Shown in pieces: positions 1 to 64,000 of a stretch of DNA of 64,000 nucleotides. The stretch is from Psychrobacter sp. FDAARGOS_221 (GTDB lineage Bacteria; Pseudomonadota; Gammaproteobacteria; Pseudomonadales; Moraxellaceae): assembly GCF_002313155.2 (NCBI RefSeq), contig NZ_NWFK02000001.1:1054001-1118000 (forward strand), in the 5' to 3' direction. Below the pieces are notes generated by a model. That model searched no databases, was not told the DNA's origin, and saw nothing but the letters and a program-made list of their open reading frames with translations. Position numbers and translations under genes: made by a program. The stretch's first letter is position 1. Each line of letters starts with the position of its first letter.

Positions 1-58
1 TTCTAAGAGGTCTTTTTTTATGAATACAATATTCTAGTCCTAGCCAGTCATTGTAGTG

Positions 59-820
59 CTAGCCAATTTTTTTATCCATATCTACACCGCCAACAATGTC
101 TGGACCTTCATGACCAAGCCATGTATAGATGCCACCGCCAATCACGGCACCAATAATAGGGGCTACCCAGAATAACCACAGCTGAGACAGTGATTCACCG
201 CCAACAAATAGAGCAACTGCGGTTGAGCGTGCTGGATTCACTGACGTATTGGTAATCGGAATACTGATTAAATGAATCAGTGTTAGACCAAGACCAATAG
301 CAATCGGTGCAAAGCCAATAGGCGCACGATGATGGGTTGAGCCCATGATAATGATCAAGAACACCGCGGTTAATACCACTTCAGCAATCAGCGCAGCCAT
401 CATACTATAGCCACCTGGTGAGAACTCACCAAAGCCATTGGTTGCAAATGCGCCTGCACTGCTGGCATCAATCGCAAAGCCAGCTTGACCAGTGGCGATC
501 ATATAGATAATAAACGCACCGAATGCCCCGCCCAATACTTGAGCGATAATATAGCCAGGCAGCTCAGACGCTGGGAAGCGTTTACCAACCATAAGACCAA
601 TACTAACAGCCGGGTTAAAATGGCCGCCTGAGATGTGACCGAAGGCATACGCACCGGTTAATACGGTTAGACCGAACGCCAAAGCCACACCCACAAAGCC
701 AATGCCCAGTGGGTTGCCATCGCCACCGAAATTGGCGGCGAATATTGCACTACCACAGCCGCCCAGTACCAACCACATGGTACCTAGGAATTCAGCTGCT
801 AGTTTTTTTGATTTTGTCAT
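59..820 (-). CDS. aqpZ: Aquaporin Z, water channel
   Basis: This 253-aa inner-membrane protein is a water-selective aquaporin of the MIP family. Six hydrophobic segments and two half-helix NPA motifs are visible: HFNPAVS (NPA at 69-71) and TSVNPARS (NPA at 195-197). The selectivity-filter residues expected for a water channel, rather than a glycerol facilitator, are present: a His at 183 in the fifth helix, and Thr and Arg (R198) around the second NPA. The length is slightly above the usual 230 aa because of a loop of about 20 residues near 110-130 and a charged tail. The start is supported by AGGAAA about 8 bases upstream. It is a single gene with no obvious partner. Confidence 0.95.
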
Positions 821-1086
821 AATAATTTTCCTGATGAATTTTTGACATGCCCATGATATCTGTTCAAACTATGACGATGTGTCTACTATGCCTCTATGAG
901 GCTAGTGAATGTATGAACAGGTCATTAATTGGCTTTAAGCGGCTTCAGCAATAAAATGCTGGCACATTTGAGGTCTTTAATGAATATAAGCGACATGCCT
1001 ATTACCAATAATACCTTAATTTAACAAATTTTAATGTAATTTTAATTAATAATATAAAACATTTTAAAAATAATAAGGAGAAACCC

Positions 1087-1638
1087 ATGCAGCCAAACCT
1101 GCAAGCTCAACAAGTGCTAGATTTTTGGTTTAATGACGCCCACCAACCCTATTGGTTTGCTAAAGATGATGAGTTTGACGCTAAGATTAGAGAGCTATTT
1201 GAGGATACATTGCAGCAGGCGAAAGCAGGAGAATGTGCGCATTGGCGAGAGACGGCGCAAGGGGCTGTGGCGGAAATCATTGTGCTTGATCAATTCTCAC
1301 GCAATCTATATCGCAATTCACCGCAAGCCTTTGCTCAAGACGGTATGGCACTGATATTAGCGCAACAGCTATTAAAACGTGATGATTATCAGCAGCTCAC
1401 TGAGGAACAAAAACGCTTTGGCCTAATACCCTTTATGCACTCCGAATCTAAAAAGATTCATGCCCAAGCCCTCACGTTATTTGAAGAGTTAGGCGATGCG
1501 GTTTCATTGGAATTTGAGATTAAGCATAAATACATTATTGATAGATTTGGCCGTTATCCGCATCGTAATGAGGTGTTAGGCCGAGATTCTACAGCGGAAG
1601 AGATTGAGTTTTTAAAGCAACCTGATTCTTCCTTCTAG
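1087..1638 (+). CDS. DUF924 family protein
   Basis: This 183-aa soluble protein belongs to the DUF924 family, all-alpha proteins with a TPR-like fold and no assigned reaction. The family pattern is visible: an N-terminal VLDFWF segment, a central VLDQFSRNLYRN block, FIPFMHSE-like residues (here LIPFMHSESKKIH), and a C-terminal HRNEVLGR motif followed by EEIEFL. The length is normal. AAGGAG lies 8 bases before the ATG. The gene stands alone and converges on pncB, sharing a terminator. Function is unknown. Confidence 0.85.
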   Translation: MQPNLQAQQVLDFWFNDAHQPYWFAKDDEFDAKIRELFEDTLQQAKAGECAHWRETAQGAVAEIIVLDQFSRNLYRNSPQAFAQDGMALILAQQLLKRDDYQQLTEEQKRFGLIPFMHSESKKIHAQALTLFEELGDAVSLEFEIKHKYIIDRFGRYPHRNEVLGRDSTAEEIEFLKQPDSSF

Positions 1639-1680
1639 CTTAATGCTAAGCTGTTTTTAAGCTTGTTTTTGGTGAACTAA

Positions 1681-1713
1681 AAAAAGGACTCCGCATAAGG
1701 AAGTCCTGCTTTT
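1681..1713. terminator. Bidirectional intrinsic terminator between the DUF924 gene and pncB
   Basis: An A run, the arm AGGACT, an inner CC/GG pair, the arm AGTCCT and then a T-rich stretch. It lies between two convergent genes and can serve both. Confidence 0.75.
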
Positions 1714-1741
1714 GTTTATATTCGAAACTCGGGATTAAGAC

Positions 1742-2956
1742 TTACTCGTCTTCGGTTTGATCAATATCAAATACCTGACGCAAATAAGCCAAATAGGTAT
1801 CGTTATGAATCATGGTCTTACCCGGGCTGTCTGATAACTTCGCTACCGGTTGGCCGTTACATTCCACTAGCTTAAGTACAATATTAAGCTGCGTCAGTCC
1901 CATGTCATTGGTCAAGTTGGTACCGATACCAAAGCTGGTCTGAATACGTCCTTTAAAATAATCATGCAGCTGCCACGCTTTTTCTAAGCTGAGACCATCA
2001 CTAAAGGTGAGTATCTTAGTTTTCGGGTCAATTTTCAGCTTTTGGTAATGGGCAATGGCTTTATCACCCCACACGTAAGGGTCACCACTGTCATGACGCA
2101 GCCCATCAAACAGCTTAGCAAAATACAAATCAAAGTCGCGTAAGAAAGCATCCATTCCGACAACATCAGTCAGTGCGATACCTAAGTCACCGCGATACTC
2201 ATGTACCCAAGCCTCAAGCGCTGCTTTTTGTGAATCACGCAAACGTACATCGAGTGCTTGGAATGCCTGCATAAACTCATGTGCCATGGTGCCAATCGGC
2301 GTAATTTTTAATTTTTTGGCCAAATACACATTGGATGTACCACGCAGCACGCTCGGTGCTGCCTTATGCAAGGTTTCGACCACATGCGAATGCCAAGCCT
2401 TACTAAAGCGGCGACGTGTACCAAAATCAGCGACGATAAACTCTGGCATACCACGTTGCTGCTTTAACGCATAGTCTTGTATTAGATCAACTTTCTGTTG
2501 CAAGCGCTGCTCACCTTCCTCTAACACAGCAGTTGTGCTCAGACGTTGATAATACAGCTCATTAACGATGGCCAGCACGAATACTTCAAAAAACATCGCT
2601 TGAATCATCGGTCCTTCAATATCGATACTCAAACGGTTTTTGTGATCGATACTGACTTTGATATGACGACGCTTTAGCTTAAACAGCTCTAGATAATCAA
2701 CAAAATCTGAGCGTATAAAGCGCAGACTGCTCAGATAATCAAGCTCATCTTGAGTAAAGCTTAAATCGCACAGATAATCGAGCTGCTGCTCTAATGCAGG
2801 CTTGATATCTGCTAACGGATACGCTGTTTCTTTATAGTTTCGGCAACGAAAGCGATATACCCCATGAGTCTGTGGAAACTGATGCAACATGGCTTGTAGC
2901 ATCGTAAACTTATACAGATCATTATCTAACAGTGAGGTAATAATGGGCTGGGTCAT
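1742..2956 (-). CDS. pncB: Nicotinate phosphoribosyltransferase
   Basis: PncB joins nicotinate and PRPP, with ATP hydrolysis, to give nicotinate mononucleotide in the NAD salvage (Preiss-Handler) pathway; it is cytosolic. From the ATG used here the protein is 404 aa, the family's usual size. The N-terminal [14 protein letters not shown] block, the [16 protein letters not shown] block (here [12 protein letters not shown]) and the IGTMAHEF motif, with the phosphorylatable His at about 226, are all present, followed by the SDGL and GIGTNLTND phosphate-binding motifs. An in-frame TTG four codons upstream (2968) is an alternative start; neither has a strong Shine-Dalgarno sequence, and ATG is preferred. 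It is a single gene ending at a shared terminator. Confidence 0.95.
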
Positions 2957-3061
2957 ATTAGTGCTCAATTTTTAAGTAGATGATTTATTATTGTTACTAA
3001 TATTATGACTGTTTCAGTCAATTAAAGCTATTTTGTGTTTACGCGTCTATTATTTATGTAT

Positions 3062-3096
3062 AAAAAAAAAGGACCCAGATTATCTGAGTCCTTTTT
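3062..3096 (-). terminator. Intrinsic terminator after htpG
   Basis: An A run, then GGACCCAGAT paired with ATCTGAGTCC (one mismatch), then a T run. It lies just past the htpG stop on the minus strand and just upstream of pncB. Confidence 0.75.
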
Positions 3097-3129
3097 ATTT
3101 GTCTTATTTAAAGTAACGCTATTAAGCTG

Positions 3130-5073
3130 CTACTTCATTAATAAGTCATTGACGCGTTTTAGGTACGCTGCAGGGTCATCTAACTGACCGCCATCTGCCA
3201 ATAAGGCTTGGTCAAAGATAACTTGCGCCAAGTCATCAAACTGATCGCTTGATTCAAGCTTTTGAATCAATGGGTGCGTTGGATTGACCTCCAAGATAGG
3301 CTGAGTTTCTGGCACTTCTTGACCCATTTGCTTAAGCATTTGAATCATTTGTGGTGACAGCTCACCTTCTGGGGTGACCAAAATTGCAGGGCTATCGACC
3401 AAGCGGTTAGACACACGTACGTCTTTGGCACGGCCGCCTAAGGTTGTTTTTAACTTATCAACCACTGGCTTTAAGCTCTCTTCTGCTTTTTTGACTTCTT
3501 CTTTTTCCGCTTCGTCTTGCAGATCACCTAAGTCTACCGCACCTTTAGCGATGTTTTGTAGTGGCGTACCGTCAAACTGAGTTAGGAAGTTCATCGCCCA
3601 CTCATCGACACGGCTGGTCATCAAGATAACTTCGATGCCTTTTTTCTTAAACAACTCCAGTTGTGGGCTGTTTTTGGCCGCTGCTAAGTTTTCAGCGGTT
3701 AGATAGTAGATGGCTTTTTGACCGTCTTTCATGCGCTCTTTATAGTCAGCAAAGCCAGTTTCTAATCCGTCAGTAGTACTGGTCGTGTAACGTAGCAATT
3801 TTGCGATGCGCTCTTGGTTGGTCATGTCTTCGCCAAGACCTTCTTTGATCACATCACCAAATTCGCTATAGAACTGTTTGAACTTCTCTTGCTTGTCTGC
3901 ATCTTCGCTGTTGGCAAGGCTAGCTAGTAGTGTTAACACACGGCGCGCGTTACCATCACGGATAGATTTTACATCTCGTGATTCTTGTAGAATCTCACGG
4001 CTTACGTTTAATGGCAGGTCTTGCGAATCAATCACACCTTTCACAAAACGCAGATACATTGGTAATAACTGCTCAGCGTCATCCATGATAAACACACGTT
4101 TCACGTATAGCTTCAGACCATGCTGCTGCTCGCGTGCGTATAAATCAAACGGTGCCTTTTTCGGGATATATAACAGCTGTGTATATTGCACACGGCCTTC
4201 GACACGGTTATGCGTCCATGCTAATGGATCTTCGAAGTCATAGCTGATGTTTTTATAAAAGTCGACGTATTCTTCGTCTTCTATTTCAGAGGTTGAACGG
4301 GTCCAAAGCGCGCTGGCTTTGTTAATGGTTTCCCACTCGTCAGTGACTACCATTTCGCCACCGGCTGGTGCATCGCTGTCGTCGCCCTCTTCCTTCACAT
4401 CTTCTTGCCACACTTCTTTACGCATTTGAATCGGTAAGCTGATGTGGTCAGAGTATTTATTGACCAAGCCTTTTAGCTTATTGCGATCAAGATAGTTATC
4501 TTCACCTTCGGTGAACTCTTCTTTTAGATGTAGCGTTATAGAAGTACCACGGCTGTCTTTGGTGATGGTTTCGGTAGTGAATTTACCGGTGCCATCAGAT
4601 ACCCAGCGTACGCCTTGATTAGCAGGCTCGCCCGCTTTACGTGATTCAACAGTGATAGTATCCGCTACAATAAAGCCTGAGTAAAAACCCACACCAAATT
4701 GACCGATTAACTGACCATCTTGTTTTTGTGATTCAGACAGCTGTTCTAGGAATGCCTTGGTGCCTGATTTGGCAATGGTACCTAAGTTTTCGATGGTATC
4801 TGCTTCATTCATACCAATACCGTTGTCGATAAAGGTAATGGTTTTGGCGTCTGTATCGATATCAATACGAACTTTTAACTCAGCATCGTCTTCATAAAGG
4901 CTGTCATCGCCAGTCGCTTCAAAGCGCAATTTGTCACAAGCATCCGATGCGTTTGAGACCAGCTCACGTACAAAGATATCTGAGTTTGAATACAGTGAGT
5001 GAGTCACTAAGTGCAATAGCTGGGCAACTTCAGCTTCAAATACGTGCTGTGTGGCTTGGGTGTTTTCGCTCAT
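3130..5073 (-). CDS. htpG: Molecular chaperone HtpG (Hsp90)
   Basis: The bacterial Hsp90 homologue, an ATP-driven dimeric chaperone in the cytosol. At 647 aa it is close to the usual 620-635. The N-terminal GHKL ATPase domain (about 1-230) shows the [15 protein letters not shown] helix with the catalytic Glu, the DNGIGM loop and the GQFGVGFYS lid. The middle domain carries the [11 protein letters not shown] and RGVVDSEDLPLN-like (here [16 protein letters not shown]) blocks. The C-terminal dimerisation domain follows. A Ser/Asp/Glu-rich loop near 225-240 separates the N and middle domains. GAGGAA precedes the ATG. A sigma-32-type promoter lies about 100 bases upstream, so heat induction is likely. 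Confidence 0.97.
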
Positions 5074-5172
5074 AGAATTCCTCTTTTATTTTCCGTAATG
5101 TTAAGGTCTATTGATCATATTCATCAAATTTGGACATGACTGTTTGATTAACTATTTTTGGTTAACTAACTA

Positions 5173-5199
5173 ATAGGGGCACTGGGTGTGTTTTTCAAG
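5173..5199 (-). promoter_or_regulatory. Sigma-32 (heat-shock) promoter of htpG
   Basis: Read on the minus strand: CTTGAA (5194-5199), 14 bases, CCCCTAT (5173-5179). This fits the sigma-32 consensus CTTGAA-N13/14-CCCCATNT nearly exactly and points at htpG, leaving an untranslated leader of about 95 bases. Confidence 0.85.
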
Positions 5200-5257
5200 C
5201 AAATTGCATCTAATTAGCACTGTATTTTGTTTAATGAGCTTGGTTTAATACAACAAT

Positions 5258-5283
5258 AAAAAAGCCGATCAAAGCTGACCGGC
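5258..5283 (-). terminator. Intrinsic terminator of the puuD-puuR operon
   Basis: On the minus strand GCCGGTCA and TGATCGGC form an eight-pair stem (one G-T pair) followed by six T. It lies about 50 bases past the regulator stop codon. Confidence 0.85.
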
Positions 5284-5330
5284 TCAATATTTGAATTAAG
5301 TGTAAATTTGATTTAAGAAATAAAAACCCG

Positions 5331-5951
5331 TTAATAAGTTGCTGGGGTATGGGCACTAATAATACGCGCAACCTCAGAGGTAGGGTTAATAAAGGTATGC
5401 GGTTGACTGGTATCAATCACATAACTGTCGCCCTCATTAAGCAAGTACGACATCTTATTGATATGAATCAGTATCTTACCTTCAATGACTGTTCCTATCT
5501 CCTCACCTTCGTGTGTAATTTTCTCTTCGGTTGAGCTGTTTGGCTGATAGGTTTCAATTAAGAAGCCTAGATTTCTAGTGGGGGCAAAGTTATAAACTTG
5601 CTTTAACGACACGCCATTTTTGCTTGGATCACTCAGCTCAACTAAGTCCTGTGGCGACACCACAACCTGAGCTTTGGTTTTACCCCAATCCTCGCTAAAG
5701 AATGTATTTAAATCGGAACCCAGCACCTCTAAAATAGCAGCCAAGGTATTCACCGCAGGACTCACCTTATTGCGCTCAATAGAGCTAATGGCGGTATTTG
5801 TCAGACCCGCAAGCTTAGCAAGCTTACGCTGTGAGAATCCTTTGGACAATCTTAATTGATTGATCTTATCTCCAATCATCTCATCAGCACGCTGCTTAGG
5901 TGTTTCCTGAATCTCCACTTGATTAGTCTCGTCCCTTGGCTTGTTTTGCAT
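5331..5951 (-). CDS. puuR: XRE-cupin transcriptional regulator, PuuR-like
   Basis: A 206-aa regulator with an N-terminal XRE helix-turn-helix (about 25-85: KINQLRLSKGFSQRKLAKLAG then the recognition helix NTAISSIERNK) and a C-terminal cupin (about 120-200: THEGEEIGTVIEG, LNEGDSYVIDTSQPH). This architecture is that of PuuR, the putrescine-responsive repressor of E. coli. The longest frame begins at 5993, but the ATG at 5951 has AGGA about 10 bases upstream and leaves a normal short N-terminus; it overlaps the end of puuD by 29 bases, so the two are translationally linked. It probably senses an amine or product of the neighbouring pathway and represses both divergent promoters. The ligand is inferred. 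Confidence 0.85.
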   Translation of the reverse strand: MQNKPRDETNQVEIQETPKQRADEMIGDKINQLRLSKGFSQRKLAKLAGLTNTAISSIERNKVSPAVNTLAAILEVLGSDLNTFFSEDWGKTKAQVVVSPQDLVELSDPSKNGVSLKQVYNFAPTRNLGFLIETYQPNSSTEEKITHEGEEIGTVIEGKILIHINKMSYLLNEGDSYVIDTSQPHTFINPTSEVARIISAHTPATY

Positions 5952-6666
5952 GATTAATAAATCCTGAAAATAAATACTTAGACATCTCGTCATTATTATA
6001 GTCAGCTTCTGGATGCCACTGAACCCCTAATAAATAAGGATGCGTCGGCAAACTAATGGCCTCAATCAACGTATCGGGCGCAGTCGCCTCTACCAGTAGC
6101 CCCTCGCCCACTTGATTAATACACTGCTTATGCAGAGAATTTACCTTCCACTGAGTGTTAAATGCTGACAAATGACCGCCAGACTGGATAATAACATCAT
6201 GGACCGGCTGATACTGTACTTCCATTGGTGCATTGCCGTCTTCTAAGTGTTGCTCATAGAAGCCTTCAACCTCGCGCCAATCTGGGTGCAGCGTTCCGCC
6301 AAAATAGACATTCATTTCTTGCAGACCTCGGCAAATGGCCAATAAAGGGACCTGATTGGTCTCTGCATACTCTAGCAGCTTAAAGGTTAGCGCATCTCGA
6401 GTGAGATCTTTTTTCAGCTCTTCGTGGGTTGCCCCATAGCGCTCTGGCGCCACATTACTATAGCTTCCGGTTAACAAAATACCATCGACCATCGATAGCA
6501 CAGTATGAAAACTGTCATCCTCTACCAGTGCATGTGGCAGTAACACTGGCGCACCGCCGTGATGTTGAATGGCTTGAACATACTTGTCATACACTGCCTG
6601 AGTGGGCTGCTTATCAACGGTTTTTTGGCAGCAAACTATGCCGATAATTGGCTTAGAGATTGTCAT
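5923..6666 (-). CDS. puuD: Gamma-glutamyl-GABA hydrolase, class I glutamine amidotransferase-like
   Basis: A 247-aa class I GATase-like hydrolase (peptidase C26). In E. coli PuuD splits gamma-glutamyl-GABA to GABA and glutamate, the last of the glutamylated steps of putrescine breakdown. The nucleophile elbow LLAICRGLQEMNV carries the catalytic Cys, and QWHPEAD supplies His and Glu of the triad. The frame opens seven codons earlier, but AAGGA seven bases before the ATG at 6666 selects this start. It is first in a two-gene leftward operon with the regulator and divergent from the puuA-type gene. The substrate is inferred from family and context. Confidence 0.9.
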   Translation of the reverse strand: MTISKPIIGIVCCQKTVDKQPTQAVYDKYVQAIQHHGGAPVLLPHALVEDDSFHTVLSMVDGILLTGSYSNVAPERYGATHEELKKDLTRDALTFKLLEYAETNQVPLLAICRGLQEMNVYFGGTLHPDWREVEGFYEQHLEDGNAPMEVQYQPVHDVIIQSGGHLSAFNTQWKVNSLHKQCINQVGEGLLVEATAPDTLIEAISLPTHPYLLGVQWHPEADYNNDEMSKYLFSGFINHAKQAKGRD

Positions 6667-6833
6667 ACGAACATCCTTATTGCACATGAAATTTTAATGA
6701 TTGATTGTCGAGGTATTAGCTATCTGAGCGGTAGCTCCCCACAATGACATTTGGCTCACTTTTGAGCCAACACTTTCCTTCCAGTGGAGTGGGCACACAG
6801 TCTTTATAAAACCATGCCATGTCATCTAGTCTA

Positions 6834-6862
6834 AAATTAGCACTGAAATAGCATTATGTAAA
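6834..6862 (-). promoter_or_regulatory. Predicted sigma-70 promoter of puuD-puuR
   Basis: On the minus strand: -35 TTTACA (6857-6862), 17-base spacer, -10 TAATTT (6834-6839). The -35 element touches the 14-bp box at 6861-6874. Confidence 0.6.
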
Positions 6863-6874
6863 CTATATATTTCA
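6861..6874. repeat. 14-bp box, copy 1 of 2 in the puuD/puuA interval
   Basis: AACTATATATTTCA, identical to 6943-6956 and in the same orientation, starts 82 bases apart. It lies at and just upstream of the -35 of the leftward promoter. It is a candidate operator for the XRE-cupin regulator encoded next door. Confidence 0.6.
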
Positions 6875-6937
6875 TTACGGGTTAAATTCAGCCTATTGAA
6901 TTATATAAACCCCATTGAAAATATTTTAACTTAGTAT

Positions 6938-6966
6938 TTGACAACTATATATTTCACCCCTATATT
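6938..6966 (+). promoter_or_regulatory. Sigma-70 promoter of the puuA-type operon
   Basis: A perfect -35 TTGACA (6938-6943), 17-base spacer and -10 TATATT (6961-6966). The spacer is almost filled by the second 14-bp box, the classical position for a repressor. An untranslated leader of about 100 bases follows. Confidence 0.8.
6943..6956. repeat. 14-bp box, copy 2 of 2 in the puuD/puuA interval
   Basis: AACTATATATTTCA inside the spacer of the rightward promoter. Binding here would block RNA polymerase. It is identical to the copy at 6861-6874. Confidence 0.6.
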
Positions 6967-7071
6967 AAATCATAGGGATTAAGTCAGGCAGCTTTAGTAA
7001 GGAAGCTAAAGCGACCTGCTGTTTATTATTCAACTTCTTAGCTCAAGAAGTCATCACAAGGATGTGTACCA

Positions 7072-8481
7072 ATGCAAACTAAAGTTAACACTAGCAATGC
7101 TCATTCAGAACACACTTCTTATACTCAAACCGCAAATGGCGTAGAGAGTATAGACCCCGCCATTCCTAGCAAACAAATTGAATACGTCTATATCGCTGCC
7201 TGTGATATCAACGGTATCATGCGTGGCAAACGTATTCCCTTCAATCAAATGGCAAAAGCAGAAGAAGAAGGGGTTCGACTACCACTGTCTATTCTAGGTG
7301 TCGATATCTGGGGTGCTGATGTCATCGAGTCATCACAGTCCAATGGTGATATCGATGCAATCGCTGTACCTACAGGTCGCGACTCTTTCAAGCTCATCAA
7401 TACCAGCCAGCCCTCTTCACTACTGCCAGTTTGGTTATATGACGAAGACAACCAGCCGTATTACGGTGATGCCCGTCACGTTCTTTCTTATATCAGTCAA
7501 AAGTTTAAAGAGCTGGGCCTAACGCCTGTGATGGCAACTGAACTTGAATTTTACCTAGTCGATTACACTGAAGGTAAAACACCTAAGCCTCCTATTCGTC
7601 CAAAAAATGGGTTGCGACTCAACAAGACATCCATTCTAAGCATCAACGATCTGTTCCAGTTTGACGAATTTTTAGATGAGGTCTATGACGAATGTCGTAA
7701 GCTCAACATTCCTGTCGATGCGGCGCTCGCAGAAAATGGCTGTGGTCAGTTTGAAATTAACTTACTGCATGTTGACGACCCCTTAAAAGCAGCTGACGAT
7801 GCCGTTTTATTCAAACAAATCGTTAAATCTGTGGCTGCCAATCGTGGCCTAACGGCGACGTTTATGGCGAAACCATATGGCACTCAATCTGGTAGTGGAT
7901 TCCATGTGCATTGTAGTTTATTAGACAAAGACGGCAATAACGTTTTTGATAATGGCACTGAGGAAGGATCGGAGATGCTAAGACATGCTGTGGCGGGTCT
8001 ACTAGCAACTATGTCAGACTGCACCTTGTTATTTGCCCCACACGTCAACTCATATCGCCGCTATATCCCTGGCACATTGGCGCCAAACAATGTGTCATGG
8101 GGTTATGAAAACCGAACAGCAGCGGTACGTATCCCAGGTGGCGACAACAAAGCACGCCGTATCGAACACCGTGTCTCTGGTGCCGATGCCAACCCTTACT
8201 TAGTGTGTAGTGCGGTACTTGCCGGCATGCTATACGGTATTGAAAATAAACTGGAAGCGCCAGAGCCTGTCAACAATATTACCTACGATAAAGACAGCTT
8301 AGTCACCTTGCCTATGGATTGGTTCTCTGCCATCCGTGAATTCGAAAACAGCGATGTCATCGAAGAGTTATTCCCAATGCAGATGATTGACCTTTTAATT
8401 GACGTCAAAAAACAAGAAGCCAAACGCTTTGCGATGCAAGTGACCAATCTTGAATATATTACCTACTTACAGGATGTTTAA
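7072..8481 (+). CDS. puuA: Glutamine synthetase-type gamma-glutamyl-amine ligase, PuuA-like
   Basis: A 469-aa member of the type I glutamine synthetase fold. In PuuA the enzyme uses ATP to join glutamate to putrescine instead of ammonia. Fold motifs are present: ATELEFYL (metal ligands), ENGCGQFEINL, KPYGTQSGSGFHVHCSL (ATP and metal site) and NRTAAVRIPGG with RRIEHRVSGADANPYL (glutamate and phosphate binding). The context of a gamma-glutamyl hydrolase, an FAD oxidase and a cupin-XRE regulator argues for amine catabolism rather than ammonia assimilation. AAGGA lies nine bases before the ATG. The stop overlaps the next start by one base. The actual amine (putrescine, another diamine or a monoamine) cannot be told from sequence. 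Confidence 0.85.
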   Translation: MQTKVNTSNAHSEHTSYTQTANGVESIDPAIPSKQIEYVYIAACDINGIMRGKRIPFNQMAKAEEEGVRLPLSILGVDIWGADVIESSQSNGDIDAIAVPTGRDSFKLINTSQPSSLLPVWLYDEDNQPYYGDARHVLSYISQKFKELGLTPVMATELEFYLVDYTEGKTPKPPIRPKNGLRLNKTSILSINDLFQFDEFLDEVYDECRKLNIPVDAALAENGCGQFEINLLHVDDPLKAADDAVLFKQIVKSVAANRGLTATFMAKPYGTQSGSGFHVHCSLLDKDGNNVFDNGTEEGSEMLRHAVAGLLATMSDCTLLFAPHVNSYRRYIPGTLAPNNVSWGYENRTAAVRIPGGDNKARRIEHRVSGADANPYLVCSAVLAGMLYGIENKLEAPEPVNNITYDKDSLVTLPMDWFSAIREFENSDVIEELFPMQMIDLLIDVKKQEAKRFAMQVTNLEYITYLQDV

Positions 8482-9803
8482 TGATGACTACTAACAACAA
8501 ACGTAATATTCCTCACTACTCAGATCATGGACAGTATCCGGATAGCTACTATGCTGCGAGTCGTAATCAAAAACCTGATCGTCCTACCCTAAAAGACGAC
8601 ATCACCTGTGAAATTTGTATCGTCGGCGGCGGTTATAGTGGCTTATCAACCGCTCTACATCTGACCGAAACCCAACATGATGTTGTGCTACTTGAAGGCG
8701 CTCAGATTGGCTGGGGCGCATCGGGGCGTAATGGCGGTCAAATCGTAAACGGGCTAAATGCCAGTTTACAGAAGATTAAAAAATCCTATGGCGACCAGAC
8801 CGCCGATTTTGTCGGTCAGCTGGTGACTCGTGGCAATAAAATCATTAGACGCTTTATCGCAGACTACGATATTCAGTGCGATCTAAAAGAAAAAAACATC
8901 TTCGCTGCGTTCAATAACAGCCAAATGAAAGACTTGATCGAGACGCATGCCTTGTGGGAAAGCCACGGTATGCATGACCGTGAGATTCTGGATAAACAAG
9001 CCATTCAGCAGTATGTCAATACTGATGCTTATGTGGGCGGTATGATTGACCATTCCGGCGGTCACATTCATCCACTCAATCTCGCATTAGGCGAAGCGGC
9101 TGCCATTGAAAGCAACGGCGGCACTATTTATGAAAACACATTGGTAGTCGATATCGAATATGACGATGCCAGCGCAAAAGTTATTACCGAGTTTGGCACG
9201 GTGACATGTGAAAAGGTTGTATTGTGCGGCAATGCTTATTTGAACAAAGTTATTCCGAAGCTGACGGATCGCATCATGCCAGTATCTACTCAAATCATCG
9301 CCACTGAACCACTGGGCAGCTTAGCCGATGAGCTGATTCCAAGTGATGTATGTGTTGAAGATGTGCGCTACATTTTAGACTACTACCGTCTGTCTGCTGA
9401 CAAACGCATGTTATTTGGCGGCGGTACGGTGTATGGCGGACAAGATCCTGCCGATATTGAGGCAAAAATTCGCCCGAATATGAACAAGATTTTCCCACAA
9501 CTAAGAGACGCTAAAATTGAATATGCCTGGAGTGGTAACTTTGCACTGTCATTCTCGCGTGTACCACAAATGGGTAAACTACACGATAGAGTTTTATTCG
9601 CTCATGGCTATAGCGGTCACGGGGTAACAGGCTCTCACCTGTTTGGGCAGATTTTGGCTGATGCAATCAACGGTGACACCAAAGAATTTGACGTCTTTGC
9701 CAAGGTGCCATGGATACCCTTCCCTGGTGGACGCGCATTGCGTGTGCCTTATTCGGTGATGGGCTCGTGGTGGTATGCGTTAAAAGATATGACCGGACTA
9801 TAA
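8481..9803 (+). CDS. puuB: FAD-dependent oxidoreductase, PuuB-like gamma-glutamyl-amine oxidase
   Basis: A 440-aa DAO-family flavoprotein. In the PuuB reaction the free amino end of gamma-glutamylputrescine is oxidised to the aldehyde, giving ammonia and hydrogen peroxide. The dinucleotide-binding fold ICIVGGGYSGLSTALHL ends with an acidic residue after the second strand (LLEGAQ), and a WGASGRNGGQ block follows. Near the C-terminus GYSGHGVTGSHLFG is the usual second FAD-contact motif. The start codon overlaps the puuA-type stop, so translation is coupled. A second ATG follows immediately at 8484. The substrate is assigned by neighbourhood. Confidence 0.85.
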   Translation: MMTTNNKRNIPHYSDHGQYPDSYYAASRNQKPDRPTLKDDITCEICIVGGGYSGLSTALHLTETQHDVVLLEGAQIGWGASGRNGGQIVNGLNASLQKIKKSYGDQTADFVGQLVTRGNKIIRRFIADYDIQCDLKEKNIFAAFNNSQMKDLIETHALWESHGMHDREILDKQAIQQYVNTDAYVGGMIDHSGGHIHPLNLALGEAAAIESNGGTIYENTLVVDIEYDDASAKVITEFGTVTCEKVVLCGNAYLNKVIPKLTDRIMPVSTQIIATEPLGSLADELIPSDVCVEDVRYILDYYRLSADKRMLFGGGTVYGGQDPADIEAKIRPNMNKIFPQLRDAKIEYAWSGNFALSFSRVPQMGKLHDRVLFAHGYSGHGVTGSHLFGQILADAINGDTKEFDVFAKVPWIPFPGGRALRVPYSVMGSWWYALKDMTGL

Positions 9804-9859
9804 TTTATCAGCGATAAGCTTATGATAAATCTCAAATGCTATCAGATGAGATGTGAGGT

Positions 9860-9889
9860 GTTGTAACTGTCATTGTTGTAACTGTCATT
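9860..9889. repeat. Tandem 15-bp repeat
   Basis: GTTGTAACTGTCATT occurs twice head to tail between the oxidase and the carrier gene, just before a hairpin. Function unknown. Confidence 0.8.
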
Positions 9890-9895
9890 ACAGGC

Positions 9896-9924
9896 GGACT
9901 GAGTGAGTGGATCAAACTCAGTCC
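9896..9924 (+). other. Perfect 9-bp hairpin between the oxidase and carrier genes
   Basis: GGACTGAGT and ACTCAGTCC are perfectly complementary around an 11-base loop. No T run follows, so it is not a standard intrinsic terminator; it could be an mRNA-processing or stability element within the operon or an operator. Confidence 0.55.
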
Positions 9925-10080
9925 TGTTACCTCTAATGCAAAGGATATGCGTTAGGTACCTCTTAGGTCATGAGTGCTGTGTAAAAACCACAAGCTGACG
10001 TGCTATATAGACAATCTGGAGCAAATGTCGCAAACATTTAGGCGCTGTAAGCACTCAGTAATATACAAGGAATGTATTCA

Positions 10081-11574
10081 ATGAACATGAAGTTAAGCGA
10101 TGCCGTAACAGGCTATTTTGAAAACAAACGGATGTTTCTTACTTTACTCGCCGGTGTTTGTATCTATGCAGCATTTGCCATCTTATCGCATTTTCATCGC
10201 GACTCAGGCGATTGGGGGCTTTACTCTTTATTACCCACATTATTGGTTTTAATCACCGCTGTTGTCTCACGCCGTCCTTTTGAATCTATGATGGCAGGCT
10301 GTATCGCAGGTCTGGTCATGTTAAACCCCTTCGATCTGGTCGAACCTTTTGCGAATAACATCTCTGCGGTTTTAGGCAATGAAACCATTATTTGGATTAT
10401 CTTAGTCTGTGGTTTCATGGGCGGATTGATCCAACTTTTAGAATCCAGTGGCTGTCTAAACGGCTTTAGCGATTGGCTAAAAGACATCATCAAGTCTCGT
10501 CGCCATTCACTGGTCGCCACAGCAGTACTTGGGGTAATCGTATTCATTGATGATTATTTAAACTGTTTGGCGGTTTCTACTTCGGTTAAAAAGCTAACCG
10601 ACCACTACGGCGTTTCGCGTGAGAAACTGGCCTATATTGTTGACTCTACTGCGGCACCAATGTGTGTCATCGTCCCTATCTCAACCTGGGCAGTATACTT
10701 TGCCGGTTTGCTAGAAGAAAACGGTGTCGCCGCTGATGGTGGCGGTATGAGCTTGTACATCAGCGCCATTCCTTTTATGGCGTATGCTTGGTTTGCCATG
10801 TTGATTGTATTCTTAGTCGCGTTCGGTGTGTTAGGCGACTGGGGTCCAATGAAAAAGGCTGAAGCACGTGCCAAAGCCGGTGAGCCAATCCCACCAAACT
10901 TTATGGATCAAGACTTAGTTTCTAACGTCAAAGCCAAGCGCAAACTGTCATTTAAAGCAAACATCATTAACTTTGCTATTCCAATGATTCTGCTTATAAC
11001 ATCAACCATTTACTTTGAGGTTGACTTGTTAAAAGGTGCCCTATTAACTCTATTTATTACAGTGATTCTATACTGGGTACAAGGGTTATTAAGCTTTGAG
11101 ACTCAAATTGAATCTATCTTTAATGGCTTTAAAGTGATGCTGTATCCTCTTTCAACGGTTATTGGCGGATTCTTCTTAAAGGCAATTAATGATGAACTGG
11201 GCATGACCACCTATATCATTGAAGCCATCACCCCGTTCATGACTCTATCGACATTCCCTGCGGTTATTTTCGTTGTCATGGCATTTTTAACCTTTGCCAC
11301 TTCATCAAGCTGGGGACTGTATGTATTAGCCATGCCGATTGTATTCCCAGTTGCCGGTGCACTTGGCGTTAGTACACCATTGGTAATCGGTGCCTTATTA
11401 TCAGCCTCTTCATTTGGCAGCCATGCTTGTTTCTTCAGTGACTCATCGTTATTGGCGGCACAAGGCGCAGGATGTAGCCCTATGCAGCACGCGTTCACTC
11501 AGTTTCCTTATGCTTTATTAGGTGCAGTATTGGCCATCGCTAGCTTCATTGCTTTGGGAATAATGATGGCTTAG
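10081..11574 (+). CDS. NhaC-family Na+/H+ antiporter-type transporter
   Basis: A 497-aa polytopic inner-membrane protein with roughly eleven to twelve hydrophobic helices, of the NhaC/ion-transporter superfamily. Characteristic blocks are the FIDDYLNCLAVS segment, STAAPMCVIVPISTWAVY and, near the end, SHACFFSDSSLLAAQGAGC. Members exchange cations, and some move organic solutes such as amines or amino acids. Position inside the amine locus, where E. coli has the unrelated permease PuuP, suggests that it imports the amine; this is inference. Three possible ATGs lie close together. AAGGA is nine bases before 10081 but abuts the one at 10072, so 10081 is preferred. Confidence 0.8.
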   Translation: MNMKLSDAVTGYFENKRMFLTLLAGVCIYAAFAILSHFHRDSGDWGLYSLLPTLLVLITAVVSRRPFESMMAGCIAGLVMLNPFDLVEPFANNISAVLGNETIIWIILVCGFMGGLIQLLESSGCLNGFSDWLKDIIKSRRHSLVATAVLGVIVFIDDYLNCLAVSTSVKKLTDHYGVSREKLAYIVDSTAAPMCVIVPISTWAVYFAGLLEENGVAADGGGMSLYISAIPFMAYAWFAMLIVFLVAFGVLGDWGPMKKAEARAKAGEPIPPNFMDQDLVSNVKAKRKLSFKANIINFAIPMILLITSTIYFEVDLLKGALLTLFITVILYWVQGLLSFETQIESIFNGFKVMLYPLSTVIGGFFLKAINDELGMTTYIIEAITPFMTLSTFPAVIFVVMAFLTFATSSSWGLYVLAMPIVFPVAGALGVSTPLVIGALLSASSFGSHACFFSDSSLLAAQGAGCSPMQHAFTQFPYALLGAVLAIASFIALGIMMA

Positions 11575-11842
11575 GCTATTAACTTAAGCTATTAAATAAA
11601 CTATTAATAACAAATAACTGGCTAATAGCGAATAACTGACAATTGAAAGGCTGTCAGTTAAAAGCTTAAGTTAAAAATTCTCAGCCAAATATAAACAAAA
11701 CCAACACATACTAACCAAGTGACACTGACCTGATAAAAACTTACGCGATGTTCTGACATAAATCTACTTATATGTGATCGGACTCTACCCTACAATAAAC
11801 CTAACCACTCAACACATAAATAATAAGATAAGGATTTCTCTT

Positions 11843-13225
11843 ATGAGTACTGAAAGCATTTATAAAGTCACCAACCCAGCGACGGGTGTTGTCGAAAAGA
11901 CCTATCCAATAGCCACTGAGCAGGATATTGAGCAAGCGGTGCAGCAAGCACATAGCGCTTATAAAGACTGGAAAACAACCTCTATTGAACAGCGCAGTCA
12001 ATTACTACATCGTATCGCTGATAAATACGAAGAAAAAATTGATGAGTTAGCGGCCATCGTTACACGTGAAATGGGCAAACCCATAGCACAGTCGAAAGGT
12101 GAACTGTCTTTTGTGGCTGAGATATTTAGATATTATGCTGATACCGCCCCTTCGTTATTAGAGCCTGACACCATTGATGTTGATAGCGGTAAAGCTCGGG
12201 TTGAAAAACATCCTATCGGCGCGTTATTTGGTATTATGCCTTGGAACTACCCGCACTATCAGGTCGCTCGCTTTGCTGCGCCTAACTTTATGGCTGGTAA
12301 TACCCTAGTTCTAAAACATGCCCCTCAATGCCCTGAGACTGCTGAAGCCATTGAAAAATTGTTTCTTGAAGCCGGCTTACCACAGGGTGTTTACAACAAT
12401 ATTTTCGCCACTAATGATCAAGCAGCTGACATCATTAGAGACTCTCGCATTCAGGGTGTTTCTCTGACCGGTTCAGAAAAGGCTGGACAAGTAGTTGCTC
12501 AAATTGCTAGCAGCGCTCTCAAAAAGGTGGTGCTTGAATTAGGCGGCTCAGACCCATTTATTGTGTTAGAAGACGCAGATTTGGACAGCGCTGTCGAACA
12601 TGCCATTGATGGCCGCTTTGATAACGCTGGTCAAGCCTGTAACGCAGCCAAACGCCTGATTATCTTAGACTCTATTTATGATCGCTTTGTGGATAAATTT
12701 ACCAATGCAGTCAAACAAATTAGTCTTGGCGACCCAATGCAAAAGAACACTAGAATGGGTCCACTATCTTCGATTAGTGCCGCTGAAAATTTACAAAAGC
12801 AGCTTAGTAGCGCTGTTGATGCTGGTGCCACGGTTCTGGTTGAAGGCGGATATGACGCAGAGAAACCCGGCGCTTGGTTCAAGCCTGCGGTATTAACTGA
12901 TGTGACTAGCGATATGGAAATCTATCAGCAAGAGCTGTTTGGTCCGGTTGCCGTCATCTATAAAGTTGCCAGTGTTGAAGATGCCATTGCTTTGGCCAAT
13001 GACGTACCTTTTGGTTTGGGTGCATCAATTCATACCTCAAGTGAAGATCTGGCAGAAAGACTGTCAAATGAGCTTGAAGTAGGCATGGTGACTATTAATG
13101 CCTCATCAGGTAGCGAAGCAAATACCCCATTTGGTGGCGTAAAGCGCTCAGGATTTGGTCGTGAGCTTGGCCGCTTAGGTATCACTGAGTTTTTAAACTT
13201 TAAACTGGTTCGTGATAAGTCTTAA
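11843..13225 (+). CDS. NAD(P)-dependent aldehyde dehydrogenase, succinate-semialdehyde type (Sad/YneI-like)
   Basis: A 460-aa aldehyde dehydrogenase. The compact length, without the N-terminal extension of PuuC-type enzymes (about 495 aa), and the segments GIMPWNYP, LKHAPQCPETAE, LELGGSDPFIVLEDADLD, NAGQACNAAKR (catalytic Cys) and PFGGVKRSGFGRELG match E. coli Sad/YneI, which oxidises succinate semialdehyde. It could also handle the gamma-glutamyl aldehyde made by the upstream oxidase. The frame is open 23 codons upstream, but AAGGA nine bases before the ATG at 11843 fixes the start. It is separated from the carrier gene by 268 bases, so it may have its own promoter. It ends at a strong terminator. 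Confidence 0.9.
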   Translation: MSTESIYKVTNPATGVVEKTYPIATEQDIEQAVQQAHSAYKDWKTTSIEQRSQLLHRIADKYEEKIDELAAIVTREMGKPIAQSKGELSFVAEIFRYYADTAPSLLEPDTIDVDSGKARVEKHPIGALFGIMPWNYPHYQVARFAAPNFMAGNTLVLKHAPQCPETAEAIEKLFLEAGLPQGVYNNIFATNDQAADIIRDSRIQGVSLTGSEKAGQVVAQIASSALKKVVLELGGSDPFIVLEDADLDSAVEHAIDGRFDNAGQACNAAKRLIILDSIYDRFVDKFTNAVKQISLGDPMQKNTRMGPLSSISAAENLQKQLSSAVDAGATVLVEGGYDAEKPGAWFKPAVLTDVTSDMEIYQQELFGPVAVIYKVASVEDAIALANDVPFGLGASIHTSSEDLAERLSNELEVGMVTINASSGSEANTPFGGVKRSGFGRELGRLGITEFLNFKLVRDKS

Positions 13226-13284
13226 TATCATGTGGTTGCCTATTTGAAGCCAACAATTAATAGCCAATACAATTGATAGCCAAT

Positions 13285-13318
13285 AAAAAAACACCAGCTT
13301 TACGCTGGTGTTTTTTTT
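13285..13318. terminator. Bidirectional intrinsic terminator
   Basis: An A run, ACACCAGC, a five-base loop, GCTGGTGT and eight T. It serves the aldehyde dehydrogenase and the convergent thioesterase gene. Confidence 0.9.
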
Positions 13319-13377
13319 GTATGACTCAAATGGCTCAATAAGTACTGATTATCCCAAAGCTGAAGCGCTTTTATTGC

Positions 13378-14190
13378 CTAGGACATAGGTCGTAATGTCA
13401 AAATCTGCTCACTGCGACCAAAGGGTCCTTTGGTATCATGCAAAATAGCACTGGTTAGCCCAATGCCATCCTTGCCATATTGCTGAACTGCCTCAATACC
13501 CAACCACTTGCCTTGTGGCAGGCGGTGCATATGAATTTGCAGATCTGTATTAGGAAATCCCCACGACATCTCAGACATTGCAACCGCACTACGTGGCACC
13601 ACACCATTAGCAGTATCGACCAATCCCATGATACGCACTAAGTCTGTGGTATTCTCAGCTTCTACCATATCCAAATCAGAACTAATCCAAACGACCCCTT
13701 TACCAGGACGACGTTTCGGATCAGCAACCACAGATATACTCTTAATAAAGCCGCCTGGCCATACTTTCATGCCTTCCCACGCTGGTAGCGATTCAGGCGC
13801 TTGGCTCAACGTCACATCCTCAAGGCCAGCGACATCGCTAGAATCTTGGGTAAGCAGTCGCCAAGCACGGGCAATAATACAGTCTCGACCGCCATGACTC
13901 ATGACTGCTTCAACCAATTCAATGGTTCGACCAGGACGGATGATACAAGTGGTAATGGTGAATGGCTCTAACGGGATGAGTCCTAAGATATCAAGGCTCA
14001 AACGTGCCATACGCAGATTTGGCTTCGGTGAGAATAGGGTTAGCTCATGAGCCAAAATACCTGTGGCTGGCGCCATATGTTGTTCATGGTCATTCCAAGC
14101 GCCTTGAGCATGTTCGGTCGGCTGATACTGAGCAATACAGCTGCCGTCTTCGGTATAGCTGCGTTCAATACATTGATAATATGAGGTCAT
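13378..14190 (-). CDS. Thioesterase family protein (double hotdog, acyl-CoA thioesterase-like)
   Basis: A 270-aa soluble protein that reads as a tandem hotdog thioesterase of the thioesterase-like superfamily related to TesB. The first half contains GILAHELTLFSPKPNLRMARL, then the central strand pattern RPGRTIELVEA with RDCIIARAWRLL, typical of acyl-CoA thioesterases. The second half includes ANGVVPRSAVAMSEMSWGFPNTDLQIHMHR, resembling the second hotdog helix and strands. The substrate acyl-CoA is unknown. It is a single leftward gene, with AAGGAT upstream of the ATG and no functional link to the amine locus apparent. Confidence 0.75.
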   Translation of the reverse strand: MTSYYQCIERSYTEDGSCIAQYQPTEHAQGAWNDHEQHMAPATGILAHELTLFSPKPNLRMARLSLDILGLIPLEPFTITTCIIRPGRTIELVEAVMSHGGRDCIIARAWRLLTQDSSDVAGLEDVTLSQAPESLPAWEGMKVWPGGFIKSISVVADPKRRPGKGVVWISSDLDMVEAENTTDLVRIMGLVDTANGVVPRSAVAMSEMSWGFPNTDLQIHMHRLPQGKWLGIEAVQQYGKDGIGLTSAILHDTKGPFGRSEQILTLRPMS

Positions 14191-14308
14191 AAATCATCCT
14201 TAATTTATTTAATCCTATTATTTTTTTAGAGATGCTTTTTCTATATTTTATTATTAATAGATAGCTTTTACTTGAATACACTTACTCTAAGCGCAGGCGA
14301 CTTTAGAC

Positions 14309-14367
14309 CTTAGCGCAAAGCACAACAGGCCTATGGCTTAGCCATGATTGCCTGTTGCGCGCTTAGA
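14309..14367. other. Long composite palindrome between the thioesterase gene and ispH
   Basis: Nested complementary arms: TTAGCGC with GCGCTTAG outside, CAACAGGC with GCCTGTTG in the middle, and ATGGC-TTA-GCCAT at the tip. No T run flanks it on either strand. It is downstream of ispH on the minus strand, so it could be a 3' stabiliser or a palindromic interspersed element. Confidence 0.6.
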
Positions 14368-14413
14368 ACAGTATCTGCTTGTGCTTATTTAATGATTTAT
14401 TAAAACTGCTCTG

Positions 14414-15370
14414 TTAAGGCTGCACTTGCTTTACGGGAATGCGCAGCTCTTTGGGTAAGCTAAAGGTAACATTCTCCTCAATACCTTTAAGCTCATCTGG
14501 CATTTCACCGCCCCACTCTTGCAATTGGTTTAATACCTCTTGTATCAAAACTTCAGGCGCTGAAGCACCAGCGGTGACACCCACGGTACTCACACCTTCA
14601 AACCATTGCTGCTGCATCTCGCCAGCATTATCAATTAAATAAGCGCGGCAGTTCATACGCTCTGCTAGCTCACGCAAACGGTTTGAGTTTGATGAGTTAG
14701 GTGAGCCCACAACCAGCACCACTTCACAACGTTCTGCCAAATCTTTTACCGCATCTTGGCGGTTTTGGGTGGCATAACAAATGTCATCTTTGCGTGGGCC
14801 TTGGATATTAGGAAAACGCTTACGCAGTGCATCAATCACTAGCGCCGTGTCATCCATTGATAAAGTTGTCTGGGTGACAAATGCCAAGCGATTAGGATCA
14901 TTCACTTGCAGCTTTTCAACATCGGCTTCGTTTTCAACAAGATGAATCTCACCACCATATTGAGCACTAAAACGCCCCATCGTACCCTCAACTTCAGGAT
15001 GACCTTGGTGACCAATGAGTACCGCGTCCATTTTTTCACGAGCAAACTTTGCCACTTCAATATGAACCTTGGTCACTAACGGACAGGTCGCATCGAACAC
15101 GGTCAAATCACGGCGCTGAGCTTCATCTTCCACCGCCTTTGATACACCATGCGCTGAGAAAATAACGATAGAGCCATCTGGCACTTCATCCAGATCTTCT
15201 ACGAATACTGCGCCACGGTTGGCCAAGTCCGACACCACAAATTTATTGTGTACGACTTCATGACGAACATAAATAGGCGGCTCGAAGCGTAATAAAGCTT
15301 CATTAACAATAGCAATAGCACGGTCAACGCCAGCACAAAACCCACGTGGATTCGCAAGATAAATTTGCAT
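14414..15370 (-). CDS. ispH: 4-hydroxy-3-methylbut-2-enyl diphosphate reductase
   Basis: IspH (LytB) is the last enzyme of the non-mevalonate isoprenoid pathway; it reduces HMBPP to IPP and DMAPP with a [4Fe-4S] cluster. The protein is 318 aa, the standard length. The three cluster cysteines are at 12 (NPRGFCAGV), 96 (DATCPLV) and 198 ([11 protein letters not shown]). The active-site Glu at about 126 is in GHPEVEGT, and the substrate-binding Ser-Asn pair is in [11 protein letters not shown]. It stands alone, leftward, with a gene-free interval of 440 bases before gmk. Confidence 0.97.
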
Positions 15371-15812
15371 AACAGTTCTTCACAATAGATAATCAGAGAA
15401 ATAGAATATGGCTTATAACTCAATCAATCCACTTAGCCCGATAGAGAACTCACAAACAATTCACTTTAACCGTAACCCTGTCAGCTTACGGTTTAATCTA
15501 TCGTTAAAAGCGATTTGGTTTAACAGCTATTTTTAAAAGCCATTTTGGTTTTGTGATTACTATAACATATCCGCTAAAATAGCAGGCAGGGCGAGCATGA
15601 TTTTGTAAAAATAAACATCTATTTTTCATAATCGCTATTTTGAATGGTTGTTATGGGTCATCCATCTATAAAGGTTAGATGAAAAAAGAGCAAGACTAAT
15701 AATCCAATGGTTGACCCTAATAAAATGTATAACCCTACTACTAAGTGACAAGTTCAGGCGAACTACCCTCCTATTATTCCTACGATTAACCACTATATAA
15801 GAGACAGCAAAT
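15371..15812. other. Gene-free divergent interval ispH/gmk
   Basis: It holds the promoters for ispH (minus) and gmk (plus). I cannot single out either promoter with confidence. GGGTCA (about 15655) and TGACCC (about 15713) form a widely spaced inverted pair. No gene or RNA was recognised. Confidence 0.4.
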
Positions 15813-16427
15813 ATGAAAGGATCACTTTTTATTATTACCGCCGCTTCCGGTACCGGAAAAACCTCACTGGTCAAACAGTTGATTGCAACCACTAACGACT
15901 TAGCGGTGAGCGTATCGCACACCACGCGTGATCCCCGTCCAGGTGAAATCGATGGACAACATTATCATTTTACAAATCCGGATGCTTTTATTGAAGGTAT
16001 TGAGGCCGGTGAGTTCTTGGAACATGCCAAAGTGTTTGATAATTACTATGGCACCTCTGAAAAAAGCGTCAACCAACAGCTAGACTCTGGTATCGATGTG
16101 ATTTTGGAAATCGATTGGCAAGGCGCCCTGCAAGTTAAAGAGCGCTATGATGATGTCACTATGATTTTCATTCTACCGCCAAGTAAGGCCACATTACGTC
16201 AGCGCCTATCTTCTCGTGGTCAAGACTCACAAGAAGTGATTGAAAAACGTCTGGCAGGTTCGGTTACCGAGATGAAGCAGTATGTACACTTTGATTATGT
16301 GGTGATTAATGACCACTTTGAGGCAGCACTGAGTGAGCTTAAAGCCATTATCGTCGCAAAACGTCAAACCACTGAGCGTCAAAAAGCACGCTATGGCGAA
16401 ACCATTGCTGACCTTATTAAAGACTAG
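15813..16427 (+). CDS. gmk: Guanylate kinase
   Basis: Gmk converts GMP and ATP to GDP and ADP in purine nucleotide synthesis; it is cytosolic. At 204 aa it has the normal length. The P-loop at residues 8-15 reads ASGTGKTS, where many relatives have SGAGKSS, a mild variant. The GMP-binding segment is [12 protein letters not shown] followed by GQHYHF, and the lid region contains [17 protein letters not shown]. It is followed by rpoZ and spoT, the conserved gammaproteobacterial order, although rpoZ has its own promoter here. Confidence 0.96.
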
Positions 16428-16502
16428 CTTTAACGATTAGCGATAGCACCAAGGCTTACTGGCTGCAAATAAACAAAAGTTCACCACTTAATAGCGAATA
16501 TT

Positions 16503-16511
16503 TGCTATAAT
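16503..16511 (+). promoter_or_regulatory. Extended -10 promoter of rpoZ
   Basis: TGC followed by TATAAT (16506-16511), an extended -10 element about 55 bases before the rpoZ start. No good -35 is visible, which is tolerable for an extended -10. Confidence 0.6.
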
Positions 16512-16569
16512 GGTCAATTAATATTCACATGAACACCTATCACCAAGTTGTGATAAACAAGAGGACGTT

Positions 16570-16830
16570 ATGGCACGTGTAACTGTAGAAGACTGCTTAC
16601 ATGCAGTAGACAATCGCTTTGAGCTGGTACTGGTTGCCAGTAAGCGCGCCCACCAATTAGCAAAGGGCATCGCTGAGCCATTGGTTGATGTGGACAATGA
16701 CAAACCCACTGTTTTGGCGTTACGTGAGATTGCCGCCGGTCTGGTCACTAAAGATATTTTAGACCAGCCTGATCATCATTTTGCGACCAACTCATTAGAC
16801 ATGGCTTTAAGTAACGGTCAAGGATTCTAA
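16570..16830 (+). CDS. rpoZ: RNA polymerase omega subunit
   Basis: An 86-aa omega subunit. It binds the beta-prime C-terminus, helps assemble core polymerase and forms part of a ppGpp site in proteobacteria. The family signature is clear: ARVTVEDCL at the start, [16 protein letters not shown] (the core helix) and [15 protein letters not shown]. The length is close to the E. coli 91 aa. The start is preceded by AAGAGGACGTT. A terminator follows directly. Its normal partner spoT is downstream but interrupted by an insertion sequence. Confidence 0.96.
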
Positions 16831-16852
16831 ACAGCCTACTGTTTTAGATATT

Positions 16853-16891
16853 AAAAAACCACGATGCGCACTCGCCTATCGTGGTTTTTTT
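16853..16891 (+). terminator. Intrinsic terminator after rpoZ
   Basis: AAAAAACCACGAT pairs with ATCGTGGTTTTTT around a 13-base loop. It separates rpoZ from spoT, so spoT needs its own promoter. Confidence 0.9.
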
Positions 16892-17282
16892 ATCGCCTTA
16901 ATTTTTCATTGCTGTATTTTGTTATCGCTTTGTGTTTTTATCAGATAATTTTTTAATATTATTCATTTAAAATCCTATATTTAATAGGTTTAATATCATT
17001 TATAAGGCTGTCATTTCCCACAGCTTTTGATAAACTTAGCGGCTTTTTTAACGCAGGCAATGATTTATTTAACGCTTTATGCTATTTATACTGTTGACAG
17101 CACGCTGTTTTTACGATTAATTAAGAGGTTAGCTGTACTTTTTACTTTAATTGATATAAATACAACCCTATATAATATATTGTATTAAACGATTGAAAAT
17201 AGCCTTAAAAAAACAGGCTCTAAAAGAAAGATAGTTATTGATTGTTTTAATTTAACTGCCGCTTACCTGAAGGATGAATACT
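16892..17282 (+). promoter_or_regulatory. Gene-free AT-rich interval holding the original spoT promoter
   Basis: Candidates are TTGACA at 17094-17099 (17 bases to a weak TTAATT) and an exact TATAAT at 17171-17176 without a good -35. Either would have driven spoT before the insertion. Now they read into the 3' end of the insertion sequence, opposing its transposase. Confidence 0.45.
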
Positions 17283-17475
17283 ATGACAGTCCCCAAAACT
17301 GATTCCAAGCCCATCACTCAGGCTAGCACTAACGCATCAGACTCTAAAACGGATATGATAAAAAATTTGAATACTGATATTGACGGTCATGTCATTAATA
17401 ACATTGCCAATGATGAGAACATCATAGATCCTATTATTAGTGCTGATATCGATCTGCCTAATTCTGATGAAGATG
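17283..17475 (+). pseudogene. spoT: 5' fragment of spoT cut off by the insertion sequence
   Basis: The original start of spoT: the ATG at 17283 has AAGGA eight to nine bases upstream (another ATG at 17274 lies on the Shine-Dalgarno sequence and is less likely). The 64 codons up to the insertion encode a Thr/Asn/Asp-rich, probably disordered segment (TDSKPITQASTNASDSK near the start, DIDLPNSDED at the end). The frame then runs into the element and stops at 17478-17480. Deleting 17476-18663 plus one GATG copy joins this frame exactly to the spoT body, with eight more codons before its present first ATG. Confidence 0.85.
17472..17475. repeat. Target-site duplication GATG, left copy
   Basis: GATG abuts the left tip (TGTAA) of the element; the matching copy is 18664-18667. 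Four bases is the size expected of the IS407 group. Confidence 0.8.
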
Positions 17476-17516
17476 TGTAAATACCCCATTCTTAACACAA
17501 CATCATCGTAGAATAA

Positions 17517-18296
17517 TTAAGCCACCTGTCTATACTGGGCAGGTGTCATATCATTAAGTGAATCATGGGGTCTTTCGGTGTTATAAACCGTGATCCACTC
17601 CTCAGTCAGTTGACTGACTTCATTTAAATCATTGAATAAATAACAATCCAAAACCTCATTGCGGTAACTACGATTAAACCGTTCAATATAAGCATTCTGA
17701 TAAGGACAGCCAGGCTCAATATAGTCAATATAGATACCGTGAGCCGTTGCCCAATCAGTAAACACTTTAGAGGTGAACTCACTACCATTATCCACACGAA
17801 TTTGCTTAGGATAACCATGCCACTCGGCTAACTGGTCAAGGTAGCGAATCACTCGGAGTGAGGGAATGCTGGTACCAATATCAATGCCGAGTATTTCGCG
17901 GTTGTAATCATCAATCACATTAAAGGTTCGAAAGCGAATATTATTGTGCAGCTTATCGCTCATAAAGTCCATAGACCAAGTATGACCCAATGCGTTTGGC
18001 ACACTTAACGGCTGGGGGTTACGTGTTGGTAGCCGTCTTTTAGACTTACGGCGTAGGTTTAAGTTTAAAGCTTTATAAACACGGTGTACTCGTTTATGAT
18101 TCCATGAATAGCCAAGCTTGCGTATACGCTTAAAACACTTTGGGAAACCCCAACGATTGTGCTTATCTGTTAGTTCATTTAAGACATCAATAATCTCACT
18201 ATCATCAGATAGCTTAGGCTTATAGTAATAAGCGGTTCGACTCATACAGACCACCTGACAGCTCGATGCAATACTGACACCATACTGCGCCTGCAA
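17517..18296 (-). CDS. IS3-family transposase OrfB (DDE integrase domain)
   Basis: The catalytic part of the IS3 transposase, 259 aa from the first ATG. A rve integrase core shows the three acidic residues: Asp in WSMDFMSD, Asp in RVDNGSEFTS, and Glu in YIERFNRSYRNEVLD. An HTH_21-type segment (DKHNRWGFPKCFKRIRKLG) precedes it. In life it is probably made mainly as an OrfAB fusion by -1 slippage near 18338-18344, the fused frame continuing through residues AIAPACERKVWAQELQAQ. There is no stop or frameshift within it. Confidence 0.93.
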   Translation of the reverse strand: MQAQYGVSIASSCQVVCMSRTAYYYKPKLSDDSEIIDVLNELTDKHNRWGFPKCFKRIRKLGYSWNHKRVHRVYKALNLNLRRKSKRRLPTRNPQPLSVPNALGHTWSMDFMSDKLHNNIRFRTFNVIDDYNREILGIDIGTSIPSLRVIRYLDQLAEWHGYPKQIRVDNGSEFTSKVFTDWATAHGIYIDYIEPGCPYQNAYIERFNRSYRNEVLDCYLFNDLNEVSQLTEEWITVYNTERPHDSLNDMTPAQYRQVA

Positions 18297-18331
18297 TTCT
18301 TGAGCCCAGACTTTGCGCTCACAAGCAGGCG

Positions 18332-18592
18332 CTATAGCTTTTTTATGATATCTTCCTGCATTTGCGCTTTGAGGCTTAAATCAGCATACATCTGTTTAAG
18401 CCTACGGTTTTCTTCTTCAAGCTCTTTTAGTCGCTTAACATCAGAGGCTTCCATGCCTCCATACTTGGAACGCCATTTATAGAAAGTCGAATTAGCAATT
18501 CCGTACTTACGGCACAGCTCTTTAGCAGGTATTCCTGCTTCTGCTTCTTTTAAAATGGATACTATTTGGGTCTCAGTCATTCGTTTGCTCAT
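18332..18592 (-). CDS. IS3-family transposase OrfA (HTH and leucine zipper)
   Basis: An 86-aa DNA-binding part of the transposase. A helix-turn-helix (TETQIVSILKEAEAG to CRKYGIANSTFYKWRSKYGG) is followed by a coiled coil (KRLKELEEENRRLKQMYADL) used for multimerisation. AAGGAG lies upstream of the ATG on the minus strand. The frame ends one codon after the slippery A AAA AAG, as expected for programmed -1 frameshifting. Confidence 0.93.
   Translation of the reverse strand: MSKRMTETQIVSILKEAEAGIPAKELCRKYGIANSTFYKWRSKYGGMEASDVKRLKELEEENRRLKQMYADLSLKAQMQEDIIKKL
18338..18344 (-). promoter_or_regulatory. Programmed -1 frameshift heptamer A AAA AAG
   Basis: On the minus strand AAAAAAG lies just before the orfA stop. 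Slipping back one base enters the orfB frame, which is open from here to 17517. Confidence 0.8.
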
Positions 18593-18663
18593 ATTAAAAC
18601 TCCTTATGGGTATTTTATAAGAAATTCTACGTTTGAGCTGTGTTATTTTAGGGGATAGTTACA

Positions 18664-18667
18664 GATG
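18664..18667. repeat. Target-site duplication GATG, right copy
   Basis: It directly follows the right tip (ACA on the plus strand) of the element and matches 17472-17475. Confidence 0.8.
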
Positions 18668-18690
18668 ATCATGTCAATCAAACCTCTTAT

Positions 18691-20907
18691 ATGCAAAAGC
18701 TGCCCAAGCTGAGTCACCACTTGGTTGATGAATCTCAGCGCAATCTTATGCGTGCAGTGGCTTATTTAACCGATACCGAAAAACAAGATATACTTGATGC
18801 CTGCGCCTTTGGTGACAAAGCGCATATTAAAGACAAGCGCAAATCTGGTGAGCCTTATATCACTCACCCGATTGCTGTGGCTGAAATCTTAGCCGGATTC
18901 AGACTAGACCGTGATTCGATCATTGCTGCTATTTTGCACGATACCGTTGAAGACACAGAAGTAACCTCTGAGCAAATCTCTGAGCGTTACGGCATTACTG
19001 TTGCTCGCCTAGTCGACGGGGTAACCAAGCTAAAATCATCTAATCACAACAAACAACAAAATAAAGCGGCAACTTTCCATAAGATTATGTCCGCAACTTT
19101 AGATGATCCACGCGTACTGATTATCAAATTGGCTGACCGTCTACACAACATGTCTACATTGGATTCGGTGCGTCCTGAGAAGCAGCGTGCAACCGCATCA
19201 GAGACCTTGCAGTTTTATGTGCCCTTTGCCCGCCTAATGGGGCTTAACGATATCGCTGACTATATGGAAATCTTGTGTTATCGCAACCTAGATCCAGTGA
19301 TGTATACCAAAATGTCGGACAAGCTGTTACAGCACGGCTTGGGGCGTAAATATCAAAAAGAAGCCATTCAGCAATACCTCAATTATGTACTCGATAAACA
19401 TGCCATATCTGGCCATGTGCGCGTGCTCGACAATCAAGTAATTATGTACCGTCAGTTCTTCCGTAACCGTGGTGAAATGGAAGATTTACTGCGCCACTAT
19501 GCGTTTGAAATCGTCACCAATACCATTGAGGACTGTGATTCTCTGGCTGATTACTTGATTAAAAAATACCGTATTCCGAATAATTTAATTGAAGACAACA
19601 TTCGTCATCCGCTTCCTGGTGGCAACCAGTCGTTAACGCTGACTTATATTCGTGATAACGATACCATTAAGGTCACCTTACTGACCCGTAAAATGCAGGC
19701 AGCGGCACGCTTAGGTGTGATTGGTGCGGAGCAAGCTTCTGATCTGAGTCGCTCTGTTATTAAAGCCTCTTTACGTAATATGAAAGAGCTGATTGATACC
19801 AAGCAAGACGAAGACAAAAACTCAGACAGCAACGTCGACGCAGTCGATAAAAATGCAGATAATTATGACGATATGGTGGAAACCATTGACGAGCTGATCT
19901 CATATTTAAATAGCCGAAAAATTGTCTGCTATAGTCCTAAAGGACGTGCTTATGAGCTGCCTAGAGGAGCGACAGCGTTAGACTTTGCTTATGCCGTCGG
20001 TCCTAAAGTGGGCAATATTGCAACCGGCGCAAAAATTAATGGTCATAACGCCAAACTGGGTTCTGTATTACAAGCCGGCCAAAAAGTTGAAATCGAAGTA
20101 GATAAAGATGCCAAGCCAAAAGCAGAGTGGCTAGGTATCGTAGTGACCAGTAAAGCGCAGCGTACGTTAAAACGTTGGTTTAGTAGTTTGCCTGAAGAAG
20201 AGCAACAGCAGCATGGCAAGCAAGCGTTAGACCGTGCGTTACAGACTTATGGTAAGTCTATCAAGGATGTCACCCAAGAAGACTGGGAAGACTTGTTACA
20301 GTGGCAAAATGTGAGCAGCAAACAGGATCTGTATCAAAGAATGAGTGCTGGCGCGCTATTGCCACAGTTGGTAGTGTCTCGCTTATTTAGTGATGATGTG
20401 ACCAAATCGCATCAGCAAGCACATAAGACTGGCTTTAACCGTCCTAATCAGCTGTTATCTAATGCCAATGGTGTGGAAGTACACTTTGCTGGTTGTTGCC
20501 GTCCTATCTTCGGTGATCCAATTATCGGTCACTTAACCATGCATGGTCTGGTGCTACATCGTCACCGCTGTTACTCGATCATTAATAAATATGCTGAGAA
20601 ACCCTACGAGCTGGTGCAGCTAGATTGGTATAGCGAAGAAGAGATTGAAAAGCATATCGAACACCCTAGCGATCGCCCTCACTTTACCGCCTATTTGAAA
20701 ATTAATCTGGCGTTAAATGATGAACAAGTTTCTCATGTACTATATACTCTACGACAGCTTAGTATTGGCATCGAAAAAGTGGATATTCGCTCAGACTCCA
20801 CCATCATTCATGTCATTGTACGCAGCCGTAGCCATGTGCTTGAAGGTATTGAAGCACTGCGCCCACACGTCGGTTTTGGTAGTATCAGACGCCTTTACCG
20901 CTTATAA
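18691..20907 (+). CDS. spoT: RelA/SpoT-family (p)ppGpp hydrolase, N-terminus displaced by an insertion sequence
   Basis: The body of SpoT, 738 aa from the first ATG left after the insertion. The hydrolase HD domain (about 25-175) is intact: His 59 in ITHPIAVAEI, the HD pair at 83-84 in ILHDTVED, and KLADRLHNM. The synthetase region (about 215-345) is recognisable but degenerate: GNQSL replaces the usual GYQSLH, and KVTLLTRKM replaces EVQIRT, so the protein is probably hydrolase-only. A TGS domain (about 390-460), a CC/zinc-finger-like segment (GCCRPIFGD to LHRHRC) and a C-terminal ACT domain follow. No Shine-Dalgarno sequence precedes 18691, nor the next ATG at 18748. The intact gene would start at 17283 (about 810 aa). 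It may be expressed poorly. Confidence 0.85.
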   Translation: MQKLPKLSHHLVDESQRNLMRAVAYLTDTEKQDILDACAFGDKAHIKDKRKSGEPYITHPIAVAEILAGFRLDRDSIIAAILHDTVEDTEVTSEQISERYGITVARLVDGVTKLKSSNHNKQQNKAATFHKIMSATLDDPRVLIIKLADRLHNMSTLDSVRPEKQRATASETLQFYVPFARLMGLNDIADYMEILCYRNLDPVMYTKMSDKLLQHGLGRKYQKEAIQQYLNYVLDKHAISGHVRVLDNQVIMYRQFFRNRGEMEDLLRHYAFEIVTNTIEDCDSLADYLIKKYRIPNNLIEDNIRHPLPGGNQSLTLTYIRDNDTIKVTLLTRKMQAAARLGVIGAEQASDLSRSVIKASLRNMKELIDTKQDEDKNSDSNVDAVDKNADNYDDMVETIDELISYLNSRKIVCYSPKGRAYELPRGATALDFAYAVGPKVGNIATGAKINGHNAKLGSVLQAGQKVEIEVDKDAKPKAEWLGIVVTSKAQRTLKRWFSSLPEEEQQQHGKQALDRALQTYGKSIKDVTQEDWEDLLQWQNVSSKQDLYQRMSAGALLPQLVVSRLFSDDVTKSHQQAHKTGFNRPNQLLSNANGVEVHFAGCCRPIFGDPIIGHLTMHGLVLHRHRCYSIINKYAEKPYELVQLDWYSEEEIEKHIEHPSDRPHFTAYLKINLALNDEQVSHVLYTLRQLSIGIEKVDIRSDSTIIHVIVRSRSHVLEGIEALRPHVGFGSIRRLYRL

Positions 20908-20945
20908 CAGCATAATAAACTTGCGATAATACAAAGGAATTTACT

Positions 20946-21341
20946 ATGACACGTCAAACCATTCATACAGATAAAGCCCCTGCCGCAGTCGGTGCTTATT
21001 CACAAGCCGTTAAAATCCCTTCGGTGGGTGGCAGCTTGGTTTATATTTCAGGTCAGCTAGGCTTTGATCCTGAGACCATGGAATTAGCTGAAGGTTTTGA
21101 AGCTCAAGCAGCACTGGTTATGGACAATATTGAAGCCATTTGTGAAGAAGCCGGCGGTAAGCTAAGCGATGTGGTTAAGTTCAATGTTTCATTGACAGAC
21201 TTAAACGACTTTGCAGCACTAAATGCTATCTTTGCTGAGCGTTTATCAGAGCCTTACCCTGCACGTGCTGCCGTACAGGTTGCTGCTTTACCAAAAGGCG
21301 GCGTTGTTGAAATTGAGTCTATTTTATTTATTGAAGACTAA
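20946..21341 (+). CDS. ridA: 2-iminobutanoate/2-iminopropanoate deaminase
   Basis: RidA (YjgF/YER057c family) hydrolyses reactive enamines and imines made by PLP enzymes such as threonine dehydratase; it is a cytosolic trimer. The 131-aa protein is normal in length. The family blocks GAYSQAVK, YISGQLGFDPET and PARAAVQVAALPKGG, with the active-site Arg, are present, as is the C-terminal VEIESI strand. AAAGGAATTTACT precedes the ATG. It follows spoT by 38 bases, a conserved neighbourhood, and is probably cotranscribed with it, so the upstream insertion could affect it too. Confidence 0.95.
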   Translation: MTRQTIHTDKAPAAVGAYSQAVKIPSVGGSLVYISGQLGFDPETMELAEGFEAQAALVMDNIEAICEEAGGKLSDVVKFNVSLTDLNDFAALNAIFAERLSEPYPARAAVQVAALPKGGVVEIESILFIED

Positions 21342-21445
21342 TCTGTTTGATTCTGTTAAACCTAGCATGAGTTAATGCAGAATCGATAAATATAAATCGA
21401 TAAATACAAACAGTTAGTTGGTTTAAAAAATAGAACGTCAACTTT

Positions 21446-21483
21446 AAAGCAGCAACTCGGCCAAGGCTAAGTTGCTGCTTTTA
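21446..21483 (+). terminator. Intrinsic terminator after ridA
   Basis: AAAGCAGCAACT pairs with AGTTGCTGCTTT around a 12-base loop, followed by T-rich sequence. Confidence 0.85.
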
Positions 21484-21568
21484 ATATAGCCTGATCAGGC
21501 TTAGCCCATCATCTATTATAAGTTTTCGAGTTTGTCTTTAGCAGGATTAGTAGGGAGTATTATTTTCA

Positions 21569-23992
21569 ATGCTTGTTCGTGTCGCCCTACCCGTTCCCTT
21601 ATATCGTGAATTCGATTACCTGCCTATCGGTGTCCAAGCGTCTCAGCTAGAGTCAGCCCAACCTTCAGCCCCTGTGAACTTACCGCCAATTGGTAGCCGA
21701 GTGCAAGTCCCTTTTGGTCGACAAAGCTTAATCGGCATCGTGATTGATCACATTGATAGCAGCACCAGCGATGTACCGGTTAATAAACTAAAAAGTATTA
21801 AAACGGCTTTTGATGATGTTGCCATCTTAGATAAGCAAATGCTGTCATTGGCTCGGTGGCTTGCCGGCTACTATCATTATCCACTTGGAGACGTGCTATC
21901 GGTGATGCTGCCGACTTTAATCCGCCAAGGCAAACCGTTGGATTTATTGGTAACACATTGGCGGGTGTTGCCGCACGTTAGTGATACCGACTTTCCTCCC
22001 AATGCACATAAGCAAAAGCAGCAGTTTGCAATGTTGCAACTACACGGTGACAAAGGTGCCAGTGAAGATACGTTGCTACTGCAAGGTATGGAGCGCCCAT
22101 TTTTAAATAAGCTGCAACAAAAAGGCTTGATTGAAAGCTATGTCGAATGCAAGCCAGACCCTGAACCTGTCACCCTGGCCAAAATGCCGCTGCAATTAAA
22201 TGATCAACAAGCGCATGCGGTTGACGCTATCTTGCACAGTGTCGAGCAGCAGGTCTATAGCGGTTACTTACTTAATGGCGTTACTGGCAGTGGCAAAACA
22301 GAAGTCTATTTACAGGCGATGCAGTCGGTACTAGAAGCCGGTAAACAAGTGCTGGTATTGGTGCCAGAAATTGGCTTAACCCCTCAGACCCGTGCTCGGT
22401 TTGCTGAACGCTTTGCGGCCAATATTCTGCTGCTACATTCTAATTTAAACAATACTCAGCGTATGCATGGCTGGGAAGACTGTCGCCAAGGACGCGCTCA
22501 AATCATCATCGGTACGCGATCTTCTGTACTGTATCCGTTTGCTAATTTAGGTTTGATTGTGGTCGATGAGGCGCATGATCAGTCCTATAAGCAGCAAGAC
22601 ACCTTGCGTTACCACGCCTCCGATGTTGCACTATATCGTGGCTATCAGTTGGGTATCCCGGTGGTATTAGGTACAGCAACACCCTCTTTAGAGCACTTAA
22701 AGCTGGTTGAAGACAATAAGCTGACCGAGCTTAGCTTAACCGAACGTGCGGGCGCGGCTACCATTGCACAAATGCATTTAGTCGATGCGCGCGATGCACC
22801 CACTGCTTACAGCAATCTGCCGGTTAAGCAAAGTGGTGAGTCTGATACACATCAAAGCGAATCAAGTGACTCGGCCAGTGCTGTGACTTCAGACACGCAT
22901 CTTTCAGGTCAGCCGCAACAGCCACCCAAGCAGCCTGAACTGCTACCTAATTTACACACTACCCAAAACACTGGCTTAACCGATGCAACCATTGATGCCA
23001 TTCGCCGCACACTCGATGCCGGTGAACAGGTATTAGTATTCTTAAATCGCCGTGGTTATGCACCTATATTGCTGTGTGACGCCTGTGGCTGGCAGGCCAA
23101 CTGTGTGCGCTGCGAGGCGCATATGACAGTACATCACAGTCAACTCAACAGTCGCCAACCCAGTTATCTTAAGTGTCACCACTGTGACTGGCAGGCAGCT
23201 ATCCCAACTTCTTGCCCTGAGTGTAATAGCGTCAATTTAAATGCCATCGGTATGGGAACCACCCGCCTTACTGAAAGTCTGCATGCACTGTTTTCAAACC
23301 CACAGACCAGTAAAAAAACTTACCCCATTATTCAAATAGACAGAGACACCACTCGTCGCAAAGACAGTTGGGAAGATATTTATCGCCGTATTCAAACCGG
23401 TGATCCGGCCATATTAGTCGGCACCCAAATGGTCGCCAAAGGTCATCACTTCCCTGATGTGACCTTGGTATGCCTGCCTAATGCTGATCGTGGCTTTTTG
23501 TCACCAGACTTTCGCTCTCCTGAGCATACGGCACAGCTGATCGTGCAGGTAGCAGGTCGCGCGGGTCGCGGCAGCAAGCCGGGTACGGTATTAATACAAA
23601 CCGTACAACCTGAAAATCCATTACTGCGTAAACTGGTACGCGATGGTTATCATCCTTTTGCGCTAGAGTTATTAAAAGAGCGCAAAATGTTAGGTCTGCC
23701 GCCTTATACTCATGCAGCTTTGATTCGCTGTGAGGCTAAAACCTTAGAGCGTGCGACGCAAGCATTAAAAGACGCTTTGGCGATTATGCCAGCGCATGAG
23801 TTGGCCATCTTAGGCCCAATTGACGCCCCTATGAAGATGAAAAATAGTCGCTTTCACAGTCAGCTATTGTTGATGTCCAAGCAGCGTCCTCATTTGCATC
23901 AGCTGCTTAGATTCTGGTGGCCCCAAGTATTGCAGCTGCCCTCAGCTAAGTACTTAAAGTTAACGTTAGATATTGATCCAGTCGGATGGTAA
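21569..23992 (+). CDS. priA: Primosomal protein N', replication-restart helicase
   Basis: PriA recognises abandoned forks and loads the replisome. At 807 aa it exceeds the usual 730. The N-terminal DNA-binding domain begins RVALPVPLYREFDYLP. The helicase has Walker A GVTGSGKTE (about 242-250) and the DEAH box VDEAH. Eight zinc-binding cysteines appear in CDACGWQANCVRC and CHHCDWQ...CPEC. Helicase motif V/VI residues include GTQMVAKGHHFP and QVAGRAGRG. The extra length comes mostly from a Ser/Gln/Pro-rich insert at about 415-470, just before the second helicase lobe (TDATIDAIRRTLDAGEQVLV). It is a single gene. Confidence 0.96.
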   Translation: MLVRVALPVPLYREFDYLPIGVQASQLESAQPSAPVNLPPIGSRVQVPFGRQSLIGIVIDHIDSSTSDVPVNKLKSIKTAFDDVAILDKQMLSLARWLAGYYHYPLGDVLSVMLPTLIRQGKPLDLLVTHWRVLPHVSDTDFPPNAHKQKQQFAMLQLHGDKGASEDTLLLQGMERPFLNKLQQKGLIESYVECKPDPEPVTLAKMPLQLNDQQAHAVDAILHSVEQQVYSGYLLNGVTGSGKTEVYLQAMQSVLEAGKQVLVLVPEIGLTPQTRARFAERFAANILLLHSNLNNTQRMHGWEDCRQGRAQIIIGTRSSVLYPFANLGLIVVDEAHDQSYKQQDTLRYHASDVALYRGYQLGIPVVLGTATPSLEHLKLVEDNKLTELSLTERAGAATIAQMHLVDARDAPTAYSNLPVKQSGESDTHQSESSDSASAVTSDTHLSGQPQQPPKQPELLPNLHTTQNTGLTDATIDAIRRTLDAGEQVLVFLNRRGYAPILLCDACGWQANCVRCEAHMTVHHSQLNSRQPSYLKCHHCDWQAAIPTSCPECNSVNLNAIGMGTTRLTESLHALFSNPQTSKKTYPIIQIDRDTTRRKDSWEDIYRRIQTGDPAILVGTQMVAKGHHFPDVTLVCLPNADRGFLSPDFRSPEHTAQLIVQVAGRAGRGSKPGTVLIQTVQPENPLLRKLVRDGYHPFALELLKERKMLGLPPYTHAALIRCEAKTLERATQALKDALAIMPAHELAILGPIDAPMKMKNSRFHSQLLLMSKQRPHLHQLLRFWWPQVLQLPSAKYLKLTLDIDPVGW

Positions 23993-24148
23993 GCAGCTAT
24001 AGCTCATCAGTAACTCATCAGTCGTTTGGCTAAGGCTGTTGGTTGCGCTATGCTGTTAGATAATAATTGAAGATTGATATGTGATTGTTTTAGTTTGCTG
24101 CTCTATAGCAATTAAAGATTTGGCTTTATATGGAGAGTAACACCGTCT

Positions 24149-25213
24149 ATGTCCCCACATCATTCAGACCCAAAGCATACCCAGGATGAGCTCATCGAGC
24201 ATGATCCACCTCACTTTCACGATGAGCCAAGCGCTAGAGACATGAGTAAACAGCGTCGTATTTTGCTGATTTGTTTTTTACTCATTACTTTCTTTATGCT
24301 GGTAGAGGCGATTGGTGGATTGCTCACCCACAGCTTGGCTTTGCTATCTGATGCTGGGCATATGCTATCGGATGCAGCAGCATTAGGGGCTACTTTGTTG
24401 GCCTTTAAAATTGGTGAGAAGCAGGCCAATAGTAAAAAGACTTTCGGCTACAAACGCTTTGAGATTTTAGTGGCCGGCGCCAATGGTGCAACCTTAATTC
24501 TGATAGCGGGCATGATTATTGTCGAAGCGTTCGATCGCTTTAGCTCACCACCTGAAGTCGCATCACAAGGCATGTTAATCATCGCAACCATTGGTCTGAT
24601 TATTAACTTAATCGTGGCCTGGCTATTACACCGAGGCGGTAATGATCACCATCATGATGATGACCCTTTATCGGATGAAAAAAACCTGAATATGCATAGT
24701 GCCTATCTGCATGTGCTTGGAGATTTACTAGGCTCAGTTGCTGCTATTATTGCCGCATTGTCCATGATTTGGATGGGCTGGTGGTGGGCCGACCCTGTGG
24801 CCTCTGTAATCGTGGCAATATTAATTTTGATTAGTGGTTACCGAGTGGTCAAAGCGTCGGCACATATCCTAATGGAGGGTGCACCGGAGGAAATTTCACT
24901 AGCAGAAGTGAAGCAGACCATTGAAGGACACGATGAGATTATCGCGGTGCATGACTTACATATCTGGAGTATCACCAGTGGACTGCATGCCCTGTCTTGC
25001 CATGTGGTGGTTGATGGCGATATGCGCATCCTTGAGGCCAGCGAATTGATTCATGACTTAGAACACAGTCTTGAACTGCTTGGCATTAGTCACACCACCA
25101 TTCAAGTTGAATCAATTGAGCATCCACACAATCGAATTGAGGCCATTGTCTGCCCAATAGAAGAAACACCGGCTAATCATAGTGGCCACAGTCATCTTGG
25201 CCATCACCATTAA
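24149..25213 (+). CDS. czcD: Cation diffusion facilitator, Zn/Co/Cd exporter CzcD-like
   Basis: A 354-aa CDF-family metal/proton antiporter of the inner membrane. Six helices are visible between about 35 and 240, with the metal-site pairs HxxxD in LSDAGHMLSDAAAL (helix 2) and HVLGDLLG (helix 5). A cytoplasmic histidine-rich tail and loops (HHSDPKH at the N-terminus, NDHHHDDD between helices 4 and 5, HSGHSHLGHHH at the end) suit zinc handling. The C-terminal dimerisation domain contains HDLHIWSITSGLHALSCHVV. No metal-responsive regulator gene is adjacent. The exact metal is not predictable. Confidence 0.92.
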   Translation: MSPHHSDPKHTQDELIEHDPPHFHDEPSARDMSKQRRILLICFLLITFFMLVEAIGGLLTHSLALLSDAGHMLSDAAALGATLLAFKIGEKQANSKKTFGYKRFEILVAGANGATLILIAGMIIVEAFDRFSSPPEVASQGMLIIATIGLIINLIVAWLLHRGGNDHHHDDDPLSDEKNLNMHSAYLHVLGDLLGSVAAIIAALSMIWMGWWWADPVASVIVAILILISGYRVVKASAHILMEGAPEEISLAEVKQTIEGHDEIIAVHDLHIWSITSGLHALSCHVVVDGDMRILEASELIHDLEHSLELLGISHTTIQVESIEHPHNRIEAIVCPIEETPANHSGHSHLGHHH

Positions 25214-25280
25214 TTGCTGTTTAAGACTCAATTCAAGTGGTTTAGGCTAACTGGTGTTCTGCTCAGAGCCCTAACAACAT

Positions 25281-25327
25281 AAAAAGACCAAGACAGCGAC
25301 TTATATAGTCAGTGTCTCGGTCTTTTT
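25281..25327. terminator. Bidirectional intrinsic terminator after czcD
   Basis: AAAAAGACC and AGACA pair with TGTCT and GGTCTTTTT (one mismatch between the blocks), with a 17-base loop. Confidence 0.8.
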
Positions 25328-25408
25328 GTATGAGTTACTATTAGCTAATATCTTCTATTTGCGTGTTTTTATCTATATGGCTTTATCTATTATGTGGCTG
25401 TATACAGC

Positions 25409-25711
25409 CTACTGGCTTCGATAGCGGGCTGTTATCTTGTTATACAACAAACGCAGTAAAGGATAGACCAACCATACGATGGCAAACAGGGTAATGCCTA
25501 TCGAGGTTATCAGCATACCGATACGTATGATCATATCTAACGATATTTCGCCTATCCAGACCTCAGGCGCTATCGCCGGTCCCATCGTCGAGGCAACGGC
25601 AAAGTAAAAGGCAAACAAGCATAAACCTACCGTCAGTACTAGCCTGACACAGGTAATTAAAATGATGCTCAATAGCGAGTGTTGGTCTTTATACTGAAGT
25701 ATTTTTAGCAT
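25409..25711 (-). CDS. Small membrane protein of unknown function
   Basis: A 100-aa protein I do not recognise. It has two clear hydrophobic segments (about 14-43, LLSIILITCVRLVLTVGLCL onward, and about 62-88, IIRIGMLITSIGITLFAIVW), joined by an acidic stretch (APEVWIGEISLD), and a basic C-terminal tail (KITARYRSQ). This is the layout of a small two-pass inner-membrane protein with both ends cytoplasmic. A GGCGGGTGAG stretch precedes the ATG. It may be cotranscribed with the 114-aa gene 119 bases upstream. Confidence 0.55.
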   Translation of the reverse strand: MLKILQYKDQHSLLSIILITCVRLVLTVGLCLFAFYFAVASTMGPAIAPEVWIGEISLDMIIRIGMLITSIGITLFAIVWLVYPLLRLLYNKITARYRSQ

Positions 25712-25830
25712 CTCACCCGCCTTTTAATGGATAACATAAAAGGATAACAGGGCCTTATATTTATTCGCCTTCATCAGACAGCTCATCATTATACAACTCA
25801 ATCAGGCACTCTCATAAGTCGTAGAGGTGC

Positions 25831-26175
25831 TTACGATGAGATGTGTTGTAGCAGTGGCTGATACTGATCGGCAGGAATCTCTAGCACCTGACATAAGGCT
25901 ACCACAAAACCATGAGCATCATAATAAGCATCAAGAAAGCTGCCATCCAACCCCAAAGTAGCATGACGTAATACATGATCTAAGCGGTCTTTTGCTGCAA
26001 TGGTATGTTGGCGTGGATAACCCATGGCTTGTACAATCTGGCCGGGAGTCAGTTTTTGCTGCTGGATGCGAGCAACCATAATCTCGGCCAATGCACAGCG
26101 TGGGCGATAACGACGGGTACTTAATAAAGGCACAGAAGTAGTGTAATAAGAACTGGCTGGAGGTAGTACAGACAT
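25831..26175 (-). CDS. Hypothetical protein with possible helix-turn-helix
   Basis: A 114-aa unrecognised protein. The ATG at 26175 has a strong AAGGAG ten bases upstream; the frame is open nine codons further to a TTG. After a basic N-terminal stretch (LSTRRYRPRCALAE), the segment QQQKLTPGQIVQAMGYPRQH followed by KDRLDHVLRHATLGLDGSF and VVALCQVLEIPADQY resembles the spacing of a degenerate XRE-like helix-turn-helix. That is only a resemblance by eye. There is no signal peptide or membrane segment. Confidence 0.55.
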   Translation of the reverse strand: MSVLPPASSYYTTSVPLLSTRRYRPRCALAEIMVARIQQQKLTPGQIVQAMGYPRQHTIAAKDRLDHVLRHATLGLDGSFLDAYYDAHGFVVALCQVLEIPADQYQPLLQHISS

Positions 26176-26534
26176 GATAAATAGACTCCTTGACTCCGAC
26201 AATAGATACTTATTTATAGGGCACAGAGGGCCTTGTCAGAGTACAGGCTCATGCGCTTTACCAGAGTTTTTTTATCGTGCTGGAAGTTGCAATGCGACCG
26301 TTTGATCTACCATTTTGGCCCTAGAATATAATCTAAATGACCTAAAACTGGATTTTAAAAAACAAGCCGCAATTAAACCCACGAATCTGAATAATTAACA
26401 GACCATATAATACTAGCACAAAATATGGCCTCTGACAGCAAAAATACGTTTAAGCTGTGTCTTGAGTCAAAACTTGAGTCAAAAATAGTCGCAAGCTCAC
26501 TAAATACCTATCAGTCAACTCTAACAAATACCGA
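26176..26534. other. Gene-free interval upstream of the 114-aa gene
   Basis: AT-rich sequence between two leftward genes. It contains a tandem 12-bp repeat CTTGAGTCAAAA at 26461-26472 and 26473-26484. It presumably holds the promoter of the 114-aa gene; none stands out. Confidence 0.4.
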
Positions 26535-27464
26535 TTAGCTGAGCGTATTTAACGGCACTTTTAGATAGCGAACCCCATTATCTTCTGGCTCAGGCATCTT
26601 GCCGGCCCGAATATTTACCTGAACAGAAGGTATGATAAGTCTTGGCATATCAAGCGTTGCATCACGCTCTGTGCGCATTTTGACAAACTCAGCCTCACTG
26701 ATACCGTCACGCACATGCACATTATCCACCTTTTGTGCAGCGACATTAGTTACCGATGAATGGCTACGCCCTTCTGGCGGATAGTCATGGCATAGATAAA
26801 TCTGCGTATCATCCGGCAGTGACAAAATCTTTTGAATGGAGTGATACAGCTGATGCACATCCCCACCAGGGAAATCACATCGAGCCGTTCCAACATCTGG
26901 TGCAAATAAGGTATCACCAACGAAGATGGCCAGTGCTGAGTTACTGTCAGACTCAGTACTACTAGCCTCTTCACTGCCTTTCTCAACAGACACATGCATG
27001 GCGATATAAGCCATGTCAGCTGGGGTGTGCCCTGGTACATGCATCACCGTCAGCTCAATATCACCCAACATAAAGGTTGTACCTTCTTCTGTCAGCATAT
27101 CGAACTGGCTAGCATCCGTCTTAAAGCGCATATCTAGATTGAACACATCCTTGAATATACGCTGCACCTTGGTAATGTGTTTACCAATGACCAGCTTACC
27201 GCCTAACTGCTGCTTAAGATACTGCGCAGCAGACAAATGATCAGCATGTGCGTGGGTTTCAATGATATACATCACCTTTAGCTCATGCTCGGTAATAAAG
27301 TCTGCCACTTGCTGCGCCGACTCAGTGTCGGTATGACCAGACTTAAAGTCATAATCGAGCACAGGGTCTATAATGGCGCATACTTTATTGTGTGTATCTG
27401 CCAGTACGTGGGTATAGGTCTCGGTGTCTTGATGCAAAAAAGAGGTTACCTGCATAGCGCACAT
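26535..27464 (-). CDS. MBL-fold hydrolase, persulfide dioxygenase (ETHE1/Blh)-like
   Basis: A 309-aa metallo-beta-lactamase-fold protein. The metal-binding motif reads ETHAHADHLSA; further ligands are the His in PGHTPADMAY and the Asp and His in FVGDTLFAPDVGTARCDFPGGD and YLCHDY. The GTARCDFPGGD block is typical of ETHE1-type persulfide dioxygenases and bacterial beta-lactamase-like hydrolases (Blh), which oxidise glutathione persulfide or act in sulfide detoxification. An insert of about 20 residues with Ser/Glu (EKGSEEASSTESDSNS) lies near 167-182. AAAAGGAG precedes the ATG. No rhodanese or sulfide:quinone reductase gene is adjacent to firm up the substrate. Confidence 0.85.
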   Translation of the reverse strand: MCAMQVTSFLHQDTETYTHVLADTHNKVCAIIDPVLDYDFKSGHTDTESAQQVADFITEHELKVMYIIETHAHADHLSAAQYLKQQLGGKLVIGKHITKVQRIFKDVFNLDMRFKTDASQFDMLTEEGTTFMLGDIELTVMHVPGHTPADMAYIAMHVSVEKGSEEASSTESDSNSALAIFVGDTLFAPDVGTARCDFPGGDVHQLYHSIQKILSLPDDTQIYLCHDYPPEGRSHSSVTNVAAQKVDNVHVRDGISEAEFVKMRTERDATLDMPRLIIPSVQVNIRAGKMPEPEDNGVRYLKVPLNTLS

Positions 27465-27584
27465 AGCCTATCGCTCCTTTTATTAGTGTTTTTATTATAT
27501 TAACAGTGGTTAATTATTATCAGTTTCAGTATTATTATATAAAAATATATATTAATTAGCGCATAGTAACACTTTTTGAACAAC

Positions 27585-27618
27585 AAAAAAGCTGGCAACA
27601 AGGCCAGCTTTCTTTTTA
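27585..27618 (-). terminator. Intrinsic terminator after serA
   Basis: AAAGCTGGC and GCCAGCTTT form the stem around a six-base loop. On the minus strand a T run follows. Confidence 0.85.
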
Positions 27619-27650
27619 ACTAAAAACATTAAGCAATAAACAACAACCGA

Positions 27651-28877
27651 TTAGAATAAAACACGTACTCGGATGGTTTCTTTAATGTCTCTTAGCTTAT
27701 CTAATGCTTCTTGTGAGTTGCGGTTATCCACATCCATCACTAGGTAACCCACATCACCTTCTGTCATCAAGCTTTGCGCTAGAATGTTAATGCCAGATGA
27801 GGCAAATGAAGTGTTAATTTGTGACAATACGCCAGGCACGTTTTTGTGGATATGTAATAAACGATGCGAGCCTTCTTTAACAGGGATGCTAACTTCAGGG
27901 AAGTTAACTGAGGTTGTGGTATCGCCTGTATCTGAGTATTTAACAAACTTCTCAGCCACTTCTAGACCAATATTGGCCTGAGCTTCTTGAGTTGATCCAC
28001 CAATGTGTGGGGTCAAGATAACATTGTCGAACTTACGTAGTGGTGATTCAAACTCTTCGTCTGCAGATTTTGGCTCTTTCGGGAACACGTCCACTGCGGC
28101 GCCAAGTAGCTTGCCTGACTCAAGGACAGCTGCCAAATCATCAATCTCAACACAAGTACCACGTGCGGCGTTAATGAAATAGCTGCCATCTTTCATCTGA
28201 TCAAACTGCTCTTTTTTCATCATATAGCGGGTGCTTGGCAGGTCTGGCACATGCAATGTCACGATATCAGCTTGTTGTAGTAGCTCTTCTAAGCTGCCCA
28301 CTTGCACGGCGTTACCCAGTGGCAATTTAGTGACAACGTCATGGTAAATAACCTTCATGCCCAGACCTTCTGCCAGTACAGAAAGCTGTGAGCCGATAGA
28401 GCCATAACCGACGATACCCATCACTTTACCGCGAACCTCATGTGAGTTCTTAGCAGATTTACCCCAGCCGCCGCGATGGACCACTGCGTTTTTCTCAGGG
28501 ATACCACGATATAACATGATGGCTTCAGCCAATACCAACTCAGCAACAGAGCGGGTGTTTGAGTAAGGCGCATTAAATACAGGAATACCAAACTCCCGTG
28601 CCGCTTCTAAATCAACCTGGTTGGTACCAATACAAAAACAACCAATCGCGATTAGCTTCTCTGCATGCTCAAGGACCTCACGGGTCAATTGGGTGCGTGA
28701 ACGAATACCAATAAAGTGCGCATCTTTAATTTTTTCGACCAGCTCATCTGGATCTAATGCGTATGATAAATACTCAATATTGCTATAACCGGCTGCATTT
28801 AATACTTTTAGTGCGTTGTCATGCACACCTTCTAATAGTAAAAAACGTATTTTGTCTTTCTCAAGCGATAACGCCAT
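27651..28877 (-). CDS. serA: D-3-phosphoglycerate dehydrogenase
   Basis: SerA oxidises 3-phosphoglycerate to 3-phosphohydroxypyruvate, the first step of serine synthesis; enzymes of this type also reduce 2-oxoglutarate to D-2-hydroxyglutarate. From the ATG at 28877 (AAGGG upstream) it is 408 aa, like the E. coli enzyme (410); the frame extends 27 codons further but that part looks non-coding. The NAD-binding motif is VGYGSIGSQLS; catalytic residues lie in NAARGTCVEI, DVFPKEP and LTPHIGGST. A C-terminal ACT domain (about 335-408: HIHKNVPGVLSQINTSFA) suits feedback inhibition by serine. It is divergent from an FAD-linked hydroxyacid dehydrogenase. Confidence 0.95.
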   Translation of the reverse strand: MALSLEKDKIRFLLLEGVHDNALKVLNAAGYSNIEYLSYALDPDELVEKIKDAHFIGIRSRTQLTREVLEHAEKLIAIGCFCIGTNQVDLEAAREFGIPVFNAPYSNTRSVAELVLAEAIMLYRGIPEKNAVVHRGGWGKSAKNSHEVRGKVMGIVGYGSIGSQLSVLAEGLGMKVIYHDVVTKLPLGNAVQVGSLEELLQQADIVTLHVPDLPSTRYMMKKEQFDQMKDGSYFINAARGTCVEIDDLAAVLESGKLLGAAVDVFPKEPKSADEEFESPLRKFDNVILTPHIGGSTQEAQANIGLEVAEKFVKYSDTGDTTTSVNFPEVSIPVKEGSHRLLHIHKNVPGVLSQINTSFASSGINILAQSLMTEGDVGYLVMDVDNRNSQEALDKLRDIKETIRVRVLF

Positions 28878-29296
28878 ATCTTTGCCCTTATTAAAACCTA
28901 TTAATTTAATAAAATTACAAACCCATCTGTGCAGAGTGTTCTCTCCAACAGACATCATGATATAAGCTTCTATTGCACAAGCTTAAATTAACAGGCAATT
29001 TAACAATTTGCAACGCTGCATTATAGCCTGACAGGGCTACTAAAGCGGCTATATGCGACCCCGTAAAGCATTAAACCACCTGATTATCAGATATGTCATA
29101 ATACGACTATCTGATGATAAATTAAATAGCTATGGCACAATAAATTGTGAATAAGCGCCTGCTAATTATGACTATCACGCTAAATTATGGCTATAATAGA
29201 TAATCGGTTACCCCATTTAATATCAATTTATTATTTGTTAAGTATTTATCTTATTATCATTTTTATTGCCCATTTACAATATTCTAAGAGCCTCTT
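28878..29296. promoter_or_regulatory. Shared divergent regulatory interval, serA / FAD dehydrogenase
   Basis: It contains an imperfect inverted repeat: TTATCAGATA (29084-29093) opposite TATCTGATGATAA (29108-29120), one inserted base, spaced by 14 bases. A TATAAT box occurs near 29192. The palindrome is a candidate operator for one or both genes. No gene was seen here. Confidence 0.45.
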
Positions 29297-30808
29297 ATGA
29301 CAGCATCTCATCAAGCATCTAATAAAGCCCCCGCCCATGAACAAGCTCATGGTGCACATCAAGCGGATATTGATACCCCAAAGCTACAGCAAGCCCCTAC
29401 CGACCCTGCTGCATTAAACGCACTGTTAAAAGCGTTGAGTGATCAGCATGGCTTTGATGATAGCCAAGTTAAAACCGATGAGGACAGCTTACAACATTGG
29501 GGTAAAGACTGGACCAAGCACTTTGCACCGGCGCCGTCTGCCATTGTGTTCCCTAAATCTACCGAGCAAGTTCAAGCGGTGGTGAAACTGGCCAATGAGC
29601 ACAACATAGTGGTCACCCCAAGTGGCGGACGCACTGGACTGTCTGCTGGCGCGGTCGCCAGTAACGGTGAAATCGTGGTAAGTCTGGATAAAATGAATAA
29701 AATCGGTGATTTCTTCCCTGCTGACAGAATGGTTGAGATTGAAGCGGGAGTTATTACCGAGCAGCTACAACAGTTTGCCGAAGACAAAGGCTTGTATTAT
29801 CCGGTCGACTTTGCTTCAGCTGGCTCCAGTCAAATTGGCGGTAACATAGGCACCAACGCTGGCGGTATCAAAGTGATTCGCTACGGCATGACCCGTAATT
29901 GGATTTTAGGCCTAACGGTTGTCACTGGTAAAGGCGATATCCTTGAGCTAAACCGTGGCATGATTAAGAATGCCACTGGTTATGATTTACGCCAGCTGTT
30001 TATCGGTGCGGAAGGTACACTGGGTATCGTCACCAAGGCTCAAATCAAGCTAGACCGCGCGCCGCAAGATTTGACGGTGATGGTATTTGGCATGGATGAG
30101 TTTGATCACGTGATGAATGTGCTATCAGCATTTCAATCACAGTTAGACCTGACAGCCTTTGAATTCTTTGATGAGGTCGCCATCGAAAAATTGATGGCCA
30201 CTGGTCATGTACAAGAGCCTTTCGAAGCACGCACCAAATACTACACGCTACTTGAGTTTGAAGCGCCTTATGAGCCGATTATGGATAAAGCGATGGCTAT
30301 GTTTGAGCAGTGTATGGAAAATGGTTGGATTGTCGATGGCGTCATGAGCCAGAACTTAGCGCAAGCTGCTGAACTATGGAAGTTGCGTGAATACATCTCA
30401 GAAACCATCTCAGTGTTCACACCCTACAAAAACGACGTGTCGGTGCTGATCAGCTATGTGCCTGAGTTTATCAAAGACATTGAAGAGGTCGTTAATAGCA
30501 ACTACCCTGACTTTGAAATCTGCTGGTTTGGTCACATTGGTGATGGTAACTTGCACTTAAATATTCTCAAGCCTGAAAACCTGAGCAAAGATGAGTTCTT
30601 TAAGAAGTGTCAAAGCGTCAATGATTTGGTGTTCCAAACCGTACAAAAATACGGCGGCTCAGTATCCGCTGAACATGGTGTGGGTATGACTAAAAAGCCT
30701 TATTTAAATTACACCCGTCCTGATGTTGAGATTGAGTATCTAAAAGCACTAAAACAGGTATTTGATCCTAATGGCATCATGAACCGTGGCAAAATCTTTG
30801 ATATTTAA
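29297..30808 (+). CDS. FAD-binding oxidase, D-2-hydroxyglutarate dehydrogenase-like
   Basis: A 503-aa VAO/PCMH-family flavoprotein with the C-terminal FAD-oxidase domain of the D-lactate / glycolate / D-2-hydroxyglutarate dehydrogenases. The FAD-binding block reads VVTPSGGRTGLSAGAVA, then AGVITEQLQ and GGNIGTNAGGIKVIRYGMTRNWILGL. Metal and substrate residues near the end are WFGHIGDGNLHLN and SAEHGVGMTKK. An unusual Ala/His-rich N-terminal tail of about 30 residues precedes the fold. The divergent serA gene points to D-2-hydroxyglutarate, the side product of SerA, as the substrate; D-lactate is the main alternative. AAGAG lies upstream of the ATG. Confidence 0.85.
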   Translation: MTASHQASNKAPAHEQAHGAHQADIDTPKLQQAPTDPAALNALLKALSDQHGFDDSQVKTDEDSLQHWGKDWTKHFAPAPSAIVFPKSTEQVQAVVKLANEHNIVVTPSGGRTGLSAGAVASNGEIVVSLDKMNKIGDFFPADRMVEIEAGVITEQLQQFAEDKGLYYPVDFASAGSSQIGGNIGTNAGGIKVIRYGMTRNWILGLTVVTGKGDILELNRGMIKNATGYDLRQLFIGAEGTLGIVTKAQIKLDRAPQDLTVMVFGMDEFDHVMNVLSAFQSQLDLTAFEFFDEVAIEKLMATGHVQEPFEARTKYYTLLEFEAPYEPIMDKAMAMFEQCMENGWIVDGVMSQNLAQAAELWKLREYISETISVFTPYKNDVSVLISYVPEFIKDIEEVVNSNYPDFEICWFGHIGDGNLHLNILKPENLSKDEFFKKCQSVNDLVFQTVQKYGGSVSAEHGVGMTKKPYLNYTRPDVEIEYLKALKQVFDPNGIMNRGKIFDI

Positions 30809-30855
30809 TTTGTTATTCAGAACGATGATTTGTCGATAATCTATAAGTCATAATC

Positions 30856-30891
30856 TAAAAAAGCAGGATCAATAATGATTCTGCTTTTTTT
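30856..30891. terminator. Intrinsic terminator between the FAD dehydrogenase and BLUF genes
   Basis: AAAAAGCAG and ATCA pair with TGAT and CTGCTTTTTTT (one bulged G), around a four-base loop. Confidence 0.8.
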
Positions 30892-31007
30892 AATGTATGG
30901 GTTAAACCTAAATACTTTAACGGTTAACCAGCGGGATTTAAAACGCTTAAATCAAATCAAAGCCTAAACCAGATCAACCTAATCTGCACTCACGATATTC
31001 GCACTTA

Positions 31008-31652
31008 CTATGAGTGAAAAAACATCTTATACAAAATATAAATCGCTATTATCGTAAAAATACTCAGTACGCCTTGAATAAAGATAAAGGCCTGATGTGG
31101 TCCCATAATATGTCTCATTAGATGTCCCATTGCATTTAAATGAATACCGGAAGTTTTGACGTGGGCGGGCGTGGATAACTTCTGAATGGCTATTAAAAAC
31201 TGCTCAGTGTAAGCAATACTCCACTCATAAGGTCGAAATGGTAAAAATTCTGCCAAGCTACTCGCTTGCTTTTTTGTTTCTGGTGACCACAGCCAACGCT
31301 CCAAAAATAGCATGCGCACACCCCAATTAATAAACTGGCGCAGCTTAATCGGTTTAATTAACAGTATTTTTATATTTTTGTGGCGTTCATCATCAAACAG
31401 GTTTTGTAGTACCGGCAGCAAGATGCGCTTTTCACCCTCCAAACACTGTAAAAAGCAGCCATTGCCATAACACAAAGTACCTGTAATACCGTGCTGTTTA
31501 TTATAATCACGCGCATCAGACTGAATGGTTTTAAACACTTTGGGCTGAAAGCGATTTTTTAAGCTCAAACTACTGACGTACACCATACGAATCAGTGCAT
31601 CATCTTCAATTTGTTTTAGTCTGTTGGCGGTCTCTTGTTCGTATAAGGGCAT
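31008..31652 (-). CDS. BLUF-domain blue-light sensor with C-terminal membrane anchor
   Basis: A 214-aa protein. Residues 20-115 form a BLUF flavin domain: the key Tyr at 25 (RMVYVSSLS), Asn at 51 in DYNKQHGITG, Gln at 69 in FLQCLEG, and a Trp in NWGVRML near the end of the domain. These are the residues whose hydrogen bonds to FAD change on blue light. No GGDEF, EAL or cyclase output domain follows; instead a helical linker leads to one strongly hydrophobic helix at about 187-211 (FIFIQGVLSIFTIIAIYILY). It is therefore a short BLUF protein with a predicted membrane tail. Most short BLUF proteins act by protein-protein contact. It is a single gene. Confidence 0.85.
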   Translation of the reverse strand: MPLYEQETANRLKQIEDDALIRMVYVSSLSLKNRFQPKVFKTIQSDARDYNKQHGITGTLCYGNGCFLQCLEGEKRILLPVLQNLFDDERHKNIKILLIKPIKLRQFINWGVRMLFLERWLWSPETKKQASSLAEFLPFRPYEWSIAYTEQFLIAIQKLSTPAHVKTSGIHLNAMGHLMRHIMGPHQAFIFIQGVLSIFTIIAIYILYKMFFHS

Positions 31653-32519
31653 AAAAACATCCTTTTATGACGTACTCACCTATGCCAATTTTTTATTTTT
31701 TCAATATTTTTTATTTTAATTTTGTTTTCAAATTTAAGTTTTATTCTCAACGTTAAATCTGACTTTCGCTTTAAGCCTGCCATCGAGGTCCCACAAACAG
31801 ACCATCACTTCTAAAATAGAAAAATACAACCAAGACTTAAAATTCGAAAAGTATAAAATGAGAAAAAATGCAAGTAAGGCATACATTACTCATAGCAAAG
31901 TATACAATAATTTACGATAGTTATATAGTATTTATACAAAAATAGAGCTTTACATTGTAAACATAGCTTTATATCAATGAATCTCAACTTCACTTATTAC
32001 CATCAAGCAACAAAATAATTAAATAGAAAATTAATAGTTATAAAGCCTTTCGATAAACGACCTTAAACCACAACGTTACAATTCTTCATTTTATTCAATT
32101 GCCATACCTTCTATAATATATGGCCTAGTATCAATAGATAGACTGATTAGCTTCCATAGGTACCTTAGGTTAATAAGTAGATTAAGACAGACGACCGCTA
32201 ATACGTACCATTAATCATGCGAACTAAGTAAATCACCGCGAAGCAACAGCAGCTAATCCCTTCGACTCTGACCATTTAGACAGCTAACCACAACTGATTT
32301 TCAAATAATCCGAAACTAAATTATCTTTACATCTGATTTTCATTTATAGGTATAAACATTTTAGGTTGGATACCCTAAAGCTGCGCCATTGGTTACCAGT
32401 AATATCGATTATCTATTAAATAATTTGTTAGGTAACATTAGCTATTATTAAGTAGCATTAACTAAAATTGATACTTACAACACATTTCATTTTCTTTTAT
32501 CCGTTCTACGAGTAATCCC
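31653..32519. other. Long gene-free AT-rich interval (867 bp)
   Basis: It lies between the BLUF gene and the GNAT-nitrilase gene, whose starts face away from each other. No coding frame, RNA gene or repeat was recognised. It presumably contains both promoters; it is unusually long for this gene-dense window. Confidence 0.5.
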
Positions 32520-34157
32520 ATGACAACCAAAACCGAAGACTTTCATCTAAAAATTGCCGAAATTAAGAAAAAAGACTATCCACAATTAAAGACATTAATG
32601 GATAAAGTGTATGCTGATTTAGGCGGATCTTGGTCAAAAACCACTATCTATGCTTTGATTGAATCTTTTCCAGAAGGTCAAATTGCTTTATTCGATCATG
32701 ATAAGTTAATCGGTATGGTTCTAACCATGCGCGTTAATTATCAGCGTTTCTCAAACCCGCATACCTATGATGATCTGTTAGGCCAACGTGAAATCATCAA
32801 AGACGATCCAAAAGGTGATGCTTTTTATGGTATTGACGCGCTTATTGACCCTGACTACCGTGGTTACCGCTTAGGTAGACGTTTATATGATGCACGCAAA
32901 GAACTGTGCCGTCAGATGAACTTCCGTGCTATTTTAGCCGGTGGTCGTATTCCTAAATACCACAACTATCAAGACTTAACACCGGGTGAATATATCGATG
33001 CGGTAGAAGCGCGTGAGATTTATGACCCTATCTTGTCGTTCCAGTTGTCTAACGGCTTTATCGTTAAGCGTATTTTGACCGGCTACCTACCTGACGATAA
33101 GCAATCAAAAGGCTTTGCAACGCTACTTGAGTGGGCAAACATTTATTATGAGCCTCAAGATTACAAGCCTAATACCCGTAAGACTGACGTGCGTATCGGT
33201 GGTATTCAGTGGCAGATGCGTGAAGTTGAATCACCCGAAGAGCTGTTACAGCAAGTAGAGTTCTTCGTCGATATTATGGCGGACTACAATGCCGACTTTG
33301 CGTGCTTACCAGAGTTCTTTAACGCGCCGCTTATGGGCTTGTGTGAATCGACCGACCAAAACGTTGCTATTCGCTTCTTAGCGGATTACACCGAATGGTT
33401 TAAAAATGAAATCTCAAACCTGGCGGTTAGTTACAACGTAAACGTGATTACTGGTTCAATGCCTTTATTCGATGAAAACGAAGAGATTCTGTATAACGTC
33501 AGCTACTTATGTCGCCGTGATGGTACGGTTGAAGAGCAGCGTAAAATTCACATCACCCCTCATGAGCGCAGTGCTTGGGTGATTGAAGGCGGTAATAAAG
33601 TACAGGTATTTGACACAGATGCTGGCCGTATCGGTATCTTAATTTGCTATGATGTTGAGTTCCCAGAGTTGGCTCGTCTGCTTGCGTTAGATGACATGGA
33701 TATCTTGTTCGTACCATTCTGGACAGACACCAAAAACGGTTACTTGCGTGTGCGCCACTGTGCTCAAGCACGTGCGATTGAGAATGAATGCTATGTGATG
33801 ATTTGTGGCTCGGTTGGTAACTTGCCTCAAGTTGAGAGCTTGGATATTCAGTACGCTCAGTCATCTGTATTCTCGCCATCAGATTTTGCATTCCCACATG
33901 ATGCGATTATGGCAGAGACCACACCGAACACTGAAATGGTGTTCTTCTCTGATGTTAACTTAGACAAGCTGATTCATGTACGTAACGAAGGTTCAGTGAA
34001 TAACCTAAAAGACCGCCGTGAAGATATTTTCACTTTAAAGTGGAAGAAAAAGGCTAAAAAGTCAGTTGAAGAAAGCTCCAAACAAGAGCTCAAGGACAAC
34101 TCTCACAGCGTGCGAGATGGCGTACCATTACATAATCGAGCGACAAAACCTATGTAA
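32520..34157 (+). CDS. GNAT acetyltransferase / carbon-nitrogen hydrolase fusion (YhcX-like)
   Basis: A 545-aa two-domain protein. The N-terminal part (about 8-200) is a GNAT fold with the acetyl-CoA loop DPDYRGYRLGRRLYDARKELC. The C-terminal part (about 225-500) is a nitrilase-superfamily amidohydrolase with the catalytic triad Glu 265 (CLPEFF), Lys 342 (EQRKIHITP) and Cys 376 (LICYDVEFPE). The same order occurs in B. subtilis YhcX and relatives; their substrate is not settled. A polar Lys/Ser/Glu tail of about 35 residues closes the protein. No good Shine-Dalgarno sequence is evident. It stands alone, with long flanking spacers. Confidence 0.9.
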   Translation: MTTKTEDFHLKIAEIKKKDYPQLKTLMDKVYADLGGSWSKTTIYALIESFPEGQIALFDHDKLIGMVLTMRVNYQRFSNPHTYDDLLGQREIIKDDPKGDAFYGIDALIDPDYRGYRLGRRLYDARKELCRQMNFRAILAGGRIPKYHNYQDLTPGEYIDAVEAREIYDPILSFQLSNGFIVKRILTGYLPDDKQSKGFATLLEWANIYYEPQDYKPNTRKTDVRIGGIQWQMREVESPEELLQQVEFFVDIMADYNADFACLPEFFNAPLMGLCESTDQNVAIRFLADYTEWFKNEISNLAVSYNVNVITGSMPLFDENEEILYNVSYLCRRDGTVEEQRKIHITPHERSAWVIEGGNKVQVFDTDAGRIGILICYDVEFPELARLLALDDMDILFVPFWTDTKNGYLRVRHCAQARAIENECYVMICGSVGNLPQVESLDIQYAQSSVFSPSDFAFPHDAIMAETTPNTEMVFFSDVNLDKLIHVRNEGSVNNLKDRREDIFTLKWKKKAKKSVEESSKQELKDNSHSVRDGVPLHNRATKPM

Positions 34158-34328
34158 CCAAGCCTATGTAATGGATGAGCGATTGAGCATAATATTGTTT
34201 GATCAAAGCCATGTTCCAATTAAGCACTCGATTTAAATATTATCAAAGCACATTTTTTTGAAAAAACATTTATTTGGCGTTTGGGCTATAATCCAAGCGC
34301 CATTTTTTTATTCAGTAGTGGAAATACT

Positions 34329-34916
34329 ATGTCTCAGCACGACCCTAAACATGACCCATCATTAGATAGCTCAACGAATACCAAGCCTATAACCCAATCT
34401 CCAAAGTCAGATAGACCAAAGTGGTTAGGCTGGGTGTGGTCAACCTTTAAGTATCTGGCTCTATTTCTAGTCATTTATACCGCAATTAATTGGTGGCGAC
34501 AGCCGGTCATGCCAGCTGATCCACAGCTGCAATTAACCGATTATCAAGGGCAAATGGTCGATCTTGAGCAGTTAAGCCATGACTCCCCTGTCCTGGTGTA
34601 TTTTTGGGGTACCTGGTGTGGTGTCTGTAAAGTGACTTCGCCAACTATCAATGCCTTGGCTGAAGACAGCGACTATCCCATTGTGACTATTGCCATTCAA
34701 TCTGGCGATGAGCAAACCCTTCAGCAATATATGACCCAACACGATTATCACTTTACAACCATCAATGATCCCAATGGTGACATATTCCAACAGTGGCAAG
34801 GACAAGTGACGCCCTCTTTTGTAATTCTAAAAGACGGTGAAATGACCCAAGGATTAACTGGAATCCAACCAAAATGGTCACTAAAGTTAAGACTCTGGCT
34901 TTCTGCGTTGGGCTAA
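34329..34916 (+). CDS. Membrane-anchored thioredoxin-like disulfide oxidoreductase (TlpA/ScsD type)
   Basis: A 195-aa protein with a polar cytoplasmic start (about 1-35), one membrane helix (about 36-56: STFKYLALFLVIYTAINWW) and a periplasmic thioredoxin fold. The redox motif is WCGVC in FWGTWCGVCKV, followed by the cis-Pro loop GQVTPSFVILKDGE. The sequence resembles ScsD and TlpA-like thiol-disulfide proteins, which reduce or protect periplasmic thiols. The frame is open to a TTG 16 codons upstream, but the ATG at 34329 gives a sensible N-in anchor. No ccm or dsb gene is adjacent, so its partner is unknown. Confidence 0.85.
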   Translation: MSQHDPKHDPSLDSSTNTKPITQSPKSDRPKWLGWVWSTFKYLALFLVIYTAINWWRQPVMPADPQLQLTDYQGQMVDLEQLSHDSPVLVYFWGTWCGVCKVTSPTINALAEDSDYPIVTIAIQSGDEQTLQQYMTQHDYHFTTINDPNGDIFQQWQGQVTPSFVILKDGEMTQGLTGIQPKWSLKLRLWLSALG

Positions 34917-35280
34917 TCCACTGCCTTTAACCATCTACTACCAACTACCAACCCAACTTATCTAATCAAACGCTTTTTTATAACATAGCTTATGGCTTTG
35001 CTGTTATTCGCATTTTGCTAAACCGTTAGGACGCTATTGTTGGGTACTGTGATTTACCATTATCTTTAACACAACTCTATCACCTATAATTTTGGCCGCC
35101 TTTGGTCAAAATTTGTATTACCAATACTCTATATTTAATGGCTATTTGTTCTATAATAGGCCTGCAAATTTGTCATACATTCTGTTAACAACCATACATA
35201 CTTGTGTAATAGTTGAGACTAGCGACAACTCAAGATATACCCCTCTTTTTCATTTTCTACCGATACATTAAGGACGGTCT
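34917..35280 (+). promoter_or_regulatory. Gene-free interval upstream of the NCS2 permease gene
   Basis: A TATAAT box at 35152-35157 is the likely -10 of the permease promoter; no convincing -35 precedes it. No purine riboswitch or other structured leader was recognised. Confidence 0.4.
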
Positions 35281-36666
35281 ATGGATCCTCGCCCGACGGA
35301 TAACACCACGCCCAGCGACGCTGCCCCTTTATATGAATATAACCCAGACTTTAGCAATGGCAAATGGTTCCCAAACTGGCGACCTTTTACCGGTGACTTA
35401 GACCAAAACCCAGTTGCCATTAATGAGTACTTACCACCTGCCAAAAGCTTAATGCTGGGTATTCAGCACACATTTGCCATGTTTGGCGCCACAGTACTTG
35501 CACCATTATTAATGGGCTTTGATGCCAACTTGGCCATCTTAATGTCCGGTATCTGTACCATTTTATTCTTTATCATGACTGGCGGCCGTATGCCCAGTTA
35601 TTTGGGCTCAAGCTTTGCCTTTATTGGCCCAGTGATTGCTGCTACTGCCTACGCTGGCAGTGGCCCTAATACCAATCTTAATGTCGCCTTAGGCGCTATC
35701 ATGACTTGCGGCATAATCTATGCTTTGATTGGACTGCTGGTGATGAAGGTGGGTACTGATTGGATTGAGAAGCTGATGCCGCCAATTGTCACGGGTGCCA
35801 TCGTGATGATTATCGGTCTTAACTTAGCCCCGGTTACGGTACAAGGGGTTTCGGCCAATCAATTCGATGCATGGATGGCAACTTTGACCGTGGTGCTCAT
35901 CAGTAGCGTGGCCATTTTTACCCGTGGTATGCTGCGCCGTTTGCTATTGCTGGTCGGTCTGATATTGTCTTATATCATTTATTATTTGGTGACCAATGTG
36001 CTTGGATTTGGCACACCGATTGATTTTAGCGGCGTACAACAAGCCGCTTGGTTTGGTCTACCTAGCTTTCACAACCCTGAATTTAGCATGGACGCCATTG
36101 TCCTAATTGCACCGATTGCTTTTATCTTGGTTGCGGAAAACTTAGGCCACTTTAAAGCGGTTGAAGGCATGACTAAATCGCACGTGACCCCTTATATCGG
36201 GCGCGGCTTTTTTGCAGACGGTCTGGCCACTACCTTTTCATCTGCCTTTGGCGGTACTGGTGTCACCACTTATGCTGAGAACATTGGCGTGATGGCAGTG
36301 ACCAAAGTGTATAGCACTACCATCTTTGTGGTTGCTGGTTTGGTCGCTGTATTCTTAGGTTTATCACCAAAATTTGGTGCCATTATCCAAAGCATTCCTC
36401 CAGCCCTACTTGGTGGTGCTTCTATCGTGGTGTTTGGTTTGATTGCCATTGCTGGGGTTAAAATCTGGATCGATAACAAGATTGATTTTAGTAAAAACAG
36501 CAATCTAATCATCGCTGCTGTGACCGTTATTATGGGCGCGGGTAACTTTAGTCTACATTTGGGTGGTTTTGACTTAGGTGGTATCGGTACCGCTACCTTA
36601 GCAGCCATTGTATTAAATGCTTTATTTAACCGTGAGATCTCAAATACACGCCAAGTAAAGAGCTAA
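35281..36666 (+). CDS. NCS2-family uracil/xanthine permease
   Basis: A 461-aa inner-membrane nucleobase:proton symporter of the NCS2 (UraA/RutG) family with about 14 hydrophobic segments. Signature blocks are GIQHTFAMFGATVLAPLLMG, TGGRMPSYLGSSFAFIGP, LIAENLGHFKA-like (here LVAENLGHFKAV, with the substrate-contacting Glu) and TTYAENIGVMA, which carries the second conserved Glu in helix 10 of UraA. The AEN-GH and YAENIG pattern favours uracil, but xanthine or other bases are possible. AAGGAC lies upstream of the ATG. There is an N-terminal hydrophilic extension of about 50 residues. It is a single gene ending at a strong terminator. Confidence 0.88.
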   Translation: MDPRPTDNTTPSDAAPLYEYNPDFSNGKWFPNWRPFTGDLDQNPVAINEYLPPAKSLMLGIQHTFAMFGATVLAPLLMGFDANLAILMSGICTILFFIMTGGRMPSYLGSSFAFIGPVIAATAYAGSGPNTNLNVALGAIMTCGIIYALIGLLVMKVGTDWIEKLMPPIVTGAIVMIIGLNLAPVTVQGVSANQFDAWMATLTVVLISSVAIFTRGMLRRLLLLVGLILSYIIYYLVTNVLGFGTPIDFSGVQQAAWFGLPSFHNPEFSMDAIVLIAPIAFILVAENLGHFKAVEGMTKSHVTPYIGRGFFADGLATTFSSAFGGTGVTTYAENIGVMAVTKVYSTTIFVVAGLVAVFLGLSPKFGAIIQSIPPALLGGASIVVFGLIAIAGVKIWIDNKIDFSKNSNLIIAAVTVIMGAGNFSLHLGGFDLGGIGTATLAAIVLNALFNREISNTRQVKS

Positions 36667-36745
36667 TAAACTAGCGTTAGCAAATTAAGCCCATGTCACA
36701 AAGTGCTTAACTTGCTTAACCTAAAATAAACCTACTGTATCCATT

Positions 36746-36782
36746 AAAAAAGCCCATTACGTGAATAACGAATGGGCTTTTT
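36746..36782. terminator. Bidirectional intrinsic terminator
   Basis: AAAAAGCCCATT pairs with AATGGGCTTTTT around a 13-base loop. It lies between the permease gene and the convergent EamA gene. Confidence 0.88.
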
Positions 36783-36841
36783 AGTGGGTAGTGTTTTTAG
36801 AAGCTAGTCTAAGGTCTATCTTTTGCTTAACGGCGTCTTAC

Positions 36842-37816
36842 TTAACGGCGCCGATAAAAACGGGCAAAGAAGCGATAACGGCGTAGCTTTGTGTTTTGAC
36901 GTAATGGCTTCGGCTTTAATGATCCCAAATAAATAGCAAACATGGTCAACATTGCCCCTGTCCATTGCGCTCCATTAATTGGTTTATGTAGCCAAAAATA
37001 GTCAATGACCAGCGCCGCAACCGGCTCACTTAATAACAATAATCCGGTTAATGCTAACGACAACTTCGGAATCGAATACGCAATTAATCCCCATGCCAAG
37101 CATTGCATCACTGTACCATAAATAATAATCCAACCAAGCTCAGATAAACTATTAGGCAATATTTTGCCGCCATCGAGCAACAACATCGGCAATATCATCG
37201 CTAACCCACCGCCCAAACTTACCCGCTGCATTAAAATAAAAATCGGAGTCGGCGCTGCTTGGTGGGTCATACGAATAAAGGTCATTGACGCGGCCAACAT
37301 ACTGGCAGAGACGATACCGGTAATAAAGCCATACGCAGCGTGATTATTATTGGCAAACTCAGGACTGGCAATCAATACCACCCCTGCCAATGCAATGAAC
37401 AAACTAATCAGCTGCACTAGCGTTTGACGTTCTTTAAAAATAATATAGCCCAAAGCGGCTAAAAAGAATATCTGCAGACTATTTAGTAGTGTTGAAATAC
37501 CTGGTCCGACCGCATAGATACTTTCGTGCCACAGCGCCAAATCAACACCCAAAAAAGCCCCTGACAAACAGCCATAAATAAGCGCTTTGCTTTTATTTTG
37601 TGTGCTAATATTGTCTGGCATACGCTGTTTAAACAGCACCGCTAATAGGGTAAAGACGATACCGGAAATGGCCAAGCGCCAAAACGACATGGCAAACCCA
37701 CCCACCTCAACGTGGGCAACAATCAGACTGCCTAAACCAAAAATTATACAACCGATAATCAGACCGACGGCAGCATATGGCGGCTGTTGTTCACTGTGTA
37801 CATGCGTCTGGCTCAT
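36842..37816 (-). CDS. EamA/DMT-family transporter
   Basis: A 324-aa inner-membrane protein with ten hydrophobic helices in two EamA repeats, the drug/metabolite transporter superfamily that exports amino acids, metabolites or drugs. Repeat one spans about 14-150, repeat two about 160-300 with a typical end (LLLLSEPVAALVIDYFWL and GAQWTGAMLTMFAIYLGSLK). The C-terminus is a very basic tail (PLRQNTKLRRYRFFARFYRRR, pI high), placed in the cytoplasm by the positive-inside rule. AAGGGTAGGGT precedes the ATG. The substrate cannot be assigned. Confidence 0.85.
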   Translation of the reverse strand: MSQTHVHSEQQPPYAAVGLIIGCIIFGLGSLIVAHVEVGGFAMSFWRLAISGIVFTLLAVLFKQRMPDNISTQNKSKALIYGCLSGAFLGVDLALWHESIYAVGPGISTLLNSLQIFFLAALGYIIFKERQTLVQLISLFIALAGVVLIASPEFANNNHAAYGFITGIVSASMLAASMTFIRMTHQAAPTPIFILMQRVSLGGGLAMILPMLLLDGGKILPNSLSELGWIIIYGTVMQCLAWGLIAYSIPKLSLALTGLLLLSEPVAALVIDYFWLHKPINGAQWTGAMLTMFAIYLGSLKPKPLRQNTKLRRYRFFARFYRRR

Positions 37817-38132
37817 ACCCTACCCTTACTATACTAACGCTGTTGAAATGTATGATAAATTGATGCTACTTTTTTTTAAATCAGCTCTATTTTTTTCCTG
37901 ACAAAATGATAAGCTTGATAAGTGTAGCAAACTTCCAGATGATTAGGGCACGTCTTCTATTGAAACAACCCATCTTAAATGGGGCCAAACAAGCAAAGGA
38001 AATAACCTACCACTAAAATAATCAATCAACTCAAATAGATAAAGAGACATAAATAAAATAAAGGTTTCGGCATAAACAGCTATTTGATTAAACCTAACAA
38101 TCATTGACACCACAACAAACAAGGAACCCAAG
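37817..38132. other. Gene-free divergent interval EamA / ppc
   Basis: 316 bases containing the promoters of both genes. I see T-rich blocks near 37870 but no clear promoter, repeat or small gene. Confidence 0.4.
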
Positions 38133-40949
38133 ATGCCATTAAATAATGACTTATTACGCTCACGTGTTAGGCTGCTCGGCTCACTGCTAGGCGATACCAT
38201 TATCCGCCAAGCCGATGAGCAGACGGTTAAAACCATTGAGACCCTGCGTAAAGGCTTTATTCAAGAGCGCCGAAACCCCAATCCTGACAATAAGAAACAA
38301 TTAATTGAACTGATTGCCTCACTCGATAACAAAACCTTAAAACATGTGATTCGCGCGTTTTCTATTTACTTCTTCTTGGCCAATTTGACAGAAGAAAATG
38401 TACTGCGTGAAGAACGACAAGTACTAAAAGAGCAAACCAATCACTTCTGGGAAGGCTCGTTCCGTCATACCTTGCTTGAATGCCGCCAACGTAATATCGA
38501 CGCACAGCAAATCAAAGAGCTTATCGATCAGTTAAGATTTATTCCGGTGTTTACGGCGCATCCTACTGAGGCACGCCGACGCACGACCATGAATATCTTG
38601 CAAAGCTTATATGCTCACAATACGGCGCTTAATGAAAATGAGGAAGGCAGTAGCGCCTACGAAGAAGCCAAACGAAAAGTGGCAGAAACCATCGACTTGC
38701 TATGGTCGTCTGACGAAGTACGTACCCGTAAGCCGCTGGTTTATGATGAAATCAATAATGGTCTACATTATTTTAATGCCAGCTTGTTTACTGCGATTCC
38801 ACAAGTCTATCGCAATATCAAAAACGCCATTAACGACATATATCCAGAACTGAGTGACTACCCTCTGCCAGCTTTTGTTAACTTTGGTTCTTGGATTGGC
38901 GGTGATAGAGACGGTAACCCATTTGTCACCCATGAAACCACCGAAATGGCGGTGTTGATGCATGCCAATACGGTGCTACGTCACTATCAGGTATTGATCA
39001 GAAAATTACGCCGTCAACTGGTGCATAGCGATACCATTATCTCGATTTCACCAGACATTTATCAGCGTATTAAGGACTACCAAGACCTCGATAAAAAGGT
39101 GTTCTATTACAACCTAGATGACTATCACAACGAGCCCTACCGCCGCTTACTGTCATTGGTGTTAGCAAAAATTCAGGCTACCAATGAGCACATCCAAAGC
39201 CAAGGCAGCAATCCTGAAGCAGCAGCCGATGCCTATCAAGACCCACAAGCACTGCTCGATGACTTACGCTTAATTCGTCAAAGCGTGACCAAGCATGATG
39301 CGGCACAAGCGGAAGGCTTATTATTAGACATCATTCGCTTGGTTAAAACCTGTGGCTTCCACTTGGCCTCTCTCGATATTCGCCAAGACTCTGGCTACCA
39401 TGGCGAAGTCATCGCTGACATTTTTGCCAGTGCCTCGAACTTGCCTGACTATAATAGCCTGAGTGAAACAGAGCGTCAGCAGTGGCTGACTCGTCTATTA
39501 CAACAGCCAGGAACGCCGCTCATTTATACCGAATATTTAAGCGAGCAAACGCAAGAGCAATTAGCCTTAACGAAATCGGTAGCTAAGCTGCGTAAATTGG
39601 TAGGCGAAAACACATTTGGCAGTTATGTCATCTCTATGACTAATAATGCCAGTCAGTTGCTAGAAGTGCTGTTATTAATGCGCTTTGCTGGGCTGTCAGG
39701 TATCGATGAAGATGGCCACCTATTTGCGGCACTGCCTGTGGCACCATTATTTGAAACCATCGAAGATCTTAAGAACATTGATAAAATCTTGCCAACGGTG
39801 TTGGACATTCCACTGTATCGCACCTTATTAGAGCATTCAGACAATACACAAGAGATTATGCTTGGGTATTCAGACTCCTCTAAAGATGGCGGGATTATCA
39901 CCTCTGCTTGGCAACTGTATAGCGCTCAACAAACCATTACTAAGATTGCCAAGCAATATGGTATCCAAACCCGCCTGTTCCATGGGCGTGGTGGTTCGGT
40001 CAGTCGTGGCGGTGGCCCAACTCACCAAGCGATTGCTGCTCAGCCAGCCGGTACTTTAAATGGTCAAATCAAGTTTACTGAACAGGGCGAAGTACTGTAT
40101 GCCAAATACGCCAACTCAGACACTGCAGTGTTTGAGCTTACCATGGGTATTACTGGCGCCTTAAAAGCGACCTCTTCTCGCTTCGTTGAGCAGCCCACAC
40201 AGTTAGAGCGCTATGAGTCTTTATTTGCACGCTTAGCCGAAGCTGGTGAGCAGCAATACCGTGCTTTGACCGACAACACCGAGGGCTTTTATCACTTCTA
40301 TTCTCAGGCCACGCCGGTACAAGAGATTTCTCTGCTCAATATTGGCTCACGCCCTGCACACCGCAAAAAAGGCCTACCTAGCAAATCAACCATTCGCGCC
40401 ATTCCATGGGTGTTCGGTTGGTCACTAGCACGCTTTACCCTACCTGCTTGGTATGGTGTCGGTAGTGCGCTTGAAAGCGTTAAGCAAGATGAGGCATTAA
40501 TGAAAGAGATGAACCAAAATTGGCCATTCTTCCATGCCTTTATTAGCAATATTGAAATGGCATTTACCAAGTCTGAGTTAAGTATCGCGCATGCCTATAG
40601 CCAACTGTGCGACGATGACAGATTGCGTGACGATATCATGCAAGCCGTTACCAAAGAGCATGACTTAACCGAAGCAGGACTAAACTCACTGCTTGATCAA
40701 AGCTCATTGTTATCGAAGCAGCAAGATCTGGCCAGCTCTCTAGAATGGCGTAATGCTTATCTTGATCCGATTAACTATATTCAGATTGAATTGTTAAAGC
40801 GCTTACGTCAGGATAAAGATGTCGAAGCGAATGACTCTAAGCTAAAAGATGGGGTTGCCGATGATATCTTAACCGAAGAGCTGTCTGTGGTAGATCCTCT
40901 AATCCGTAGTATTAACGCCTTGGCAGCGGGTCTACGTAACACAGGTTAA
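38133..40949 (+). CDS. ppc: Phosphoenolpyruvate carboxylase
   Basis: Ppc adds bicarbonate to PEP to make oxaloacetate, replenishing the TCA cycle; it is a cytosolic tetramer. At 938 aa it is slightly longer than the E. coli enzyme (883). Catalytic segments are VFTAHPTEARRRT (His), GSWIGGDRDGNPFVT, LGYSDSSKDGGI (Lys), FHGRGGSVSRGGGPTH (the mobile loop with catalytic Arg) and IGSRPAHRK, and the C-terminus ends RNTG, with the conserved Arg-Asn-Thr-Gly that contributes to the inhibitor and active site. AAGGA precedes the ATG. It is a single gene, followed by the small ydhR-like gene. Confidence 0.97.
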   Translation: MPLNNDLLRSRVRLLGSLLGDTIIRQADEQTVKTIETLRKGFIQERRNPNPDNKKQLIELIASLDNKTLKHVIRAFSIYFFLANLTEENVLREERQVLKEQTNHFWEGSFRHTLLECRQRNIDAQQIKELIDQLRFIPVFTAHPTEARRRTTMNILQSLYAHNTALNENEEGSSAYEEAKRKVAETIDLLWSSDEVRTRKPLVYDEINNGLHYFNASLFTAIPQVYRNIKNAINDIYPELSDYPLPAFVNFGSWIGGDRDGNPFVTHETTEMAVLMHANTVLRHYQVLIRKLRRQLVHSDTIISISPDIYQRIKDYQDLDKKVFYYNLDDYHNEPYRRLLSLVLAKIQATNEHIQSQGSNPEAAADAYQDPQALLDDLRLIRQSVTKHDAAQAEGLLLDIIRLVKTCGFHLASLDIRQDSGYHGEVIADIFASASNLPDYNSLSETERQQWLTRLLQQPGTPLIYTEYLSEQTQEQLALTKSVAKLRKLVGENTFGSYVISMTNNASQLLEVLLLMRFAGLSGIDEDGHLFAALPVAPLFETIEDLKNIDKILPTVLDIPLYRTLLEHSDNTQEIMLGYSDSSKDGGIITSAWQLYSAQQTITKIAKQYGIQTRLFHGRGGSVSRGGGPTHQAIAAQPAGTLNGQIKFTEQGEVLYAKYANSDTAVFELTMGITGALKATSSRFVEQPTQLERYESLFARLAEAGEQQYRALTDNTEGFYHFYSQATPVQEISLLNIGSRPAHRKKGLPSKSTIRAIPWVFGWSLARFTLPAWYGVGSALESVKQDEALMKEMNQNWPFFHAFISNIEMAFTKSELSIAHAYSQLCDDDRLRDDIMQAVTKEHDLTEAGLNSLLDQSSLLSKQQDLASSLEWRNAYLDPINYIQIELLKRLRQDKDVEANDSKLKDGVADDILTEELSVVDPLIRSINALAAGLRNTG

Positions 40950-41153
40950 TCTAGCTCAGCATCTAGTTCAGCAATGGCCATTGTTATACTTATTAAATAA
41001 GTAGCAATGGTTATGGCTAAACGAATATTTTTAAATCTTTTTTTAAATAACCAGCTTTTTAAACATGACCAGCGGTGTTATATCAAAGCAGATATAGCAC
41101 CGCTTAATGTATCCCTATTAAATGACAAACCATTGATAACGATAGAGGCAGTG

Positions 41154-41459
41154 ATGAAATATTTACTACAGTTCGACTTTCCTTTTTCTGGCCCATTTGG
41201 TGATGCGTTCTTTAACGCCATGCAAGATTTGGCCAAAGACATTGCAACTGAGCCGGGTTTGGTTTCTAAAATTTGGACTGAGAATGAGGAAACTCAAGAG
41301 GCTGGCGGCATCTATGTCTTCGATAACTTAGACGATGCCAATCGCTATTTAAAAAAGCACAGCGAGCGTTTACAGTCTTTTGGCATTACAGACATTAATG
41401 CCAAGGTATTTAATATTAATGAAGAACTTAGCGCCATTTGTCACGCTAAGTTAGATTAA
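41154..41459 (+). CDS. YdhR-like monooxygenase-fold protein
   Basis: A 101-aa protein with the dimeric alpha-beta barrel fold of YdhR (exactly the E. coli length). The pattern LLQFDFPFSGPFGDAF, EPGLVSKIWTENEETQEAGGIYVF, YLKKHSERLQSFGI and AKVFNINEELSAI parallels YdhR along its whole length. The biochemical role is unsettled; the family is annotated as putative monooxygenase. A longer frame opens 49 codons upstream, but AGAGG just before the ATG at 41154 and the family length fix the start. It lies 204 bases past ppc and ends at a strong terminator. Confidence 0.88.
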   Translation: MKYLLQFDFPFSGPFGDAFFNAMQDLAKDIATEPGLVSKIWTENEETQEAGGIYVFDNLDDANRYLKKHSERLQSFGITDINAKVFNINEELSAICHAKLD

Positions 41460-41501
41460 AATATGCGGCTTTCTTAAATTTTAGCGAAATTCTGAGTCCA
41501 C

Positions 41502-41538
41502 AAAAAAAGCCCATCACAAAAGTTGCGATGGGCTTTTT
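41502..41538. terminator. Bidirectional intrinsic terminator
   Basis: AAAAAAGCCCATC pairs with GATGGGCTTTTTT around an 11-base loop. It serves the ydhR-like gene and the convergent tsf. Confidence 0.9.
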
Positions 41539-41581
41539 TAAGACTGTTTTATCTGATCAAGATCAAATAAACGAAGACTTA

Positions 41582-42460
41582 TTACTTAGCAGCAGCGGCC
41601 TGAGCAGCAGCAACTTCAGCAGCGAAGTCTTCTTCTTTCTTCTCGATACCTTCGCCTACTTCAAAGCGAACGAATTCTTTAACAGTTACGCCGTCAGCTT
41701 TAAGTACGTCGCCAACTTTCTTGTCATTGTCCATTACGTATGCTTGACGTACTAGAACAACTTCGTCTAGGTACTTACGTAGGCCACCTTCAATCATTTT
41801 TTCGATGATGTTGTCAGGCTTGCCAGACTCACGAGCTTTCGCTTCAGCGATTTCTTTTTCACGTGCTAAAAGATCAGCAGGTACGTCAGTGTCGTTTACT
41901 GCAACTGGGTTGAATGCAGCGATGTGCATTGCTAAGCTCTTACCGCTTTCTTCGTTGCCACCTTCAGTTGAAACCACAACACCGATACGTAGACCGTGAC
42001 GGTATGATGCTAGGTTGTCGCCTTCAACGATTTTTGCACGACGTACTTGGATGTTCTCACCAATTTTTTGTACTAGAGCAACACGAGCTTCTTCAACAGT
42101 TTGACCATTACCATAGTCTAGTGCTGAGATGTCAGCAGCTTCAGTTTTGTTGTTTGCAAGTGCAAGTTCAGCTACTTTGTCAGCGAACGCAGTGAAGTTT
42201 TCGTCTTTAGCAACGAAGTCAGTTTGGCAGTTTACTTCAAGAAGGATAGCTTTGTTGCCTTCTTGAGCGATAACGATAGCGCCGTCAGCTGCGATGTTAC
42301 CCGCTTTTTTGGCTGCTTTAGCTTGACCTGATTTACGTAAGTTGTCGATTGCTTGCTCAACATCGCCGCCAGTTTCTTCTAGGGCTTTTTTACATTCCAT
42401 CATGCCAAGGCCAGTGCGGTCACGTAGCTCTTTTACTAACTTAGCAGAAATCTTTGACAT
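41582..42460 (-). CDS. tsf: Elongation factor Ts
   Basis: EF-Ts is the nucleotide-exchange factor of EF-Tu. The protein is 292 aa. The N-terminal UBA-like domain reads [24 protein letters not shown], with the family's signature one. The core begins [23 protein letters not shown], the EF-Tu-contacting TDFV motif. The coiled-coil region and the [16 protein letters not shown] block follow. An Ala-rich tail ([11 protein letters not shown]) closes it. GAGGAA precedes the ATG. It is downstream of rpsB, the standard order, with a 291-base spacer holding a hairpin. Confidence 0.97.
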
Positions 42461-42716
42461 ATCTTTTCCTCTATTTTTATATGAGTCGTTATGAATAATA
42501 AATAAGTAACAGAATTAATGTGCGTTATTCAAGATTCAAGGGTCATTGGTATCGTGATTTAGAATAAATTTATAAAATGACAAGGGCATGACGAGGGTTT
42601 CCACATCATGCCGCAATACAGTCAAATCATAGATTCTAAACTTAGATTGTTACCATAGATGTTCAAGATAGAACATAAACGTTTAAGTTAAAACCGCTAA
42701 AGTTAAAAACGTAGAC

Positions 42717-42736
42717 GTTTAAGTCAACACTTAAAC
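42717..42736 (-). other. Perfect 8-bp hairpin just after rpsB
   Basis: GTTTAAGT-CAAC-ACTTAAAC, 15 bases past the rpsB stop on the minus strand. A third copy of the arm lies at about 42681-42688. It may attenuate transcription into tsf or mark an RNA-processing point. Confidence 0.55.
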
Positions 42737-42751
42737 AGCACGTGTTTCAAA

Positions 42752-43534
42752 TTACTCAGCTGAATCAGTTGCTGCTTCTTCTGCAGGTGCTTCTTCTGCT
42801 GCTACTGGAGTTTCAGCATTACCGCCTGCTTGAGTTTTAGCGTATTCTTTACCAGCGATGATCGCATCAGCCATACGAGTAACGTATAAAGTTACAGCAC
42901 GGATTGCGTCGTCGTTAGCTGGGATAACGTAGTCAACGTTGTCTGGGTTTGAGTTAGTATCTACGATACCGATAACTGGGATACCTAGGTTTTTAGCTTC
43001 TTTAATAGCGATTGCTTCATGGTCAACGTCAACAACGAAGATAGCGTCAGGTAAGCCGCCCATGTTTTTGATACCGCCTAAAGAGCGCTCTAGTTTTTCC
43101 ATAGCACGGGTACGCTCTAATGCTTCACGCTTAGTTAGCTTAGCAAAAGTACCGTCTTCGGCTTGTTTTTCTAGTTCTTTTAGACGATTGATTGACTGGC
43201 GTAATGTTTTCCAGTTAGTCAACATACCACCTAACCAACGATGGTCAACGTATGGCTGGCCAGCACGTAGTGCTTGCTCACGGATTACTTCACTTGCCGC
43301 GCGCTTAGTACCAACAAATAAGATTTTGTTGTTTTTAGCAGCTAGACCATTAACATAAGTTAAAGCATCGTTGAATGCTTTTACAGTGTACTCTAGGTTA
43401 ATGATATGAATTTTGTTACGTGCACCAAAGATGTACTGGTTCATTTTTGGGTTCCAAAAACGAGTTTGGTGACCGAAGTGAGCGCCGGCTTGTAAAAGAT
43501 CGCGCATTGGCATGTTAGTTGGACTGTTTGACAT
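42752..43534 (-). CDS. rpsB: 30S ribosomal protein S2
   Basis: Ribosomal protein S2, 260 aa. The start [22 protein letters not shown] and the block [15 protein letters not shown] are diagnostic, as are [18 protein letters not shown] and [21 protein letters not shown]. An Ala/Glu-rich tail of about 30 residues exceeds the E. coli protein. AAAGGA precedes the ATG. It heads the rpsB-tsf pair. In gammaproteobacteria S2 represses its own operon through the leader RNA; the leader here is about 100 bases, but I could not recognise the structure by eye. Confidence 0.97.
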
Positions 43535-43637
43535 GTGTATTTCCTTTATAAAGTTGGGTTATGCCTCCACATTGCAAAAACTACCGATTTATCGACACGC
43601 ATTTGTTCTATATTTACCTCGCCAATTAGGGCAACAG

Positions 43638-43665
43638 CAAATACGATAACGAACAAATTAGTCAA
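43638..43665 (-). promoter_or_regulatory. Predicted promoter of rpsB-tsf
   Basis: On the minus strand TTGACT (43660-43665), 16 bases, TATTTG (43638-43643). This would give a leader of about 97 bases. The -10 is imperfect. Confidence 0.45.
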
Positions 43666-44092
43666 GCCGACAAACACCCAGCAATTCTTACACGCAATGT
43701 GTGTGTCATTGGTTAATAAATTAAAGACTGATAGTGGTAAAAATTACCCTCAGCAGCTTTAACTTAATGTGAGTTTTACAAGTATTGTTTTGCTTTCAAA
43801 ACTTAGTCAGCAAACGCTGTAAATTTAAGAAATAAAACAAGGCAGCTATTTTATCATAGTTTAGTATTAAGTAGAAGTAGTAATTAAGGGTATGAAATGA
43901 CAAAACAACTTAAAATAAAGCGACGTTATAACACCCTCTTAAGTAGCTTGCTAAATCACTTCCAATCAAAAAAACTGCCAGTAAAGCAACTTGTAATAAA
44001 GTAGTTACCAATGTAGTTCTCAATAAAGTAGCTTGTAATAAAGTAACTCTCAATAAAGTAACATAGCCATAAATTAATTGATAAAATGTCTG
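43666..44092. other. Gene-free divergent interval rpsB / map
   Basis: AT-rich with no credible gene. It holds the 15-bp-period repeats at 43980-44062, described separately. Confidence 0.5.
43980..44062. repeat. Degenerate tandem repeat, 15-bp period
   Basis: AATAAAGTA recurs at 43995, 44022, 44037 and 44052, with weaker copies near 43982 and 44009. Units alternate between a CTTGT and a TCTC lead-in. It lies just upstream of the map promoter. Confidence 0.75.
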
Positions 44093-44101
44093 TGTTATAA
44101 T
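44093..44101 (+). promoter_or_regulatory. Extended -10 promoter of map
   Basis: TGT then TATAAT (44096-44101). The predicted leader is about 220 bases. Confidence 0.55.
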
Positions 44102-44249
44102 AGCCGCTTAAGCTCAACACGCTAAGTTAACCCAGATGCCCAATGGCTAACTGTTAGTTAACTAAAAGCCTAGCAGGTTAGCACTCGATATCAGTACTAA
44201 AATATCTATTTTTAAAAACTGTCTTTTAAGTTAAATTTTAAGCTAAATC

Positions 44250-44286
44250 GGTTAAATGAATTTGAGCCCAATATATCCATTTAACC
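44250..44286 (+). other. Perfect 9-bp inverted repeat in the map leader
   Basis: GGTTAAATG (44250-44258) and CATTTAACC (44278-44286) flank a 19-base loop, 44 bases before the map start codon. It could fold in the mRNA or bind a dimeric regulator. Confidence 0.5.
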
Positions 44287-44330
44287 AACTTATCCCCTAT
44301 TAATAACCATTAATGTAACACATAATTATT

Positions 44331-45131
44331 ATGACTAATCCAAACAATCTAATTCTTGCACCCGATGCAATTGAGAAAATGAGAGTTGCCGGTAAACTTG
44401 CCAGCGACGTATTAGTAATGCTTGATGAGCACGTTAAAGAAGGCGTGACCACTGAAGCTCTAAATAAATTAGCGCACGACTATATCGTTGATGTGCAAGG
44501 TGCGATTCCTGCTCCATTGAACTATGGTCATCCGCCATTCCCAAAATCAGTGTGTACCTCAGTCAACCACGTGGTGTGTCATGGTATCCCAACTGAAAAT
44601 AAAATCCTAAAAGATGGCGACATTATCAATATCGATGTGACCGTCATTAAAGATGGCTACTATGGCGATACCTCAAAAATGTGGATTATCGGCGAAGGCT
44701 CTATCATGGCTCAGCGCATCTGTGATGTGGCGCAAAAAGCACTGTATGCTGGTATGGCTGCCGTAAAAAATGGCGCACACCTAGGTGATATCGGTGCTGC
44801 AATTCAAGAAGTGGTCGAACCTGAGCGCTTTAGCATTGTGCGTGAGTTCTGTGGTCACGGTATCAGTAACCAATTCCACCATGAGCCTCAAGTGATGCAC
44901 TATGGCCGTAAAGGCACGGGTATGGAGCTTAAAACGGGTATGACCTTTACCATTGAGCCAATGATTAACCAAGGTACGTGGAAGACCAAAATCCTACCCG
45001 ATCAGTGGACAGCGATTACTAAAGACCGTAAATTATCTGCACAGTGGGAGCACACCCTAATGGTGACTGACAATGGCTGTGAAGTATTTACTACCCGTCC
45101 TGAAGAAGATCTAAGCTTTTTAACCACTTAG
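44331..45131 (+). CDS. map: Methionine aminopeptidase, type I
   Basis: Map removes the initiator Met from nascent proteins, using two metal ions. The 266-aa length is standard. Metal ligands are seen in order: Asp in INIDVTVI, Asp in YGDTSKMW, His in CGHGIS, Glu in FTIEPM and Glu in QWEHTLMVT. The region before, NHVVCHGIPTE, carries the substrate His. No Shine-Dalgarno sequence is obvious before the ATG, which follows an unusually long leader. It is divergent from rpsB, as in many gammaproteobacteria, and followed by a terminator and glnD. Confidence 0.96.
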   Translation: MTNPNNLILAPDAIEKMRVAGKLASDVLVMLDEHVKEGVTTEALNKLAHDYIVDVQGAIPAPLNYGHPPFPKSVCTSVNHVVCHGIPTENKILKDGDIINIDVTVIKDGYYGDTSKMWIIGEGSIMAQRICDVAQKALYAGMAAVKNGAHLGDIGAAIQEVVEPERFSIVREFCGHGISNQFHHEPQVMHYGRKGTGMELKTGMTFTIEPMINQGTWKTKILPDQWTAITKDRKLSAQWEHTLMVTDNGCEVFTTRPEEDLSFLTT

Positions 45132-45135
45132 CACA

Positions 45136-45165
45136 CTAAAAGACTGCCTCGGCAGTCTTTTTTTT
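45136..45165 (+). terminator. Intrinsic terminator after map
   Basis: AAAGACTGCC, a two-base tip and GGCAGTCTTT with a further T run. Confidence 0.85.
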
Positions 45166-45222
45166 ACTCAAAAAAACGTCTATATTGTTATCTTACGTTA
45201 TCTTGCTGCTTGGAAGCCCGTT

Positions 45223-47934
45223 ATGTTTATCCCTGAACCTACAGATACGCTTATCACTCCCCTACCCGATATTAGCAATGTCATCACCGACAGTACCTGC
45301 AATGCTCGTAATTTGGGAATTCCAAACTGGCTAAAACAATTAGAACAAGATATTTCGCAAGCACTGGCTAAGGGCGTCAATATTCGTCAACTGGTCAGCG
45401 CCCGAGCGAGTGCGATTGATGAGCTGCTAATCGCTTTATTTGAATATCATGAGCTCGATCAGACCCGACTGGCGCTATTTGCAGTTGGCGGCTATGGACG
45501 TGGTGAACTGTCGCCCTACTCTGACGTTGATATCTTATTGTTATCTCCAGAGCCTCTGACCGAGTCAGAATCACTCAAAGTCGATGCTTTTGTAGCAAGA
45601 CTATGGGATATTGGCATTGAGCCTGGTTTGGCGGTACGTAGTATCGAAGACTGCTTACAGGTCGCCGCCGACATCACGGTCGCGACCAACTTACTTGAAG
45701 CGCGTCTACTTGTCGGTAATGATGACTTAAGCGGCGTGCCTAATAATGTGGTACAAGAAGTCTGGTCACAAAAAGACTTTTATGATGCCAAGATGGCAGA
45801 GGCGCGTGCCCGCTATATCAATCATAACAGCACAGAATACAATCTTGAGCCGGATATCAAAAAATCTCCTGGCGGCTTACGTGACATCCATACCATTGGT
45901 TGGATTACCAAACGCTATTTTCGTATTAGCAAGCTTTATGACTTAGTACCGCAAGACTTTTTAACCGAAAAAGAATTCGATGAGCTGATGTTTGCCGAAG
46001 GCTTTTTATGGCAAATTCGTCATCACCTGCATCATTTAACAGGCCGTAATGAGAACTCACTGCTGTTTGATTATCAGCGTGATATCGCAAGACTGATGGG
46101 TTATGAGCAAACCGAAGACGATGAGCCCAACACCGCTGTCGAAAACTTTATGCGCGATTACTATCGATGCGCAATGCAGATTTCAACCTTATCAGAGATG
46201 CTGACCTCGCACTATTATGAGACCTTGATTGAGGCACGCCTGCCTGAGGCGCAGCGCCCTAAAAAGTCTGTGCTCAACGCCCGCTTTAATCAAATTGGTG
46301 ATCATATCGCCATTGCCCATCATCATGTGTTTGCTCAGCATCCTGATGCGATACTCGAGATGTTCTTACTGATGGGCGAGCATGGGATTAAATATATTCG
46401 CACTCGAACCTTAAGAGCGTTAAAAATTGCTGCCCGCGGTATGGATCAAGCTTATCGTGACAATCCGGTGCATCAAGCCTTATTTTTAGACAATTTAAAA
46501 CAGCAAAATTACCTCTTCCATCGTCTGCGTATTATGAAGCGCTATGGCGTATTGGCCGGTTATATGCCGCAGTTTGTCAATCTTATTGGACTGATGCAGT
46601 ACGACTTATTCCATCGTTATACGGTCGATGAGCATATCTTGCTACTGGTGCGCATGCTGCATCGTTTTAGTGACCCTAAATACAAAGATGACTTTGCACT
46701 GGTAAGCTCCATTTACCAACGTATTGAGCGCAAAGAGATACTGGTACTGGCAGCCATTTTCCATGATATTGCCAAAGGCCGCGGCGGTGACCACAGTGAG
46801 CTTGGCGAATCCGATGCCATTGAGTTTTGCTTAACCCATGGCATGAGTGAGAGTGATGCCAAACTGATCGGTTGGCTGACCCGTTATCACTTATTGATGT
46901 CAATGACTGCCCAAAAGCAAGATATCTCAGACCCAGAAGTAGTGACTAAATTTGCCAATCTGGTCGGTAACGTGACCCATCTTAACCATCTGTATGTGCT
47001 AACGGTTGCTGATATGAACGCTACTAATCCACAGCTATGGAACAGTTGGCGCGCCTCATTAATGAAGCAGCTGTATACCCAAACTCGACGTATTTTACGT
47101 GCAGATTTGGATGCTCCGACCAACCGTCAGGATATGATTACTACCACTCGTCAGCAAGCGCTCGCTTTATTAGATAAAGCAGACAATAAGCACATGAATC
47201 GTGAAGAAGTACTGGCGCTATGGGATGAGCTGGGCGATGAGTACTTTTTGCGTGAATTACCCGAAGCGATTATGTGGCATACCGAAGCCATCTTAAATCA
47301 CCCACCGCTGGGTAAAGCTTCTGATAACAGCAGTGAGCCCTTGATTGTATTGCGTGAGCATCAAGAATTGGCATTGGATGCGGTACAAATTTTCATTTAC
47401 ACTCAAAATCAAGCCAATTTATTTGCTGTCACCATGGCGGTATTTGATCAGATGAACTTAGATGTTCTCGATGCCAGAATTATCACGGCCACTCGTGACT
47501 TTGCGCTCGACTCTTACGTTTTGCTAGACCGTCATGGCACCTTGCTCAGTGACCCCGAATCACGTGAAGAGTTAAGTCGCCGCTTAGTGGATGCTTTTAG
47601 AAGCCCAGAAACTCCGAGACTGGTGCAAAAAAGACTGCCTCGACGCTTAAAGAATTTCCAAGTGCCGACGCGTATTGATTTTCAATACAATGAAGCCAGT
47701 CGTCAGCACATTATGAGTCTGACTACCCTTGATCAGCCCGGCTTGTTGGCGCGCATCGGCCAAGTATTTTTAAAGCAAAGCATCGAGGTGCATGCGGCGC
47801 GTATTACCACCTTAGGTGAACGCGCAGAAGATATGTTCTACATTAGTGATATTGGTGATGCACCGCTTAGTGAGGCCAAGCTTGAACGCTTAAAGCAGGC
47901 GCTAGAGGATGTACTAAGTCCTGCATCGAACTAA
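45223..47934 (+). CDS. glnD: [Protein-PII] uridylyltransferase / uridylyl-removing enzyme
   Basis: GlnD senses glutamine and adds or removes UMP on PII proteins, controlling nitrogen assimilation. It is 903 aa, near the E. coli 890. Order of domains: nucleotidyltransferase (about 75-215; GGYGRGELSPYSDVDILLL with the two Asp), GlnD-specific linker (KKSPGGLRDIHTIGWI), HD hydrolase (about 480-600; FHDIAKGRGGDHSELG) and two ACT domains at the end (about 710-785 and 825-903). All catalytic motifs are present. It is followed after 77 bases by dapC, as in many relatives. Confidence 0.96.
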   Translation: MFIPEPTDTLITPLPDISNVITDSTCNARNLGIPNWLKQLEQDISQALAKGVNIRQLVSARASAIDELLIALFEYHELDQTRLALFAVGGYGRGELSPYSDVDILLLSPEPLTESESLKVDAFVARLWDIGIEPGLAVRSIEDCLQVAADITVATNLLEARLLVGNDDLSGVPNNVVQEVWSQKDFYDAKMAEARARYINHNSTEYNLEPDIKKSPGGLRDIHTIGWITKRYFRISKLYDLVPQDFLTEKEFDELMFAEGFLWQIRHHLHHLTGRNENSLLFDYQRDIARLMGYEQTEDDEPNTAVENFMRDYYRCAMQISTLSEMLTSHYYETLIEARLPEAQRPKKSVLNARFNQIGDHIAIAHHHVFAQHPDAILEMFLLMGEHGIKYIRTRTLRALKIAARGMDQAYRDNPVHQALFLDNLKQQNYLFHRLRIMKRYGVLAGYMPQFVNLIGLMQYDLFHRYTVDEHILLLVRMLHRFSDPKYKDDFALVSSIYQRIERKEILVLAAIFHDIAKGRGGDHSELGESDAIEFCLTHGMSESDAKLIGWLTRYHLLMSMTAQKQDISDPEVVTKFANLVGNVTHLNHLYVLTVADMNATNPQLWNSWRASLMKQLYTQTRRILRADLDAPTNRQDMITTTRQQALALLDKADNKHMNREEVLALWDELGDEYFLRELPEAIMWHTEAILNHPPLGKASDNSSEPLIVLREHQELALDAVQIFIYTQNQANLFAVTMAVFDQMNLDVLDARIITATRDFALDSYVLLDRHGTLLSDPESREELSRRLVDAFRSPETPRLVQKRLPRRLKNFQVPTRIDFQYNEASRQHIMSLTTLDQPGLLARIGQVFLKQSIEVHAARITTLGERAEDMFYISDIGDAPLSEAKLERLKQALEDVLSPASN

Positions 47935-48011
47935 GCACTATATTCTAACTAAACAAATAGCATCTTTAATATCAACACTGGCAACTTTAACTACAGGCAC
48001 ACAAGCAGACT

Positions 48012-49265
48012 ATGAATCCAAAATTAAGCTTACTTCACCCATACCCTTTTGCCAAAATGGCCACGTTACTGGCAGATTCAGAGGCAGCCAGTGACTATGA
48101 CACCATTAAGCTGGGCATTGGTGAACCCAAACACCAGCCGCCACAGTTTGTATTGGAAGTGCTCGCTAATCAGTTAAATAAAGTACAAAACTATCCGTCG
48201 ACCAATGGCATGCCTGAGCTGCGTGAGTCCATAGCCAGTTGGTTAAAGCAGCGCTTTCATCTCAATAGTATTAGTACTGACTCTCAGATTATTCCAGTGA
48301 TGGGCACACGTGAGGCACTATTTAGCTTTGTACAAGCGGCTATTGATCCGACCCTCTCTAATGCTAACACCACAGAATTAGGTTTAGAGAAAAATGGCGA
48401 TGAGTCACCGCTGATTGTGATGCCCAATCCGTTTTACCAGATTTATGAAGGTGCTGCGCTGTTGGCCGGTGCCACGCCATACTTTGTGCCGTGCACTGCC
48501 AGTAATGACTTTAAAGGCGATTATCAGTCACTGCCAAACGACGTTTGGGAGCGTGCTCAGATTGTGTTTGTGTGTAGCCCAAATAATCCCACTGGCGCCG
48601 TGTTTGACTTGCAAGATTGGCAAGCTTTGATTGAGTTATCAGATAGACATGACTTTATTATTGCCAGTGATGAGTGCTACAGCGAGCTATATTTTGATAA
48701 TCCGCCGATGGGCCTGCTACAAGCTTGCGCTGAGCTTGGCCGTGACGATTATAAAAACTGCGTGGTGTTTCACTCGTTGTCGAAGCGCTCTAATCTACCT
48801 GGTTTACGCTCAGGCTTTATCGCCGGTGACTCAGCTTTATTAAAGCCGTATTTGCAGTATCGTACCTATCAAGGCTGCGCGCTACCGCTGCATCATCAGC
48901 TGGCATCGATTGCGGCTTGGCAGGATGAAGCGCATGTCGAGCATAACCGCCAGCTGTATGCACAAAAGTTTGACTTATGGATGCAGCAACTAGGTAATCA
49001 GTTAAAGCTGCGCAGACCCGATGCAGGGTTTTATTTGTGGGTACAAGTGCCTGATCAATTTACCGATGCTCAAGGTGACTTAGATGATGAGGCTTTTGTT
49101 AAAGTCTTATATGAACATCTTAATATCCATGCGCTGGCAGGTCGTTACTTGTCTCGTGAAGTTGATGGATTCAATCCAGGTAAAGGCTTTGTACGCTTAG
49201 CATTAGTAGCCAGTGTTGAAGAAAGTGAGCAAGCCATTGCTCGCATCAAGACTTTATTTGAATAG
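48012..49265 (+). CDS. dapC: Succinyldiaminopimelate transaminase
   Basis: A 417-aa class I/II PLP aminotransferase of the DapC type, acting in the succinylase branch of lysine and diaminopimelate synthesis. Supporting motifs are IKLGIGEPKHQPP, YPSTNGMPELRESIA, FVCSPNNPTGAVF (PLP ring contact), SDECYSELYF and FHSLSKRSNLPGLRSGF with the PLP-binding Lys. The position immediately after glnD is where many proteobacteria carry dapC. It has a short insert near 115-135 (NANTTELGLEKNGDE). No strong Shine-Dalgarno sequence was seen; it may be translated from a glnD readthrough message. Confidence 0.92.
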   Translation: MNPKLSLLHPYPFAKMATLLADSEAASDYDTIKLGIGEPKHQPPQFVLEVLANQLNKVQNYPSTNGMPELRESIASWLKQRFHLNSISTDSQIIPVMGTREALFSFVQAAIDPTLSNANTTELGLEKNGDESPLIVMPNPFYQIYEGAALLAGATPYFVPCTASNDFKGDYQSLPNDVWERAQIVFVCSPNNPTGAVFDLQDWQALIELSDRHDFIIASDECYSELYFDNPPMGLLQACAELGRDDYKNCVVFHSLSKRSNLPGLRSGFIAGDSALLKPYLQYRTYQGCALPLHHQLASIAAWQDEAHVEHNRQLYAQKFDLWMQQLGNQLKLRRPDAGFYLWVQVPDQFTDAQGDLDDEAFVKVLYEHLNIHALAGRYLSREVDGFNPGKGFVRLALVASVEESEQAIARIKTLFE

Positions 49266-49554
49266 TTTTATTCACGTTATTTTATATAAGTTGTTTTATT
49301 TAAATAATTTTTTAGCGGCAAAAAGCGATAAGCGCAAATCATATCTGGCTTTTATCTACTATGGTTTGATAGGCTATAGCTATCATCCAGCTTAGCACTT
49401 TTATGCAAGCCGTTATTTTTAAAAGTTAGTTTATAACAGTTCGTTTATAAAAGTTATAAAAGCCTTCACTGATGACATGGATTGAGGTTATTGTCGCTAA
49501 TAACCCATATCATACATTATAAAAACAATATGCTATAAAGCCAGGGAGCGGTTA

Positions 49555-51789
49555 ATGAGTAGGCTAGACTTTACCCAGCCGCCGTTTGACGTATTAAGCG
49601 GTAACGAGCGTGCACTGTTAAAAAAGCACGCCAAAATCTTGTATTTAGCCAAACAGCAGCTATTGGCAGACACTCAATATCCATACTTTTACGTGGTATT
49701 AAAGGGACGTATCCAACAGCGCCTCAATGGAGATGCCATTGGTGAGTTCGTTGCCAGTACCTATAGTAATGATTGGTTCGATGCACGCAAACAACCTGAC
49801 GGCCGTATTGATTCCTATGTTCAACCAAACGTAGATGACAACACAGCAGCTGACCATTATCAATACCAAGCGATTGAAGACAGCTTGTTACTTCAAGTCG
49901 ATGCTCAAACCATTGATAAGCTGTCACGTCAAAACCAGCATATTCGAAACTTATTAAGTGGCGAGTTGGCGCAGCGCATGCAGGCCTATCATGAGCGTAC
50001 CAAATCCGGAGGGCTTGCTTATGCCAGACGCCAGTCGCAGTCATCCCAGCCTTACCCATCAAATGGTTCACAGTATTTTGATAAAACAGCGCGTACAGCG
50101 GTCAGTCAATCGGTGTTGACTGAAACAAATACAGCTACTAGCAATCCTGTCAGCGAGCACTTAGGCGTATCACAGCCTGAATCATTACAGCCAACCACAT
50201 CAGATTTAGCGACTAACCTAAGCACACCCTCCGAACATACAGATATAGATAGCAGCTTAAACAGCAGTAATTTAAATCATAATCAATCGGGCGCTGAGCA
50301 CACCCATCATAGCCATAACAATACAGCCTTCTACTCTGTACAAGCTGAGTCCCAACAGCTGATGTTACAGCCGGTGACCGCCATTAGCATGCTTGAGGTG
50401 CATACCATACATGAGACCGCCAGCTTATATGAAGCGGCAAGCACCATGACTAAGGCCGGTCTTAAGCACGTGTTAGTCAAGCGCATGAATAGCATTGATC
50501 GTCACCCCACTCGCTCCTCTCAAAGCAGTCTCGGCATCTTAACCGATGCCGATATCTGCCGTGCTGTCAGTGAACGACTTGATCTTAATACCACTTTATG
50601 TCGCGATTACGCCAAGTTTAAGCTGCACACCATCAATTATGATCAAGATGTCAGTGAAGCCTTACTCGCCATGATACGCCACCGCGTACATCGCTTGCCG
50701 GTACTTGATGCCAACCAGGACGTTATCGGTGTGCTTGGTCAAAGTGATTTGCTGGCATTTCTAAGTCACCACTCACAGTTAATTACGGTTCAAATTGAGC
50801 AAGCTGACAGTATTGAAAGCTTAAAACAACCGGTTGAACAAATTGGTCGCTATATTCGCTCGCAACATCATAACGGCATTAAAATCGGGGTGATTAGTCG
50901 CATCGTACAGGCATTGAATGCACATGTGTTTGCCAAGCTTTGGCGTTTGATTGTACCGGAAATGGTATTTAATAATACCTGTATTATTGTGATGGGCTCT
51001 GAGGGGCGCGGTGAGCAAATCATGCGTACCGATCAAGACAATGCCCTGATTATCCGCAATGGCTTTAGAGACCCTAACCTTGAGCATTACGCCGAGCAGT
51101 TTAATCAAACCTTAGCGCAGATGGGTTATCCGCTGTGTGACGGCAAGATTATGATGAACAATCCACAGTGGCGATTGCCGTTAAACCGCTTTAAATCGCA
51201 AGTCACCAGCTGGTTTCATCAAAGTCAGCCTGAGCATGCTATTTGGCTGTCATCATTGCTTGATGCTTCCTACGTTTGCGGTGATGAGCGCTTATTAGAC
51301 AGCTTACGCAAGCATCTGCAAGTCGCACATCGAAGTGCAGACCCGATGTTTATTCGCAGCTTTGCGCAAGCGGCGTTGCAATTTGGAGATGTCAATCAAT
51401 GGTGGAAGAAGTTTATGCCCCTTATCGGCAAGCCACTTGAACAAGATATTGACCTAAAGAAAGTGGGTATATTTCCCTTAGTACATGGCATCCGCAGTCT
51501 GGCGTTAGAAAATGATATATTTGACGTAACCAGTAGCAAGGCCCGCCTGCAAGCTTTGGCTCGTGCAGAAGTCATCACTCCTAAGCGAGCTGAGACCTTA
51601 AATGAGGTGCTAGAATTCTTTATGGCCAGACGACTTGATATTGCGTTAGCCACTGAGGACAAAACCGCTCACGAAGTCGACCCAACGACTTTGTCGGCAC
51701 TAGAAAGAGATCTGTTAAAAGAATGTCTGAATGTGGTGAAAGGCTTTAAAAATGATTTGCGTCATCGTTATCAGCTTGAGGTTGCTTAA
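49555..51789 (+). CDS. CBS/DUF294 putative signalling nucleotidyltransferase
   Basis: A 744-aa soluble protein with the layout cyclic-nucleotide-binding-like domain (about 1-140), a long Ser/Thr/Asn/His-rich linker (about 145-275), a CBS pair (about 280-410; SSLGILTDADICRAV and HRLPVLDANQDVIGVLGQSDLLAF), a DUF294 nucleotidyltransferase-like domain (about 440-590; the signature MGSEGRGEQIMRTDQDNALI near 480) and a DUF294 C-terminal helical domain. The family is thought to transfer nucleotides in signalling, but its substrate is unknown. AGGGAG lies upstream of the ATG. The gene just downstream encodes a DEDDh exonuclease, a pairing that suggests a joint function. Confidence 0.88.
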   Translation: MSRLDFTQPPFDVLSGNERALLKKHAKILYLAKQQLLADTQYPYFYVVLKGRIQQRLNGDAIGEFVASTYSNDWFDARKQPDGRIDSYVQPNVDDNTAADHYQYQAIEDSLLLQVDAQTIDKLSRQNQHIRNLLSGELAQRMQAYHERTKSGGLAYARRQSQSSQPYPSNGSQYFDKTARTAVSQSVLTETNTATSNPVSEHLGVSQPESLQPTTSDLATNLSTPSEHTDIDSSLNSSNLNHNQSGAEHTHHSHNNTAFYSVQAESQQLMLQPVTAISMLEVHTIHETASLYEAASTMTKAGLKHVLVKRMNSIDRHPTRSSQSSLGILTDADICRAVSERLDLNTTLCRDYAKFKLHTINYDQDVSEALLAMIRHRVHRLPVLDANQDVIGVLGQSDLLAFLSHHSQLITVQIEQADSIESLKQPVEQIGRYIRSQHHNGIKIGVISRIVQALNAHVFAKLWRLIVPEMVFNNTCIIVMGSEGRGEQIMRTDQDNALIIRNGFRDPNLEHYAEQFNQTLAQMGYPLCDGKIMMNNPQWRLPLNRFKSQVTSWFHQSQPEHAIWLSSLLDASYVCGDERLLDSLRKHLQVAHRSADPMFIRSFAQAALQFGDVNQWWKKFMPLIGKPLEQDIDLKKVGIFPLVHGIRSLALENDIFDVTSSKARLQALARAEVITPKRAETLNEVLEFFMARRLDIALATEDKTAHEVDPTTLSALERDLLKECLNVVKGFKNDLRHRYQLEVA

Positions 51790-51862
51790 TGCCAGTTATG
51801 ACAGTTATTAAGGACATTTATAATTTAGCTGATCAATGTCCAAGCTTTATGGTTGATCAACC

Positions 51863-52483
51863 ATGATGACGATTAGCGATACGGTTCATCGGCTAAAAGC
51901 TTCTTGGCATCAGCGCCACTTGAGTCGTCCTGAGTATGCGTTTATGTTCGAACCAGCCGCCAAAGATGAGTGGGTAGTGATAGACTGTGAAATGACAGGG
52001 TTAAATGCCAAAAAGAACCACTTACTATCAGTGGCTGCTATCCATATCGATGGCTCAGTGATTGATACCGCACAAGGGCTACACTTAATCTGTCGTCCGC
52101 CGATGATGCCTACCGAAGACACCATCATTATTCATGGTTTACGTCCGCTCGATGTGGAGTACGGTCTAAGCTATGAGCAGATGCTACAAATACTGCTGCC
52201 TTTCATTGGCAATCGGCGCATTGTCGGCTTTTGCCCTCAGCTAGATATGAGCTTTTTAAACCCATTGGCCAAGACTTATATGGGAACACCCCTGCCCAAT
52301 CCTGTCATCGACATTCGTCACCTGTATAATCGCTATAGCGGTGATCGCACACAAGGTGTCGCCCATCAAGCACAACAGCTAACTGCCATTTGTGAGTCGC
52401 TAGATATCCCAGAGCTTGGTGCGCATGATGCTTATAATGATGCGCTGATGACAGCCATGGCTTTTTTACATCTAAAACCTTAA
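51863..52483 (+). CDS. DEDDh 3'-5' exonuclease, DnaQ-like
   Basis: A 206-aa exonuclease of the DnaQ/epsilon superfamily. The four acidic residues and the histidine are in place: Asp and Glu in VIDCEMTGL, Asp in CPQLDMSFL, and His and Asp in GAHDAYNDALMTA. Between them lie typical strands (HLLSVAAIHIDG) and the Exo II region. It lacks the beta-clamp motif and PHP parts of replicative enzymes, so a repair, RNA or nucleotide-clearance role is equally possible. A second ATG follows the first directly. It lies 73 bases after the CBS/DUF294 gene and is likely cotranscribed. Confidence 0.88.
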   Translation: MMTISDTVHRLKASWHQRHLSRPEYAFMFEPAAKDEWVVIDCEMTGLNAKKNHLLSVAAIHIDGSVIDTAQGLHLICRPPMMPTEDTIIIHGLRPLDVEYGLSYEQMLQILLPFIGNRRIVGFCPQLDMSFLNPLAKTYMGTPLPNPVIDIRHLYNRYSGDRTQGVAHQAQQLTAICESLDIPELGAHDAYNDALMTAMAFLHLKP

Positions 52484-52591
52484 AATAAAGCCCTTAATAC
52501 CAGAGAAGTCATTGATAAAAGACAGGTTAGCTGTTTTCTCTTAATGTCTGACTCTGCTGATTCTGATCTTTGCTAACCCTTGCTAACTTTT

Positions 52592-54628
52592 ATGAGAGTA
52601 ACTGCCTTGCTTAAGACTCCTTTTAATCATATTTTGGCAGCAATTCGCCTGTACAAAGCAGCTTCTATGACAGTCGCTGCGATAGTGACGCTTGCCCTAA
52701 CCCCATTCTCATCTTATGCTCAGCTGCCTGAGCCTATAGAAAATGCGCTACAGGCGGCCAATATTTCGCCAGATAATATCAGTATTGTGATTGCGCCAGT
52801 CACAAATCAAGCGCATGACCAAGCACGCAATCAAAGCGAGAACCAAAGCAGTGAGTCGAATCAAACTCAATTAGAGGCAGGCAACTCAAGTCGACTATCG
52901 GCGTTGACTAACGATGAGCAAGATCAGCAAGATCAGCAAGATCAGCAAGCCCAGCCTAATAAAACCAAATCTCAGTCTCAAGCAAGCAAGGGTGCTGACG
53001 GTGTTAATATTACCTCTAATAGTTCAATACCAGGGTTACCTACTCAACAATTCAATGCTCCACAGCTGCAACACGCTGTGCGTCACCTTGCTAATGTCCC
53101 ACGTACGCCAGCCAGCACCTTAAAATTGGTGCCCACTTTTATCGCTTTAGATTTGCTCGGACCTGATTTTACTTGGTTTACCAAGGTGTATCATACTGGC
53201 TATGTTCATGCCAATACCCTATACGGTGATTTAATTATCGAAGGCGGCGCAGACCCTAAGCTAACTCATGAACATTTAGGTCGATTATTACAGCTAGTCA
53301 AAGACCACGGCATACGCCATATTAAAGGCAACATTATTGTGGATAGCGCCATCTTCCAAGACGTCGCGAAAGACCCGGCTGCTTTTGACAATGACCCATT
53401 ACGACCTTATAACGCCAGCCCAGATGGCCTATTGATAAACTTCAACAGTATCCAAGTCAATGCATACCCAATACAACATCTGCAGCAAGCAAATAAGGCC
53501 AAACTATCTTACAAACCTAAGTTAGCTGACTATCACTTGCCCAATACACTGCCGATGAGCGCTTCTGCAGAATGTCGTACCACACTGTCGGCATTAGCTC
53601 CAAGCTGGCAGGCCGATGAGCTGGTATTTAACCATCCACTACCAACCTCATGTGATGCGTTTGAGTTTTATATTGCCTACCCGAATACCAAAGACTTTGC
53701 CAAACGTGCAATTAAACATAAATGGCTTAATCTAGGTAACTCGTTATCTGGTAATATCAAGTTTTTGGGTCTTGGGAATACTTTGGCTGGGTCTGTAATA
53801 AATACAGAAGCACCACAAAAGACCAGATTCGGCAGTTACCTAAGCACTCCACTTGAAGCAGCTAGATATCAGAGCAAACAGCAGGACACTAAAAACAAAA
53901 ACACCAATAAAAAACAGTCGCAAAAAGAGAGTCAAAAACTGGTTCCAATGCGATCTTCTATCATACCTTCACCGCCGCTGCCTTTTGCCAGCTATCCTTC
54001 TGCGCCTTTGTCACAGCAAATTCATGACATCAACCATTACTCAAATAATGTAATGACAGAGCAGTTAACATTGACATTGCCGCTATTTGTGGATAATAAA
54101 ACCTTAACCAGCAGCAGCTATATAGACTCACCATTTATCAAAACCAAGCACGACAGCCATGCCACTTACCCCAAAGCATTGGCTGTGATTAATCAGTGGT
54201 GGCAGCAAAAGCTGCAAACCCCAGCGCCGGTGATGAGTAATGGCTCAGGCTTATGCCAGGACTGTACTGCAACCTCAGATAATTTGGCTGAGCTATTAAC
54301 TTTCGCCTATAGTCATCCTGACTTTGATACCTTTGCCAACTCATTACGTAGCAAACCATTAACAGGACTTGCTAATATCATTAGCGCTAACAGTGTCAGT
54401 AATAACGAGGCGAGCGACTCTTCAACTAATACTCAAAATATAGGTCGTGCATGGTACAAGACCGGTACGCTAAGTACAGTTTCATCAGTTGCGGGTTATG
54501 TGCAGAGTCAATCAGGACAGGATTATGTGGTGGTTGGTATTATTAATAGCGATAACGACCAGCCTCTAAATACCTATAATGCACGGGCAGTGCTTGATAC
54601 CGTGTTAAACTGGACCGCACAGCAGTAA
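52592..54628 (+). CDS. dacB: D-alanyl-D-alanine carboxypeptidase/endopeptidase (PBP4)
   Basis: A periplasmic class C penicillin-binding protein (peptidase S13). The start at 52592 gives 678 aa; a TTG four codons upstream is possible. The N-terminus has a hydrophobic signal-like helix (about 25-40) ending SYAQ. The three active-site motifs are Ser 175 in STLK (to Lys 178), SNN at 484-486 and KTG at 623-625. Two low-complexity stretches enlarge it beyond the usual 480: an N-terminal Gln/Asn/Asp-rich segment (about 60-135) with a 9-bp tandem repeat, and a Lys/Gln-rich stretch (about 425-450). No convincing Shine-Dalgarno sequence. Confidence 0.92.
   Translation: MRVTALLKTPFNHILAAIRLYKAASMTVAAIVTLALTPFSSYAQLPEPIENALQAANISPDNISIVIAPVTNQAHDQARNQSENQSSESNQTQLEAGNSSRLSALTNDEQDQQDQQDQQAQPNKTKSQSQASKGADGVNITSNSSIPGLPTQQFNAPQLQHAVRHLANVPRTPASTLKLVPTFIALDLLGPDFTWFTKVYHTGYVHANTLYGDLIIEGGADPKLTHEHLGRLLQLVKDHGIRHIKGNIIVDSAIFQDVAKDPAAFDNDPLRPYNASPDGLLINFNSIQVNAYPIQHLQQANKAKLSYKPKLADYHLPNTLPMSASAECRTTLSALAPSWQADELVFNHPLPTSCDAFEFYIAYPNTKDFAKRAIKHKWLNLGNSLSGNIKFLGLGNTLAGSVINTEAPQKTRFGSYLSTPLEAARYQSKQQDTKNKNTNKKQSQKESQKLVPMRSSIIPSPPLPFASYPSAPLSQQIHDINHYSNNVMTEQLTLTLPLFVDNKTLTSSSYIDSPFIKTKHDSHATYPKALAVINQWWQQKLQTPAPVMSNGSGLCQDCTATSDNLAELLTFAYSHPDFDTFANSLRSKPLTGLANIISANSVSNNEASDSSTNTQNIGRAWYKTGTLSTVSSVAGYVQSQSGQDYVVVGIINSDNDQPLNTYNARAVLDTVLNWTAQQ
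52914..52950 (+). repeat. 9-bp tandem repeat within dacB
   Basis: GATCAGCAA three times head to tail, preceded by the one-off variant GATGAGCAA. It encodes Asp-Gln-Gln repeats in the disordered N-terminal part and may vary by slippage. Confidence 0.8.
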
Positions 54629-54726
54629 ACTTTAAAGCCAAGCCCACAATATTTAGAGCGTACTCAATGATATTTGTCTGGCTCAAATTGAACGGTTTAA
54701 ATCACCCAGTTACAGGATAAGACACT

Positions 54727-55269
54727 ATGGAAAATATCTTTTTTAATAGTTGGGAGACGCTGTTTCGCATCATCATTGCCTCGGTTGCGGTCTATGTCTG
54801 TATTGTCTTATTTCACAAAGTATCGGGGAAACGCTCGAGCTCACAGCTAAACAACTTCGATTGGGTGGTTACTGTGATGATCGGTTCCATTGGTGCCAGC
54901 ACCATTGTGCTCAGCAACGTACCTATTATTGAAGGCATGGCATCCATTGTCACCCTGCTGCTGCTACAGTTTTTGGTCACTCAATACTCAACAGTATCAC
55001 CCGAGTTTGCCAGCTTTATTTTGTCTGAGCCACGCGTGGTGTTTTACCAAGGTCAATTTTTACCAGAAGCGATGCGCAAAGAGCGTCTCACTCGTCAAGA
55101 AATTGAATGTGCTATGCGTAGTGAGGGTATTCATGATTTTGATGAGGTGGCGGCTGTCATCTTTGAAAGCGATGCTAAGCTGACAGTTGTTGCTAAACGA
55201 GATGAGCAGCAACGTTATGATGAGGAGGGTAATATTCGTCCATCAGACACCTTAAACCCACTGACTTAA
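54727..55269 (+). CDS. DUF421 family membrane protein (YetF-like)
   Basis: A 180-aa protein with three hydrophobic helices in the first 95 residues (FRIIIASVAVYVCIVLF; WVVTVMIGSIGASTIVL; MASIVTLLLLQFLVT) and a soluble C-terminal domain. The motifs SGKRSSSQLNNFDWVVTVMIGS, SEPRVVFYQGQFLPEAMRKERLT and EEIEC-AMRSEGIHDFDEVAAVIFE fit the DUF421/YetF family, whose members are tied to cell-surface traits and, in Bacillus, spore proteins. The role is not established. It is a single gene followed by a terminator. Confidence 0.85.
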   Translation: MENIFFNSWETLFRIIIASVAVYVCIVLFHKVSGKRSSSQLNNFDWVVTVMIGSIGASTIVLSNVPIIEGMASIVTLLLLQFLVTQYSTVSPEFASFILSEPRVVFYQGQFLPEAMRKERLTRQEIECAMRSEGIHDFDEVAAVIFESDAKLTVVAKRDEQQRYDEEGNIRPSDTLNPLT

Positions 55270-55405
55270 TACCTAATAATTAATACTTAAAGCTTAATAA
55301 TTTAATACCTAGTCATAGTCAACTAACTTAATGCTTAATTGAATAGGCGCTTCATTAAAGCAGGGATTGGAAGCATAACTTTTTATTAAGTAGCAGCTTG
55401 GCAGA

Positions 55406-55443
55406 CAAAAAAAGGTTAGGAAGCAATGCTTCCTAACCTTTTA
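55406..55443. terminator. Bidirectional intrinsic terminator
   Basis: AAAAGGTTAGGAAGC pairs perfectly with GCTTCCTAACCTTTT at a very small tip. It lies between the DUF421 gene and the convergent DUF2147 gene. Confidence 0.92.
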
Positions 55444-55495
55444 TAACTTTGATAATAAATACGTTGTGATATATGTCTTGCCATAAAACGGTTAA

Positions 55496-55945
55496 TTAGT
55501 TAACACGTTTCCAAGTTTGGCTACGCTTCAAGAAAGGCATACCTTTTACGTTACCTGTTAGCTTTAATGTTTTACCGTCATTAGCTAGGTTAACTGTACC
55601 GCCATATACTTTACCACTTTCTGGATCAACCAAGTCACCACCTGACCATTTATTGTTACCATCTGCTTTTAGGTTGGTTAAAATTGGCAGACCTACAATT
55701 GGTTTATTCTTTAATGCGCCTGAGCATTTTGAACAAACTTCTTTTGCTTTTGATGAATCATTGACTTTGACGATAGTGCCAGTAACAACACCGTTTTTCT
55801 CAGTCATTTTGATAACTGCTTTTTTCTCACCGGTTTTATCATCGACTGACTGCCACTGTGTATTGTTAAGTGAAGCCGCCATAGCTGCAGTTGACAAAAG
55901 ACCTGTTAACGTTGCAGTTGCTAATAATGTAGTGATACGTTTCAT
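55496..55945 (-). CDS. DUF2147 family secreted protein
   Basis: A 149-aa exported protein. A clear signal peptide (KRITTLLATATLTGLLSTAAMA, cut after AMA) precedes a small beta-rich domain of the DUF2147 family: GTIVKV, then the CSKC cysteine pair (about 71-74), PIVGLPIL, WSGGDLVDPESGKVYGGTVNL and LTGNVKGMPFLKRSQTWKR. The arrangement is the family's standard one; the two cysteines could form a disulfide. The function is unknown, but related proteins are periplasmic. An ATG with GGAG-like sequence upstream is used. Confidence 0.88.
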   Translation of the reverse strand: MKRITTLLATATLTGLLSTAAMAASLNNTQWQSVDDKTGEKKAVIKMTEKNGVVTGTIVKVNDSSKAKEVCSKCSGALKNKPIVGLPILTNLKADGNNKWSGGDLVDPESGKVYGGTVNLANDGKTLKLTGNVKGMPFLKRSQTWKRVN

Positions 55946-56390
55946 ATTCGACTCCTATCGAAAAAATAAATCCTTTTAAGGTATTAAACGTCTGCTATTT
56001 CAAGTATTTACTAATTTTAAAAAGTACTTTAATAGCGAAAACAAGCCAATAATACAATGTAAAATTAAACTTGTCGAGTAAAAACAATGAACTTTTACTT
56101 AAAACAGTATTTATAATCTAAAGTTATATATAGGCGAAACAATTGGGTGCATTTATTGCTCGTATGTTGCCAACAGCCTTTTACCAACTGCCAGTTAATA
56201 ACCACTTTGTTACTGCTGGTATTACCCCTATGCTTTTAATCAGCTAATAACCAATAATTAATAACTCGCTACTTAATCAGAGCAGATTTTTCGATCCTTA
56301 CATGAATAATCTTTACATGAATTTAAACTATTTTGGGCTTTACACAAAGCCAATCATATTTTAATCAGCCGTTTGCTATCATCCTTTATT
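55946..56390. other. Gene-free divergent interval, DUF2147 / AmiD-like
   Basis: 445 AT-rich bases. A near-direct repeat TTACATGAAT occurs near 56299 and 56313, and an imperfect hairpin TTGGGCTTT/AAAGCCAA lies near 56332-56352. No gene was seen. Confidence 0.4.
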
Positions 56391-57278
56391 ATGACTACAC
56401 CTAATCGTACTTTCTGTGCGCACACGCTTGCGACATTACGCCCATTATCTCTTGCTTGCGGCTTCGTCTTGGCACTTGCCGGCTGTACCACGACATCGCC
56501 CTTTATCATCGATAATAAAAGTTATCACTCACAAGGTCAGGAACAACGTATTAAGTTTATCGTGCTTCATTACACGGTCGGTAATAACGAGCGATCATTG
56601 AAACAACTAACCGAGGGAAATGTTAGCGTTCACTACTTAATCATGGATCACCAAGACGACAAGATTTATCAGTTGGTTGATGATGACAAACGGGCATGGC
56701 ATGCTGGTAAAGGCGCTTTTGCTAATAGAACCATGCTCAACGATACCTCAATCGGCATCGAGATTGTCAACCCTGGCATTAAGCCTGAATACAGACAAGT
56801 ATTACGCCAAACCGATGCAGAATATTATGCTTACGAGCACTACATGGACTTTGAAGAGGTTCAAATTGAAAAAGTCGCCTACCTTGTAGATAAGCTGGCT
56901 AAGCAATATGATATTGACCCAACCCATATTATTGGCCACTCTGATATGGCTCCTTCTAGAAAAATTGATCCTGGCGCCAAATTCCCATGGGAAAAACTAC
57001 ATAAAGAGTATGGTATCGGTGCTTGGTACGATGAGTTCGATAAATCTTATATCATGAATTCTGGAGAGTATGAGACGGCAAGCATTCAAGATATCAAGCA
57101 ACTATTTCGCGACTATGGTTACGATATCAATGACACAGATGAGTGGGATAAGTCTAGCCGCAATGTGATTTATGCCTTTCAATTACACTTTAGACCACAG
57201 CAGCCTACCGGGAATATGGACTCAGAAACCTACGCCATTTTAAGAGCGCTTAATGCGAAATATGTAGATCGAGATTAG
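56391..57278 (+). CDS. N-acetylmuramoyl-L-alanine amidase lipoprotein, AmiD-like
   Basis: A 295-aa amidase_2 enzyme that cuts between MurNAc and L-Ala of peptidoglycan or muropeptides. The lipobox LALAGC sits at about 25-30, so it is a predicted outer-membrane lipoprotein. Zinc ligands are the His in VLHYTV, the His in GHSDMAPSRKIDPG and the following Asp; the substrate-binding AWHAGKG block is also present. A PG_binding_1 domain closes the protein (about 225-290: SIQDIKQLFRDYGYDIN and TYAILRALN). This order matches E. coli AmiD. The frame opens at a TTG six codons earlier, but ATG is preferred. Confidence 0.9.
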   Translation: MTTPNRTFCAHTLATLRPLSLACGFVLALAGCTTTSPFIIDNKSYHSQGQEQRIKFIVLHYTVGNNERSLKQLTEGNVSVHYLIMDHQDDKIYQLVDDDKRAWHAGKGAFANRTMLNDTSIGIEIVNPGIKPEYRQVLRQTDAEYYAYEHYMDFEEVQIEKVAYLVDKLAKQYDIDPTHIIGHSDMAPSRKIDPGAKFPWEKLHKEYGIGAWYDEFDKSYIMNSGEYETASIQDIKQLFRDYGYDINDTDEWDKSSRNVIYAFQLHFRPQQPTGNMDSETYAILRALNAKYVDRD

Positions 57279-57305
57279 TTGTTGAATTCGATAGCTTTAA
57301 AATGC

Positions 57306-57346
57306 AAAGAGAGCGATAAAGATTAGTCTTTATTGCTCTCTTTTTT
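57306..57346. terminator. Bidirectional intrinsic terminator
   Basis: AAAGAGAGC and ATAAAGA pair with TCTTTAT and GCTCTCTTTTTT (one mismatch), tip TTAG. It lies between the amidase and the convergent M48 gene. Confidence 0.85.
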
Positions 57347-57421
57347 ACTTGAAGTCAGTATTGACTTAAAGCCATCAAAAGATCAGTTATACGCTGATGA
57401 CAAGCTGATGATAAATAGTGA

Positions 57422-58228
57422 CTAATTACCGTTAGGCGCTTTAGCAGCTGCCTGATAAATAGGCATTACTTCAGGTATTAACTTCTGGATTTTATTAATA
57501 CGCTGCGTTGAATTAGGGTGAGTAGACATTAAAGTTACAACCGCATTTGATCGGCCGTTGACCGCTTCCATTTTTTGCCAAACACCCATTGCTCTTTCTG
57601 GATTATAACCCGCCTGTGCCATTAAACGTACACCAATAGCATCCGCTTCCGACTCTTGGCTACGTGAAAAAGGCTTTGTTATACCTAAGTCACTAATCAA
57701 GCTCAACGACTGTGCATCAAGTCCAGTCTTAGCTTGAATTGCTGCACCACCAAACTGAATTGCCAAGCCAGTCAAGAGCTCTTGTCCTGCCCCTTTTTTA
57801 CTGTGTTCTTCCAAGGCATGCGCCATTTCATGACCAACCACAGCAGCAATTTCAGCATCGGTTAAATTTAGCTTTTCGACAATGCCGCTATATACCGCCA
57901 TTTTACCCCCTGGCATTGCCCAAGCATTCAGCTCAGGTGAACGAATTACCGTCATTTCCCATTTAAAAGGAACGCCCGTTGTATTGGCTTTATCAGCATA
58001 TGGTTTTAGACGATTAAAGACGCGATTAACACGAACCGCTGTATTAGAGGTTCTATCAATTGCCCCTTCTGCACTTGCTTTAGTCACTACTTGACTGTAG
58101 TTCTTAGCAGCCATATTGTTCATTGACGCTGTATCATAGCCTGCAATATCGGCAACAGTAGCACATCCAACTAAACTGGTCATGGTAGCCGCTAACAGAG
58201 ACATTTTTATTTTATTAATCGTATTCAT
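57422..58228 (-). CDS. M48-family metalloprotease lipoprotein (LoiP/YcaL-like)
   Basis: A 268-aa secreted zinc protease. The lipobox is LVGC at about 19-22, so it is probably an outer-membrane lipoprotein. The active site HEMAH (GHEMAHALEEHS) is followed at the usual distance by the third ligand Glu in SRSQESEADAIG. The preceding NAWAMPGGKMAVYSGIVEKL is a typical M48 block. The arrangement resembles E. coli LoiP and YcaL, periplasmic proteases in outer-membrane protein quality control. It is a single gene convergent on the AmiD-like amidase. Confidence 0.9.
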   Translation of the reverse strand: MNTINKIKMSLLAATMTSLVGCATVADIAGYDTASMNNMAAKNYSQVVTKASAEGAIDRTSNTAVRVNRVFNRLKPYADKANTTGVPFKWEMTVIRSPELNAWAMPGGKMAVYSGIVEKLNLTDAEIAAVVGHEMAHALEEHSKKGAGQELLTGLAIQFGGAAIQAKTGLDAQSLSLISDLGITKPFSRSQESEADAIGVRLMAQAGYNPERAMGVWQKMEAVNGRSNAVVTLMSTHPNSTQRINKIQKLIPEVMPIYQAAAKAPNGN

Positions 58229-58495
58229 ACATATCCTTATACAAAAGAGAGGGCGTTCAATTGAAGGATCTCTAACACCGAAATGTAGTCAGAACTTAAG
58301 ACTCTTGATACTGACGAGTCGTTAGTTAGTTACTTACACAAAATGTACCTTATATGTAAATAATGTATCGATAATATTAATAAAGTTAAATTACCACATC
58401 TAATAAATAGTGTCTACCATTAAGTTAAACTACTAATAGTTGTCTGCTTTTAATGAAAAGATACAACTAGTTAACGCCCTCCTCTAAAATGTTTT

Positions 58496-60430
58496 TTATT
58501 CTCTACTTCCAGATAATGCTTGCTTAAACATGGGTATTAGCAGTCTATTACCATATTCGCTTAAATGGTCACCATCATAATAAATGGGTCGGCCATGGTA
58601 CTCCCCCATACATTCAGTCATAGAACATAAATAGCGGGTTGGATCTAATAGCTGTACATTATCGTTTTTGGCTACGTTATAAAGAATATTTAGTGCTTCT
58701 TTATTACGCTTGTCATAAGCATGCCGTGGCAAAGACACATCGGCTTGCTGCTGCTGTAATAATAGTGCTCGGCTTACTCGCTTGGGGATATTTTGCTGCA
58801 TTTCGGGTACTGGTAATACCAGATAAACTGTTCGATTAGCAGATATTTGTTGAATACTTCTATCAAGGTTAGTATTGAATTGTGATAACAGCTCAGGCGT
58901 CGCTTTCTGGTACTCTTCATCAAAATAGATTAACGGCTGCGTATCAATTGAGTTGATGATACGTTCTGGATCATTTTGTCCATACAGGTATACCGCTGTT
59001 CTAGAACCCCAAAACACAGGAGTATTTTGATAGTTGCTCTGTAAAAACTCGAGTCGTTTCAAGTTTTCCTGCTTACAGTCCACTCCTTTCTCACGAATAT
59101 GAGCATCCAATATGAAAGGGCAAGAGGATCTTGTTAAGGCAATGATTCCTTCCTTATTTAAGTCAAGAGCATCCGCTAAAGCAGTGGTTATAGCATCCGC
59201 ATGGCTATCTCCAACCATTATGGCGCGTATATTATCTTTATTACCAATATAACAAGGAAATTCTTCATCTAGCATACACCGATAAGGATTTTTATTGTTT
59301 GCCTCTTCAGTTGCTGCAATGACACTAGGCGAATAATGCCAAATGAAACCCTCTGTTTTATAAGCTGCCCGCCCAACGATGGCAATCAGTATCATCATGT
59401 ATAGAGGCTTAAAGGTGAGCACCTTTTTAATACCTTTATGTGCTGTGTGCCAGTTTCTTTTTTCAATAAAATGATAGCTTAAATACCCCAACCCAACAGA
59501 CAACAATATACCAATAAAAATACTGTATTTTGGTAAGTCAAAATAATAGATAGCGACCACTAATGGCCAATGCCACAGATAAATAGAATAGGACCATGCA
59601 CCTAGTTTTTGTGCTAATGCGTTACGACTAATCAGTCCGTCTTCACGTTGAGATTGAATAATTAAAAAAGTACCAATGACTGGAAACAGTGCTAAATAAC
59701 CTGGCCAAGCATTCTCAGCTGAAATAAATAAATAAGAGCCGGTGACAGCGGCTAAGCCTATCCACTGGGCATATTTTTTATAACGGTGCAAGACGGTAAT
59801 CGGATATAAATAAGCAATACCTCCCACCATCATTTCCCATGCTCTTGATGGCAGCAGATAATAAGCGCTGTCTGGGGTCTTGTAAGAGGCATAAATACAG
59901 TAGGCAAAACCAACAATCGCTGAAGCCAGTATCAGTCGCTTTAGTACCTGTAGGCTGAAAAACTTGCCAAGCAGTACCAGCAAAAGAGGATAAATAATAT
60001 AAAATTGCCACTCTACTGATAAAGACCAACTGTGCAGCAGCCACTTCTGGTGTGATGCAGTATCAAAGTACCCTGCTTCATTGTTATAGGTGAAATTAGA
60101 GAAGAACCCTATGCTACTAGCCACATGTCGTCCAAGTACCTTGTAATCTAAAGGTATAAGATAAAACCAACCAAAGATGAGTAAGGCTATACATAAAGCT
60201 GCCAGTGCAGGGACAATCCGATTGGCACGTGCCATATAAAATTTAGACAGCAAAAAGTTTTGATTTTCGAGGCCACGAAAAATAATACTTGTCATCAAAA
60301 ATCCAGAGATGACAAAAAATACATCCACACCCGCAAACCCGCCTGGCATCCATGCAGGATTAAAGTGAAATAAAACCACGGCTACAACAGCAACTGCACG
60401 TAGACCATTAATATCTGTTCTAAACTTCAT
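58496..60430 (-). CDS. OafA/YrhL-type acyltransferase with C-terminal SGNH domain
   Basis: A 644-aa membrane O-acyltransferase. The acyltransferase-3 domain (about 1-345) starts RTDINGLRAVAVVAVVLFHF with the conserved His, followed by PGGFAGVDVFFVISGFLMT; about ten helices are visible. The periplasmic SGNH hydrolase-like domain (about 375-640) has the nucleophile Ser in VGDSHAD and the Asp and His in YDGDHLSEYG. Such enzymes add acetyl groups to LPS O-antigen, exopolysaccharide or peptidoglycan. No polysaccharide locus is adjacent, so the acceptor is unknown. The start is supported by length; the Shine-Dalgarno sequence is weak. Confidence 0.9.
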   Translation of the reverse strand: MKFRTDINGLRAVAVVAVVLFHFNPAWMPGGFAGVDVFFVISGFLMTSIIFRGLENQNFLLSKFYMARANRIVPALAALCIALLIFGWFYLIPLDYKVLGRHVASSIGFFSNFTYNNEAGYFDTASHQKWLLHSWSLSVEWQFYIIYPLLLVLLGKFFSLQVLKRLILASAIVGFAYCIYASYKTPDSAYYLLPSRAWEMMVGGIAYLYPITVLHRYKKYAQWIGLAAVTGSYLFISAENAWPGYLALFPVIGTFLIIQSQREDGLISRNALAQKLGAWSYSIYLWHWPLVVAIYYFDLPKYSIFIGILLSVGLGYLSYHFIEKRNWHTAHKGIKKVLTFKPLYMMILIAIVGRAAYKTEGFIWHYSPSVIAATEEANNKNPYRCMLDEEFPCYIGNKDNIRAIMVGDSHADAITTALADALDLNKEGIIALTRSSCPFILDAHIREKGVDCKQENLKRLEFLQSNYQNTPVFWGSRTAVYLYGQNDPERIINSIDTQPLIYFDEEYQKATPELLSQFNTNLDRSIQQISANRTVYLVLPVPEMQQNIPKRVSRALLLQQQQADVSLPRHAYDKRNKEALNILYNVAKNDNVQLLDPTRYLCSMTECMGEYHGRPIYYDGDHLSEYGNRLLIPMFKQALSGSRE

Positions 60431-60655
60431 AGGTTGATTCTATTGGTTGGTAAGTTTGGTTTGCTTATGAATAAAAGAAAATATCCGCTATTATACCCAT
60501 AGTCACTACAAAGCCTGGCTTAGTATTTGATAAGGGTGATATATGAGATAAAGTTACTCTCCGTAGTCGCAAATAGTGCTCTAACTGGTTGCTAAGCTTA
60601 AAATGGTAAAATAGATCATTAAACCCTATTCTGCATTATCCAAACAGGAGCTATC

Positions 60656-60862
60656 ATGAGTCACTCACAACCTGATTATTCTCAACCTGAAGAGCTAGAA
60701 GCCTACTTTAAACGTAAAGCCGAACAGGAAAAGCTGGCACAACAACAAGCTCAGCGAGAAGCTGAAGAGCTGTCTGCATATGAGGCTTGTGTATTAAAAG
60801 AAAGTGCCAGAGTGAAAGAGTTAATTGCGCAGGCGCAAGCAAAAGATGAGCACAAAGATTAA
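60656..60862 (+). CDS. Small charged protein of unknown function
   Basis: A 68-aa hydrophilic protein. After the short start SHSQPDYSQPEE, residues 13-66 look like one long charged helix rich in Glu, Lys, Gln and Ala (FKRKAEQEKLAQQQAQREAE), with a Cys at about 45. There is no membrane segment. A strong AGGAG six bases before the ATG and codon use like its neighbours argue that it is real. It converges on the Sel1 gene and shares its terminator. Not recognised. Confidence 0.6.
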   Translation: MSHSQPDYSQPEELEAYFKRKAEQEKLAQQQAQREAEELSAYEACVLKESARVKELIAQAQAKDEHKD

Positions 60863-60886
60863 AGCCAACCTCTGATACTAAATTTT

Positions 60887-60929
60887 AACCACAAAAAAGG
60901 TGAGCCATTTCTGACTCACCTTTTTATTT
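60887..60929. terminator. Intrinsic terminator, copy A of a duplicated element
   Basis: An A run, GGTGAG, a 10-base loop, CTCACC and a T run. About 45 bases are nearly identical to 62284-62325 (one A and one T differ). It lies between the 68-aa gene and the Sel1 gene. Confidence 0.85.
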
Positions 60930-60950
60930 AACCATATATACGTGTAAAAA

Positions 60951-62168
60951 CTAATGTTTTGCTTCTTGTAACGACTCAATTTCTAATACTGATTCACAGC
61001 CTTGTTGCAAACCTAGATCACAAGCCTGTTGGTACCAGTCTTTTGCCGTATCTAAATTCTTTTCTACGCCGTGGCCTTTTTTGTATAAGCTACCCATACT
61101 GTGATAACCAAAAGCAAAATTATTCTCAATAGCTTGGAGGTAGTACGCTTTTGCTTTTTCAAAGTCCTGTGGCACGCCATAGCCATTCTCATACATATCA
61201 CCCAGATTATTTATTGCTACTGGATATCCATCTGCAATCGCTTGTTGGTATAAATCAATGGCTTTTTGATAATCCACATCAACACCTTTACCTGCTACAT
61301 ACATATTCGCTACATTGATGTCTGCTCCAGGATAGCCATTATTAGCTGCTCTGACATACCAAAAGAAAGCTTGCTCAAAGTTTTGTTCAACACCACCGAT
61401 GCCAAAATAATTCATTTCCCCTAATATAAATTGCGCCTCATTTGCACCTTGCTGTGCTGCTTCTTTTGCATAAGGTAGCGCCAATTCATACTCATCCATT
61501 TCATAGCATGTCTCTGCATAGATAGTAGACAGTGATACATTATTTATTGGATGTTTGAGCGCTTGGATTTTAAATAATTCTGCTTTTTCGTTATTCTTAG
61601 GTGTTCCCATCCCACAATAATACATAGCAGCCAATGTCAGCTCCTCATAGCCTACACCAAATATTTGATTCTGATTTGACTCAACCAACTTATTTTGCCA
61701 ATAAAATGCCTGCTCATAATCAGTATCGGTGCCTCTGCCATAGCGATACATATACGGCAAATCCTGCAATGACCCATAAACACCACTCTTAGCTGCTTTT
61801 AATGTCCAATAAAATCCTTTATCGACATCTTTTTCAACATTATATATACCATCCAAGTACATACTAGCTAATAACCAATAAATCTTTGGGTTACTGTCAC
61901 TCCCTTTCTCAAGCCAATATAGCCCTTTATCAACATCTTTTTCTACGCCAATACCTTCTAAGTACATACCACCTAACCGAGCCTGCGACTCAAGGTCACC
62001 GTTATTTGCTTTGGCTTTGATAACGGGTAAAATATATTGCCAAGCCTCATTTGTAATTTCATCGTTGGCTTGAGTGGGTAAGGAATAAGTAAGCGAAACA
62101 GTTGCCAGGCTTAAGGCTAGAAAAGTTGATCTAGCGAGGGGTAATAGCAGTTTAGATAGTGAAGGCAT
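60951..62168 (-). CDS. Secreted Sel1-repeat protein
   Basis: A 405-aa protein with a signal peptide (LPLARSTFLALSLATVSLTYSLPTQA, cut before NDEIT) and roughly nine to ten Sel1-like repeats of about 36 residues. Repeat cores such as ARLGGMYLEGIGVEKDVDKGLYWLEKG, NLGDMYENGYGVPQDFEKAKAYYLQA and SMGSLYKKGHGVEKNLDTAKDWYQQA are clear. The repeats form an alpha-solenoid for protein binding in the periplasm. A C-terminal segment has two Cys (QACDLGLQQGC). The partner is unknown. The gene sits between two near-identical terminators, and upstream on the same strand is purL. Confidence 0.88.
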   Translation of the reverse strand: MPSLSKLLLPLARSTFLALSLATVSLTYSLPTQANDEITNEAWQYILPVIKAKANNGDLESQARLGGMYLEGIGVEKDVDKGLYWLEKGSDSNPKIYWLLASMYLDGIYNVEKDVDKGFYWTLKAAKSGVYGSLQDLPYMYRYGRGTDTDYEQAFYWQNKLVESNQNQIFGVGYEELTLAAMYYCGMGTPKNNEKAELFKIQALKHPINNVSLSTIYAETCYEMDEYELALPYAKEAAQQGANEAQFILGEMNYFGIGGVEQNFEQAFFWYVRAANNGYPGADINVANMYVAGKGVDVDYQKAIDLYQQAIADGYPVAINNLGDMYENGYGVPQDFEKAKAYYLQAIENNFAFGYHSMGSLYKKGHGVEKNLDTAKDWYQQACDLGLQQGCESVLEIESLQEAKH

Positions 62169-62283
62169 GAATTATCCGTAAAAGTGAGCAATCGCTCTAA
62201 AAAGTCTATTTACTTTAAAATAATTAATGCAGTTAGGCAACCAATCATTTCCAATCAATATTTCATTTAAAAAGCCAACACTG

Positions 62284-62325
62284 AACCACAAAAAAAGGTG
62301 AGCCATTTCTGACTCACCTTTTTAT
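62284..62325 (-). terminator. Intrinsic terminator after purL, copy B of a duplicated element
   Basis: The same hairpin as 60887-60929, including the loop bases, which are not needed for function and so indicate common descent. Confidence 0.85.
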
Positions 62326-62353
62326 TAACGCTCTAAATTAAGTAATGCGACGT

Positions 62354-64000
62354 CTAGCGCAACCAAGCACGAGCGTTGCGGAACATACGCATCCACGCAC
62401 CGTCCTCATCCCACTCTTCTGGCTTCCAGCTGTGGTTCACCGCACGTAATGTACGCTCAGGGTGTGGCATCATCAGGGTCACACGACCATCAGTGCTACA
62501 AATACCAGTCACACCACCTAGTGAACCGTTCGGGTTCAGTGGGTAAGTTTCAGTTGGGTTGCCTTGGCTATCAACATAGCGCATCGCAACTTGACCGTGA
62601 TTTGACATACCTTCGATGTCCGTCTCATTTAAGGTCGCAAAACCTTCACCATGCGCCACAGCGATAGGTAAAATGCTGTCTTGCATACCTTTTAACAAGA
62701 TAGACTTGGTACGTTCAACTTTCACGTTCACAGTACGTGCTTCAAAGCGTGCTGACTTGTTGTATGTGAAGCGTGGGAAGTTCTCCGCGCCTGGAATTAA
62801 GTCTTTTAGCTGTGCCATCATCTGACAGCCGTTACACACACCTAAGCTGAAGGTGTCAGGACGCGTGAAGAAACGGACAAACTGCATACGTAGCTCATCA
62901 TGGAATAAGATTGAGTTTGCCCAGCCAGAGCCAGCGCCCAATACGTCACCATAACTAAAGCCGCCACAAGCCACTAAACCATTGAAATCACGTAAGTCGA
63001 TACGGCCTTCTAATAAGTCGCTCATGTGTACGTCAACCGCATCGAAGCCGGCACGTACAAAGCCTGCTGCCATTTCCAACTGGCCATTCACACCTTGCTC
63101 ACGCAAGATAGCGACTTTTGGCTTATTAGGACGGCTTGCTAAATAAGGCTCTTCAACTTTTTGATTCAAGTCAAAGTTTGCTTGTGCAATTAGACCGTGA
63201 TGATTTGGATCAGCAATTAAGTCAAACTCTTGCTGTACGCACGCTGGATTATCACGGCGCTTAGCGATTTGATAGCTCACTTGCGTCCAGGTTTGTTGTA
63301 AGTCACTGCGGCTAAATACTAACGCATTGTCGCCTTGATGTGACGGTGTAATGATGGTTAGTTTGTCTTGATTTGCACCGCCTACTGGTGTCTCAATGGT
63401 TTGACCGATTAAGGTTAGCATCTCAGAAACTTGATGCTCTTCGGCCAATGCCATGGCTGCTTCAAGATGCTCTGGTAATACTTGAATCACTGCACCTAAT
63501 TCTTCAGCGAACAATTGACCCAATAGATTATCATTGCTTAGGTTTAGGTTAATGGCCAAGCGATTGGTGAACTGCATTTCAGCAACGGTTGCCAATAGAC
63601 CGCCATCACCAATATCGTGATAAGCACTGATGACAGCTTGCTCATTCGCTGCTTGGATAAAGTTAAAGAAGTTAACCAAATCTTGTGGATTTTCTAGATC
63701 TGGGCACTCATTACCCAACTGGCTTTGAGTTTGCGCTAAAATTGAACCGCCAAGGCGCAACTTACCGCGTGATAGGTCTAAGCGGTACAAGCCTGCATCT
63801 ACATTTTTAAGCTCAGGGGTTAGCGTCTTATTCACATCTTGTACTGGTGCAAAAGCAGAGATAACCAAGCTCATTGGGCTAACCACTGACTTTTCTTCAC
63901 CCTCATCTTGCCAATTGGCACGCATAGACAGCGAGTCTTTACCTACTGGAATCGCAATACCTAATGCAGGGCACAGTTCCTGACCGATGGCATATACTGC
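62354..64000 (-). CDS. purL: Phosphoribosylformylglycinamidine synthase, C-terminal part, runs off the window
   Basis: The 3' part of purL, 548 codons plus stop; the coding frame continues beyond 64000 without an upstream start, and the Met at 63925 is internal. PurL makes FGAM from FGAR, glutamine and ATP in purine synthesis. The visible region holds the end of the synthase (GIAIPVGKDSLSM, ANQEAVISAYHDIGDGGLL, with AVIQV) and the glutamine amidotransferase domain (about the last 290 residues): nucleophile Cys in LGVCNGCQMM, then MPHPERTLRA with His and Glu. No defect is seen. It is followed by a terminator. Confidence 0.97.
   Translation of the reverse strand, partial: AVYAIGQELCPALGIAIPVGKDSLSMRANWQDEGEEKSVVSPMSLVISAFAPVQDVNKTLTPELKNVDAGLYRLDLSRGKLRLGGSILAQTQSQLGNECPDLENPQDLVNFFNFIQAANEQAVISAYHDIGDGGLLATVAEMQFTNRLAINLNLSNDNLLGQLFAEELGAVIQVLPEHLEAAMALAEEHQVSEMLTLIGQTIETPVGGANQDKLTIITPSHQGDNALVFSRSDLQQTWTQVSYQIAKRRDNPACVQQEFDLIADPNHHGLIAQANFDLNQKVEEPYLASRPNKPKVAILREQGVNGQLEMAAGFVRAGFDAVDVHMSDLLEGRIDLRDFNGLVACGGFSYGDVLGAGSGWANSILFHDELRMQFVRFFTRPDTFSLGVCNGCQMMAQLKDLIPGAENFPRFTYNKSARFEARTVNVKVERTKSILLKGMQDSILPIAVAHGEGFATLNETDIEGMSNHGQVAMRYVDSQGNPTETYPLNPNGSLGGVTGICSTDGRVTLMMPHPERTLRAVNHSWKPEEWDEDGAWMRMFRNARAWLR

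Follow-up and report, generated by a model that had tools for sequence, protein, structure and literature searches.

Element insertion into spoT of Psychrobacter

We found that spoT of Psychrobacter sp. FDAARGOS_221 is interrupted by a mobile IS3-family element lying in a predicted disordered N-terminal extension of the protein, and we consider it likely that the cell lives on SpoT made from the residual frame. The locus was analysed within a stretch of 64,000 nucleotides, henceforth the window. The element has inserted in the lineage-specific extension of a hydrolase-only SpoT of the Moraxellaceae type, taking away the native promoter linkage, Shine-Dalgarno sequence and start codon and leaving a 738-codon frame, which starts at the position where SpoT starts in most of the genus. 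In the scenario that we propose, SpoT would be translated from this frame, probably in reduced amounts and probably with the ATG at 18691 as its start, its transcription being supplied by read-through or chance transcription. What has been lost would thus appear to be the normal start signals of spoT and not the enzyme itself.

Structure and copies of the element

The element (17476..18663, minus strand) is 1188 bp long with TGT...ACA ends and is flanked on either side by GATG, the target-site duplication (left copy 17472..17475, right copy 18664..18667). Its terminal repeats are imperfect, with 17 of 40 positions identical in an ungapped comparison and a clear match when small gaps are allowed. 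It encodes on the minus strand orfA (18332..18592; 86 aa) and orfB (17517..18296), the latter specifying an integrase core with a complete D-D-(35)-E triad. OrfB scores 228.9 bits against the NCBIfam model transpos_IS3 (NF033516; cut-off 160), identifying it as an IS3-type DDE transposase. The two genes appear to be laid out for -1 frameshifting, with an A-AAA-AAG slippage site (18338-18344) in frame within their overlap, and, as the transposase is on the minus strand, its 5' end (IRL) abuts spoT. The position after codon 64, the family, the imperfect repeats and the duplication described in an earlier note on this DNA were all confirmed in the sequence. The pairing of orfA and orfB with an A-AAA-AAG slippage site, the D-D-(35)-E triad and the 4-bp duplication are shared with the IS407 group, a name that we take over from the earlier note, and the element is presumptively termed IS407-group-like. 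Four elements of that group measure 1197-1269 bp, with 4-bp duplications in three of them, in the cited portion of PMC3281130. Among four candidates scored per genome, the nearest full-length copies in other Psychrobacter are 86-94% identical, and plasmids of Moraxella osloensis carry a related element about 78% identical over 84% of its length.

The genome contains eight identical full-length copies of the element, each with its own matching 4-bp duplication. In P. lutiphocae, the sister species, the spoT frame is not interrupted (locus L029 of genome G032, an open frame of 819 codons that contains the public protein P0002). These observations show that the insertion into spoT is both real and recent. 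Eight identical copies do make misjoins possible, but the perfect duplication at every copy, the presence of the same gene on both flanks and the assembly of the genome as one contig with completeness 100 make an assembly error very improbable. No second strain of the species was seen, the cluster to which P0001 belongs having one member.

The insertion falls in a lineage-specific N-terminal extension

The 5' piece of spoT (17283..17475, plus strand) retains the native ATG with its AAGGA Shine-Dalgarno sequence and, of the N-terminal extension, the first 64 codons; the frame from 17283 continues through one hybrid codon and then meets a stop just inside the element. When the two flanks were compared with orthologues separately and unjoined, both stretches were found in one uninterrupted frame in seven relatives, which bears out the continuous frame across the element that had been proposed earlier. 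The extension, of about 70-80 residues, is common to eight related genomes including that of the window, and in the tree the eight rows bearing it are set apart from the others by a supported branch (99/97). Among 105 Psychrobacter genomes the spoT open frame has 726-763 codons in 90 (one of these, G062, may be truncated, as its frame starts only 26 bases inside the contig), at least 800 in ten and 751 in the window, while it is split into frames in three and G081 has no spoT-type match. The frame in the 90 genomes is too short to leave room for the extension, and the protein starts with M-S-Q, one codon ahead of the residue of ATG 18691, in all 19 short loci inspected. The shortened SpoT envisaged in the earlier note stands as the likely product, but the insertion removes only a lineage-specific extension and brings the protein down to the length usual in the genus.

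Differences at the first, second and third codon positions amount to 31/19/41% in the extension and 11/5/48% in the body of the gene. The dN/dS of the extension is 4-18 times that of the body in the six of 28 pairs where both were computable, and ranges from 0.09 to 0.56 wherever it could be computed. In its pattern of substitution the extension evolves as coding DNA that is less constrained than the SpoT body. It is also predicted to be disordered, with a pLDDT of around 30 and residues 1-68 all below 50 in the model of a relative. As the overall confidence of that model is low (pLDDT 65.3, pTM 0.35), we use it solely to set residues 1-68 against the remainder of the protein.

A different view of the same region would be that SpoT of the entire clade starts at the equivalent of ATG 18691, the extension being an untranslated leader and the insertion separating only the promoter from the gene. 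An ATG is indeed present at this position in seven of the eight clade rows, window included, and public annotation gives the P. lutiphocae protein P0002 a length of 716 aa, with a start that is later still. We nevertheless consider this improbable: the extension remains open in each of the seven relatives with an intact frame and changes in the manner of coding DNA, the upstream start is preceded by AAGGATGAT in six of seven relatives (L032 has ATGGATGAT), and inspection by eye showed no Shine-Dalgarno sequence ahead of the inner ATG, the duplex energy having been computed for the window alone. Furthermore, the P. lutiphocae codon corresponding to ATG 18691 is TTG, so this is no conserved start, a point that also counts against our own reading. 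The earlier note had set against its own reading the case of close relatives that start SpoT at this residue and carry unrelated sequence ahead of it; most of the genus does start at this position, but in the close clade the frame from 17283 is homologous and coding.

The residual frame encodes a hydrolase-type SpoT

To the right of the element the first start codon in the spoT frame is ATG 18691, and the residual frame (18691..20907, plus strand; 738 aa) is free of stops and spans the hydrolase domain, a pseudo-synthetase, the TGS domain and the C-terminal region. The hydrolase motifs ITHP, LHDTVED and LADRLHN are kept at 57, 82 and 147, with residue roles that we take to be those assigned from Rel structures. 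The synthetase motifs are lost, the stretches equivalent to GRVKH, FDQLYD and EIQIRT of RelA having been replaced, and PF04607 remains below its cut-off on SpoT (20.4 versus 27 bits). The structure predicted for this protein has confident values from its first residue onward (block pLDDT means of 78, 92, 93 and 94). The best match of the protein in both sequence and fold searches was the Acinetobacter baumannii SpoT (PDB 7qpr), with residues 23 to 735 alignable. In spite of an E of 6.9e-52, the window model and 7qpr superpose poorly as wholes (TM 0.41-0.45, rmsd about 28), which we take to reflect domain arrangement. The end branch of the window gene in the tree (0.04) is not longer than that of its sister (0.085). 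To judge from these features, the residual frame encodes an ancestral-length SpoT with hydrolase motifs and with a dead synthetase of the kind described for Moraxellaceae. The retention of the one set of motifs and disappearance of the other is also what it shares with the SpoT[Hs] of Moraxellaceae represented by 7qpr, and Psychrobacter is listed alongside Acinetobacter as SpoT[Hs] in the part of PMC3153485 used here. In comparison with A. baumannii SpoT[Hs], the Psychrobacter clade adds the N-terminal extension, which the element cuts in this genome.

Start signals and transcription of the interrupted gene

The upstream neighbour, recognized from its translation as rpoZ (omega; 16570..16830, plus strand), is followed by a hairpin and T-run (about 16857-16891) present in all eight aligned upstream regions; as this conserved structure lies between the two genes, co-transcription of spoT with rpoZ is unlikely and there is probably none. 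A candidate native spoT promoter, read by eye at 17094..17122 (plus strand), comprises TTGACA and a conserved block with a weak -10 match. The TTGACA is retained in seven of the eight aligned upstream regions, P. lutiphocae being the one that differs, and the block after it is TTTTTAAGATTAATTAAG in most relatives and TTTTTACGATTAATTAAG in the window; this candidate was not among the sites from the promoter scan. We compared Shine-Dalgarno duplexes across 36 chosen ATG-start genes of the window (53 ORFs with 18 left out and rpoZ added). The native start at 17283 proved ordinary, with 16 of the 36 genes stronger, and ATG 18691 had a duplex energy of +1.5 kcal/mol, with all 36 stronger. This agrees with the earlier claim that ATG 18691 has no Shine-Dalgarno sequence and weighs against the reading that we favour, and the sequence likewise supports the claimed loss of the start codon, Shine-Dalgarno sequence and promoter linkage.

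Promoter-like sites were no commoner than in shuffles (8 versus 8.5). Those matching 9 of 12 positions and directed toward spoT inside the element lie at 17697 and 18072, leaving the final 563 bases of the element without one. Terminator-like sites were commoner than in shuffles (5 versus 1.5), and read-through into spoT is disfavoured by the four that lie in the element on the spoT strand. We also weighed the possibility that the end of the element drives spoT, either through an outward promoter or through translational coupling of a leader ORF. An extended -10-like stretch, TG-T-TATTTT, can be discerned by eye at 18641-18649, but no -35 is visible ahead of it and the promoter scan has no entry at this place, for which reason we rejected an outward promoter at the junction; moreover, the outward -35 of IS911 is in IRR according to the relevant portion of PMC9330008, whereas here IRL faces spoT. 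The insertion also creates a 15-codon leader ORF (18665..18712, plus strand), of possible significance, which overlaps the spoT start. Ahead of it, AGGGGA in the element's end (18650..18655, plus strand) is Shine-Dalgarno-like for ATG 18665 and not for ATG 18691, and with the duplicated GATG it makes a good ribosome site (duplex energy -6.4 kcal/mol, with seven of the 36 genes stronger); the leader, however, is out of frame with spoT. On balance we regard control by the element's end as rather unlikely. The more specific proposal, in which AGGGGA and the ATG of the GATG leader drive SpoT by re-initiation or start-site sharing, has a low probability in our estimate; if true, the (p)ppGpp set point would be governed by the end of a transposon and no longer by the gene's own promoter and N-terminal tail.

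RelA and the need for a hydrolase

The relA gene is open over 904 codons with its synthetase motifs intact, its hydrolase/synthetase motif pattern being the reverse of that in SpoT, and its product is about 85-86% identical to those of five clade relatives. Four of these relatives share the start site AAGGGAGGAAGAC-TTG exactly, and L069 has ATG at the TTG position. From its sequence RelA looks competent. A PF13328 (HD_4) search of the genome recovered SpoT and RelA and no third protein, while PF01966 recovered five places including SpoT; the one other that was looked at, of 207 aa, presumably resembles a YfbR/HDDC2-type nucleotidase. Thus, no small alarmone hydrolase that could serve as a back-up was found among the PF13328 matches or in the PF01966 protein looked at. 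It is this combination of an apparently competent RelA with no other (p)ppGpp hydrolase found that leads us to favour a cell living on residual-frame SpoT. The earlier note had argued from E. coli that SpoT is needed when RelA is active, an argument that required a check within the family, since the SpoT described for Moraxellaceae is hydrolase-only. The argument holds there: in relA+ A. baumannii spoT could not be deleted, as stated in the consulted section of PMC12742793, for which reason expression of the residual frame very probably continues, though it may be weak.

SpoT might instead be effectively lost, survival depending on a reduced or regulated RelA or on suppressors elsewhere. The start signals are gone, and when spoT deletions are brought into relA+ E. 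coli the survivors carry mutations in relA, not all of which inactivate RelA (PMC4154780, in the part cited). Likewise, an in-frame ATG six codons upstream of the relA TTG in four of the five clade relatives is ATA here, a change that would matter only if the relatives start there, and RelA has 36 aligned positions unique to this genome among seven compared, eight of them insertions. Nevertheless, the open relA with its intact motifs and shared start site, together with the stop-free residual spoT frame and an end branch no longer than that of its sister, makes the loss of SpoT unlikely. In our judgement altered relA is also to be rejected as the compensator, the TTG with its AGGGAGG site being common to all five relatives (ATG in L069), and the earlier suggestion of such a change finds little in its favour. 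For residual-frame SpoT we infer continued expression at a lower level with raised basal ppGpp, the latter being plausible.

Mobility and implications

The intact transposase had been taken as a sign that the state may be reversible, but this is a weak argument, as IS3-type copy-out transposition leaves the donor copy in place. In the portions of the literature cited here, IS911 moves by copy-out paste-in (PMC9330008), and IS629, another member of the IS3 family, is reported to excise precisely in a transposase-dependent process mediated by a helper protein, IEE (PMC9330008; PMC9397093). A reversible switch at spoT is not supported by the mechanism. No published insertion in a Psychrobacter spoT was recognized in the titles and abstract openings of the matches listed, and the spoT mutants in the sections consulted of PMC12959161 and PMC6427688 are substitutions or a small indel, with no insertion sequence in spoT.

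Genes interrupted by insertion sequences are common, and the spoT case is real, instructive and ordinary in kind. Insertions are known from transposon-sequencing practice to be tolerated at the ends of essential genes. The present one resembles these in lying outside the folded domains of a gene that is undeletable in a relative, and differs from them in that it arose naturally, was found in a closed genome and precedes every domain, which means that the start site of spoT must be replaced. Nature here tests to what extent a supposedly indispensable gene can have its start replaced, the gene concerned being the only recognized alarmone hydrolase of a bacterium with an apparently competent RelA. 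The case also reveals that SpoT of one Psychrobacter lineage carries an N-terminal extension, which is omitted from the public annotation of at least one species, P. lutiphocae.

Identical copies of the element in the genome

The insertion at 17476-18663 matches the description in the earlier note: a 1188-bp element with GATG at either side and imperfect terminal repeats. It carries orfA, a slippage site and orfB on the minus strand. The D-D-(35)-E signature is present in orfB, whose integrase core is recognised by Pfam. The genome, a single contig of 3,160,997 bases with the window at 1,054,001-1,118,000, contains eight full-length identical copies, each with its own perfect and separate 4-bp duplication. 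Matches at E 1e-100 or better occur in at least 14 of 105 Psychrobacter genomes, this one counted (a lower bound, as four candidates were scored per genome), and with the same scoring no full-length copy in another species exceeds 94% identity; P. lutiphocae (G032) is not among the 14. Taken together, these observations imply that the arrival or spread of the element in this genome most likely postdates the split from P. lutiphocae.

Another identical copy (L014; G000:C1:2494005-2495192 and flanks) breaks a frame resembling a TetR-type regulator, which has PF21943 and PF00440 matches, both below cut-off, and which bears a resemblance to FabR/DesT. Two further copies (L017 and L018; G000:C1:519398-523092) lie in opposite orientation only ~1.3 kb apart, one of them within or next to a frame that resembles a MocR-type regulator.

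The interrupted stretch is a lineage-specific extension

Judged by SpoT, P. lutiphocae is the closest named relative: its protein (P0002) is 90% identical and lies inside the open frame of locus L029 in G032. The stretches flanking the element form a single open frame in all seven uninterrupted relatives (L029-L035), and the gaps between the window's first 64 codons and the P. lutiphocae N-terminal extension are all in-frame. Substitutions fall at codon positions 1/2/3 at 31/19/41% in the extension and 11/5/48% in the body of spoT, and dN/dS is 0.09-0.56 in the extension, where computable, and 0.022-0.026 in the body (in the 6 of 28 pairs that are unsaturated). In 6 of the 7 relatives, moreover, AAGGATGAT stands ahead of the upstream start. 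Open frame, codon pattern and ribosome site together mark the extension as coding; it is weakly constrained, and is predicted to be disordered, as residues 1-68 of an 800-residue relative (P0006) have pLDDT <50, mostly ~30. The eight rows sharing it group together on one side of a branch with 99/97 support, which makes the extension specific to a single lineage; G074, G077 and G078 also have long spoT frames, but with dissimilar N-terminal sequence. The public annotation of P0002 gives 716 aa within a frame open for 819 codons, its start lying too far in to include the extension or the greater part of the first helix.

Across the 105 genomes the spoT frame spans 726-763 codons in 90 (including G062, where 26 bases separate its beginning from the end of a contig) and at least 800 in 10, the window's own being 751; it is split in three, and G081 (77% complete) gave no spoT-type match. 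All 19 short loci inspected start with M-S-Q-[TN]-LPKLSH, one codon ahead of the residue of ATG 18691, and each has an AGGA ribosome site of modest strength (about -4 kcal/mol). The split genes are broken by frame changes in G024 (L066; G024:C2:159000-164500), G049 (L067) and G051 (L068), which may be real mutations or sequencing errors; completeness is low in G049 (84) and G051 (86), while in G024, which is 99% complete, the frame is broken once, near residue 502.

The residual protein and relA

The 738-aa frame (18691-20907) carries HD and TGS domains by Pfam, together with further precomputed Pfam domains, and its best match, A. baumannii SpoT (7qpr), covers residues 23-735. Its hydrolase motifs are complete and its synthetase motifs absent, the opposite of RelA, in agreement with passages describing Moraxellaceae SpoT as hydrolase-only (PMC9974481; PMC3153485). 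The structure model confidently predicts a helix at residues 10-22, most of which would be deleted by a start at the next ATG (18748, residue 20).

The relA gene (around 1,313,306 in the genome) is a single open frame, 904 codons long, with about 85-86% identity to its counterparts in five clade relatives. Four of the five share its start-site stretch, AAGGGAGGAAGAC-TTG, unchanged, and the fifth differs from it slightly; but where those four have an in-frame ATG six codons further upstream, this genome has ATA. The TTG, with its strong AAGGGAGGA site, appears to be the start throughout the clade (L060-L065); another Psychrobacter (L069) has ATG at that position. Profile searches of the genome recovered no further synthetase above cut-off (PF04607) and no further hydrolase (PF13328). 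Passages in PMC12742793 report that attempts to delete spoT alone failed in A. baumannii despite its second small hydrolase, and those in PMC4154780 link spoT loss in relA+ E. coli to relA suppressors. Given these results, the open relA and the lack of a further hydrolase match, a viable strain carrying this relA should still make SpoT; the earlier note's reasoning from E. coli was sound.

Expression of spoT

The native signals lie upstream of the element: a TTGACA block at 17094, a candidate promoter conserved in 7 of 8 aligned loci, and the Shine-Dalgarno of start 17283. A hairpin with T-run 3' of rpoZ (16857-16891), whose loop exceeds what the terminator scan accepts, is conserved in all 8, so that spoT is probably transcribed as a separate unit. 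The anti-Shine-Dalgarno energy of ATG 18691 is +1.5 kcal/mol, weaker than at any of the 36 window gene starts tested. Of these, 7 do no better than -1.0, though some of the starts may be wrongly assigned, and poor ribosome sites are therefore not unknown here. AGGGGA of the element is a good site (-6.4) for ATG 18665, which opens a 15-codon frame overlapping spoT out of frame. Consensus scanning revealed no promoter enrichment (8 observed versus 8.5), with two spoT-directed promoter-like sites within the element, and terminator-like sites are in excess (5 versus 1.5). The residual spoT frame may be expressed by read-through, an element-borne promoter or coupled translation.

The insertion in spoT is real, as the earlier note had correctly observed, but the coding damage, by sequence comparison, is confined to a tail absent from most of the genus. 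Of the consequences that the note foresaw, a raised basal ppGpp level is a reasonable prediction and reversibility through the intact transposase a weak one. Comparison with relatives thus shifts the weight from coding damage to the question of how spoT is expressed.
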